Positions 1 through 41,483 of a DNA stretch of 41,483 nucleotides are shown here, in pieces. The stretch spans positions 1 through 41,483 of the forward strand of contig JAPUFX010000192.1 in assembly GCA_027293415.1 (NCBI GenBank), read 5' to 3'. The notes under the pieces were generated by a model. The model was given only the letters and a program-made list of their open reading frames with translations. It was not told the origin of the DNA and made no database searches. Source of the stretch: Candidatus Methylomirabilota bacterium. Its GTDB lineage: Bacteria > Methylomirabilota > Methylomirabilia > Methylomirabilales > CSP1-5. Position 1 is the first letter of the stretch. Each line of letters starts with the position of its first letter. Made by a program: the position numbers and the translations under genes.

Positions 1-233
1 ACGATCTTCGGTCTAACCCTCTTGGCCTCTTCAATGGCAGCCTCCTTTGTAAAGCCCCCAATCTTTGCGTCCTGCCCTGTAAACACGAAATATAACCCAA
101 TTCTCGGGGTACCGTCTGCAGAGTAGATCGCCACCTCGGCAACGACGTATGTGTCCACCATATCGTGCCAGCCGTATATCGTCTCAGAATCATACTCTGT
201 GTAGTGGATGTTCTCTTCCCACCAGTCTCTCAA
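1..233 (-). CDS. Partial unknown protein, cut by window edge
   Basis: An open frame of about 77 codons runs off the left end of the window. It would begin at a TTG at 231-233 with GGGGGA about 6 nt upstream. The product is soluble and rich in aromatic and acidic residues (it begins LRDWWEENIHYTEYDS) and I do not recognise a family. Directly upstream in the same frame, after one TAG codon, lies a short hydrophobic stretch (about VAVLVAVGVVLILLGGW, 234-287). If the TAG were a sense codon, this would be a membrane-anchored protein with an N-terminal helix. The gene may therefore be an intact TTG-start gene, a nonsense-mutated gene, or affected by a base error. Composition does not separate these options. 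Confidence 0.45.
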   Translation of the reverse strand, partial: MRDWWEENIHYTEYDSETIYGWHDMVDTYVVAEVAIYSADGTPRIGLYFVFTGQDAKIGGFTKEAAIEEAKRVRPKI

Positions 234-336
234 CTACCATCCCCCAAGGAGGATTAAAACAACACCAACTGCCACCAAAACTGCCACTGCCTGTCAACCG
301 TTTGAGTCAGCAATGCCTGTAACTGTCCATTAATAC

Positions 337-412
337 TGGTGGGCAAGGGCGGAATCGAACCGCCGACACCGGGATTTTCAGTCCCGTGCTCTACCGACTG
401 AGCTACCTGCCC
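337..412 (-). tRNA. tRNA-Phe (GAA)
   Basis: On the minus strand this folds into a complete 76-nt cloverleaf with encoded CCA. The acceptor GGGCAGG pairs with CTTGCCC with one G-U pair, the anticodon loop reads CTGAAAA (anticodon GAA), and the T arm is GGCGG-TTCGATT-CCGCC. It decodes UUU/UUC. It stands alone, with no other tRNA within 35 kb. Confidence 0.97.
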
Positions 413-452
413 GCTTCGTCGATGATCAAGTTGTGGCCCAGGAATGCCCCGC

Positions 453-481
453 AGCATAACAGATCGGAGCACACGTGTCGA
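453..481 (-). promoter_or_regulatory. Probable sigma-70 promoter of tRNA-Phe
   Basis: On the minus strand TCGACA is followed after 17 bp by TATGCT, about 41 nt upstream of the tRNA 5' end. The hexamers match 5/6 and 4/6 of the consensus. Placement and spacing fit, but transcription is inferred. Confidence 0.5.
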
Positions 482-506
482 GGGGGTACGAGGGATCCGA
501 GACGGC

Positions 507-535
507 TTGTGTGACAATGAGAATTAGGCTATGGT
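507..535 (+). promoter_or_regulatory. Weak candidate promoter for the PurM-family gene
   Basis: TTGTGT, 17 bp, TATGGT, ending 33 nt before the ATG at 569. Match to consensus is only 3/6 and 4/6, so this is a position-supported guess. Confidence 0.3.
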
Positions 536-568
536 GAGGCGAATTCAGTCTTATTGAGAGGTGTTCAA

Positions 569-1669
569 ATGGCTCACTCAAAGCGGGTCACCTATAGGGG
601 AGCCGGCGTAAACACGGCTAGAGTGACGTCTGCCCTCACAGACCTGACCACCCTGCTGCGGAAGACCTTTACCAATCGGAAGGGCATTGGTCGCGTCATG
701 CTCCCCCTCGGGTATTTTGCTAACGTGATCGCACTCGGAGAGAATCTCGGCCTGGCCGTCTCTACTGATGGCGTGGGGACCAAAATCCTGGTGTCCCAAA
801 TGCTTGGCAAGTTCGACACCATTGGCATTGACTGCATCGCTATGAACGTCAACGATCTCATCTGCGTCGGGGCCGAGCCGCTCGCCCTCGTCGATTACGT
901 GGCGGTGCAGGTACCGAACCGTCGCCTGCTCCGAGAGATAGGAAAGGGTCTGCAGGAGGGGGCGCGCCAGGCCCGGATCACGATTCCCGGAGGAGAGATC
1001 GCCCAACTGGGCGAGATCATCCGGGGAGTCCACGAGGACGACGGATTTGACCTGGTCGGCACCAGCGTCGGCACCGTTTCCCTAGATCGGATCATTATCG
1101 GTCAAGGCATCAAACCGAGGGACGTGATCCTTGGCCTCCGAAGCAGCGGTATTCACAGTAACGGCGTCACTCTGGCCCGCGATGTCTTGTTCCGCCGCCA
1201 GAGACTTCGCCCGAATCAGCACATCCCAGAAGTCGGCCGGAGCATCGGGCTGGAACTCTTGGAGCCCACGCGCATCTATGTCCCAGAGATCCTGGAAATG
1301 ATGAAGGCGGGGCTGGAACTCAAGGCACTCATTCACATCACCGGCGATGGACTTTTCAACCTGAACCGAGTCGCTGCCAGGGTGGGTTTTGCTATCGACT
1401 TCTGGCCAGAACCCCATCCGATTTTTGGCGTCATCCAGGAGATGGGCCGAATAGGCACCGAAGAGATGTTCAAGGTCTTCAACATGGGTATCGGGTTTTG
1501 TATGATCCTGCCCAATGATCCGGCCCAGATCGATCAGGCCATGACCATCGCCAAGCAGCACGGGGCAGAGTGTTATCGGCTGGGGCATACGATTCGGGAT
1601 GCTGAACGGAAGATTTTCGTGAAGCCCTACAGGCTCGTGGGGAAGGGGGATATCTTTCGTCCGAACTAG
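569..1669 (+). CDS. PurM-family AIR synthase (phosphoribosylformylglycinamidine cyclo-ligase-like)
   Basis: This 366-residue protein matches the PurM fold throughout. It has STDGVGTKILV followed by DTIGIDCIAMNVNDL (ATP/metal-binding half), GLRSSGIHSNG, HITGDGLFNLNRV and EMFKVFNMGIGF. PurM closes FGAM to AIR using ATP in purine synthesis. The start is taken at ATG 569, which has GAGAGGTG six bases upstream; an in-frame TTG at 554 lacks a site. The usual PurM GGETAEMP segment reads GGEIAQLGEII here, and the gene is not with other pur genes. It may therefore be a divergent purM or an AIR-synthase-related paralogue, so I leave the symbol empty. It converges on the next gene with a 4-nt overlap. 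Confidence 0.8.
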   Translation: MAHSKRVTYRGAGVNTARVTSALTDLTTLLRKTFTNRKGIGRVMLPLGYFANVIALGENLGLAVSTDGVGTKILVSQMLGKFDTIGIDCIAMNVNDLICVGAEPLALVDYVAVQVPNRRLLREIGKGLQEGARQARITIPGGEIAQLGEIIRGVHEDDGFDLVGTSVGTVSLDRIIIGQGIKPRDVILGLRSSGIHSNGVTLARDVLFRRQRLRPNQHIPEVGRSIGLELLEPTRIYVPEILEMMKAGLELKALIHITGDGLFNLNRVAARVGFAIDFWPEPHPIFGVIQEMGRIGTEEMFKVFNMGIGFCMILPNDPAQIDQAMTIAKQHGAECYRLGHTIRDAERKIFVKPYRLVGKGDIFRPN

Positions 1670-1890
1670 CGCTCTTTTTCCTGGGAGCCTCTCACGAGCT
1701 CTTCGAGCTGATCGAGCGCATTGGCCGTCTCCTGGCGGACGTTGTCCAAGGCGTGCTGGAGAGACTCGACACGCTCGCGAAGCTTCAGGTCGGCCCCGGT
1801 CCGCTGGTAAGCCATCATCGCGATGACCAAGGCTGCAATGCTGATGAGGAGTGCAAGAAAGGCTGTCCCGCGCCCTCTCCTGCCAGCCAT
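1666..1890 (-). CDS. Small membrane-anchored coiled-coil protein
   Basis: This 74-residue protein has a basic start (MAGRRGRG), one transmembrane helix (about residues 9-26) and then a charged heptad-like helix (about 33-72). Together these give a short membrane-tethered coiled coil. AGGAGGTAACGACAG upstream of the ATG is a strong ribosome-binding site, which supports a real gene. It lies 17 nt downstream of the RDD gene and is probably co-transcribed with it. The stop codon overlaps the stop of the convergent PurM-family gene. No family is recognised. The overall shape resembles cell-division or envelope accessory proteins, but I assign no function. Confidence 0.65.
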   Translation of the reverse strand: MAGRRGRGTAFLALLISIAALVIAMMAYQRTGADLKLRERVESLQHALDNVRQETANALDQLEELVRGSQEKER

Positions 1891-1907
1891 CTGTCGTTAC
1901 CTCCTGC

Positions 1908-2627
1908 TCACTGCTTGGATTCCGAACCGACCCGGATGACGCAGGTCCCTGCCAACAGGTCATGGAGTCCGCGCCGGCGGGGCTGAAAGAACACCAAGAG
2001 CATTCCTAAACCGAGGGGAAGTAGGGCCAAGAGGTACCCCACCCACCGGAGGAACGCACGGATAAATCCGATCTCCTCCCCATCCTGCCTCACCACTTGG
2101 AGTCCTAGCAACATCATCCCGGGAGTCTGACCTCCATGCCCCCAGCAGAGGACATGGAAGGCTAGACTCACCGCCAAGGCGGCCACAAGTGCGGCGGCTA
2201 ATGCGAGAAATAGGACACCGCGGGTCACCTCGCCACCGACCGTCCCCCCTCCGATAGCCGTGAGGGAAGCCAAGCTCATGGCCAGGACCGTCAGGAGAAA
2301 GAGGAGGGGCGCATCAATCAGGGCGGCGACCGCCCTGCGTCCAAAGCCTCCATAAACGACCGGCGGACGCAAGGCCGTAAGAAGTTCTGCGGGCAGGGTG
2401 AGGCGACTGAGGTCCAGTTCTTCTTCAAAGACGTCTCCCTCGGTGAGGTACCCTTCGTCCATCCAGGCTCGCTCCCCCTCGACACTGACCGAGGAGGGAG
2501 GACCAGCCTCAGGGCGTGGGGCCGGAGGAGCCGGACCCTGTCGCCGGTGTTGGGGAAGAGGGTTGGCACACCGACGACAGGCGGTGAGACCATCGAAACT
2601 CACATAGCCACAGTGCGGACAACGCAT
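1908..2627 (-). CDS. Zinc-ribbon plus RDD-family membrane protein
   Basis: This 239-residue protein opens with a rubredoxin-like zinc knuckle (CPHCG ... CRRC, residues 3-20). A proline-rich, acidic linker follows (to about 85), then an RDD-type membrane domain with FGRRAVAALIDAPLLF near the first helix and HGGQTPGMMLLGLQVVRQDG between later helices. Some RDD proteins have been linked to sodium/proton antiport, but most are uncharacterised, so the substrate is unknown. A typical RDD ending, RRRGLHDLLAGTCVI, is present near the C terminus. It is divergent from the fmdB-like gene and is followed closely by the small coiled-coil gene on the same strand. Confidence 0.85.
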   Translation of the reverse strand: MRCPHCGYVSFDGLTACRRCANPLPQHRRQGPAPPAPRPEAGPPSSVSVEGERAWMDEGYLTEGDVFEEELDLSRLTLPAELLTALRPPVVYGGFGRRAVAALIDAPLLFLLTVLAMSLASLTAIGGGTVGGEVTRGVLFLALAAALVAALAVSLAFHVLCWGHGGQTPGMMLLGLQVVRQDGEEIGFIRAFLRWVGYLLALLPLGLGMLLVFFQPRRRGLHDLLAGTCVIRVGSESKQ

Positions 2628-2668
2628 TGTAAGCTCTGCTTAACACAGTCCCTAGAGGCGGTCAAGGC

Positions 2669-2696
2669 TTGACCCTGCTCCTTGCGGTGCTAGAAT
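2669..2696 (+). promoter_or_regulatory. Sigma-70-type promoter of the FmdB-like gene
   Basis: TTGACC, 16 bp, TAGAAT; both hexamers match 5/6 of consensus and the -10 ends 24 nt before the ATG at 2721. The site lies in the 93-bp gap between two divergent genes. Confidence 0.65.
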
Positions 2697-2720
2697 CGAA
2701 GGGATCCGAGGGAGAGGGGT

Positions 2721-3071
2721 ATGCCAATCTACGAGTACGACTGCGCCGACTGCCGCCGCCAGGTGAGCCTGCTCATCCTAAATCTCCACAACCCGCCCCC
2801 CCTCCGATGTCCACGCTGTGGAGGCGAGCACCTCACCAGACTCCTCTCCCGCTTTGCCCGGCTCCGCACGGAAGAGGAGCGTCTCGAGAAACTGGCCGAT
2901 CCGAGCCGCCTAGGGGATCTCGATGAAGACGATCCCCAGAGCATCCATCGATGGGTCACGCGGATGGGGAAGGAGCTTGGAGACGAAATGGGGGAAGACT
3001 TCGAGCCGATGATGGAGGAAGCCATGCAGGAGGAGGGAGAGGGCCAGACCCCTATGGAAGAGGACCTCTGA
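2721..3071 (+). CDS. FmdB-family zinc-ribbon regulatory protein
   Basis: This 116-residue protein has the FmdB signature: MPIYEYDCADC at the start and CPRCGG at about residues 31-36. The two Cys pairs form a zinc ribbon. The family was named from a putative regulator of the formamidase operon, and the actual function of most members is unknown. The C-terminal half is strongly acidic and helical (EEERLEKL, MEEAMQEEGEG), longer than minimal FmdB proteins of about 70-90 residues. It is preceded by its own promoter and followed 88 nt later by lpxD on the same strand, with which it may be co-transcribed. Confidence 0.85.
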   Translation: MPIYEYDCADCRRQVSLLILNLHNPPPLRCPRCGGEHLTRLLSRFARLRTEEERLEKLADPSRLGDLDEDDPQSIHRWVTRMGKELGDEMGEDFEPMMEEAMQEEGEGQTPMEEDL

Positions 3072-3159
3072 CTGAAGCCCGCCTCGTCATTATTCCCCAC
3101 CCTCGCTTTCTCTGGTCCGTCCGCCGCCGCGCGGGCCCCTTGTCTGAGGAGGAAATGAG

Positions 3160-4206
3160 ATGAGCCACACGGTTGGTGAAATCGCTCGCCATATCCTAGG
3201 ACAGCCGCTGGGGGATGAATCCCTTGTGATCCAGGAGATGAGCACCATCGAGGCAGCCCGGGAAGGGTCCCTCGTTTTTGCAGAGAATGAGGCTTTTTTT
3301 CAAAGGGCTGAAGCCTCACAGGCCTCCTGCATCATTGCCCCCAGAGCACAGCGCTCCTCTCAAAAGACCCTGATCCTCGTCGATTCCCCCAGGCTGGCCT
3401 TTGCCAAGGCGCTCACCCTCTATCATCCCCCCAAAGTGCCGAGGCCCGGGGTTCATCCGTCGAGCGTCCTCGGCGAGCATGTCCACCTCGGGTCTGCGGT
3501 TTCTATCGGTCCGTTCGTCGCTATCGGCGATCGGGTCCAGATTGGTGATCGGGCGGTGATTGGGCCCTGTTGTGTCATTGAGGACGACTGTGTGATCGGA
3601 GCAGACTCGGTCTTCCGGGCCAACGTAACCCTGTACGATCAAGTCCGAATAGGCTGTCGCGTCCTCATCCACGCCGGATCCGTCATCGGCTCGGACGGGT
3701 TCGGCTTTACACGAGAAGATGGACGGCACGTAAAGATCCCCCAGGTTGGTAACGTCATTATCGAGGACAACGTTGAAGTGGGAGCAAACGTCACCATTGA
3801 CCGTGCGACGTTGGGCTCCACCGTTATCAGGCGGGGCGTGAAGACCGACAACCTCGTCCACATCGGCCACAACGTTACTGTCGGCGAGGATTCCCTCCTG
3901 ATCGCCCAGGCAGGGATCGGCGGCAGCTCCACCTTGGGGCGGGGGTGTATCCTGGGGGGGCAGGTAGGGCTCGCGAACTACGTGACTCTCCGGGATGGCG
4001 TCATGGTGGCGCCTCAGTCGGGGATCCCTTCCCGGAAAGAGATCAGGTCGGGCGAGATCGTCTTTGGGACTCCTGCGCGCCCCATTCAGAAGACGAAGCG
4101 GCAGCTTGCCGCCCTGGGGCAACTGCCAGAGCTTCTGAAAGAGGTATCCAGGCTGCGGAAGGCTGTCAGTGAGCTTCAGGCGCGCTTGCAGGGAAGTGCC
4201 GCGTAA
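3160..4206 (+). CDS. lpxD: UDP-3-O-acylglucosamine N-acyltransferase LpxD
   Basis: LpxD adds the second acyl chain, from acyl-ACP, to UDP-3-O-acylglucosamine in lipid A synthesis at the cytoplasmic face of the inner membrane. The 348-residue length is normal. The N-terminal substrate-binding domain (about 1-100) is followed by left-handed beta-helix hexapeptide repeats (about 100-300) containing GSDGFGF, VTIDRAT and the IGHNV catalytic-His motif. A C-terminal coiled coil (about 312-345) completes trimer formation. GAGGAGGAAATGAG precedes the ATG. The gene stands apart from lpxA/lpxB/fabZ/bamA, an unusual setting, but every core motif is present. It is the best evidence here that the host makes lipopolysaccharide. 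Confidence 0.95.
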   Translation: MSHTVGEIARHILGQPLGDESLVIQEMSTIEAAREGSLVFAENEAFFQRAEASQASCIIAPRAQRSSQKTLILVDSPRLAFAKALTLYHPPKVPRPGVHPSSVLGEHVHLGSAVSIGPFVAIGDRVQIGDRAVIGPCCVIEDDCVIGADSVFRANVTLYDQVRIGCRVLIHAGSVIGSDGFGFTREDGRHVKIPQVGNVIIEDNVEVGANVTIDRATLGSTVIRRGVKTDNLVHIGHNVTVGEDSLLIAQAGIGGSSTLGRGCILGGQVGLANYVTLRDGVMVAPQSGIPSRKEIRSGEIVFGTPARPIQKTKRQLAALGQLPELLKEVSRLRKAVSELQARLQGSAA

Positions 4207-4258
4207 AGAAGGGGCGAAGCGCAGGCGGCATCGAGACAGGGAAAATTTGACGCGTGTG

Positions 4259-4684
4259 TCAGACCTTTGCAGCCACCTCGATCCGGGTCACGGCCCCAGC
4301 GAGGGCTGCCTCAACCTCCGAGATGTCAATCGGCTCTTCCCCCCACCTGGCCAAGCGTTCTCGGGCGCGGTCCCGTGCCCGCTCTGCCCGGGCGGCATCG
4401 ATCTCCTCGGCCCGCTCCGCGGTCTCCGCCAGCACGATCACCGTCTCGGGCCGGACCTCCACATATCCCCAGCTCACCGCAAGATACCGCCACCTTCCAT
4501 TTTTGCGGTAGGCCAGCTCTCCGACCTTGAGGGTGGACATGAACGGGAGATGGCCTCCCATGATGCCGAAGTATCCCTCGACCCCCGGCGCCACGACCTC
4601 CTCAATCTCCTCCCTGACGACCATTCGGGTCGGAGTGACCACCTCGAGCAGTAGCGTTTTCGGAATCCCGTCCTGTCTCGCCAT
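4259..4684 (-). CDS. atpC: F1 ATP synthase epsilon subunit
   Basis: This 141-residue protein has the two-domain epsilon form. An N-terminal beta sandwich (about 1-90) carries the typical VVAPGVEGYFGIMGGHLPFMS segment, and a C-terminal helical hairpin (about 92-138) is rich in Glu/Arg/Ala. Epsilon links gamma to the c-ring and can inhibit ATP hydrolysis. It is the last gene of the leftward atp cluster, 105 nt after atpD, and that gap holds a heptamer hairpin. The stop is convergent with lpxD 52 nt away, and I see no clear intrinsic terminator between them. Confidence 0.95.
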   Translation of the reverse strand: MARQDGIPKTLLLEVVTPTRMVVREEIEEVVAPGVEGYFGIMGGHLPFMSTLKVGELAYRKNGRWRYLAVSWGYVEVRPETVIVLAETAERAEEIDAARAERARDRARERLARWGEEPIDISEVEAALAGAVTRIEVAAKV

Positions 4685-4698
4685 CTCTCATCCTGAGC

Positions 4699-4787
4699 GG
4701 TCAGCTATCAGCAATCAGCTGTCAGCAATAAATCGAAGGATCTCAAGAAGACTTTGCCGACTGCTGACCGCGGACTGCTGATTGCTT
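4699..4787. repeat. Heptamer hairpin A (TCAGCNN type), atpD-atpC gap
   Basis: Four heptamers of the TCAGCTA/TCAGCAA type lie in strict 7-bp register at 4701-4728. A 26-nt spacer follows, and then the reverse-complement type (for example GACTGCTGA) at 4755-4787. The two arms can pair into a long imperfect hairpin. The left arm and spacer resemble hairpin F beside tRNA-Arg. Confidence 0.85.
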
Positions 4788-4789
4788 CT

Positions 4790-6348
<1,559 letters not shown>

Positions 6349-6354
6349 TGTTCT

Positions 6355-7236
6355 TTACGCGGTGCCAGCCTTACGGAGGGCCTCAGCCCCACCGACAATA
6401 TCGAGTAGCTCCTCGGTGATTCGCTCTTGCCGAGCCTTGTTGTACACCAGGGTCAGCCGCTCGATCATCTCCGCTGCGCTCTTCGTCGCCGCCTCCATGG
6501 CGGTCATACGCGCCCCCTGTTCCGCCGCGGCCGATTCCAGCAGGACTCGATAGACTTGGATCTTTACATGACGAGGCAGCAGCTCATGCAGGATGACCTC
6601 CGCCGAGGGCTCGAAGATATACTCTATCGGCTGCAACTCATCGGTCTCAACGGCGAGGGGCGCGATGGGGAGCAGTTGCTCCATCACCGGCCGCTGGATG
6701 CCGGCCGACTTAAACTCGTTATACAGCAAATGCACCTCGTCCAGCTCGCCGTCGATGTAGCCCTTGGCCACCTGGTTCCCGATCTCGGCAGCGTGCTCGT
6801 ACGCCAGCTGATCAAAAATGTTGATCCACTCCCCCTCCCGCTCAATTTGCCGCCGGCGAAAGAAATCCCGGGTCTTCCGGCCCACCACCAGTATGGTGAT
6901 CTGCACCTCAGCGTCTTCGGCCTGCCGAAGATACTCAAACGCCTTTCGCAGGATGTTGGTATTGAAGGCCCCACAGAGCCCCTTGTCGGCGGCGATGATC
7001 ACCAGTCCCTTCCGTCCCGTCTCCGGCCTCAGGAGGAGCGGGTGCTGTTCCGGATCGGTCCGCAGGGCCAAGGAACCGATGACCTCCTGAAGCTTGTACG
7101 CGTAAGGACGGGCCTCCACGATCCGTTGCTGGGCACGGCGCAGCTTCGACGCGGCCACCATCTTCATGGCCTTGGTGATCTGCTGCGTGCTCTTGACACT
7201 ATTGATGCGTCGGCGGATGTCCCGTAGCGTCGCCAT
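6355..7236 (-). CDS. atpG: F1 ATP synthase gamma subunit
   Basis: This 293-residue protein forms the rotor shaft of F1. The N-terminal helix MATLRDIRRRINSVKSTQQITKAMKMVAASKLRRA and the C-terminal helix (MTAMEAATKSAAEMIERLTLVYNKARQERITEELLDIVGGAEAL) are the conserved pair that forms the coiled-coil axle. The central segment contains VIIAADKGLCGAFN. The gene is complete, of normal length, and lies in the usual position between atpA and atpD. The 166-nt gap from atpA contains heptamer arrays. Confidence 0.98.
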   Translation of the reverse strand: MATLRDIRRRINSVKSTQQITKAMKMVAASKLRRAQQRIVEARPYAYKLQEVIGSLALRTDPEQHPLLLRPETGRKGLVIIAADKGLCGAFNTNILRKAFEYLRQAEDAEVQITILVVGRKTRDFFRRRQIEREGEWINIFDQLAYEHAAEIGNQVAKGYIDGELDEVHLLYNEFKSAGIQRPVMEQLLPIAPLAVETDELQPIEYIFEPSAEVILHELLPRHVKIQVYRVLLESAAAEQGARMTAMEAATKSAAEMIERLTLVYNKARQERITEELLDIVGGAEALRKAGTA

Positions 7237-7280
7237 CCTCAGTCCCGCTATCCGATGACCGACAACCGAACGAGAAAAGT

Positions 7281-7400
7281 GCCTGGTGGCCGGTGACGGC
7301 TCGACTGAGCTCGCCGAAGTCTATTGGCTGGTGGTTTTCACTAATCACCAATCACTGACCACCAACCACCCCTGAACTCTGAACTCTCAACTCTGAACTA
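7281..7400. repeat. Heptamer arrays C (AATCACC and TGAACTC types), atpA-atpG gap
   Basis: Two families lie side by side. AATCACC/AATCACT-like heptamers at 7343-7370 have inverted partners (GGTGGCC, GGCTGGTGG) at 7281-7338. Four heptamers of the TGAACTC type follow exactly in tandem at 7373-7400, ending two bases before the atpA stop codon. Confidence 0.8.
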
Positions 7401-7402
7401 GC

Positions 7403-8929
7403 TTAGGCGGCCGGCTTTTGGGCCTTGAACTCTTCCCTGTACTCTCGGATGGCCTGCTCCATCTTTTGGCTAAGATCTTCGCCGATCACCTTCTTCTCGT
7501 TTAGTTCCTTGTAGATCTCCGGATAGCTCGCCTCAACGAACCGGGAAAGGCCTTGTTCAAAGGGTCGCATTGCCTCGATCGGGAGATCATCGACATGCCC
7601 GTTGACTCCGGCGAAAACGATCAGGATTTGCCGCTCCACGGGGAGCGGAACAAACTGATCCTGTTTCAGGATCTCTACCATTCGCGCGCCCCGCTTGAGT
7701 TGCGCCTGCGTCGCCTTATCCAGCTCAGACCCGAACTGGGCAAAGGCGGCCAGTTCCCGGTACTGGGCCAGGTCGAGGCGGAGGCGCCCGGCCACCTGCC
7801 GCATGGCTCTGATCTGCGCGCTCCCCCCTACCCGCGAGACCGACAGCCCCACGTTCACCGCCGGTCGGACGCCCGCGTAGAAAAGATCGGTCTCGAGGTA
7901 GATCTGGCCATCGGTGATGGAGATCACATTGGTGGGGATGTAGGCGGCCACATCTCCGAGCTGGGTCTCGATGATCGGGAGGGCGGTGAGGGAACCCCCA
8001 GCCAGCTCATCGTTGAGCTTGGCTGCCCGCTCCAAGAGTCGAGAGTGCAGGTAAAAGACGTCCCCGGGATACGCCTCTCGGCCGGGCGGCCGTCGGAGCA
8101 GCAGGGAGAGCTGGCGGTAGGCCACCGCATGTTTGGAGAGATCATCGTAAATGATCAGGGCGTGCTTCCCGTTGTCGCGGAAATACTCCCCCATCGCGCA
8201 GCCCGCATACGGGGCAACGTATTGCAGCGGCGCGGGCTCCGAGGCGGTGGCCAAGACTACGGTGGTGTACTCCATCGCGCCGTGGTCTTCGAAAATCTTC
8301 ACGACTTGGGCCACGGTGGAACGTTTCTGCCCCACCGCTACGTAGATGCAGAAGACGTCCTGCCCTTTCTGGTTCAGAATGGTGTCCACCACTAGGGCCG
8401 TCTTGCCGGTCTGGCGGTCGCCGATGATGAGCTCCCGCTGTCCCCGCCCGATGGGGATCATGGAGTCGATAGCCTTGATGCCGGTCTGGAGCGGCTCCTT
8501 GACCGGCTGGCGGTCCACCACCCCGGGCGCCAACCGTTCGATGGGGCGATGCTCCGTGGCCTCGATGGGTCCCTTGCCGTCGATGGGCTGGCCCAGGGCG
8601 TTGACGGTGCGACCGACCATCGCCTCCCCCACCGGGACCTGCGCGATTCGACCGGTCCGCTTGACGAGGTCCCCCTCTTTAATGAGGGTGTCCTCTCCGA
8701 GGAGAACCGCTCCCACGTTATCCTCTTCCAGATTGAGGACCATTCCAATCACGTCGTGGGGAAACTCCAGAAGCTCAGCGGCCATCGCCTTTTCCAATCC
8801 GTAGATCCGGGCGATCCCATCCCCCACCTCGGTGACGGTCCCGACCTCGGCCACCTCCACTGCGGCCTCGTAGCCCTTGAGCTGTTCCTTGATGAGTTGG
8901 CTGATCTCGTCGGCGCGAATCTGTGCCAT
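7403..8929 (-). CDS. atpA: F1 ATP synthase alpha subunit
   Basis: Alpha is the regulatory nucleotide-binding partner of beta in the F1 hexamer. The 508 residues include the Walker A motif GDRQTGKT (about 170-177), [11 protein letters not shown], and [18 protein letters not shown] with the arginine finger that completes the catalytic site on beta. GGGAGTGAGATGCC upstream provides a ribosome-binding site, six bases after the atpH stop. Length and motifs are normal. Confidence 0.98.
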
Positions 8930-8935
8930 GGCATC

Positions 8936-9478
8936 TCACTCCCTGAGCAGATGTTCCCGAAGCTGCCTGAGTTGCGTCCGGATGCTGCCGTCGTAGACCG
9001 TGCTATCCACTTGGACCACGATCCCCCCCAAGACCGCCGGATCGACCCGGGACTCCAGAAGCACGGTCTTCCCCAGCACCTCGGCCATCCGGCGGCGAAG
9101 GCTCTCCATGAGATCGGGCGTGAGAGGAGCCGCTGTCGTGACCGCCGCTTGGACTCGTCCCAAACGTCTGTTCATGAGGTCCCGGTAGACGCGCGCGATG
9201 CTCGGGACGGCCTGCAGCCGATCCCGGGTGAGGAGTAGGTCCAGAAATTTGGTGAGAAGCGGAGAGAGCTGCATCTGCTGAGAGAGGGTCGTGAGGATCT
9301 GGGTCTTGTTCCTCACAAGGACTCCGGGATTGGTGAAAAATCCAGCCATTGCCGGTTCCGAGTCCCAGAGTGTCGCCACACGGTCAAGCTCCGCGCCGAC
9401 CGACTCTAGGGCGTCCGTCTCGGCCGCCACCTCCGCCAGCGCTTTGGCATAGCGCTTTGCCAACGCACCCGTGATCAC
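8936..9478 (-). CDS. atpH: F1 ATP synthase delta subunit
   Basis: This 180-residue protein of the delta/OSCP family holds the peripheral stalk to the top of F1. It begins with a typical ALAKRYAKALAEVA helix, and the C-terminal domain contains LGGIVVQVDSTVYDGSIRTQLRQLREHL, matching the conserved delta ending. The start overlaps the atpF stop by 4 nt (ATGA), indicating translational coupling. Confidence 0.96.
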   Translation of the reverse strand: MITGALAKRYAKALAEVAAETDALESVGAELDRVATLWDSEPAMAGFFTNPGVLVRNKTQILTTLSQQMQLSPLLTKFLDLLLTRDRLQAVPSIARVYRDLMNRRLGRVQAAVTTAAPLTPDLMESLRRRMAEVLGKTVLLESRVDPAVLGGIVVQVDSTVYDGSIRTQLRQLREHLLRE

Positions 9479-10071
9479 GTGGTTCTCCCCAGCTCCTCGA
9501 TGTACTGCTCCGCAAGCCGCCGGTGATCCTCCTCCGTTAGATTTCGCCGCAAGAGCCGCTCAGCCGCCGTCAGTGAGAGGGTGACCGTCTCGTCGCGGAG
9601 TTCAACCTTGGCCCGCCTCACCTCTTGTTGGATCTCGGCTCGGGCCTGGCTAATCATACGATGGGCTTCCTCCCGTGACTGCTGGGTTAACCTCTCACGC
9701 TCTTCGGTAATTTCCCGATCCATCCGTTGTCGGAGGGCTGCCGCCTCCTGTCGAGCCGTCCGCAACGACTCCTCATATTCCGAGCGCGCCCGGAGGACCT
9801 CGTCACGGGCCTGCTTGGCTTCCTCCAAGGAGTGCCGAATCCCCTCCGCCCGCTTCTCCATGAAGCTGCCCAGGGGCTTGAAGAGGAACTTGTAGAGCAC
9901 TATGGCGAGGATGATGAAGTTAATCGTTTGGAGCAGCAGCGTGAGATTCAGATTGATGATCCCCGGGGCATGTTCCGCCTCTGCCTTTGCGGCCAGGCTC
10001 ACCACAGGAAGGGCGATGAGCACGAGGCCCCCGATCCCGCCCCCGATCCGAGAAGATCTGATCCAGTTCAC
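9475..10071 (-). CDS. atpF: F0 ATP synthase b subunit
   Basis: This 198-residue protein is the dimeric stator stalk. A membrane helix (about residues 46-64, LLLQTINFIILAIVLYKFLFKPL) is followed by a long charged coiled coil to the C terminus. Upstream of the standard helix is a second hydrophobic stretch (about 10-28), so the protein carries an N-terminal extension resembling an uncleaved signal, as seen in some single-b bacterial synthases. There is no separate b' gene. It overlaps atpH by 4 nt. The a and c subunit genes that usually precede atpF are not here. Confidence 0.94.
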   Translation of the reverse strand: MNWIRSSRIGGGIGGLVLIALPVVSLAAKAEAEHAPGIINLNLTLLLQTINFIILAIVLYKFLFKPLGSFMEKRAEGIRHSLEEAKQARDEVLRARSEYEESLRTARQEAAALRQRMDREITEERERLTQQSREEAHRMISQARAEIQQEVRRAKVELRDETVTLSLTAAERLLRRNLTEEDHRRLAEQYIEELGRTT

Positions 10072-10110
10072 CGTCTTCCCCCTTGCATCAGCACATCACA
10101 TCCGAAACGA

Positions 10111-10518
10111 TTAATCCGGGCTTGTCGGACCCTGCCCCAGGTCATCGTCATCCTTCCTGGGGAACCCTCCCCCCAGGATGGCAACCGGTCCCACCAATAG
10201 CCCAATGGCGAGGGCGATGACCTTCACAGGAAGAAACTTCAGGACCAGGAAGAGCAGAATCCCGATCCCGAGCAACCTGAGGAGCGAACCGGCGACCATG
10301 CGGGGGAGGACTTTTCTCGTATCCGAGGCGAGGGTCCCGGTGACCCCCTGGCGCAAAAACTCTAAGTGACTTGAAGCAATCCCACCGCCGATCGCATAGC
10401 CGAGCGCCCAGCTCCACCCACCGAGCAACAGACAAAAAAGGAAACCGCCCCCGATGAGGATAAGGGCGGTTCGGCGGACTCTGCGACCGAGCGTCTCAGG
10501 ATGACCCTCTCCACCCAT
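10111..10518 (-). CDS. AtpI-like membrane protein (ATP synthase subunit I family)
   Basis: A hydrophobic protein with four predicted helices lies 39 nt upstream of atpF, the position where AtpI-type proteins or atpB/atpE occur. The helices are at about residues 18-34, 38-54, 74-90 and 95-112 counted from the ATG at 10518. The layout (GWSWALGYAIGGGIASSHLEFLR, then a charged loop, then two further helices) fits the AtpI/UncI family, which helps c-ring assembly or magnesium supply. An in-frame ATG at 10572 would extend it by 18 residues. A promoter-like element covers that codon, so I prefer 10518, although neither start has a good ribosome-binding site. The acidic tail is PRKDDDDLGQG. Confidence 0.6.
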   Translation of the reverse strand: MGGEGHPETLGRRVRRTALILIGGGFLFCLLLGGWSWALGYAIGGGIASSHLEFLRQGVTGTLASDTRKVLPRMVAGSLLRLLGIGILLFLVLKFLPVKVIALAIGLLVGPVAILGGGFPRKDDDDLGQGPTSPD

Positions 10519-10552
10519 CCCATTGGGGGCTTCTCGCGACCAAAAGCGGCAT

Positions 10553-10582
10553 AGACTAGCACGGCGTCTCATTTTATGTCAA
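10553..10582 (-). promoter_or_regulatory. Candidate promoter of the atp cluster
   Basis: On the minus strand TTGACA (perfect -35) is followed after 18 bp by TAGTCT (3/6 -10), about 35 bp before the ATG at 10518. It overlaps the alternative start at 10572. It is the best promoter match upstream of the atpF-H-A-G-D-C run. Confidence 0.45.
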
Positions 10583-10635
10583 GACTCTCCCCGAGATTCA
10601 ACGCGAGTCGTGGGCAGGAAAGACCCCTCTGTGCA

Positions 10636-11113
10636 TTAGGTCAGGGCTTTCAGGTCCATCGTCTCCCTGACGGTCCGGAGCACTTCTTCTACCGGGTCGT
10701 CCGCGAGGGAGGCAAACGGGGAGGGGTTCCTTTCCCCTGAAAGGGGGTAGGGTCCTGAAAGCATCCCGATACAAAGCCAAGGCAAAAGGGGACCGGTCCT
10801 GCCGGTCATGGTATTCGAGGGCGGTGCTCAGACGGGCCTGAAGGGCAAGTCGTTCCTCGATGAGCCGCGCGAGGTCTAAGAGAGCGATCGGCCGGGAGAG
10901 CCCATACAGGAGCCCACCACCGGCCCCGACGATGGCAACAGAGAGGACCCACAGAGCCGTCGGCCCTGGCAAGAGGGACTTGACCAAGAGAAGGGGGAGA
11001 GCCGCCAGCAGGCCATAGTGAAGCCACCGGGTGCCCCAGTAGGCGCCACGGTGCCATCGAACCCTCCAGCCTAGAGGAGCAATCCGGGATCGAATCGAGA
11101 GGACCGACTGCAC
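10636..11113 (-). pseudogene. Frameshifted two-helix membrane protein (DUF4175-like N terminus)
   Basis: From ATG 11113 the first about 118 codons give a coherent protein: two membrane helices (about 28-46 and 52-70), then LLDLARLIEERLALQARLSTALEYHD, resembling the start of large DUF4175-type proteins. Near 10755-10770 the reading becomes implausible (Pro/Arg-rich). A neighbouring frame continues sensibly to a TAA at 10636-10638 and ends VLRTVRETMDLKALT. A single-base indel, or a sequencing error, would join them into a protein of about 159 residues. Even then it is far shorter than DUF4175 proteins, so it may be a remnant. It lies 20 nt downstream of mnmA. Confidence 0.5.
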
Positions 11114-11133
11114 AAGCGATCCCTGCTATCCGA

Positions 11134-12258
11134 TTACATGAGGGAGTTGGGGGGCGTCCGGCGGAGGACTTCCTGGATCGTTCCGCCACCCAGCACCAGA
11201 TCCGGGTCTTTTCCTTCGTAGAAGACCACCGCCTGGCCAGGGGTGATGGCGCGCAGGGGTCGCGCAAACTGCACGAGGACCCTCCCATCCGCCATGGGGC
11301 TTATCACTGCTTCTGCAGGGGGGTGTCGGTACCGAATGCTCGCCAAAACAGAGCGTTCCCCGTTTAGCCGGTCGAATGGGATAAAGTTCACTCGATCTGC
11401 TACCAGGGTGTCGGCCTGAAGGTCCTCCTCGCGGCCCACAACGACCTCGTTCCGCCCGGGTGCGAGAGCGACCACATAGTACGGGCCGCGACCCCCAATC
11501 TTGAGGCCTCGCCGCTGTCCGATCGTATACAGGGGAATCCCTTCGTGCGTTCCCAGGACTTGTCCCGTTTGATCACGGATGATGCCGGGTCGGATGGCTC
11601 CAGGATGTCGCTCTCGGAGGAGTGCCCGGTAATCTCCTTCAGGAAGGAAACAAAGCTCCTGACTATCTGGCTTGGTCGCCGCGCGAAGGCCTTTCTGCGC
11701 GGCCAATGCCCGCACGTCACCCTTACGCATGGTGCCGAGAGGAAAACGAATTCGTCGAAGCTGCGACTGGGTGAGGCCGTAGAGGAAATAGCTCTGATCC
11801 TTGTCCGGATCGATTCCGCGCTTTAGCAGGATCCTTCCGGTGGTCTGGTCCACGCCTGTCCGTGCATAGTGTCCGGTGGCGACAAACTCGGCTCCCCAGG
11901 CGAGGGCCCGCCGGAGGAGAGATCCGAACTTGACCTCGGTATTGCACGCCGCACAGGGAAGGGGGGTGCGGCCGACAGCGTACTCCTGGCAGAAGGGGGT
12001 GATGACATGCGTCTCGAATTCCCGTTCAACATTCAGGAGATAGTGCGGGATTCCTAGGTGGGCCGCCATCAGGCGGGCATCTTCGAAGGCTTCCGGCGTG
12101 CAGCAGCTCTGAGGAGGGTGTGGTACGGGAGTCTCGGCCACGTGGCCCCACACTTTCAACGTGACTCCGACAACCCCATACCCCTCCTCTTGAAGCAAGG
12201 CGGCGGTGACGGCACTATCCACCCCGCCACTCATCGCCACAACGACCCGCGTATCCAT
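11134..12258 (-). CDS. mnmA: tRNA-specific 2-thiouridylase MnmA
   Basis: MnmA installs the 2-thio group on U34 of tRNA-Lys, -Glu and -Gln, using ATP and sulfur relayed from IscS. The 374 residues contain the PP-loop SGGVDSAV (10-17), the catalytic Cys in CAACNTEVKFG (C105) and the second Cys in DSQELCFLPEGDY (C203). ATG 12258 follows AGGACTCGGG. A longer reading to 12456 would overlap the bactofilin gene and is rejected. The MnmE partner pathway for the same wobble uridine (mnm5) is encoded at 24.1-25.5 kb. Confidence 0.96.
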   Translation of the reverse strand: MDTRVVVAMSGGVDSAVTAALLQEEGYGVVGVTLKVWGHVAETPVPHPPQSCCTPEAFEDARLMAAHLGIPHYLLNVEREFETHVITPFCQEYAVGRTPLPCAACNTEVKFGSLLRRALAWGAEFVATGHYARTGVDQTTGRILLKRGIDPDKDQSYFLYGLTQSQLRRIRFPLGTMRKGDVRALAAQKGLRAATKPDSQELCFLPEGDYRALLRERHPGAIRPGIIRDQTGQVLGTHEGIPLYTIGQRRGLKIGGRGPYYVVALAPGRNEVVVGREEDLQADTLVADRVNFIPFDRLNGERSVLASIRYRHPPAEAVISPMADGRVLVQFARPLRAITPGQAVVFYEGKDPDLVLGGGTIQEVLRRTPPNSLM

Positions 12259-12296
12259 CCCGAGTCCTGGCGCCGTCTCCTCTCCGGCAGAGTTGA

Positions 12297-12698
12297 CTAG
12301 GCCCCTGTCCCAGCCTCCGCGACAGGTGAGAGCGATTCCGCCTGGTCCAAGTCGCCCATATCGCAACTGGCATTCAGGGTAGCTCCCTCCATCACGATCA
12401 GGCACGGGGTGATGATATTTCCGGTGACCGTGCTCGAAGCCAGCAGCTCGACGCACCGCTTGGCTCGAATGTTTCCCTCGATCCTGCCGCTAGCGATCAG
12501 ACTCCCCACCTCGACTTCCGCTTGAATGACTCCGTCTTCCCCCACGATGAGCAGTTCTTCCCCCAGCACCTCACCCTGCACACGACCATCGATTCGCACA
12601 GTCCCCTGAAAGCTCAGGACCCCCTTGAATTCGGTTCCCTCGCCCAGAAAGGCCTTAATATCCCCGACCTCCCGTGTGCCCTTTTCCCGTCGCATCAT
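12297..12698 (-). CDS. Bactofilin (polymer-forming cytoskeletal protein)
   Basis: This 133-residue protein has the bactofilin core: GEGTEFKGVLSFQGTVRIDGRVQGEV followed by repeated right-handed beta-helix turns (VQAEVEVGSLIASGRIEGNIRAKRCVELLASSTVTGNI). Bactofilins assemble nucleotide-free filaments used in cell shape, stalk or polar localisation. The short flexible N terminus and acidic tail (DQAESLSPVAEAGTGA) are typical. It lies 38 nt upstream of mnmA on the same strand, probably co-transcribed. The start is ATG 12698 or the adjacent ATG, with no clear ribosome-binding site. Confidence 0.92.
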   Translation of the reverse strand: MMRREKGTREVGDIKAFLGEGTEFKGVLSFQGTVRIDGRVQGEVLGEELLIVGEDGVIQAEVEVGSLIASGRIEGNIRAKRCVELLASSTVTGNIITPCLIVMEGATLNASCDMGDLDQAESLSPVAEAGTGA

Positions 12699-12797
12699 CC
12701 GCCGATCCCCGCGCGCTCTTGCGCCACTGCACCCAACCTAAGTCCAAGTTTTTTCAAGCTAACATGAATACCTACCCCTGTCAAACCCGTCCTAAGA

Positions 12798-12826
12798 TTG
12801 ATGTCCCGATCCCCCTCTGATATGAT
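12798..12826 (+). promoter_or_regulatory. Sigma-70 promoter of the exported-protein gene
   Basis: TTGATG, exactly 17 bp, TATGAT; each hexamer matches 4-5 of 6 consensus bases. It ends 20 nt before the ATG at 12847, with AGAGGTG between as the ribosome-binding site, giving a very short leader. Confidence 0.7.
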
Positions 12827-12846
12827 TCAGGCTCAAGAGGTGCACA

Positions 12847-13614
12847 ATGCGGGCCAAAAAGAGCGGATGCGTCCTCATCCTGGTCCTTTTCACGGCGGTT
12901 GCTTCGGGGGGGACAACCCAGTCCTTTCCCGAAGATCTGCTCCGAGGCGAGCAAGGACCGTCTCTGAGGGAGGTCGTGGAAGACTCCACTCTCCGCCGGC
13001 AGATAAGCGGCCTCCGTCTGTACGGTGAACAGGCGGTTTTTGAGTATCTTTCGACACACCCCGATTTTGCCGCGAGTCTCGCGCAGGCTGCAGGTCTGCT
13101 GAAATATACAGTGGAGCGTCGGGGAGAGGCGGAGTACTGGGTGAATGACCATGACGGACTCACGGCCCATTTCGCGATCCTACGCGCAGAACCGGGACGA
13201 ATGGTCGTGTATGCGAAAGGGAAGTATAAGAAGGGGATCTTCCGTATCCCTGGCCGCATCGCAATTGTGATGCAGTATTCCGCGGGAAAAGATAGCAACT
13301 CCCCTTATGTGCAGAACACCGTTACGGGTTATGTCCGGTTGGACTCCGGTCTATTCGATGCCTTAGCTCGCCTCTTCCGACCCGCGGTAAGGCGCAGGCT
13401 GGATAAGCGGGTTACCTGGTTCTTGGGAAAGGCCAACCAACTCATGACACGACTCTACGAGGATCCCGAGGCCATCCTACAAAAGCTCCCTTCCGAGACC
13501 TGGCAGGAAGAGACCAAGGAGCTCAGGATACTCCTCGCCCCCTCTCGTCTCTTGCACACCTGGACCCGCATTGACCTCCGTGAAGTCGGCCCGACAAACG
13601 CCCTTCAGTCCTGA
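12847..13614 (+). CDS. Exported protein of unknown function
   Basis: This 255-residue protein has a classical signal peptide (basic MRAKK, hydrophobic core to about residue 20, cleavage near 20-26). The mature part starts with a helical segment (LREVVEDSTLRRQISGLRLYGEQAVFEYLSTHPDFAASLAQAAGL). It then has alternating beta segments (YTVERRGEAEYWVNDHDGLTAHFAIL..., RMVVYAKGKYKKGIF..., YVQNTVTGYVRLDSG) and a C-terminal helical part. The pattern is compatible with a START/lipid-binding-like fold, but no signature is decisive. It has its own promoter and a good ribosome-binding site, and overlaps the convergent cytochrome gene by 10 nt. Confidence 0.7.
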   Translation: MRAKKSGCVLILVLFTAVASGGTTQSFPEDLLRGEQGPSLREVVEDSTLRRQISGLRLYGEQAVFEYLSTHPDFAASLAQAAGLLKYTVERRGEAEYWVNDHDGLTAHFAILRAEPGRMVVYAKGKYKKGIFRIPGRIAIVMQYSAGKDSNSPYVQNTVTGYVRLDSGLFDALARLFRPAVRRRLDKRVTWFLGKANQLMTRLYEDPEAILQKLPSETWQEETKELRILLAPSRLLHTWTRIDLREVGPTNALQS

Positions 13615-14549
13615 CCGTTCTCGCTCTTCATCCCCGATGCCTTTCCCTCTGAGATATTCCCTGCCTCCTTCTCCCGAGACGGAACCTCGTTTCGAACAGG
13701 CGGTAAAGAGCGGAGATAGACCGCGATGGCGCGCAGATCGTCATCGCTGAGATGCTTGAAGCCGTTGTCGATCATCTCGGCCATCAGGCCCTGGACATCG
13801 TCACCGGAGGGCTTGAAACCCGTTTTGAGCAAAAAGACTACATCCTCAACGGTCCATGTTCCGATTCCCGTCTCCACATCGGGGGTGATATTGGATACAG
13901 CCTCTCCCTCCGGGCCCTGCCGGGACCCGGCATAGGCCATGTTCTTTTTGAGTCCCCCGAGGAGGTTGCGGGGTGTGTGGCACTCTTCGCAATGGCCGAG
14001 CGCTTGTGCCAGATACGCGCCGCGGTTCCATTCGGCAGACCGCGCCGGATCCTCCTCAAACTCTCCCGGTCTGAAGTTCAGGAGCTTCCAGCCCCACAAA
14101 AGCGGGCGCCAACTGAAGGGGGGTTGTACTTCGTGGGCTCGGTTTTCCTTCCGTACCGGCGCGACAGTCAAGAGATAGGCCCTGAGGTCCAGCAGATCCT
14201 GATGTCGAATCCGCGTGAAGGACGTGTAAGGGAAGACTGGAAAATAGTGGGCACCCCGAGGTGACACGCCCTCGCGCATAGCGCGCACGAAGTCTGGTTC
14301 CCCCCAGTCCCCGATTCCTGTCTCTTCATCCGGTGTGATATTCGTGCCATAAAGGGTGCCGAAAGGGGTTTGAATCGCCCGTCCCCCGCTCAAGAACGCA
14401 CCCACCTCCTCTTCGGTGTGGCAAGTGCAGCCGCCAGTCGCACGGAAGATGTACTCGCCGCGCTTCACCCCATCAGCCTCGCCGGACAAGGCCTGGACAG
14501 CAAAGAAGAGGAGCAGGATGAGGGCTAGGAACCCACTGCTGTGCTTCAT
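13605..14549 (-). CDS. Dihaem c-type cytochrome with an atypical first haem site
   Basis: This 314-residue exported cytochrome has a signal peptide (about 1-22) and two cytochrome c domains. The paired motifs QTPFGTLYGTNITPDEETGIGDW and VSNITPDVETGIGTW, and the spacing, resemble the cytochrome subunit of membrane gluconate/aldehyde/alcohol dehydrogenases. The second haem site is standard (CEECH, 188-192). The first reads GGCTCH (C41, C43, H44), CxCH rather than CxxCH, so covalent attachment there is uncertain. It is translated after, and overlaps by 4 nt, the cytochrome c' gene. No dehydrogenase catalytic subunit is adjacent. Confidence 0.88.
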   Translation of the reverse strand: MKHSSGFLALILLLFFAVQALSGEADGVKRGEYIFRATGGCTCHTEEEVGAFLSGGRAIQTPFGTLYGTNITPDEETGIGDWGEPDFVRAMREGVSPRGAHYFPVFPYTSFTRIRHQDLLDLRAYLLTVAPVRKENRAHEVQPPFSWRPLLWGWKLLNFRPGEFEEDPARSAEWNRGAYLAQALGHCEECHTPRNLLGGLKKNMAYAGSRQGPEGEAVSNITPDVETGIGTWTVEDVVFLLKTGFKPSGDDVQGLMAEMIDNGFKHLSDDDLRAIAVYLRSLPPVRNEVPSREKEAGNISEGKASGMKSENGQD

Positions 14550-15010
14550 TTCCGCTTGCGAAAGGGTTTATGGCACCCCTTGCATGCCTTTGCAACCGCC
14601 AGGTATTGCACGGTAATCTCCTTCATGTCCCCGCCCTGGGCGACCTCGACAAGCTTGGCGCTTTCCTGCTGAAGCGTTAGTGCTGCCTGCTCGAACTGAC
14701 TCCGCTTCTGCCAGATGTCGGGCTTCGCCCGGGTCTCACCCGTACCGCTCCCCTCGGGGAAAATCTGGGGGATCATCTTGCTCGTGCTGCGAATGGCGGC
14801 GGCATGATCGGCCACATGCTCCGTAAAAGGAACCTGCCCTTGGACGATGCGACCCATGGCACTCATGTGTGCCGCGTGGGACTTCATCACGCTTTGCCGA
14901 TATTTGACCACGCCCTCAGACGCATCCGGGGCTTGAGCGGCGGCGATACTGAAGCAGATGACACCCATCAGCAACACAATGGCATGACTCTTTTTCACCA
15001 ATCTTCTCAC
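14546..15010 (-). CDS. Cytochrome c'-type four-helix monohaem cytochrome
   Basis: This 154-residue protein has a signal peptide (about 1-25) and one CKGCH haem site close to the C terminus (143-147). That is the cytochrome c' arrangement, a four-helix bundle with haem on the last helix. Relatives bind NO or take part in detoxification and electron transfer, and the role here is not visible. It is the first gene of a two-gene operon with the dihaem cytochrome (ATGA overlap) and diverges from the exported hydrolase gene 89 nt away. Confidence 0.88.
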   Translation of the reverse strand: MRRLVKKSHAIVLLMGVICFSIAAAQAPDASEGVVKYRQSVMKSHAAHMSAMGRIVQGQVPFTEHVADHAAAIRSTSKMIPQIFPEGSGTGETRAKPDIWQKRSQFEQAALTLQQESAKLVEVAQGGDMKEITVQYLAVAKACKGCHKPFRKRK

Positions 15011-15099
15011 GGGGCCCTCCTTTCCTCCGTCCTGTACAGACGCTTCCGGCGCCGGTATTGTAACAGCGTTGATATCGCCAGAGAAGGAGAAGGGTCTTT

Positions 15100-17139
15100 A
15101 TGGCCAGGTGGCTTCACTTTTTCCTTATCCTTGCAGCGGTCACGCTGAACCCTACGCTTACCGCCGCCCGTGTTGCCCGCGTCGTCGTCGACAGGCGAGA
15201 AACCATCCTAAACGGTCGCACCTTCGGCACCGCCGGGCCTTATGAAAAGATCGTCGGCAAGATCTCCTTCTCCTTCGACCCTACCAACCCCAAAAACACC
15301 AGGATCGTCGACCTCAACAAAGCCCCGCGCAATGCCGACGGACTCGTGGAGGCAAGGGCGAACTTCATGGTACTGCGGCCCAAAAATCCCGTACGCGGTG
15401 GTGGGACGGCATTACTCGAAGTAAGCAACCGTGGAGGCAAGGCCGTGCTCCCATACTTCAACAGCGGGACCTGGACACGCGATCCGAGGCTCGAGCCGCA
15501 CTTCGGGGATGGATTCCTGATGCGGCTCGGTCTCACCATCATCTGGGTCGGCTGGCAACATGATGTGCCGCCCCGCAAATGCTTGCTCCGACTCCATGTG
15601 CCGGTGGCGCGAGAGGGAAACCGCCCGATTCAAGGTCTTGTCCGAAGCGACTGGACCGTCGATCGACCAACTAAGACGCTCGCCCTTGGCCACCGAAACC
15701 ATATCGCCTATCCCGTCTCTGACCCGAACCACGCAGACAACGTGTTGACGGTCCGGGACGGTCGACTGACACCTCGTCGAACCGTACCGAGGCATGAGTG
15801 GCGCTTTGCGCGCGAGGAAAACGGACGCGTGGTCTCGAGTTGCACCATCATATATAAGGAATCGAGTTTCGAGGCGGGGAAGATCTACGAGCTGGTGTAC
15901 CGCGCCCAGGATCCGAAAGTGGTTGGTCTCGGATTGGCGGCGGTTCGCGACATGATGTCGTATGCCAAGTATGATCCCGCCGGTTTGTTCCCGGTGAAAA
16001 ATGGGATTGCCATCGGCATCTCACAATCCGGACGATTCCTCCGCCAGTTCCTCTATCAGGGGTTCAATACGGACGAGCACGGGCGGAAGGTCTTTGACGG
16101 CCTGATCATTCACACGGCGGGTGCCGGGCGGGGGAGCTTCAATCACCGATTTGCACAGCCCTCACGGGATGCTCATCGATACTCATCCTTTTTCTATCCT
16201 ACCGATATCTTTCCGTTCACCAGCCGGACCCAGACCGATCCAGAAACTGGCCTGAAAACCGGGCTCTTCACGCACATGGACAACTCGGATCATCTTCCGA
16301 AAATCTTTTATACGAACACCGGGTATGAGTACTGGGGAAGGGCGGCGTCCCTGATTCATACGACGACCGATGGGGCGAGAGATATCGAGCCCTATCCCAA
16401 CGAGCGCATGTACCACCTCGCGAGCGGTCAGCATTTTGTCGGCCGCTTTCCGCCCGACAGCAAGCTGCCAGGCTCTCGGGCATACCGTGGCAACCCACTG
16501 AACTTCCTATACACGATGCGGGCGCTCCTTGCGAGGATGGTAGCGTGGGTGCGGGACCATACCGAGCCCCCGCCCAGTGCATATCCACGAATCGATGCTG
16601 GAACCTTGGTCCCGATTGCCCAGCTCAAGTTTCCAACGTTGCGCGGTGTCACGTTTCCACAAGTGGCCCATGAAGCCTACCGAGTGAACTACGGTCCCCG
16701 CTGGCAGGAGGGGATCATTGATCGTCAACCACCTGAACTTGGCAAGCCGTTTCCGATTCTGGTCCCCCAGGTCAATACATTTGGAAATGAGCTCGGAGGC
16801 GTGCGGAGTGTTGAGATTCTTGTACCGCTTGCCACATACACTCCGTGGAACCTGCGGACAGGTTTTCCAGGAGCGACGGACGAACTCACGGACTTTCTCG
16901 GTACCTACATCCCATTGCCGAAAACAGAGGCGGAACGTCGTCAAACGGGCGATCCGCGCCCAAGCATCGAGAGCCTATACAATGACAAGAAAGATTATCT
17001 CAGGTCGGTGGAGCGCGCCGCCCGCTCACTCGTCAAGCAAGGATTCTTGCTTGACAAGGACGTTCCAGCCGTCGTGAACCGGGCGGGGCAGCACTGGGAC
17101 TGGATTTTTCGGCTCTCGCGAGAGCCAACGAGGAATTAG
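15100..17139 (+). CDS. Exported alpha/beta-hydrolase-domain protein
   Basis: This 679-residue protein has an N-terminal signal peptide (about 1-23), then the start typical of the 'alpha/beta hydrolase domain' family of large exported proteins (RVVVDRRETILNGRTFGTAGPYEKIVGKI). The nucleophile elbow is probably GISQS in AIGISQSGRFLRQFLYQGFN (S308), followed by DGLIIHTAGAGRGSFNHRF. Substrates of this family are generally unknown, and an esterase or lactonase role is only inference. AGAAGGAGAAGGG precedes the ATG. It is divergent from the cytochrome operon, so the intervening 89 bp probably hold both promoters. It converges on the aminotransferase gene. Confidence 0.85.
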   Translation: MARWLHFFLILAAVTLNPTLTAARVARVVVDRRETILNGRTFGTAGPYEKIVGKISFSFDPTNPKNTRIVDLNKAPRNADGLVEARANFMVLRPKNPVRGGGTALLEVSNRGGKAVLPYFNSGTWTRDPRLEPHFGDGFLMRLGLTIIWVGWQHDVPPRKCLLRLHVPVAREGNRPIQGLVRSDWTVDRPTKTLALGHRNHIAYPVSDPNHADNVLTVRDGRLTPRRTVPRHEWRFAREENGRVVSSCTIIYKESSFEAGKIYELVYRAQDPKVVGLGLAAVRDMMSYAKYDPAGLFPVKNGIAIGISQSGRFLRQFLYQGFNTDEHGRKVFDGLIIHTAGAGRGSFNHRFAQPSRDAHRYSSFFYPTDIFPFTSRTQTDPETGLKTGLFTHMDNSDHLPKIFYTNTGYEYWGRAASLIHTTTDGARDIEPYPNERMYHLASGQHFVGRFPPDSKLPGSRAYRGNPLNFLYTMRALLARMVAWVRDHTEPPPSAYPRIDAGTLVPIAQLKFPTLRGVTFPQVAHEAYRVNYGPRWQEGIIDRQPPELGKPFPILVPQVNTFGNELGGVRSVEILVPLATYTPWNLRTGFPGATDELTDFLGTYIPLPKTEAERRQTGDPRPSIESLYNDKKDYLRSVERAARSLVKQGFLLDKDVPAVVNRAGQHWDWIFRLSREPTRN

Positions 17140-17235
17140 AACAACGGAATGTGGCCCCTTACCGAAGGAGTGCTTGGGCTTCTTTTCGGGCCATCAAGTA
17201 CTTTACGTCCCCGCTTCTGGTACGGACCGCCGATA

Positions 17236-18435
17236 TTAGTTTCCGAGCGAGGCGACTTGCTTTATCGCCGCTTCCAGAATCGCGATGGCCCGGTCCACAT
17301 CGTGGGGTTCAATGATCAGCGGAGGCATGAACCGGATCGTATGTGGCGGAAGCGGGTTTCCCAAAAGTCCGAGCTCACGGCAGGCCTGAACGACCGGCAA
17401 TGCGATCGGCTCATTAAACTCCAGTGCCACAAGAAGTCCCCGCCCTCGAACCGCCTTTACCGCCTCGTATTTCTCCTGGAGGTCCAAGAGCCTGTCCCGG
17501 AAGTAGGTCCCCACACGGGCTGCATTGCCTGGGAGATCCTCTTGCAGGATATATTGGAAGACCGCGGCAGCCACCGCAGTGCACAGAGCATTCCCGCCAA
17601 AGGTAGAGCCGTGATCTCCTGGGCCAAAGCAGGCAGCCCGTTCGTTAACCAGGATCGCCCCGATGGGCACGCCGCCGCCCAACCCCTTCCCAAGAGTCAT
17701 GATGTCCGGCTTCACGCCAAACTGCTCGTGGCCCCAGAGGGTCCCTGTTCGCCCGCACCCGGTTTGAACCTCGTCCAGGATGAGCAGGATTCCTCGCTCG
17801 TCGCAGAGCCGTCGGACCTCCTTCAAGTACCCGTCATCCGGGATATTCACCCCTCCCTCCCCCTGAATCGGCTCTAAGAGGATAGCGCAGGTTGTGTCTT
17901 TCGCGGCTGCCCGAAGCGCCTGGACATCGTTGAAGGGAACATGTGTGAATCCTGCCGGAAGTGGCGTGAAGGGTTTCTGGTGCTCTGGCTTTCCGGTCGC
18001 TGCCACCATGGCCAACGTCCGGCCATGAAATCCACGGAGGGCCGAGATCACCTCAAAGGCACCGTTCAAGTGGAGCTTCCCGTATTTCCGCGCCAGCTTC
18101 ACCGCCCCCTCGTTGGCCTCGGCCCCGCTGTTACAGAAGAAAACCTTCTGCAGCCCGCTCGCCGACGTGAGGAGCTCTGCTAATTCGATTTGCGGGATTG
18201 TGTAGACGTCGTAGCCAGCCAGGATGAGACGTCCCCCTTGCTCTTCGAGGGCATTCAGGATGACCGGGTGGCAATGCCCAATGCTGCAGGCAGCCCAACC
18301 GGCGATGAAGTCGAGATACTCGCGCCCTGCCTCATCCCAGACCTTGGCTGCCTCTCCGCGCACAACGGTGATTCCGAGACGCCGATGTCCGGTGTCCATG
18401 AAATACTGTTGCTCGAGTTTTGCCCAGTCTCTCAT
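17236..18435 (-). CDS. Class-III aminotransferase, acetylornithine aminotransferase type
   Basis: This 399-residue PLP enzyme of the ArgD/ornithine-aminotransferase group has YLDFIAGWAACSIGHCHP, FFCNSGAEANEGAVKLARKYG, GFHGRT, ILLEPIQGEGG, LILDEVQTGCGRTG and the PLP lysine in TLGKGLGGGVPIGA. Its overall sequence looks like ArgD (N-acetylornithine to N-acetylglutamate semialdehyde). It lies 19 nt downstream of an aldehyde dehydrogenase on the same strand and away from arg genes. A catabolic role, with ornithine or another omega-amino acid made into a semialdehyde and then oxidised, is therefore equally possible, so I give no symbol. Confidence 0.88.
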   Translation of the reverse strand: MRDWAKLEQQYFMDTGHRRLGITVVRGEAAKVWDEAGREYLDFIAGWAACSIGHCHPVILNALEEQGGRLILAGYDVYTIPQIELAELLTSASGLQKVFFCNSGAEANEGAVKLARKYGKLHLNGAFEVISALRGFHGRTLAMVAATGKPEHQKPFTPLPAGFTHVPFNDVQALRAAAKDTTCAILLEPIQGEGGVNIPDDGYLKEVRRLCDERGILLILDEVQTGCGRTGTLWGHEQFGVKPDIMTLGKGLGGGVPIGAILVNERAACFGPGDHGSTFGGNALCTAVAAAVFQYILQEDLPGNAARVGTYFRDRLLDLQEKYEAVKAVRGRGLLVALEFNEPIALPVVQACRELGLLGNPLPPHTIRFMPPLIIEPHDVDRAIAILEAAIKQVASLGN

Positions 18436-18454
18436 GATCTCTCGCGATCCGCGC

Positions 18455-19945
18455 TCACACCTCGGCGCTCATCCCTTGCGCCATCTTGATCTCGCGGTCG
18501 TGATTTACGGTCCAGGCCACCTTGTGGGTCACCAAATCCAGCAAGGGCCAGGACGCGGGCGTTCCCGTCCCGCTCTTTTTCACCCCGCCGAAGGGGAGAT
18601 GAACCTCGGCCCCGATGGTCGGGAGGTTCCAGTAGCCGATCCCGAACTCGCAGGCCTCGCGGAGGAACCGAGCGGTCCGGTAATCCTCGGTGATCACCGA
18701 AAAGCTGAGGCCGTACTCCACATCGTTGTGAATGGCGACGGCCTCGTCCAGTGTCCGGAAGGGAATCAGGGCCACGTGGGGACCAAAGACTTCCTCGTGC
18801 AGCACGCGGGCATCACGGCGGTGGGGCATCCGATAGATGAAGGGGCTAAAGAAGTGTCCGTTGCGGTGCTTGCCCTTTTCCATACGCCCCCCCTCGACAA
18901 GAACGTCTGCCCCCTCCTTTTTGGCCAGCTCGTTGTAGAAGCCGACCTTTTTCGCCGCCGCTTCATTGATCAGGGGTCCCATGAAGACCTGTTCATCCAG
19001 GGGGTCGCCAATGACGATCCGCTTTGCCATGGAGGCAAAGGCCTTGGCAAACTCCGCCAACCGACTCTCATGGACGATGAGGCGCGAGGCGGAGGTGCAG
19101 CGTTGGCCTGTGGTCTTGAAGGCGCTCAGCACCGCCGCGCGGACCGCTATCTCGAGATCGGCGTCCTGGCAGACGACCATCGCATTCTTCCCCCCCATCT
19201 CGCAGGCGCACATCTTGCGATAGTCCATTGCGCAGGCCTCCTTGATCCGCGCGCCCACCGCATACGAGCCAGTAAAGAGGACCACCTCGACATCTGGATG
19301 CACGACCAAGGGCCACCCCACCTCTTCCCCCATCCCATGAACCAGGTTCAAAACCCCGGATGGGAGCCCGGCACGCTCAAAGCACTCGACCAGCTTTTGC
19401 CCCACCAGCGGTGTCTCTTCCGAGGGCTTAAAGACCACCGTGTTCCCCTGAACAAGGGAAGGAGTGATGAGCCAGATGGGGATGGCAACGGGGAAGTTCC
19501 AGGGTGTGATGACCGCCACCACTCCCTTCGGTTTTCGCAGCATAGTGGCGTCCTTTTCGCTGATCTCCGACGCCACGACCTCTCCATGGGGCATCCGCGC
19601 ATGTCCGAACATGTACTGCGCCATATGGATCCCCTCGACGACCTCGGCCTTTGCCTCGTTCAGGGACTTGCCCGCCTCCTTCGCTACCAACCTGGCCATC
19701 TCGTCCGTCTCGACTTTTATGACTTCGATAAACCGATCAAGGAGCTCTCCTCGCGCTATCCGCGAGAGCGCACGCCAGCCGGGAAAGGCCGCCTTCGCCG
19801 AGGCGACCGCCCGTTCTGCCTCATTGCGATGGGACATGGGAAAGGATCCTAAGACCTCCTCGGTGTTTGCTGGGTTTCGACTCTCGAACATCCCTCCGCC
19901 TCGGGCATCGATCCACCTTCCGCCGATATAGTTCCCTCTGTGCAT
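18455..19945 (-). CDS. NAD(P)-dependent aldehyde dehydrogenase
   Basis: This 496-residue ALDH superfamily enzyme has the cofactor-site segment ITPWNFPVAIP, FKPSEETPLVG, the FTGSYAVGARI loop, the general-base Glu in CEMGGKNA and the catalytic Cys in GQRCTSASR. EVFGPHVALIPF and PFGGVKKSGTG are also present. The EMGGKNA variant and preceding loop recall pyrroline-5-carboxylate or related semialdehyde dehydrogenases, but the substrate cannot be fixed. GAGGAGGAGGATCG precedes the ATG. It is the first gene of a two-gene unit with the class-III aminotransferase, which suggests stepwise oxidation of an amino-group-bearing substrate to a carboxylate. Confidence 0.93.
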   Translation of the reverse strand: MHRGNYIGGRWIDARGGGMFESRNPANTEEVLGSFPMSHRNEAERAVASAKAAFPGWRALSRIARGELLDRFIEVIKVETDEMARLVAKEAGKSLNEAKAEVVEGIHMAQYMFGHARMPHGEVVASEISEKDATMLRKPKGVVAVITPWNFPVAIPIWLITPSLVQGNTVVFKPSEETPLVGQKLVECFERAGLPSGVLNLVHGMGEEVGWPLVVHPDVEVVLFTGSYAVGARIKEACAMDYRKMCACEMGGKNAMVVCQDADLEIAVRAAVLSAFKTTGQRCTSASRLIVHESRLAEFAKAFASMAKRIVIGDPLDEQVFMGPLINEAAAKKVGFYNELAKKEGADVLVEGGRMEKGKHRNGHFFSPFIYRMPHRRDARVLHEEVFGPHVALIPFRTLDEAVAIHNDVEYGLSFSVITEDYRTARFLREACEFGIGYWNLPTIGAEVHLPFGGVKKSGTGTPASWPLLDLVTHKVAWTVNHDREIKMAQGMSAEV

Positions 19946-20210
19946 CGATCCTCCTCCTCGCCGTCAGTCCGCCCGCTCCTTGCCTTGCAGGCCACAAGGA
20001 TCGAAGCGGCCCTGGGCACAGATCGCAAGCCGGCCCCTTCGGCACTTACCGACAGCAAGCTTTGTGCCTAACTGGACTTCCGCCCCCGAAAAACAACTAG
20101 TTGCTGAATAAACGTGGCTTGGGGTTCCGGGTGTTCATAACAGGAGAGAGATTAGGAGCAAAGAGCGTCATCGTCCCTGAGCGGCGTGCATCCGTAATGC
20201 GCCTCTCGAT
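19946..20210. other. Intergenic region between ALDH and PilZ genes
   Basis: No gene is seen in this 265-bp stretch between divergent units. It contains a perfect palindrome CAACTAGTTG at 20094-20103, about 110 bp upstream of the sigma-54 site. That is a distance where enhancer-binding activators often bind, but no known activator sequence is recognised. Confidence 0.4.
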
Positions 20211-20226
20211 TGGCACATAGATTGCT
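20211..20226 (+). promoter_or_regulatory. Sigma-54 (RpoN) promoter of the PilZ gene
   Basis: TGGCAC-ATAGA-TTGCT matches the -24/-12 consensus TGGCAC-N5-TTGCW at every defined position. The predicted start is near 20238, leaving about a 70-nt leader before the ATG at 20309. It implies activation by an RpoN-dependent enhancer-binding protein, not encoded in this window. Confidence 0.8.
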
Positions 20227-20308
20227 GAACTGGCATTGCAATAATGGCTTGTGATACGTGGGGAGGGGCGGGCACCCCCGCTCTGGGGGCCGCGATAGAG
20301 GAGCGACC

Positions 20309-20923
20309 ATGGGGGAAAAAGCAGCGAAGAAAAAATCGACGGGGGAAAAAGCAGCAGACCGAAGGCAATGCGTCCGATTCTTTGTAGCAGAAGAGACCAG
20401 GGGGCGGGTAACTTCTACCTACGAGGCCCTTCTCATGAATATCAGTCGTAGGGGGGCGCTGATCGAGCATGACGATGTTGTCCGACCGGGCTCCACTTCT
20501 TCTTTGGAGCTCGAGCTAAATGGGAACAAGGTGAAACTGCGGTCCCGCGTGGTCTGGTCCGCGGTCGTTCGGCAAGGACTGAACGCGGACAGTGAGATGG
20601 TTTTGATCTTCAACACCGGGATGGAATTTGTCGACCTTCCAGAGGAGACAGAACAACTCATCGGTGATTACATTGACTCGATGGCTGAGCAAGGGAAGGC
20701 CATGCCGGTTGACGAGAGGTCGGTCCGTCGGTCGTACACCTGCGAGGAGTGCAACGCATTATTTGAGCTAACCGACGCCGAGGTCCGCCCCGTGTTCTTA
20801 GAGCCCCAAAAGCGTCCGGTCCAGGCGGGCGACCTTTTCGAGTATGCCCACGGAGCTTGTCAGGGAACACTGCAGTACGCCACAGGACCACTCATTCCCT
20901 GGATTGGCGAAGAAGAAATGTAA
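20309..20923 (+). CDS. PilZ-domain (cyclic-di-GMP-binding) protein with C-terminal zinc-ribbon-like tail
   Basis: This 204-residue protein has a lysine-rich N terminus and a PilZ domain (about 17-125) with both ligand motifs: RRQCVR (18-23) and NISRRG (44-49, the D/NxSxxG motif). The C-terminal tail carries CEEC (145-148) and HGAC (181-184), which could bind zinc. That is an uncommon addition to PilZ. ATG 20309 follows GAGGAGCGACC; an upstream GTG at 20258 lacks a site. It is monocistronic, driven by a sigma-54 promoter and closed by a terminator. This suggests a motility-, surface- or nitrogen-linked c-di-GMP effector. Confidence 0.88.
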   Translation: MGEKAAKKKSTGEKAADRRQCVRFFVAEETRGRVTSTYEALLMNISRRGALIEHDDVVRPGSTSSLELELNGNKVKLRSRVVWSAVVRQGLNADSEMVLIFNTGMEFVDLPEETEQLIGDYIDSMAEQGKAMPVDERSVRRSYTCEECNALFELTDAEVRPVFLEPQKRPVQAGDLFEYAHGACQGTLQYATGPLIPWIGEEEM

Positions 20924-20941
20924 CAGGCCCCCCGCTTGGCC

Positions 20942-20980
20942 GACCCCCCGCGTCCATGAGGAAACGGGGGGTCTTGTATT
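20942..20980 (+). terminator. Intrinsic terminator after the PilZ gene
   Basis: A 9-bp perfect stem (GACCCCCCG at 20942-20950 with CGGGGGGTC at 20965-20973) has a 14-nt loop. It is followed by TTGTATTATT. Confidence 0.8.
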
Positions 20981-21132
20981 ATTCCGAAGGGCTTTTCACA
21001 TAAGCCATTGAAAATAAAGGGTTTGTGTGGTTGCCGGCACGGCCGTGAGGCCGGCGGGCGTACTTCATCATGACGGTGGGACTTGAGTGGCTGCTCCTGC
21101 GCGAGGGTGGCTGGAGAGCAATCATCGCACCG

Positions 21133-21633
21133 CTAGCCCCGAGCTTCTCTAAATCCTTCAAAGTAGAGCAGGAACAGAACAACGGTGGCGGCCACGATGT
21201 TGAAAAGCATGAGGAGAACGGATATTTGATGCCACTGCTGAAACAGGAGCCGCATCGGGTCGTCAGCAGGGACTTTCTCGATCATTGTTCCCATGGCTTG
21301 GCGGAGGCTTAACAGCTTTGATCCCACCATCTCCCGAGAAATGAGTGTTGACGCGGTCATCAGGATGAGCAGAATCGTCCGAAGCCCCCACAGGAGCGGC
21401 CGTGCAAGGGGTCGAGTCGCGACACTGACAAACACAAAGGTCGGACCGAGGATATACCCCGCCAGGTATAGAATGTTCAGGGTTGTAGCCACCAGGTCGC
21501 CGGCCTGATGGCGACTTTCGAGGATGGCAAAGGCAGTAGGCGCTACCGCGAAGCTGAGAAAGACCATCGCCCCAAGCCAGGTTCCGACTCCCGCAGCGAG
21601 GAAGATCACCAAGGCCCGGTGCGTGGGGCGCAT
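21133..21633 (-). CDS. DUF4149-type four-helix membrane protein
   Basis: This 166-residue membrane protein has four predicted helices (about 8-30, 50-72, 82-100 and 135-158). The pattern WLGAMVFLSFAVAPTAFAIL near the start and LTLNILYLAGYILGP-like second helix matches the DUF4149/TMEM205-like family of unknown function. It begins 8 nt after the parB stop and is probably the last gene of the mnmE-rsmG-parA-parB transcription unit. No enzymatic motif is visible. Confidence 0.8.
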   Translation of the reverse strand: MRPTHRALVIFLAAGVGTWLGAMVFLSFAVAPTAFAILESRHQAGDLVATTLNILYLAGYILGPTFVFVSVATRPLARPLLWGLRTILLILMTASTLISREMVGSKLLSLRQAMGTMIEKVPADDPMRLLFQQWHQISVLLMLFNIVAATVVLFLLYFEGFREARG

Positions 21634-21641
21634 AGGATGCT

Positions 21642-22478
21642 TTATCCGCAGATTTTTTGGATGAGCCGGTCCAGATCCTCGTCGGAGTAAAATTCCACCT
21701 CGATCCGGCCACGGCGGCCACTTCGGACGATCCGAACCTTTGTGGCCAAGGCCCGCCGCAACTGCTCTTCCACAGAGGCCAACTCCGGACCGTGCCGGGT
21801 GAGTTTTTGATGCCTTTCCGCGGGACCAGCCTTGAGTCGCTTTACCAAAAGCTCCGTAGCCCGAACCGAAAGGCTGCGCCTGATGATCGACTCCCGTGCT
21901 TTCAGCTGGTGGACCCGACCCTCCAGGCCCAACAGCGCGCGGACGTGGCCGGCAGAAAGGGTCCCTTCGATCAAGTCCTCCTGGATCCTTGTGGGAAGCT
22001 TAAGAAGGCGTAACGTATTGGCAACGGAGGCGCGATCCCTTCCAACCCTTGTGGCCACCTCCTCCTGGGTCAGCCCAAACTCTTCAACCAACCGGCGATA
22101 GACGTCCGCTTCCTCAACGGGGTTGAGGTCTTCCCGCTGGAGGTTCTCGATCAGGGCAACCTCCAGCATCTCCGCGTTGGATGCATCCCGAATCACGGCT
22201 GGAATCCGCTCGAGCCCCGCGCGCTCGGCAGCGCGGACGCGCCGCTCCCCCGCAATAAGTTCGTAGCCGTCTTGGCTTTGTCGCACTATAACGGGGGAGA
22301 GGACTCCGTGCCCGCGGATCGAGGCGGCAAGGTCCTCTAATTTATTATCATCAAAGCGTCTTCTGGGTTGAAAGGGGCTAGGGCGGATCTCCGTTAACGG
22401 GATCTCGACTGCCCGCGGTCCTGGCTTTTCGGGGGGGATGAGGGCCTCAAGCCCCCGGCCGAGTGCCTGCCGTCCCAT
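21642..22478 (-). CDS. parB: Chromosome-partitioning protein ParB (Spo0J)
   Basis: ParB is the CTP-dependent clamp that loads on parS and spreads to organise the origin. The 278 residues contain the N-terminal [10 protein letters not shown] and the CTP-binding segments PFQPRRRF and GERR (77-80). [14 protein letters not shown] (111-124) and the helix-turn-helix region [28 protein letters not shown] follow, then a C-terminal dimerisation domain. AAGGAGGTGATCG upstream is a near-ideal ribosome-binding site inside parA. It overlaps parA by 32 nt, and two parS sites lie 0.85 kb upstream. Confidence 0.97.
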
Positions 22479-23229
22479 CGATCACCTCCTTTGCGAGCTT
22501 GAGATACGCCTCCGCCCCGGCCGAGCGGATATCGTAGAGGATGATTGGCTTCCCGAAGCTCGGCGCCTCGCTCAGACGGATGTTCCTTGGGATCAGGGTC
22601 TCGAAGACCCGTCCCGGAAAGTTCCTCCGAACGTCCTCCACCACCTGCCGGCTGAGGGTCAGGCGGCTGTCATACATGGTAAAGACGACTCCCTCGATCA
22701 TGAGGCCCGGATTAAAAGAGCGGCGGACAAGGCGGAGCGTCCTCAACAGGTGAGTCAGTCCTTCCAGGGCGTAATACTCGCACTGTAAAGGGATGAGGAT
22801 GGAGTGGGCTGCTGTCAAGGCATTCAGGGTCAAGAGACCCAGGGAAGGGGGGCAATCGACCAGGACATACGAATACTCACCAAGGAGTTCCTCGATCGCT
22901 TCCTTTAGTTTTCGCTCCCGCCCCTCCTCCCGCACCAGCTCGATCTCCGCCCCCAGCAGGGCGGGGTCTGACGGGAGCACATCGAGCCCAGGGATCTCGG
23001 AAGGGCGGAGCGCCTCAGCGGCCTTGGCCTTCCCGATGAGAACCTCGTACAGATAAGGCCCCGGTCCCTGCCGGGAAATACCCAGTCCGGAGGTGGCGTT
23101 TCCCTGCGCATCGATGTCTACTAAAACGGTGCGTTTCTCGGCGGCAGCGAGACAGGCAGCCAGGTTTACGGCGGTGGTGGTCTTTCCTACTCCTCCCTTC
23201 TGATTGGTGACCGCGATCACCCGTGCCAC
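22447..23229 (-). CDS. parA: Chromosome-partitioning ATPase ParA (Soj)
   Basis: ParA is the Walker ATPase that moves ParB-parS complexes along the nucleoid. From the GTG at 23229 (GGAGGATATTG upstream) the protein is 260 residues: VARVIAVTNQKGGVGKTTT with the deviant Walker A motif KGGVGKT (11-17), VDIDAQGNATSGLG, and LVDCPPSLGLLTLNAL. A longer reading to ATG 23355 would run through parS DNA and is rejected. The 32-nt overlap with parB suggests tight coupling. Confidence 0.96.
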   Translation of the reverse strand: MARVIAVTNQKGGVGKTTTAVNLAACLAAAEKRTVLVDIDAQGNATSGLGISRQGPGPYLYEVLIGKAKAAEALRPSEIPGLDVLPSDPALLGAEIELVREEGRERKLKEAIEELLGEYSYVLVDCPPSLGLLTLNALTAAHSILIPLQCEYYALEGLTHLLRTLRLVRRSFNPGLMIEGVVFTMYDSRLTLSRQVVEDVRRNFPGRVFETLIPRNIRLSEAPSFGKPIILYDIRSAGAEAYLKLAKEVIDGTAGTRPGA

Positions 23230-23301
23230 CAATATCCTCCGCGTCCTCCGTTTCGCATTGCCCGGAAGATAGCACGTCGCTCCTCGGGGGGGAAAGGAAA
23301 A

Positions 23302-23317
23302 TGTTTCACGTGGAACG
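23302..23317. promoter_or_regulatory. parS site 1 (one mismatch to the palindrome)
   Basis: TGTTTCACGTGGAACG matches the bacterial parS consensus TGTTTCACGTGAAACA at 14 of 16 positions. On the minus strand the TGA inside this site is the stop codon of rsmG. Confidence 0.85.
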
Positions 23318-24019
23318 TCCGCGGCGTGCCGGAACCGGTGTTTCACGTGAAACACTGTCCGTCTTCACCATCACCAGAAGGTGTCGATCGCCACTCGTGG
23401 GCATCGCTCCCTCAATTCTGAGATCGGGGCGCCTGAGGGTCTCTGCCTCCCTCGGCCATTGGGGCCCTACGGGGAGAAGGAGATGTCCCCCCGTCTTCAG
23501 AAAAGGGGCGCAGAGGGTGACGACCGCCGGCAGCCTCGCCACAGCCCTGGCCGTCACCAGATCATAGGCCCCTCGATGGATTGGATCGGACAGAAGCAAT
23601 TCCGCCCTGGTGTGAAGCACAGAGATGCGAGAGAGCTGGAGGAGGCGGACAGCCTGCCTCAGAAAGGAGGCCTTTTTTCCCGTGGCCTCCACAAGGGTAA
23701 TCGTAAGGTCGGGGGTGGCAATTTTGAGAGGAATGCCCGGAAGGCCCGCACCACTGCCGATGTCAATGAGCCGAAGGTCAGGCCGGAAGCGAAATGCCTT
23801 CAAGAGGCTCAGGGATTCCAGGATCCCGTGTCGGACGAGCGCCTCATCGGTTCGAAACCCGACGAGGTTCGCCCTCCGATTCCAGCGCTTGAGTTCCTGC
23901 AGGTACGTGAGAAAAAGTTCGAATTGTTGGTCGGTGATGGAAAGGCCTAGCCGCGTTATCCCGCGCTGGAGGAATTTCTTTGCCGCCTCATCCAGGGAGG
24001 ACTTCCACTCTTTTGCCAC
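23306..24019 (-). CDS. rsmG: 16S rRNA (guanine-N7)-methyltransferase RsmG (GidB)
   Basis: RsmG methylates G527 of 16S rRNA with SAM. Signature segments are ELKRWNRRANLVGFR, the SAM-binding IDIGSGAGLPGIPL, VEATGKKASFLRQ, and VTARAVARLP. GTG 24019 is chosen (237 residues, GGAGG about 11 nt upstream). The longer reading to 24115 adds low-complexity residues from a purine-rich spacer. The last codons pass through the two parS sites: the C terminus SVSRETP is encoded by parS 2 and the stop by parS 1. It sits between mnmE and parA, the common origin-proximal arrangement. Confidence 0.94.
   Translation of the reverse strand: MAKEWKSSLDEAAKKFLQRGITRLGLSITDQQFELFLTYLQELKRWNRRANLVGFRTDEALVRHGILESLSLLKAFRFRPDLRLIDIGSGAGLPGIPLKIATPDLTITLVEATGKKASFLRQAVRLLQLSRISVLHTRAELLLSDPIHRGAYDLVTARAVARLPAVVTLCAPFLKTGGHLLLPVGPQWPREAETLRRPDLRIEGAMPTSGDRHLLVMVKTDSVSRETPVPARRGRST
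23339..23354. promoter_or_regulatory. parS site 2 (perfect 16-bp palindrome)
   Basis: TGTTTCACGTGAAACA is the exact bacterial parS consensus, 37 bp from site 1 and within the coding end of rsmG. It is the presumed loading site of the ParB encoded downstream. Confidence 0.95.
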
Positions 24020-24099
24020 CCTATTTGTTTCCTCCTCCTTCTTTCTTTTTTTATTTCCCCCTCCCCCTGGAGACGCTGATGTGCAGCTGTTTGGGGGGT

Positions 24100-25494
24100 C
24101 TACTTCCCAATACAAAATTGCTGAAAAATCTGGTCCAACAGGTCCTCCGACATGGTCTCGCCCAGGATCTCGCCTAACGCAGCATGCGCACCACGGACAT
24201 CGAGGGCAATCAGGTCAGGGGAGGGCCCTTCTCCGAGGCTCCTGCGCAGACCGAGCATCTGTCTCTCCGCCCGCTCCAATGCCTCCCGATGCCTCGGAAC
24301 TATCATCAACAGCGCCTCGGTTTCCGCCTCCCCTCCTAGCATTCGCCTCAGCTCGTCGCGCAAGGCTTCCACTCCCTGGCCAGTGATGGCTGAGGTGAAG
24401 CGCGGCTGAACTCCGAAGCGCTCCTGATAGGTGGCGGGCGGCAGGGCGGGCGGGAGATCACTCTTGTTGACTGCGAGAATCCTCGAACTCTGCGTCTCTG
24501 CCCACGCCTGGAGATCTAGGTGTGCAATTCCCTCGCTCCCATCCAGGACGACGATCGTGAGATCGGCCTGCTCCAGGGCCGCCCGGGTCCGTCGTAGCCC
24601 TTCCATCTCTACGGGATCCCCCGTCTCTTGGCGAACCCCTGCGGTATCGATCAGCCGGACCGGAATTCCTCCGATCTGAAATTCCTCCTCCACGGTATCC
24701 CTGGTAGTCCCGGGGACACCCGAAACGATGGCTCGCTCCCTTCCCAGGAGAGCATTCAGGAGGCTCGACTTCCCCACATTCGGCCGGCCTGCGATGACCA
24801 CCGTTGCCCCCTCTCGCAGCAGGCGTCCCTCCCTCGCTTTCTGGATCAAGGCCTGAAGGCCCTCCGCGATGAGGTCCACCTGCTTCTCAATCTCTCCAAT
24901 CTCTGGAAAATCAAGCCCCTCCTCTGGGAAATCCACGGAGGCTTCGAGGGTGGCCAACAAGGAGAGCAGGTCTCCCCGAAGTCCCTGGACCTGCACTGAA
25001 AGTCCCCCTTGAAGCTGTCGCATGGCTGCTTTCAGCCCTGCCTCAGTCCTGGCCCTCACGATTTCTAAGACCGCCTCGGCTTGAGCCAGGTCGATCCGGC
25101 CGTTCAAAAAGGCCCGGCGCGTAAACTCCCCGGGTGCCGCGGGCCTCGCCCCGTGGCGAACGACGATATTCAGGATAGCCTGAAGGGAGACCCTCCCGCC
25201 ATGGCCATGCAGCTCCACCACCTCCTCGCCTGTGAAAGACCTCGGGGCCCGCATGGGTACCAGGTAGGCCTCGTCCACCGGGCCCCCGGTGGTCGGGTCC
25301 ACCACATGGCCCAAGTGCAAGGTGTGGCTAGCGAATTCGCGTGGGTCGGCTCCCGAATGGGGAGAGAAAACCCGGGCGGCCACCTCGAGCGCCTGGGGTC
25401 CGCTCAGGCGGACAATCCCGATTCCCCCCTCCCCCGGCGGCGTAGCGATCGCGGCGATGGTATCCTGACACGGGTCCGATTGGGCCACGCTCAT
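24100..25494 (-). CDS. mnmE: tRNA uridine-5-carboxymethylaminomethyl modification GTPase MnmE
   Basis: MnmE works with MnmG to modify U34 of several tRNAs. The 464 residues show the N-terminal tetrahydrofolate domain (DTIAAIATPPGEGGIGIVRLSG, GRVSLQAILNIVVRHGARPAAPGEFTRRAFLNGRIDLAQAEAV). The inserted G domain has GRPNVGKSSLLNALL, DTAGVR and NKSD, and the protein ends in the conserved CIGK with catalytic Cys. ATG 25494 overlaps the yidC stop (ATGA), and the longer reading to 25899 lies inside yidC and is rejected. MnmG is not in this window. Confidence 0.97.
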   Translation of the reverse strand: MSVAQSDPCQDTIAAIATPPGEGGIGIVRLSGPQALEVAARVFSPHSGADPREFASHTLHLGHVVDPTTGGPVDEAYLVPMRAPRSFTGEEVVELHGHGGRVSLQAILNIVVRHGARPAAPGEFTRRAFLNGRIDLAQAEAVLEIVRARTEAGLKAAMRQLQGGLSVQVQGLRGDLLSLLATLEASVDFPEEGLDFPEIGEIEKQVDLIAEGLQALIQKAREGRLLREGATVVIAGRPNVGKSSLLNALLGRERAIVSGVPGTTRDTVEEEFQIGGIPVRLIDTAGVRQETGDPVEMEGLRRTRAALEQADLTIVVLDGSEGIAHLDLQAWAETQSSRILAVNKSDLPPALPPATYQERFGVQPRFTSAITGQGVEALRDELRRMLGGEAETEALLMIVPRHREALERAERQMLGLRRSLGEGPSPDLIALDVRGAHAALGEILGETMSEDLLDQIFQQFCIGK

Positions 25495-27179
25495 TCTGCC
25501 TTTCCCGTCGCCGGTGACAGCTTGAGCCCCCGATTCATGTGGTATTGGTGTCCGATCTGGAGGACGTTGTTGACGAGCCAATAGAGGACCAGCCCCGACG
25601 GCATACTCCAGAAGATGAAGGTGAACATGATCGGCATCATATACAGCATCATCTTTGCTTGGCGAGGATCCCCGCCTGTCGGGCTCATCTTCTGTTGAAT
25701 GAACATACTGATACCCATGATCAAGGCGAGGGCGCGGACTGCAAACACATCCGCCCCGAAGGGGATCGTGAAAAGGGTGTCGGGCGCTGATAGGTCCGTA
25801 ATCCACAGCGCGAAGGGGGCGTGCCACAGCTCGACCGAGCTGCCCAGGGCACGATACAGGGCGATGAATATCGGAATCTGAATCACCATGGGGAGGCAAC
25901 CCCCAAGGGGGTTCACCCCGTGCTTCTTGTACATATCCATCGTCTCCTGATTTACCTTTTGGGGATTGTTCTTGTATCGCTCCTTAATCGCCTGCAACTT
26001 GGGCTGAAGCGTTTGCATTGCCTGCATCGACTTATGGCTTTTCTGCGTGAGGGGATAAAAGACCACCTTCTGCACCACGGTGATAATGATAATCGCGACG
26101 CCGTAATTGCCGATGAATCCGTAAAGGAACTGGAGGAAATACAGGGCCGGCCTGGCCAAAAAATCGAACCAGCCGAGGTACACGAGCTCCCGAAGGTTGT
26201 GGCCTGCCGCGCGGAGTCTCGTGATCTCCTTGGGCCCGGCGTAGAGCTTCATTTCCACCTTTTTCTCCGTCCCGGGGGCGATTCTTATTGCGTGGTAGAG
26301 GAGACCCACAATCTGCATGCCCTCAGCATCCTTCGCCACAAAACTCGCGGGGTCTGCCTCGCCCGGGATCAGCGCTGCAGCAAAGTAGAGGTCCTGAAGG
26401 GCCATCCAGCCGACCTTTCCTGACTGGGTAAGCTCCTGGCTCGCCTCTTCCGCTTCGGGATAGACCACTTTCCCGTCAATCCACGCGGCCGGGGTGGCCG
26501 GGCCCGCCACTTTGTCGTTCATTCCGATACGAAACCCGGGGCCCCACTGCAGGCGCAGGGGGCCTTGTGTGACTGTCTGCCCGATGTTCTTCAATCGAAT
26601 CTGGACGTCGGCCAGGTAGCTCCCCGGGTAAAGAATCACCGTCTTCTCCAGTACAATCCCGCTCGTCTCCTGAAATTCCATCACGACGCGCTGGGGCTCT
26701 GTGGGGCCGGCCCTGGGCCTTTCCACGATTCGATAAAGCCCCGTGGCCCCCTCTCCCCCCTGGATCGAGGTGGCCAAAGGGAGCGGAGCCCCCTCTTCGG
26801 GGAGGGCCCCAACCAGATCGACGAAGCCGGCAGTCTCCTCATACTGTTTGAGCTTCCAGCTCCGCACCCCACCTCCGCGATTGCTCAGGGTCACGCTGAG
26901 GAGGTCGGTCTCTAGGACGACCTCCTCCTCACGTTCTGCCCGCCTGAGCGGCCCACTGATCGGCTGGATCTTTGATAGGGGCTCCGGTTTCGTCGTAGAA
27001 CCCGGAGGCGTCACCCCCTCGGCGACCTCTGGCTGTGCCTTCTCCGGCTCCGCGAGTGGCGGAGGTGGAGTCGGCATGAAGAAGGCGTAATATCCCAGGA
27101 GAACGATCAGGGCCAGAACCGTCGCGAGAATGGCCCTCCGCTCCAGGTTTTCTCCGCCAGGACCCGACAATTGGTCCAT
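25491..27179 (-). CDS. yidC: Membrane protein insertase YidC
   Basis: YidC inserts and folds inner-membrane proteins, alone or with SecYEG. The 562 residues follow the Gram-negative layout: an N-terminal helix (about 16-34), a large periplasmic beta domain (about 80-340), then the core helices starting with YGFIGNYGVAIIIITVVQKVVFYPLTQKSHKSM. NPLGGCLPMVIQIPIFIALYRALGSSVELWHAPFALWITDLS and FIFWSMPSGLVLYWLVNNVLQIGHQY follow. GGAGGAACGA precedes the ATG. It lies between yidD and mnmE, consistent with the usual rpmH-rnpA-yidD-yidC-mnmE order. Confidence 0.97.
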   Translation of the reverse strand: MDQLSGPGGENLERRAILATVLALIVLLGYYAFFMPTPPPPLAEPEKAQPEVAEGVTPPGSTTKPEPLSKIQPISGPLRRAEREEEVVLETDLLSVTLSNRGGGVRSWKLKQYEETAGFVDLVGALPEEGAPLPLATSIQGGEGATGLYRIVERPRAGPTEPQRVVMEFQETSGIVLEKTVILYPGSYLADVQIRLKNIGQTVTQGPLRLQWGPGFRIGMNDKVAGPATPAAWIDGKVVYPEAEEASQELTQSGKVGWMALQDLYFAAALIPGEADPASFVAKDAEGMQIVGLLYHAIRIAPGTEKKVEMKLYAGPKEITRLRAAGHNLRELVYLGWFDFLARPALYFLQFLYGFIGNYGVAIIIITVVQKVVFYPLTQKSHKSMQAMQTLQPKLQAIKERYKNNPQKVNQETMDMYKKHGVNPLGGCLPMVIQIPIFIALYRALGSSVELWHAPFALWITDLSAPDTLFTIPFGADVFAVRALALIMGISMFIQQKMSPTGGDPRQAKMMLYMMPIMFTFIFWSMPSGLVLYWLVNNVLQIGHQYHMNRGLKLSPATGKAE

Positions 27180-27217
27180 TCGTTCCTCCGATGTATCTCC
27201 TGCTGTGCGAGGTTCCT

Positions 27218-27451
27218 TCAGCGCAGCGGGTCAATCCCCCCGGGATGGAAAGGGTGACACCTTGTCAATCTCCACAGCGCCAGGACAAAGCCTCGCGCCG
27301 GACCGTATCTCGCTATTGCCTCCTCAGCATAGGCTGAACAGGTGGGGACAAATCGACAAGCAGGAGGGAAGAGCGGAGAGATAAACCGCCGATAGAGGGT
27401 AATGCACTTCAGGGCAATCTTAGTTGTGGGTGTGGACGAGTTCTTTTGCAT
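27218..27451 (-). CDS. yidD: Membrane protein insertion efficiency factor YidD
   Basis: This roughly 77-residue protein carries the full YidD signature: [31 protein letters not shown], then [28 protein letters not shown]. YidD assists YidC-dependent insertion. The ATG at 27451 lies inside the 3' end of rnpA (32-nt overlap) and has no clear ribosome-binding site, so the exact start is uncertain and translation may be coupled. The position between rnpA and yidC is the standard one. Confidence 0.92.
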
Positions 27452-27833
27452 GCTGAGGGGGAAGGTGCCGGATGATCCCGGCCCGCCTGAAGAGGTCCCC
27501 CACAATCGCCCGAAAGGTCTTGTGGTCCACTTCAGAGAGGTCTCGATGTACCACCACTACTAGGTCAAGTCCTTTTGGCATGCGGTCCCTGTTGAGCCGG
27601 AAGTGCTCGCGCAGCCGTCGCTTCATGCGATTCCGGGCCACCGCTCCGCCAACGCGGCTGCTGACCGCTACGCCCAGACGTCGGCTCGTTCCGGGGCCAC
27701 GGCGCACAAAGAGGCTGAATCCTTTCCAGGATACTTTTTCGCCACGCCGGATGACTTCCTGGAACTCGGTCCTCCCCCGGATACGATCCGCCCCCGAAAA
27801 GCACTGCCTCGCTTGCTGCCTCGACCGCGTCAT
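27420..27833 (-). CDS. rnpA: Ribonuclease P protein component RnpA
   Basis: RnpA is the protein cofactor of RNase P, which trims tRNA 5' ends. From ATG 27833 it is 137 residues: [27 protein letters not shown], then [30 protein letters not shown] with the conserved RNR motif. [33 protein letters not shown] follows. The long upstream reading to 28085 covers rpmH in another frame and is rejected. The gene begins 11 nt after the rpmH stop. Confidence 0.95.
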
Positions 27834-27844
27834 GCATGGGCCTG

Positions 27845-27979
27845 CTAAACTGTCAGGCGCTTTCTGCCCTTTGCGCGCCGACGATTCAGGATGCGCCGAC
27901 CCGCTTTTGTTCTCATCCGGTGCCGAAATCCGTGGGTCCGCTTTCGTTTGGCGCGCTTCGGCTGATACGTCCGCTTCAC
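27845..27979 (-). CDS. rpmH: 50S ribosomal protein L34
   Basis: This 44-codon gene translates from GTG as [20 protein letters not shown] and continues [24 protein letters not shown], a full-length L34. CAGGGCAGGGAGGAGCGA immediately upstream is a strong ribosome-binding site. It is the first gene of the leftward rpmH-rnpA-yidD-yidC-mnmE unit and is transcribed away from the origin, from the promoter at 28024-28052. Confidence 0.97.
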
Positions 27980-28023
27980 TCGCTCCTCCCTGCCCTGGGA
28001 TGCCGACCCGGCAAAAACACTTA

Positions 28024-28052
28024 ATGTTATGCTTCTCGACGCGAATTGTCAA
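28024..28052 (-). promoter_or_regulatory. Sigma-70 promoter of the rpmH operon
   Basis: On the minus strand a perfect TTGACA, 17 bp, TAACAT lies 45 bp before the rpmH GTG. A DnaA-box-like TGTGGATTG (28057-28065) abuts the -35 region, so DnaA might influence it. Confidence 0.75.
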
Positions 28053-28633
28053 TCGCCAATCCACATTTCTCTCGCCTAGAGACAAAAACTAGTTGTGGTC
28101 CCCTGGCTGAAATGCTACAATTTCTTGTGGGGTTGGCTGGTCCACCCCTCGATCGGGTTCTGCGCTGCTCCGACGAGTTGTGCCTTTCTAACTGTTTGAT
28201 TTTAAATGGTTTTATGGTTTTCCACAGCTGTGGAAAATGTTGTGCGTAACTCCGGTGCTGCTCTCACAACCATCTAAAGGGGGTGGGGGCGGTAGAATGC
28301 ACGCGGGGCGCGGCTTGACACATGTGGAAAGCGATCCAGTGAAGCGCAGTGCGGTGTCGGACACTGTCGTCATCCCCAGTCGCGAAGGGCTGGGCGTAAC
28401 CGGGAGACGTTGATAACCAGGGAAATGGAGCGGGGAAGGTTGTGGACCAGATGAGGGATATGGGCGGCTGGGGACGCGCTCCGATCCAATCCACAACCTG
28501 TTCCCCCTTCTCTCCCAAGACAGACTCTCGATTTTCCTTTGGTTTCCGGTTTTCCACAAAGCCTACTACAACGACTCATTTTATTTTTCTTTATTATAGT
28601 AAGTTGACCTACTGAATTTCGGGGGGGAGAAGA
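28053..28633. other. Replication origin region (oriC)
   Basis: This gene-free stretch of about 580 bp separates leftward rpmH from rightward dnaN. DnaA-box-like 9-mers include TTTTCCACA at 28218-28226 and 28550-28558, its reverse TGTGGAAAA at 28229-28237, TGTGGAAAG at 28323-28331, and an inverted pair GGTTGTGGA (28438-28446) / TCCACAACC (28490-28498). The first two face each other as a perfect 20-bp palindrome (28218-28237). An AT-rich stretch (about 28577-28604) next to the last box could be the DNA-unwinding element. GC-skew switching of gene strands and nearby parS support an origin. dnaA is not adjacent. Confidence 0.85.
28218..28237. repeat. Palindromic DnaA-box pair
   Basis: TTTTCCACA and TGTGGAAAA are separated by GC and form an exact 20-bp palindrome. 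Each half differs from the classical TTATCCACA box by one base. Head-to-head boxes with no spacing could bind two DnaA molecules cooperatively. Confidence 0.8.
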
Positions 28634-29749
28634 ATGCACATCCAAGTGCTTCGAGGGCCATTCCTGAGCACGCTAGCTCAGATTCAAGGGGTGATCGAAG
28701 CAAAAAGGACGCTTCCTATTCTCTCTCACCTCCTCCTCGAAGCAAAGGAAAATACTATCAGCATTTCAGGAACAGATCTCGACGTGAGTATACGAACTAC
28801 CCTCGACGGGGATGTCAAAAATGAGGGAAGAGTTGCTGTCTCTGGCAAGAAACTCTACGAAATCGCGCGGGAACTCCCCGATACTTCGATCGATCTGCGT
28901 TGGCAAGAACCGCAAAACCTCGAGATCATTTGCGCAAAATCAGTTTTTCGCCTGAAGGGGGCCGCACCAGAGGAGTTTCCCGCCTTTCCTGAAATCGCCG
29001 AGGGAACAGGGATCACAGTGAATGCCGAAACACTCCGGGGAATAATCTCCAAGGTCCTTTTTGCCGTGTCGACAGACCAAACGCGACCAACCCTGACCGG
29101 AGCCCTGCTGCAAATTACGGCGAGCGATCTTCGGATTGTGGCCACCGATGGTCATCGCCTCTCGCTGGTCACGACTTCCTTCGACTCAGCAAAGGATCAA
29201 GAAAAGGATCAAGACATGCTGGAGGCGATCATCCCCCGGAAGGCCCTTGTGGAACTAGGAAAGATGCTCAAAGATGAATCAGGAGAGATCCGATTGATCC
29301 CCCTTGGTCACCAGATGGGCTTCCTCCTGCCCCAGAGCCGCCTGATCAGTCGGTTGATTGAAGGACAATTTCCCAACTATGAGCAAGTCCTCCCGTCTCC
29401 CAGCGGCCCAGGAGCCGTCGTTCGCCGCGAAGATTTCCTAGGAGCGCTTCGCCGCACTTCCACCATTGCTGGGGACCGAGCGACGCCGACCGTGTTGGAT
29501 CTGAGAGGGGGGCGACTGCTCATCTCCTGCACCAATGTCGATCTCGGTGAGGCAAAGGAAGAGCTCTCCATGGACTATCAGGGCCCGGAGGTCACCGTCG
29601 GCTTTAATGCAAAGTATCTCCTGGACTTCTTGGGTGTGGTAGAACGAACCGAAGTTGAGATGCGCATTCAAGATCCATTGTCACCTGCCGTATTCGAACC
29701 GGCGAAAGGGGAGGGGTTTAGCTGCGTCATTATGCCCATGCGGATCTAG
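28634..29749 (+). CDS. dnaN: DNA polymerase III sliding clamp (beta subunit)
   Basis: This 371-residue clamp has the three-domain repeat pattern: MHIQVLRGPFLSTLAQIQGVIEAKRTLPILSHLLLEA in domain 1, TRPTLTGALLQI and ATDGHRLSLV in domain 2, and the canonical C-terminal VIMPMRI tail. GGGGGGGAGAAGA precedes the ATG. It begins right after the oriC AT-rich element, in the place normally held by dnaA, and is followed by a terminator and gyrB. recF, the usual next gene, is absent. Confidence 0.98.
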   Translation: MHIQVLRGPFLSTLAQIQGVIEAKRTLPILSHLLLEAKENTISISGTDLDVSIRTTLDGDVKNEGRVAVSGKKLYEIARELPDTSIDLRWQEPQNLEIICAKSVFRLKGAAPEEFPAFPEIAEGTGITVNAETLRGIISKVLFAVSTDQTRPTLTGALLQITASDLRIVATDGHRLSLVTTSFDSAKDQEKDQDMLEAIIPRKALVELGKMLKDESGEIRLIPLGHQMGFLLPQSRLISRLIEGQFPNYEQVLPSPSGPGAVVRREDFLGALRRTSTIAGDRATPTVLDLRGGRLLISCTNVDLGEAKEELSMDYQGPEVTVGFNAKYLLDFLGVVERTEVEMRIQDPLSPAVFEPAKGEGFSCVIMPMRI

Positions 29750-29757
29750 TCCATTTG

Positions 29758-29815
29758 TCCTTCCGCGGCTACTCATCTCGGAGGCCACCGAATGGGGTGC
29801 GGAGGGATTTTTTTT
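29758..29815 (+). terminator. Intrinsic terminator or attenuator between dnaN and gyrB
   Basis: TCCTTCCGC (29758-29766) pairs with GCGGAGGGA (29799-29807), 9 bp with one G-U, and is followed by eight T residues (29808-29815). The 32-nt loop contains further pairing potential. Confidence 0.65.
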
Positions 29816-29826
29816 GTGAGAGCTGA

Positions 29827-32298
<2,472 letters not shown>

Positions 32299-32317
32299 AT
32301 ACGCGAAAGGACAAGCG

Positions 32318-34810
32318 GTGCCAGAGGATCGGATCGAGCAGCCGCGAATCGGCGAGGTGAGGCCGACCGACATCCACGACGAGATGCGCCGGTCCTACCT
32401 CGACTACGCCATGAGCGTCATCGTCGGCAGGGCCCTGCCCGATATCCGGGATGGGCTCAAGCCGGTCCACCGCCGCGTGCTCTACGCGATGCAAGAGTTG
32501 GGGCTTCCCTTTAATCGCCCCTATAAGAAGGCAGCCCGGGTGGTCGGAGAGGTCCTGGGGAAGTACCACCCTCATGGCGACACCGCCGTCTATGACACGC
32601 TTGTCCGCCTGGTGCAAAATTTCTCTATGCGGTACCCGTTGATCGACGGGCAGGGGAACTTTGGATCGGTGGACGGGGACGCGCCGGCGGCGATGCGATA
32701 CACCGAGGTCCGCCTGGCCCGAATCGCCCAGGAAATGCTCCGGGACATCGACAAAGAGACGGTCGACCTTGTCCCGAACTTTGACGACACCCTTAAGGAG
32801 CCGGCCCTCCTTCCTGCCGCAATCCCCAACCTGCTCGTCAACGGGAGCTCGGGAATCGCCGTCGGGATGGCCACCAACATCCCGCCGCATAACCTGGGTG
32901 AGGTCACGGATGCGACGATCCTTCAGTTGGAGAACCCCGACGCGTCGCTGGAGGAGCTCATGGCGGTCCTGCCAGGGCCGGACTTCCCGACAGCGGGACT
33001 CATCCGCGGCCGCGCAGGGATCGTGGAGGCGTACCGGACCGGCCGGGGCCTGATTCAGATGCAGGCCAAGGCCTTCGTGGAGAAGGGGCGCGGAGGCCGC
33101 GAGAGCATTATCATCTCGGAGCTTCCGTATCAGGTGAACAAGGCGAAGCTCGTCGAGCGGATCGCCGAGCTGGTCCGCGACCGAAGGCTGGACGGAGTGT
33201 CGGATCTTCGGGACGAATCAGACCGCGAAGGGATGCGGATCGTCGTAGAGCTGAAGCGGGATGAGGCACCCCGGCTCATCATGAATCAACTCTACAAGCA
33301 GACCCCCATGCAATCCACCTTTGGCGTGATCATGCTGGCCCTGGTGGATAACCAGCCGAAGGTGTGCCCCTTGAAGCAGATCTTGCAAGCATTCATTGAT
33401 CACCGCCGAGAGGTGGTCCTGCGCCGGACCCGCTTCGACCTCCGCAAGGCTGAGGAGCGAGCCCACATCCTCGAGGGCTACCGGATCGCGCTGAACCACC
33501 TGGACGAGGTCATCGCCCTGATCCGGCGCTCGCGAACGGTCGACGATGCCAGGACAGGACTGATCCAGCGGTTCTCCATGACCCCGGTCCAGGCCCAGGC
33601 GATCCTGGACCTCCGCCTGCAGCGGCTGACGGCACTCGAACAGCAGAAGATCCAGGAAGAGTACCAAGGGATCCTGCAGACCATCGCGCGGCTACAGGCC
33701 ATCCTCCAGAGCGAGGGGCTAGTGCGGCAGATCATCAAGGAAGAGCTGGTGGCCCTGAAGGAGACCTATGGTGATCCCCGGCGGACACAGATCGAGGCGG
33801 AGGCGACCGAGATAAGCCTCGAAGACATGGTGGCCGATGAGGAGATGGTGATTACGGTCACCCACGGGGGCTACATCAAGCGAAGTCCGCTTAATGTGTA
33901 CCGCGCTCAGCGGCGGGGTGGAAAAGGGATGACCGGCATGGCCACCAAGGAGGAGGATTACGTGGAGCACCTCTTTGTGGCTACCACCCACAGCTATATG
34001 CTCTTCTTCACCAATCTGGGCCGGGTCCACTGGCTGAAGGTCCATGAGCTTCCCCAGCTCGGCCGGGCGGCCCGGGGCAAGGCCATTGCCAACTTCCTCC
34101 AGCTTCAGGCGGGGGAGCATGTCACCACCACGATTCCCATCCGCCAGTTCGAGGTCGACCGGTATCTCATTATGGGCACGCGTCGGGGGGTCGTGAAAAA
34201 GACGGAACTCAACGCCTATGCGCATCCGCGGGCAGGAGGGATCATCGCCTTGTCGCTGGATGAGGGGGATGAGCTGATCGGTGTTGCGATGACGAGGGGG
34301 ACGGAGGACGTCTTCCTGGGGACCAGGAAGGGTATGGCGATCCGATTCCGTGAAGGCGATGTGCGTCCGATGGGCCGGACAGCCCGAGGGGTTACAGGGA
34401 TCAAGCTTGGACGCGGAGACCACGTGGTGGGAATGGAAATCGTGTCCGAGGAGGCGAAGATTTTGACCGTGACCGAGCGGGGGTTCGGGAAGCGGACCGA
34501 TGTTCCCGAGTACCGGCTCCAAGGACGGGGCGGCAAAGGGATCATCAACATTCGGGTGACCGACAAGAATGGACCGGTTGTGGGGATTAAACAGGTCCGG
34601 GAAGATGACGGGGTCATGATGATCTCTCAGGAAGGGAAGATCACTCGCCTTGCGGTTCGAGAGGTTCGCGATACGGGTCGGGCGGCACAGGGGGTGCGGC
34701 TGCAGGGCTTGGGCGAAAGGGGCCGAGTTGGCGCGGTGACGGCCCTGGTGACGGAGGAAGAGGAAGGCGTGGGCGAGGAAACCCCCCAGGAGGAGCCAGA
34801 GCAGACCTAG
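32318..34810 (+). CDS. gyrA: DNA gyrase subunit A
   Basis: GyrA breaks and rejoins DNA in gyrase. From GTG 32318 (AAAGGA upstream) it has 830 residues. The catalytic Tyr is Y128 in [10 protein letters not shown]. The quinolone-determining region reads [10 protein letters not shown], with Thr89 at the position of E. coli Ser83 and Asp93 at that of Asp87, natural in several taxa. The C-terminal beta-pinwheel has a GyrA box in QRRGGKGM (about residue 530), which identifies gyrase rather than topoisomerase IV. The acidic tail [18 protein letters not shown] follows. Confidence 0.98.
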
Positions 34811-34821
34811 GGGGCAGGGAG

Positions 34822-36108
34822 ATGCTGGACCTCAAGCTCATTCGCGAACACCCCGACCTCATCCGGGCAAAGCTGGCGCAGCGAGGCGGGGCGTACGATT
34901 TGGACAATCTGCTGAAGCTGGACGCCGAGCGGCGGCGGCTGGTGACCGAAGTCGAGCGCCTCCGGCGTGAGAAGAAATCAATTTCCGAACGGGTACGCGA
35001 CCTGAAGGGCGACGAGCGGGCTGGCGGCGAGGCCCAGGAGATGATGGCCAAGAGCCGGGAAATCTCGAGCGCCCTCAAGGAGGGCGAGGATCGTCTGCAG
35101 GCCCTCGAACATGAACTAGAACACCTACTGCTTCTGGTCCCGAACCTCCCCCACGACTCAGTCCCGGCTGGGCAGACCCCAGAAGACAACGTTGAGGTCC
35201 GCCTCTGGGGGACGCCCCGGACGTTCGATTTTGAGCCGAGGCCCCACTGGGAGATCGGAGAGGAATTAGGGATCCTGGATCTTGCCCGGGCCGCTCGGAT
35301 CGCGGGAGCCCGCTTTCCCCTCCTGCAGGGAGACGGGGCCCTCATGGAGCGGGCCCTCATCAACTTCATGGTCGATCTGCACGTGCGGGAGCACGGCTAC
35401 ACCGAGGTGGTCCCGCCCCTCATGGTCAATGAAGACAGCATGACCGGAACCGGACAGCTGCCCAAGTTCGCCCAGGAGCTGTTCAGGATGGCAGACGACC
35501 CTTACTATCTCATTCCCACCGCAGAGGTTTCAGTTACCAACATCCATCGGGAAGAGATCCTCGGGCCCGGAAACCTCCCGCGGAATTATGTCGCGTTCAC
35601 CCCCTGCTTCCGCCGCGAGGCGGGCTCATATGGGAAGGACACGCGCGGGATTATCCGCCAGCACCAGTTCAACAAAGTCGAGCTGGTGAAGTTTTCCGAG
35701 GGGGCGAAGTCGTACGAGGCATTAGAGCAGCTGACCCGCGATGCCGAAGAGGTCTTGAAACGGCTGGGCATTCCCCACCGCGTGGTGACACTCTGCGCGG
35801 GCGATTTGGGCTTTGCGGCTGCCAAGACATATGACATCGAGGGCTGGTTTCCCAGCCAGCAGGTGTACCGCGAGATCTCTTCCTGCAGCAATTTCGAGGA
35901 CTTTCAAGCGCGACGGGCCGCCATTCGGTACCGCCCCGCGCCCGGGGCCAAGGTCGAGTTTGCCCACACCCTCAATGGCTCTGGCGTCGCCATCGGCCGG
36001 ACCTGGGCCGCCATTCTCGAGAACTATCAAGAAGCCGATGGCAGCGTGACCATCCCCGAAGCGCTCAGGCCCTATATGGGAGGCCTGAAAAAGATCGAAC
36101 CTCACTAG
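34822..36108 (+). CDS. serS: Seryl-tRNA synthetase
   Basis: SerRS charges tRNA-Ser with serine. The 428-residue protein has the N-terminal tRNA-binding coiled coil (about 27-100), the class II motif 2 [27 protein letters not shown] and motif 3 [20 protein letters not shown], with [13 protein letters not shown] between. GGGGGCAGGGAG precedes the ATG, 11 nt after gyrA. Two tRNA-Ser genes follow on the same strand. Confidence 0.98.
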
Positions 36109-36128
36109 GCCCCGCCTAGCGGGATCAC

Positions 36129-36209
36129 GTTGACAGTTCACAGTTCACAGTCAGAAGAGCTATAATGGATTGGCTTTACCCGTGAACCCTGAACGGTGAG
36201 CAGTGAACC
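36129..36209. repeat. Heptamer hairpin D (GTTCACA type), serS to tRNA-Ser gap
   Basis: GTTGACA/GTTCACA heptamers stand in 7-bp register at 36129-36156. The reverse-complement type (GTGAACC, TGAACGG and similar) follows at 36182-36209. The 25-nt spacer carries TATAAT, so the left arm also supplies a -35-like element for the tRNA promoter. Confidence 0.8.
36137..36166 (+). promoter_or_regulatory. Promoter of tRNA-Ser(UGA), built into repeat D
   Basis: TTCACA (4/6), 18 bp, perfect TATAAT, with the predicted start about 40 nt before the tRNA. The -35 hexamer is one of the repeat heptamers. Confidence 0.6.
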
Positions 36210-36213
36210 GAAT

Positions 36214-36302
36214 GGAGGGGTGGCCGAGTCAGGTTTAAGGCGGCGGTCTTGAAAACCGTTAGGCGATGAGCCTCGTGGGTTCGAATCCTACCCCCTCCGC
36301 CA
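36214..36302 (+). tRNA. tRNA-Ser (TGA)
   Basis: An 89-nt cloverleaf with a long variable arm typical of tRNA-Ser. The acceptor GGAGGGG pairs with CCCCTCC, the anticodon loop CTTGAAA gives TGA, the T arm is GTGGG-TTCGAAT-CCTAC, and CCA is encoded. It decodes UCA and, by wobble, other UCN codons. Confidence 0.96.
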
Positions 36303-36340
36303 CGCAATCGTTCAGAGCGCATAGCTGAGCGTCCAGAGGC

Positions 36341-36420
36341 GAGAGCTGAGAGCTAACAGTTGAGAGTTGAGGGCAGAATCTCGGCTTTCTGGTTCTTGCT
36401 CTCAACTATCCGCCCTCGAC
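36341..36420. repeat. Heptamer hairpin E (GAGAGTT type), between the two tRNA-Ser genes
   Basis: GAGAGCT/GAGAGTT/GAGGGCA heptamers at 36341-36375 face an inverted set (TGCTCTC, AACTATC, CGCCCTC) at 36397-36420 across a 21-nt spacer. The heptamer differs from D and F, but the inverted-array design is the same. Confidence 0.8.
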
Positions 36421-36436
36421 TATAAGCGAATGAAAC

Positions 36437-36531
36437 GGAGAGGTGGCCGAGTCAGGCTTAAGGCAGCCGCCTGCTAAGCGGTTGTAGGGTGATGAGCTCT
36501 ACCCCGGGTTCGAATCCCGGCCTCTCCGCCA
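36437..36531 (+). tRNA. tRNA-Ser (GCT)
   Basis: A 95-nt serine tRNA with a long variable arm (about 22 nt). The acceptor GGAGAGG pairs with CCTCTCC, the anticodon loop CTGCTAA gives GCT, the T arm is CCGGG-TTCGAAT-CCCGG, and CCA is encoded. It decodes AGU/AGC. Confidence 0.97.
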
Positions 36532-36534
36532 TTT

Positions 36535-36618
36535 TCAGCAGTCCGCTGTCAGCAATCAGCTGTCAGCATGAAGGCGAGAATAAGGATCTTTGCTGACTGC
36601 TGACAGCCGACAGCTGCT
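36535..36618. repeat. Heptamer hairpin F (TCAGCNN type), before tRNA-Arg
   Basis: Five heptamers (TCAGCAG, TCCGCTG and similar) fill 36535-36569 exactly. The inverted set lies at 36590-36618. Reverse-complemented, the right arm matches the left at 20 of 23 aligned positions. It belongs to the same family as hairpin A, 32 kb away, including a similar spacer. Confidence 0.85.
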
Positions 36619-36625
36619 TCACAGG

Positions 36626-36702
36626 GCGCCCGTAGCTCAGTTGGATAGAGTGCCTGGCTACGAACCAGGAGGTCGGGAGTTCGAATCTCTCCGGGCGCAC
36701 CA
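36626..36702 (+). tRNA. tRNA-Arg (ACG)
   Basis: A 77-nt cloverleaf: acceptor GCGCCCG with CGGGCGC, anticodon loop CTACGAA (ACG, read as inosine-CG), T arm GGGAG-TTCGAAT-CTCTC and encoded CCA. It decodes CGU/CGC/CGA. It marks the boundary between core genes and the accessory stretch that follows, and its 3' half resembles the tRNA fragments at 38.7 and 41.4 kb. Confidence 0.97.
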
Positions 36703-36732
36703 CCATATCGACACTAATCCATGGCCCGCAGG

Positions 36733-36774
36733 AAAAAGCAAAACGCCCTCGCGGGCCGCTACCCGAGAGGGCGT
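36733..36774 (-). terminator. Intrinsic terminator, leftward
   Basis: On the minus strand ACGCCCTC (36774-36767) pairs with GAGGGCGT (36750-36743) with an inner CGGG/CCCG pair, followed by TTTGCTTTTT. It sits 37 nt past the tautomerase-fragment stop and would end haemolysin III transcription. Confidence 0.8.
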
Positions 36775-36810
36775 CTGGTTCGCCGTGCTCTGCACGACTA
36801 CTTCGTCAGG

Positions 36811-36951
36811 TTACCCTGCCGCGAGCTCCTTGACATCCTGGGTAGTCAATCCCTTTCCACCGATCCCCCAATCGCCGCGCTTCACCTCGTCGATCACGAC
36901 CCAGGTGACCTGACGCATGTTCTCACCCTCGACAGAGACCATTGCGTCAAG
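36811..36951 (-). pseudogene. C-terminal fragment of a 4-oxalocrotonate-tautomerase-family protein
   Basis: Downstream of the haemolysin III stop and in the same frame, the sequence reads TLDAMVSVEGENMRQVTWVV and then IDEVKRGDWGIGGKGLTTQD, ending VKELAAG. This is the C-terminal two thirds of a small tautomerase of the group with TDAMVSVEGENM and EEVKSGDWGIGG. The N-terminal strand with catalytic Pro1 is missing and similarity stops near 36951. An ATG at 36942 could still give a 43-residue peptide, but it would lack the catalytic residue. I read it as a deletion remnant that kept the original terminator. It is recognised by memory of the family, not by search. Confidence 0.6.
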
Positions 36952-36972
36952 AGTCTCTATGGCGTTGTTCGC

Positions 36973-37650
36973 TTAGGCCGCGTACCACAGCACCGCGATG
37001 AAGTGACATGCGGTGCCTGCCATAACGAACAGGTGCCAGACGAAATGGCTGTAGGGGACCCGCTTCGCGGCGAAAAACACTACACCCCCCGTGTACGCGA
37101 TGCCGCCTGCAAGGAGCCAGAACAGACCCCACGGTGGCACACGGAGCACCAATGGCTTTACCGCGATGAGGACGAGCCACCCCATGGCGAGATACACGCA
37201 TGTCGAAATGACCGGGTACCGTATCCCGCCGACAGCCTTGAGGACGATACCAGCAACGGCCAGACTCCACACGAGCACGAACAGCGTCCAGCCCCACGGG
37301 CCGCGGAGCACGCCAAGCGTGAACGGCGTGTACGTGCCCGCGATCAAGAGGTAGATCGCTCCGTGATCGAGAACCTGGAATACCCGCTTGGCCCGATTCT
37401 TTGGCAACGCGTGGTACAGCGTGGATGCGAGGTACAGCACCACCATCGTCGCCGCAAAGACGCTCACGCCCAGAATTCCCGATACGCCGCCACGCTGAAG
37501 TGCGGCAAGGACGAGAACTGGGGCAGCAGCCACTGCCGCCAGCAAGCCGACACCATGGCTGACGCTGTTCGCGATTTCTTCCCCGAGCGACTGCGTGCGT
37601 TCTCGCCGTGCGGGCGCCTCGATCACGACTCTATATCCTGCGCGGCCCAT
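36973..37650 (-). CDS. Haemolysin III / YqfA family (PAQR-like) membrane protein
   Basis: This 225-residue protein with seven predicted helices has the family motifs: NSVSHGVGLLAAVAAAP near the N terminus, YLASTLYHALPK, LDHGAIYLLIAGTYTPFTLGVLRG, and HFVWHLFVMAGTACHF near the end. The three His-bearing sites match the zinc site of PAQR/HlyIII proteins. Bacterial members were first described as haemolysins but their physiological activity is unclear. It is the first gene of the leftward accessory block next to tRNA-Arg. It ends naturally, and the tautomerase fragment follows at once. Confidence 0.9.
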   Translation of the reverse strand: MGRAGYRVVIEAPARRERTQSLGEEIANSVSHGVGLLAAVAAAPVLVLAALQRGGVSGILGVSVFAATMVVLYLASTLYHALPKNRAKRVFQVLDHGAIYLLIAGTYTPFTLGVLRGPWGWTLFVLVWSLAVAGIVLKAVGGIRYPVISTCVYLAMGWLVLIAVKPLVLRVPPWGLFWLLAGGIAYTGGVVFFAAKRVPYSHFVWHLFVMAGTACHFIAVLWYAA

Positions 37651-37699
37651 CTACAATTGGGCTGCATAACCAATGTGGCAGACACTGCCATTCTTATAT

Positions 37700-37728
37700 C
37701 TTATACCCTAAATGGGATCGCTCGTAAA
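37700..37728 (-). promoter_or_regulatory. Candidate promoter of the haemolysin III gene
   Basis: On the minus strand TTTACG, 17 bp, TATAAG (4/6 and 5/6) lies about 50 nt before the ATG at 37650. Confidence 0.5.
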
Positions 37729-37995
37729 TGCATCTGCACTGGGATTTCCTGTAGGGCCCATGATGTAGCTGGCGGGCCAACGTTTGTGCCGGAGGTGGGC
37801 CAGGAGCTACGCCAACCCCGGTTCCATCTGTCCGTCTCATGAGGAGGGCCTCAGTATCCGCCACTGCGGATGGTGTGGCAAGCATGCGAAATAGGTCAAG
37901 GCAGATGCTCACCCGTGGTTCCTTTCCCGTGAATGTATTGTTGCAGGACTTGACCTCGCCTCCACTCTTCCATGTCCAGCATAAGAAAATACCGC
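37729..37995. other. Gene-free stretch upstream of the small-RNA promoter
   Basis: Short open frames on both strands (37694-37912 minus, 37839-38081 plus) have no ribosome-binding site and no recognisable product. Nothing else is seen. Confidence 0.5.
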
Positions 37996-38024
37996 TTGAC
38001 AGGAAGAGAGCGACAGGTTATTCT
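37996..38024 (+). promoter_or_regulatory. Strong sigma-70 promoter upstream of cspA
   Basis: A perfect TTGACA, exactly 17 bp, and TATTCT (4/6). The predicted start is about 38031. It reads into a hairpin terminator 31 nt later and, beyond it, cspA. Confidence 0.8.
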
Positions 38025-38030
38025 GTTGTC

Positions 38031-38101
38031 AGCTTTCGTGTTTGGCTTGTTGTGGAAACGGAAACCGCAAGGGCTTCATGAAAAGCCCTTGCGGTTTTTT
38101 T
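38031..38101 (+). ncRNA. Predicted approximately 70-nt small RNA or cspA leader attenuator
   Basis: A strong promoter and a very strong terminator bracket about 71 nt with no coding frame of its own. The terminator stem AAACCGCAAGGGCTT (38062-38076) pairs perfectly over 15 bp with 38083-38097 around the loop CATGAA, and seven T residues follow. Either it is an independent small RNA, or a leader whose terminator limits read-through into cspA, 83 nt downstream. No Rfam family is recognised by eye. Confidence 0.6.
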
Positions 38102-38110
38102 ATGCGGTCA

Positions 38111-38153
38111 GGTCTCGTTTCGACGGGACCTTACCCCCGGGCAGCGCCCGGGG
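38111..38153 (+). promoter_or_regulatory. Two further hairpins in the cspA leader
   Basis: GGTCTCG/CGGGACC (38111-38130, loop TTTCGA) and CCCCGGGC/GCCCGGGG (38135-38153, loop AGC) lie just before the AGGAGGGAGAAAGGAAC ribosome-binding region. Structured leaders are common in cold-shock mRNAs, where they control stability and translation with temperature. Confidence 0.6.
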
Positions 38154-38183
38154 ATCCTAAAAAGAGAGGAGGGAGAAAGGAAC

Positions 38184-38387
38184 ATGGCATACACTGGCAC
38201 CGTGAAGTGGTTCAACGACGCCAAGGGCTACGGATTCATCGAGCGACCAGACGGCGACGATGTTTTTGTGCACTATTCGGCGATCGAAGGCGGCGGATTC
38301 AAGACCCTGTCCGAGGGGGACTCGCTTGAGTTCGATGTCGTGGAAGGACCAAAGGGCAAGCAGGCGGCCAACGTCATCAAGCGATAG
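38184..38387 (+). CDS. Cold-shock protein (CspA family)
   Basis: This 67-residue single cold-shock domain has [13 protein letters not shown] (RNP-1) and DVFVHYSAI (RNP-2), the RNA/ssDNA-binding aromatic motifs, and the typical ending QAANVIK. It acts as an RNA chaperone. AGAAAGGAAC precedes the ATG. The gene has a long structured leader with an upstream terminator and its own downstream terminator, so it is a monocistronic unit. Confidence 0.97.
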
Positions 38388-38409
38388 TTGGTCGGATGCA
38401 GCTCAGGAC

Positions 38410-38445
38410 AGAAAGGGCCTCGAGATTTTCGGGGCCCTTTCTATT
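38410..38445 (+). terminator. Intrinsic terminator of cspA
   Basis: GAAAGGGCC (38410-38418) pairs with GGCCCTTTC (38432-38440) and is followed by TATTT. Confidence 0.8.
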
Positions 38446-38482
38446 TGGGTCAGGTTCAGGGAGCCATACAAGCTACAAGTTA

Positions 38483-38890
38483 TGGGGTCAAATCTTTACT
38501 TGTGAGTCAATATGCCTCGCTCTACGCTCTCGAAAAGCTTTCTCAATCCAGCATCCCGTTGCATCTCGCGCTGGAGATCCCCTCGCATCCGGGGGAGAGA
38601 AAAGGGGATAAGTTCAATTACTCACAACAGTTGCGTTTTTGGGTCACGAAATGTCACGTTTGGCCGTGTCCTGCACACCTAAGTCTTTGAAGTTATTGAA
38701 TCTATTGTGTCGCGCCTCGATCTACGAATCCGCAGGTCAGAGGTTCGAATCCTCTTGGGCGCACCAAATCACCAGGCACTTTTCAACCCCCCGACCCTTA
38801 ATTGTTCCCAGCCCCAGAGTTGTACGGTATTGAGCCCGGCATATACCCCTATGGCGACCGATTTGACTCAAGAGTAAAGATGCGACCCCA
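38483..38890. mobile_element. Candidate 408-bp inverted-repeat element (MITE-like)
   Basis: The 28-bp ends at 38483-38510 and 38863-38890 match as reverse complements at 24 of 28 positions (TGGGGTC..ATCTTTACT...GAGTCAA). There is no transposase inside. The end sequence type (TGGGGTC followed by TCTTTACT) resembles termini found beside IS200/RAYT-type transposases, from memory only. The element encloses the first tRNA-fragment repeat. It could be a non-autonomous mobile element or the paired ends of a lost one. Confidence 0.5.
38629..38766 (+). repeat. Direct repeat R1 ending in the 3' part of a tRNA gene (att-like)
   Basis: It starts AGTTGCGTTTTTGGGTCAC and ends with 45 nt equal in length and layout to the 3' part of tRNA-Arg(ACG) from the anticodon loop CTACGAA onward: T arm AGAGG-TTCGAAT-CCTCT, then TGGGCGC-A-CCA. 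No matching 5' half is present upstream, so it is not a working tRNA. The intact, compensated T stem shows it came from a real tRNA distinct from the one at 36626-36702 (34/45 identical). Confidence 0.75.
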
Positions 38891-38905
38891 GGGCACGCTT
38901 TATGT

Positions 38906-41050
38906 CTAACGACGAACCTTAGCCGCCCTCGTACCGCGTTGGCTCGAGCGTGGCGCGACGCCCCTTTTTCGGGATTTATGGGGCGCTACCTTGGTCCCCA
39001 TTTGAGCCAATAGTTTTGATGCGTCTTGAGCTGGCATAGGCCGGCCAAGTAAATACCCCTGTGCTTCATCACATTTGAGCGAGCGCAAATACGCCAATTG
39101 CTCTTGCGTTTCTACGCCTTCGGCAATCGCCTTGAGATTCAGACTGTGGGCCAGCGTGATAATCGCTGTAATAATGGCCCTATCATGCGGATTGTTTGTG
39201 ATGTCACGCACAAAAGACTGGTCAATTTTCAACTTGTGTATGGGGTAACGCTTTAATAAGTTTAATGAAGAATACCCGGTTCCAAAATCATCTATTGCGA
39301 TGTGTACCCCGATGGATTTCAACTGAGTAAGCAATCTCATCGCCCCCTCCGGATCTTGCATGATGTTCTCTGTCAATTCCAATTCAAGGTAATTGGGGCT
39401 AAGTCCCGTTTCCCTTAACGCCCGGTCTACCGTCTGGACGAGGTTCTCGTGTCTCAGCTGGCGGGGCGATACATTCACCGCCACATGTATAGGTGGAAGG
39501 CCGGCCGCTTGCCAGGCCTTGTTTTGTGCACAGGCGCTGCGAAGCACCCATTCACCAAGCGGCACAATCAGGCCGGATTCTTCCGCGAGGGGTATAAATT
39601 TGCCCGGCGGCATGATTCCCAGATCTGGGTGCTGCCAGCGCACCAGGGCCTCACAGCCGATGATTCGGCCGGTCGTAATATCGAGCTGGGGTTGATACGC
39701 TAAGAAGAACTCTTCTCGTTCTAGTGCGTGCCGCAGACTCGTTTCCACTGCCAGCCGCTCAAAAGCGTGAGCATCCATATCCGGGGAATAATGCTGGTAA
39801 TTGTTCCTTCCATGCTTCTTGGCTCGGTACATGGCAATATCAGCATGTTTTAAAAGAGTCTCGGGATCCTGTGCGTCATCGGGAAAGATGCTGATTCCGA
39901 TGCTGGTAGTGATAAAGAGTTGACGACCCTCCAGGAGATAGGGCTCGGACAATGCATCAATGATCTTTTGGGCCACCCTGGGAATATCGCTTGCCCGTGC
40001 GACGTCCGCAAGGCTAATCGCAAATTCATCGCCCCCTAGACGCGCAACGGTATCGCCCTCTCGGACACAAGCAGTAAGTCGCTCAGCTACGGCTTTCAAC
40101 AGAAGGTCACCCAGACTGTGCCCCAGCGCGTCGTTGATACTTTTGAAGTGATCGAGGTCGAGAAAGAGAACAGCCACTAGCCGTTTATGCCATGGGACGC
40201 GGACCAATGCCTCGGTCAGGCGATCCACAAACAACCTGCGATTGGCTAAGTTTGTTAGGACGTCGTGATACGCTTGGTGTACGATTATTTCTTCCGCCCG
40301 CTTGCGCTCGGTGATGTCGCGCGATATCCCCATCACACCTACCACCCTGCCAGTTGCGTCATGCATCACCGATGCAGAAACGTAAGAGTAAAAGATCTCC
40401 CCATTCTTTCTCTTGTTCGTAACTTCTCCTGTAAACCCGCCATCATGAGTGTTCTTGTGCAACTGGCCTCCCTCGGATGGGTCGGCATACAGGAGGTCGA
40501 TGGACTTACCCAAGACTTCTGCTTTGCTGTATCCGAAGACCTGTTCGGCGGCTCGGTTAAACTCCACGATATTCCGGTTTACATCCACGGATATGATCAT
40601 GTCTAAAGAGCTATTGATGAGGTTCTCTGCGTATTCCTTGGCCGCCCGCAAAGCCTCATCGGCCCGCTTGCGCTCGATAGCATAACGGATGGCCCGCACC
40701 AGCAGATTGCTGTCGAGCCGCCCCTTGACGAGACAATCCTCTGCCCCCTCCCGGACGGCCTTCACTGCCACTGCTTCCTCGTCAAGGCTGGTCAGCGCTA
40801 TGATCGGAACCTGGGGCGCTCGGGCGCGTATCTTGGCCAGCGTGTCAAGCCCGTGGCTGTCTGGTAAAGAGAGATCCAGCAGGACCACGTCGTTGCCGCC
40901 AGCGGCCAGGCGCTTGAGGCCGGTCGTAAGCCGGTCGGAGCACTCTACGGTGAATGACGTACCCCTGACTTCAGCCAGCATCTCCCGGATCTGGCGGGCG
41001 TCGCCGGGGCTGTCCTCGACCAGCAGCACTGTGATGGGCTTATCGCTCAT
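38906..41050 (-). CDS. Response regulator with PAS, diguanylate cyclase (GGDEF) and phosphodiesterase (EAL) domains
   Basis: From ATG 41050 (AAAGGAAAGCG upstream) the protein has 714 residues. The REC domain (about 1-125) has phosphoacceptor D59 in VVLLDLSLPD. A PAS domain (about 140-260) is followed by a GGDEF domain with an intact GGDEF motif and an RxxD inhibitory site five residues before it (REGD-TVARL-GGDEF). The EAL domain has CEALVRW, TENIM, DDFGTGYSSLNLLKRYPIHKLKIDQSFV and EGVET. All catalytic signatures look active, so it may make or break c-di-GMP depending on signal. The C terminus is basic (KSRKRGVAPRSSQRGTRAAKVRR). It is flanked by R1 and R2, with no cognate kinase adjacent. Confidence 0.95.
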   Translation of the reverse strand: MSDKPITVLLVEDSPGDARQIREMLAEVRGTSFTVECSDRLTTGLKRLAAGGNDVVLLDLSLPDSHGLDTLAKIRARAPQVPIIALTSLDEEAVAVKAVREGAEDCLVKGRLDSNLLVRAIRYAIERKRADEALRAAKEYAENLINSSLDMIISVDVNRNIVEFNRAAEQVFGYSKAEVLGKSIDLLYADPSEGGQLHKNTHDGGFTGEVTNKRKNGEIFYSYVSASVMHDATGRVVGVMGISRDITERKRAEEIIVHQAYHDVLTNLANRRLFVDRLTEALVRVPWHKRLVAVLFLDLDHFKSINDALGHSLGDLLLKAVAERLTACVREGDTVARLGGDEFAISLADVARASDIPRVAQKIIDALSEPYLLEGRQLFITTSIGISIFPDDAQDPETLLKHADIAMYRAKKHGRNNYQHYSPDMDAHAFERLAVETSLRHALEREEFFLAYQPQLDITTGRIIGCEALVRWQHPDLGIMPPGKFIPLAEESGLIVPLGEWVLRSACAQNKAWQAAGLPPIHVAVNVSPRQLRHENLVQTVDRALRETGLSPNYLELELTENIMQDPEGAMRLLTQLKSIGVHIAIDDFGTGYSSLNLLKRYPIHKLKIDQSFVRDITNNPHDRAIITAIITLAHSLNLKAIAEGVETQEQLAYLRSLKCDEAQGYLLGRPMPAQDASKLLAQMGTKVAPHKSRKRGVAPRSSQRGTRAAKVRR

Positions 41051-41323
41051 CGCTTTCCTTTCGGCGGTAGATTCACAACGGTCAGCCATAACGACTCGAC
41101 GGACTTGGGCGCCCTGGGGAACTATCCACGGTCCCCCGGCGGGGTTGTGCAGCAGTTTGCGTGCCAGGTGCAGGCCCCGGTAAAGGCCAGGGCCTCCACG
41201 CCATCCCCGACCATGTTCACGTTGTTGGGGTTGTTTACGCTCGCTCTTTCGTGGCGGGTGACCAGGGGGAACCTAGATGGGTGGGCGTGGGTATAGGCTT
41301 CAGATGTAGAAGGTCGGTTGCAT
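41051..41323. other. Gene-poor stretch with a possible decayed receiver-domain fragment
   Basis: No convincing gene. On the minus strand around 41180-41250 the reading NNVNMVGDGVEALAF recalls the beginning of Rcp1/CheY-like receivers, but it loses similarity at once and lacks an Asp acceptor. It could be an eroded relative of the adjacent response regulator, or chance. Confidence 0.25.
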
Positions 41324-41437
41324 AGTTGCGTTTTTGGGTCACAAAAGGGTATGTTTTGCCGCGTCCTTCGCACCCTGCTCAGGTGAATCTGATTACCAAT
41401 TAGCAGGTCAGAGGTTCAAATCCTTTTGGGCGCACCA
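41324..41437 (+). repeat. Direct repeat R2 ending in the 3' part of a tRNA gene (att-like)
   Basis: It shares AGTTGCGTTTTTGGGTCAC and the following about 30 nt with R1, then, after a shorter middle, ends GCAGGTCAGAGG-TTCAAAT-CCTTT-TGGGCGC-ACCA. The T loop has A in place of the usual G (TTCAAAT), and there is no 5' half. Same orientation as R1, 2.7 kb away, with the GGDEF-EAL gene between them. Confidence 0.75.
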
Positions 41438-41483
41438 CTAAACCAACAAGTTGGCTTTGCCCGCTCGATCAGGGTGTACCCTT

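Follow-up and report, generated by a model that had tools for sequence, protein, structure and literature searches.

The window, by which we mean the whole stretch of 41,483 nucleotides under analysis, is contig C192 of a Candidatus Methylomirabilota draft assembly (G000; 221 contigs, 2.75 Mb). By dnaN, its closest named relative among the loci found is a Candidatus Methylomirabilis MAG, at 94% identity. From left to right the window carries the minus-strand genes parB and parA, with two exact parS matches, then mnmE, yidC, rpmH and a region of DnaA boxes, to the right of which dnaN, gyrB, gyrA and serS follow on the plus strand. A preliminary description of this DNA had read the order as rpmH, boxes and dnaN with no dnaA between them, and this reading is correct: no dnaA was detected anywhere in the window (tblastn, E 1e-15). 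The features of the locus are as follows.

21642-22478, minus strand: parB (Pfam ParB_N and HTH_ParB)
22447-23355, minus strand: parA, soj type (profile match)
23303-23316: parS GTTTCACGTGGAAC, one of just two exact matches to the pattern in all of the G000 assembly
23340-23353: parS GTTTCACGTGAAAC, the other of these two matches
27848-27979, minus strand: rpmH, divergent, the left border of the origin region (translation and tblastn)
28189-28217, plus strand: AT-rich stretch (TAACTGTTTGATTTTAAA...), immediately left of the box pair (by eye)
28218-28237: exact 20-bp palindrome of two DnaA boxes, TTTTCCACA-GC-TGTGGAAAA (pattern search)
28241-28249, minus strand: third DnaA box, divergent, TGTGCGTAA, which with the palindromic pair completes a 32-bp module at 28218-28249
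28323-28331, minus strand: weak DnaA box CTTTCCACA, one mismatch (box search)
28550-28558, plus strand: dnaN-proximal DnaA box TTTTCCACA, 300 bp from the module
28563-28568, plus strand: CTACTA, two DnaA-trio-like triplets (3'-GAT-5' on the opposite strand), 4 bp past the box at 28550
28578-28606, plus strand: AT-rich presumed unwinding element before dnaN (sequence reading)
28634-29749, plus strand: dnaN, encoding the beta clamp (TIGR00663, 292 bits)
29854-32298, plus strand: gyrB, directly after dnaN without recF between (profile match)
32318-34810, plus strand: gyrA (profile match)

Immediately past serS are three tRNA genes (Ser-TGA, Ser-GCT and Arg-ACG; 36214-36702), and an open frame of 373 aa at 36721-37842 gave no Pfam or NCBIfam match at E 0.001.

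The exact sequence TTTTCCACA occurs three times in the window (28218+, 28229- and 28550+), in each case within 28053-28633; in 100 shuffles of the window the mean number of copies was 0.21 and three were never seen. The boxes at this locus are therefore clustered beyond chance, as in origins of the DnaA type. Together, the boxes at 28218 and 28229 form TTTTCCACAGCTGTGGAAAA at 28218-28237, the exact 20-bp palindrome of facing boxes that had been reported. The pattern TTTTCCACA-NN-TGTGGAAAA at up to three mismatches was found in one place in the window (shuffle average 0.01), and the palindrome is the sole place in the 2.75-Mb assembly that matches TTWTCCACA-NN-TGTGGAWAA at up to two mismatches. 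The AT-rich stretch to the left of the pair has a counterpart in most of the relatives displayed (by eye). On the other side, the AT-rich DNA that had been described as running up to dnaN does reach near its start.

To place this arrangement within the phylum, we surveyed 95 genomes, comprising the order of methane-associated bacteria to which the window belongs (families f1-f6, 35 genomes) and families f7-f10 (60 genomes), which take in its sister lineage; tables were read by eye, and the counts of related genomes are raw, uncorrected for relatedness. Both genes were found in 54 of the 60 f7-f10 genomes, and dnaA adjoins dnaN in 53 of these, the exception (G037) having dnaN near a contig edge. 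In the order, dnaN and a dnaA match of more than 100 bits were found in 28 of 35 genomes and adjoin in none. The two genes are on different contigs in 27 of these 28, with adjacency not strictly excluded in G015 and G019, where dnaN is at a contig edge, and they lie about 207 kb apart in the single-contig genome G024. Sequence upstream of dnaN was readable in 28 order genomes (7 f1, 5 f2, 2 f3 and 14 f6, with locus L014 taken as G029 from contig coordinates), and none of them has a dnaA match in the 0.9 to 28 kb of upstream sequence covered. Left out of this count were G015, G016, G018 and G019, with dnaN at a contig edge or on a fragment, and G004, G005 and G027, in which dnaN was not found.

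Divergent rpmH is present upstream of dnaN in 26 of the 28 order loci, at 452-933 bp; the two misses are L114 (no match) and L116 (contig end). In all seven sister loci compared, rpmH is 1777-1862 bp from dnaN, with dnaA between. The preliminary description had named a mis-assembled contig as a possible source of error, and a draft of 221 contigs gives some ground for suspecting an assembly or binning artefact. Against this, the assemblies of relatives show the identical arrangement, which recurs at 28 loci, each from a different genome and one from a single-contig assembly. We take an artefact, whose probability we regard as negligible, to be refuted by these relatives.

The boxes share this conservation. 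A pattern for the 32-bp module was defined as the degenerate box pair given above followed by N(2-3)-TGTGNGTAA, with 26 informative positions, and the module of the window matches all 26. It is found upstream of dnaN, at no more than two mismatches of 26, in all 28 readable order genomes (with a gap one base shorter in f6). It is also found upstream of dnaA, again at up to two mismatches, in 21 of 21 regions from the sister lineage, some of which may be one species reached by two routes. In 27 shuffles the same pattern gave 9-13 mismatches. Long flanks were available for seven f7-type loci (L024, L025, L026, L029, L032, L035 and L046), which have the order rpmH, module, dnaA, short gap, dnaN; here the module reads TTATCCACA-NN-TGTGGATAA-NNN-TGTGNGTAA, and the gap between dnaA and dnaN holds CTAC-type triplets and AT-rich DNA. 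The module thus sits between rpmH and dnaA in the sister lineage, and in the order it precedes dnaN. The most economical history has dnaA taken out from between two halves of an origin, the sister layout probably being the ancestral one. A similar palindromic box pair was also seen about 1.08 kb upstream of dnaA in three Bacillota MAGs with contiguous dnaA and dnaN (L040, L041 and L042).

The module and the dnaN-proximal box are now 299-310 bp apart in all seven f1 loci. In f6, where the box was recognised in 13 of 14 loci, the distance is 140-143 bp, and two f2 loci have distances of 383 and 390 bp. At up to one mismatch, the proximal box was not recognised in three f2, two f3 and one f6 loci. 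Between the module and dnaN, 27 loci yielded no convincing remnant of dnaA (best tblastn E 0.35).

The gene itself is intact elsewhere in the genome of the window, as the preliminary description had suggested should be checked. It lies on contig C52 at 32770-34116, is full-length and carries the Pfam DnaA_N, ATPase and C-terminal domains. Five weaker DnaA_C matches besides this gene fall in open frames of 121-338 aa, and we think it unlikely that they represent extra dnaA genes. The one that was read, on contig C68 (L002, 204-1172), is a 322-aa protein ending in a DnaA C-terminal-like domain; by eye, it resembles a REP-associated transposase. Nine weaker DnaA_C matches were seen in the f2 genome G003.

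A search for recF, whose absence after dnaN had been noted as well, gave two matches in the whole assembly (32 and 21 bits), both below the 172-bit cut-off. Matches above this cut-off were obtained from 47 of the 57 f7 genomes, from f8 and f10 and from all four f3 genomes, and in the phylum such a recF lies mostly directly after dnaN by coordinates; the 31 genomes that make up f1, f2, f4, f5 and f6 gave none. The suggestion that its absence goes together with that of dnaA does not stand, since the f3 locus is without dnaA and yet retains recF beside dnaN (4 of 4 genomes), and we reject loss of recF as part of the event that displaced dnaA. Because f3 keeps recF and f1, f2, f4, f5 and f6 have none above the cut-off, the two changes are separate events. 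In the f7 genera g18, g21 and g26 (G070-G072, G078 and G084), recF is below the cut-off though dnaA adjoins dnaN, perhaps reflecting further losses.

If dnaA left the locus, the working origin may have moved with it, the boxes at dnaN being a relict or serving the regulation of dnaN. We consider this unlikely, though f6 does carry a conserved box cluster upstream of dnaA. A similar module, with TGTGGATAA as its third box, is present on the dnaA side in f2, f5 and f6, at no more than two mismatches in 16 of 16 regions compared, and in f6 the dnaN-side pair has decayed while the cluster beside dnaA is perfect or close to it. In f1, by contrast, no such module remains on the dnaA side (0 of 3; 8-13 mismatches), which tells against this reading. 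The f6 boxes, moreover, sit between a promoter-like TTGACA...TAAAAG and dnaA (by eye), in the manner of an autoregulated leader, and this placement suits autoregulation of dnaA. The dnaA-side module could be a copy carried along when dnaA moved. Nor is there a common destination, for among the 13 loci compared the near neighbours of dnaA are largely common within f1, f2 and f6 and different between them; we therefore rejected a single shared new neighbourhood for these loci.

Strand composition was used to discriminate between the two sites. Within the window, cumulative skew is lowest at 27-29 kb, and the k-mer strand score is negative in all four segments to the left of the origin region and positive in both segments to the right. 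Composition thus switches at this locus, as it does at an origin, and no flip was seen at the genome's own dnaA in the 14.6 kb of its contig that were read. The GC-skew check proposed in the preliminary description, run on the scale of the whole genome only in f6, has an ambiguous outcome there, with minima at dnaN and beside dnaA that nearly tie. In G024, raw GC skew is lowest at 10-25 kb, beside dnaA, and marginally below its value at dnaN (68.6% of bases). In G025, composition flips clearly some 10 kb past dnaA, independently of gene strand, whereas the flip at dnaN only tracks gene strand; local minima of the k-mer score lie at both genes. These skew minima beside dnaA favour an origin that moved with the gene. 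Strand-normalised third-position (GC3) skew shifts little in the window, follows gene strand at dnaN of G025 and shifts clearly at dnaA of G025. Raw GC skew was rejected as a sole test, being indecisive in f6.

A k-mer strand classifier (cross-validated accuracy 0.86-0.92, with training arms set from skew) placed the minimum of G024 beside dnaN in five of six settings, the sixth being a tie with 2.38 Mb. Two KOPS-like octamers were counted in the same genome. In the part that was read, counts of GGGNNGGG were 76:119 to the left of dnaN and 89:72 in the interval from dnaN to dnaA, which leans towards dnaN; GGGNAGGG, at 15:15 in that interval, is neutral. The octamers were set aside as an origin test, the numbers being too small to decide. 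A flat stretch of mixed skew spans about 0.4 Mb of G024 (2.34 Mb to 0.025 Mb). It has dnaN roughly at its centre and ends on the right at dnaA, and it could have arisen from inversions around the origin.

Sites connected with chromosome segregation point to dnaN. Exact parS matches number only two in G000 and two in G024, at about 5 kb and 3.4-5.4 kb from the box pair, respectively, and in the parts of G025 that were read parS is near dnaN and not near dnaA. A dif-like site at 1,169,466-1,169,487 of G024 is the sole core match at up to one mismatch, as against one match also for a backwards control pattern, and its 28-mer differs from two consensus forms at 6/28 and 8/28 positions. This site lies 1.5 kb from the skew maximum. 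Its antipode, 2,545,904, is some 20 bp away from the midpoint of the dnaN-side pair (2,545,914-2,545,933), and dnaA is 207 kb from the antipode. No dif-like site with zero mismatches was found in the fragmented G000 assembly. The expected setting of an origin, with parS nearby and dif opposite, is thus seen for parS in G000 and G024 and for the dif-like site in G024 only. Because they indicate dnaN in f6 as well, parS and the dif antipode argue against an origin that travelled with dnaA.

The same sites bear on a further alternative, that the boxes only serve autoregulation of the divergent rpmH and dnaN promoters, with the true origin lying at some third locus. The region is indeed a divergent promoter region, and the k-mer minimum of G024 at 2.38 Mb is almost as deep as that at dnaN. 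We hold this alternative to be very improbable, in view of a box pair that is unique in the G000 assembly, parS nearby, a dif-like site at the antipode, and the identical module in the rpmH-dnaA gap of the sister lineage.

The element next to dnaN was also compared with the basal unwinding system (BUS), which consists of a DnaA-box, a spacer and DnaA-trios (PMC8287927). In our version of the rule, a box with up to two mismatches is followed by a spacer of up to 16 and at least three trios. The f6 relatives fit the published layout, with 14 of 14 loci matching (spacer 9-13; trios such as CTA TTA CTA); under the strict rule, matches were found in 2 of 7 f1, 1 of 5 f2 and 0 of 2 f3 loci, and in the sister lineage 7 of 35 matched at shuffle p <=0.1. 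In the window, CTACTA stands four bases past the box at 28550 and the run then breaks, so that in contrast to the published system only two canonical trios follow the box; the count of three is reached only if the spacer is 16 bp and AT-rich triplets are admitted. While f6 has a clear trio element, that of the window's family is weak, as is that of the sister lineage. The 170 bp immediately preceding dnaN hold tandem [CT]TA triplets in 20 of 27 loci, compared with 5 of 15 upstream regions of dnaA that are three times longer (520 bp), which again speaks against an origin beside dnaA.

Several known origins resemble this one in part. In the cyanobacteria Synechococcus elongatus, Cyanothece and Anabaena, oriC with TTTTCCACA-type boxes is described beside dnaN, and dnaA is encoded apart (PMC4674748, PMC7198777). 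The window shares this layout, and common descent is not implied. The phylum is different, rpmH, gyrBA and parAB-parS here remain around the origin, and the sister order of rpmH, module, dnaA and dnaN reveals the former place of dnaA. A bipartite oriC with dnaA as spacer, and with one of its two box clusters beside a presumed unwinding region, is described for Bacillus subtilis and Helicobacter pylori (PMC8235120, PMC4285127); the B. subtilis spacer can be shortened experimentally (PMC4285127). The sister lineage has this spacer. The window likewise has two clusters and AT-rich presumed unwinding DNA, its second cluster being one clear box, at 28550; unlike these systems, the order is without the spacer gene in 28 of 28 loci, and its clusters are 140-390 bp apart. 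The UBP4 bacterium UBA6127 (L039) is possibly an independent case of a box cluster beside dnaN without dnaA: six exact boxes lie in the 800 bp before dnaN (5.2-6.0 kb), no dnaA is present in the 11-kb locus, and dnaA is elsewhere in the genome; its box pattern is different, and no rpmH match was found on the locus at E 0.01. The origin of E. coli lies outside the rpmH-dnaA-dnaN cluster. Origin and dnaA are separated in that species too (PMC8287927), whereas here the origin would have stayed in place and dnaA left.

On the evidence of sequence, then, the region from 28.2 to 28.63 kb is probably the chromosomal origin, derived from a bipartite ancestor from which dnaA has gone while both sub-origins were kept, with DnaA acting in trans. 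That the origin stayed with dnaN and dnaA was displaced, as first proposed, is supported by synteny, the module, parS, the flip in composition and the G024 dif-like site. The ancestral order would have been rpmH, box module, dnaA, a second element of boxes, trio-like triplets and AT-rich DNA, and dnaN, and dnaA would have departed in the ancestor of f1-f6. Both sub-origins would have been retained at the short spacing described above. DnaA made elsewhere is predicted to bind the palindromic module and the dnaN-proximal box, perhaps with contact between the two clusters, and to open the AT-rich DNA before dnaN. We assign the origin to the dnaN side with good confidence in f1 and with moderate confidence in f6. 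It is also conceivable, if quite unlikely, that dnaA left with a copy of the module to give two origin-like loci, so that f6 uses both, or the dnaA side as a second or alternative origin, and f1 has lost the copy, in a reciprocal decay of a duplicated origin.

Origins linked to dnaN without dnaA are already known in cyanobacteria, and the preferred reading, an origin that kept its place beside dnaN, adds another lineage. Judging from titles and the openings of abstracts, we found in the literature no account of the origin of Methylomirabilota, nor of a bipartite origin naturally deprived of its spacer gene. If the window and its relatives replicate in this way, there are practical consequences: origin finders that take dnaA as their anchor can miss by about 200 kb, as can records whose start is set at dnaA, and the G024 record may be such a case. 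According to a review, it is not yet understood why a spacer gene, in most cases dnaA, divides some origins, and the spacer matters in itself (PMC4285127). The order has apparently lost the spacer that its sister lineage keeps, which opens the role of dnaA between the two halves to comparative study and would provide a natural test of whether dnaA is needed within the origin.
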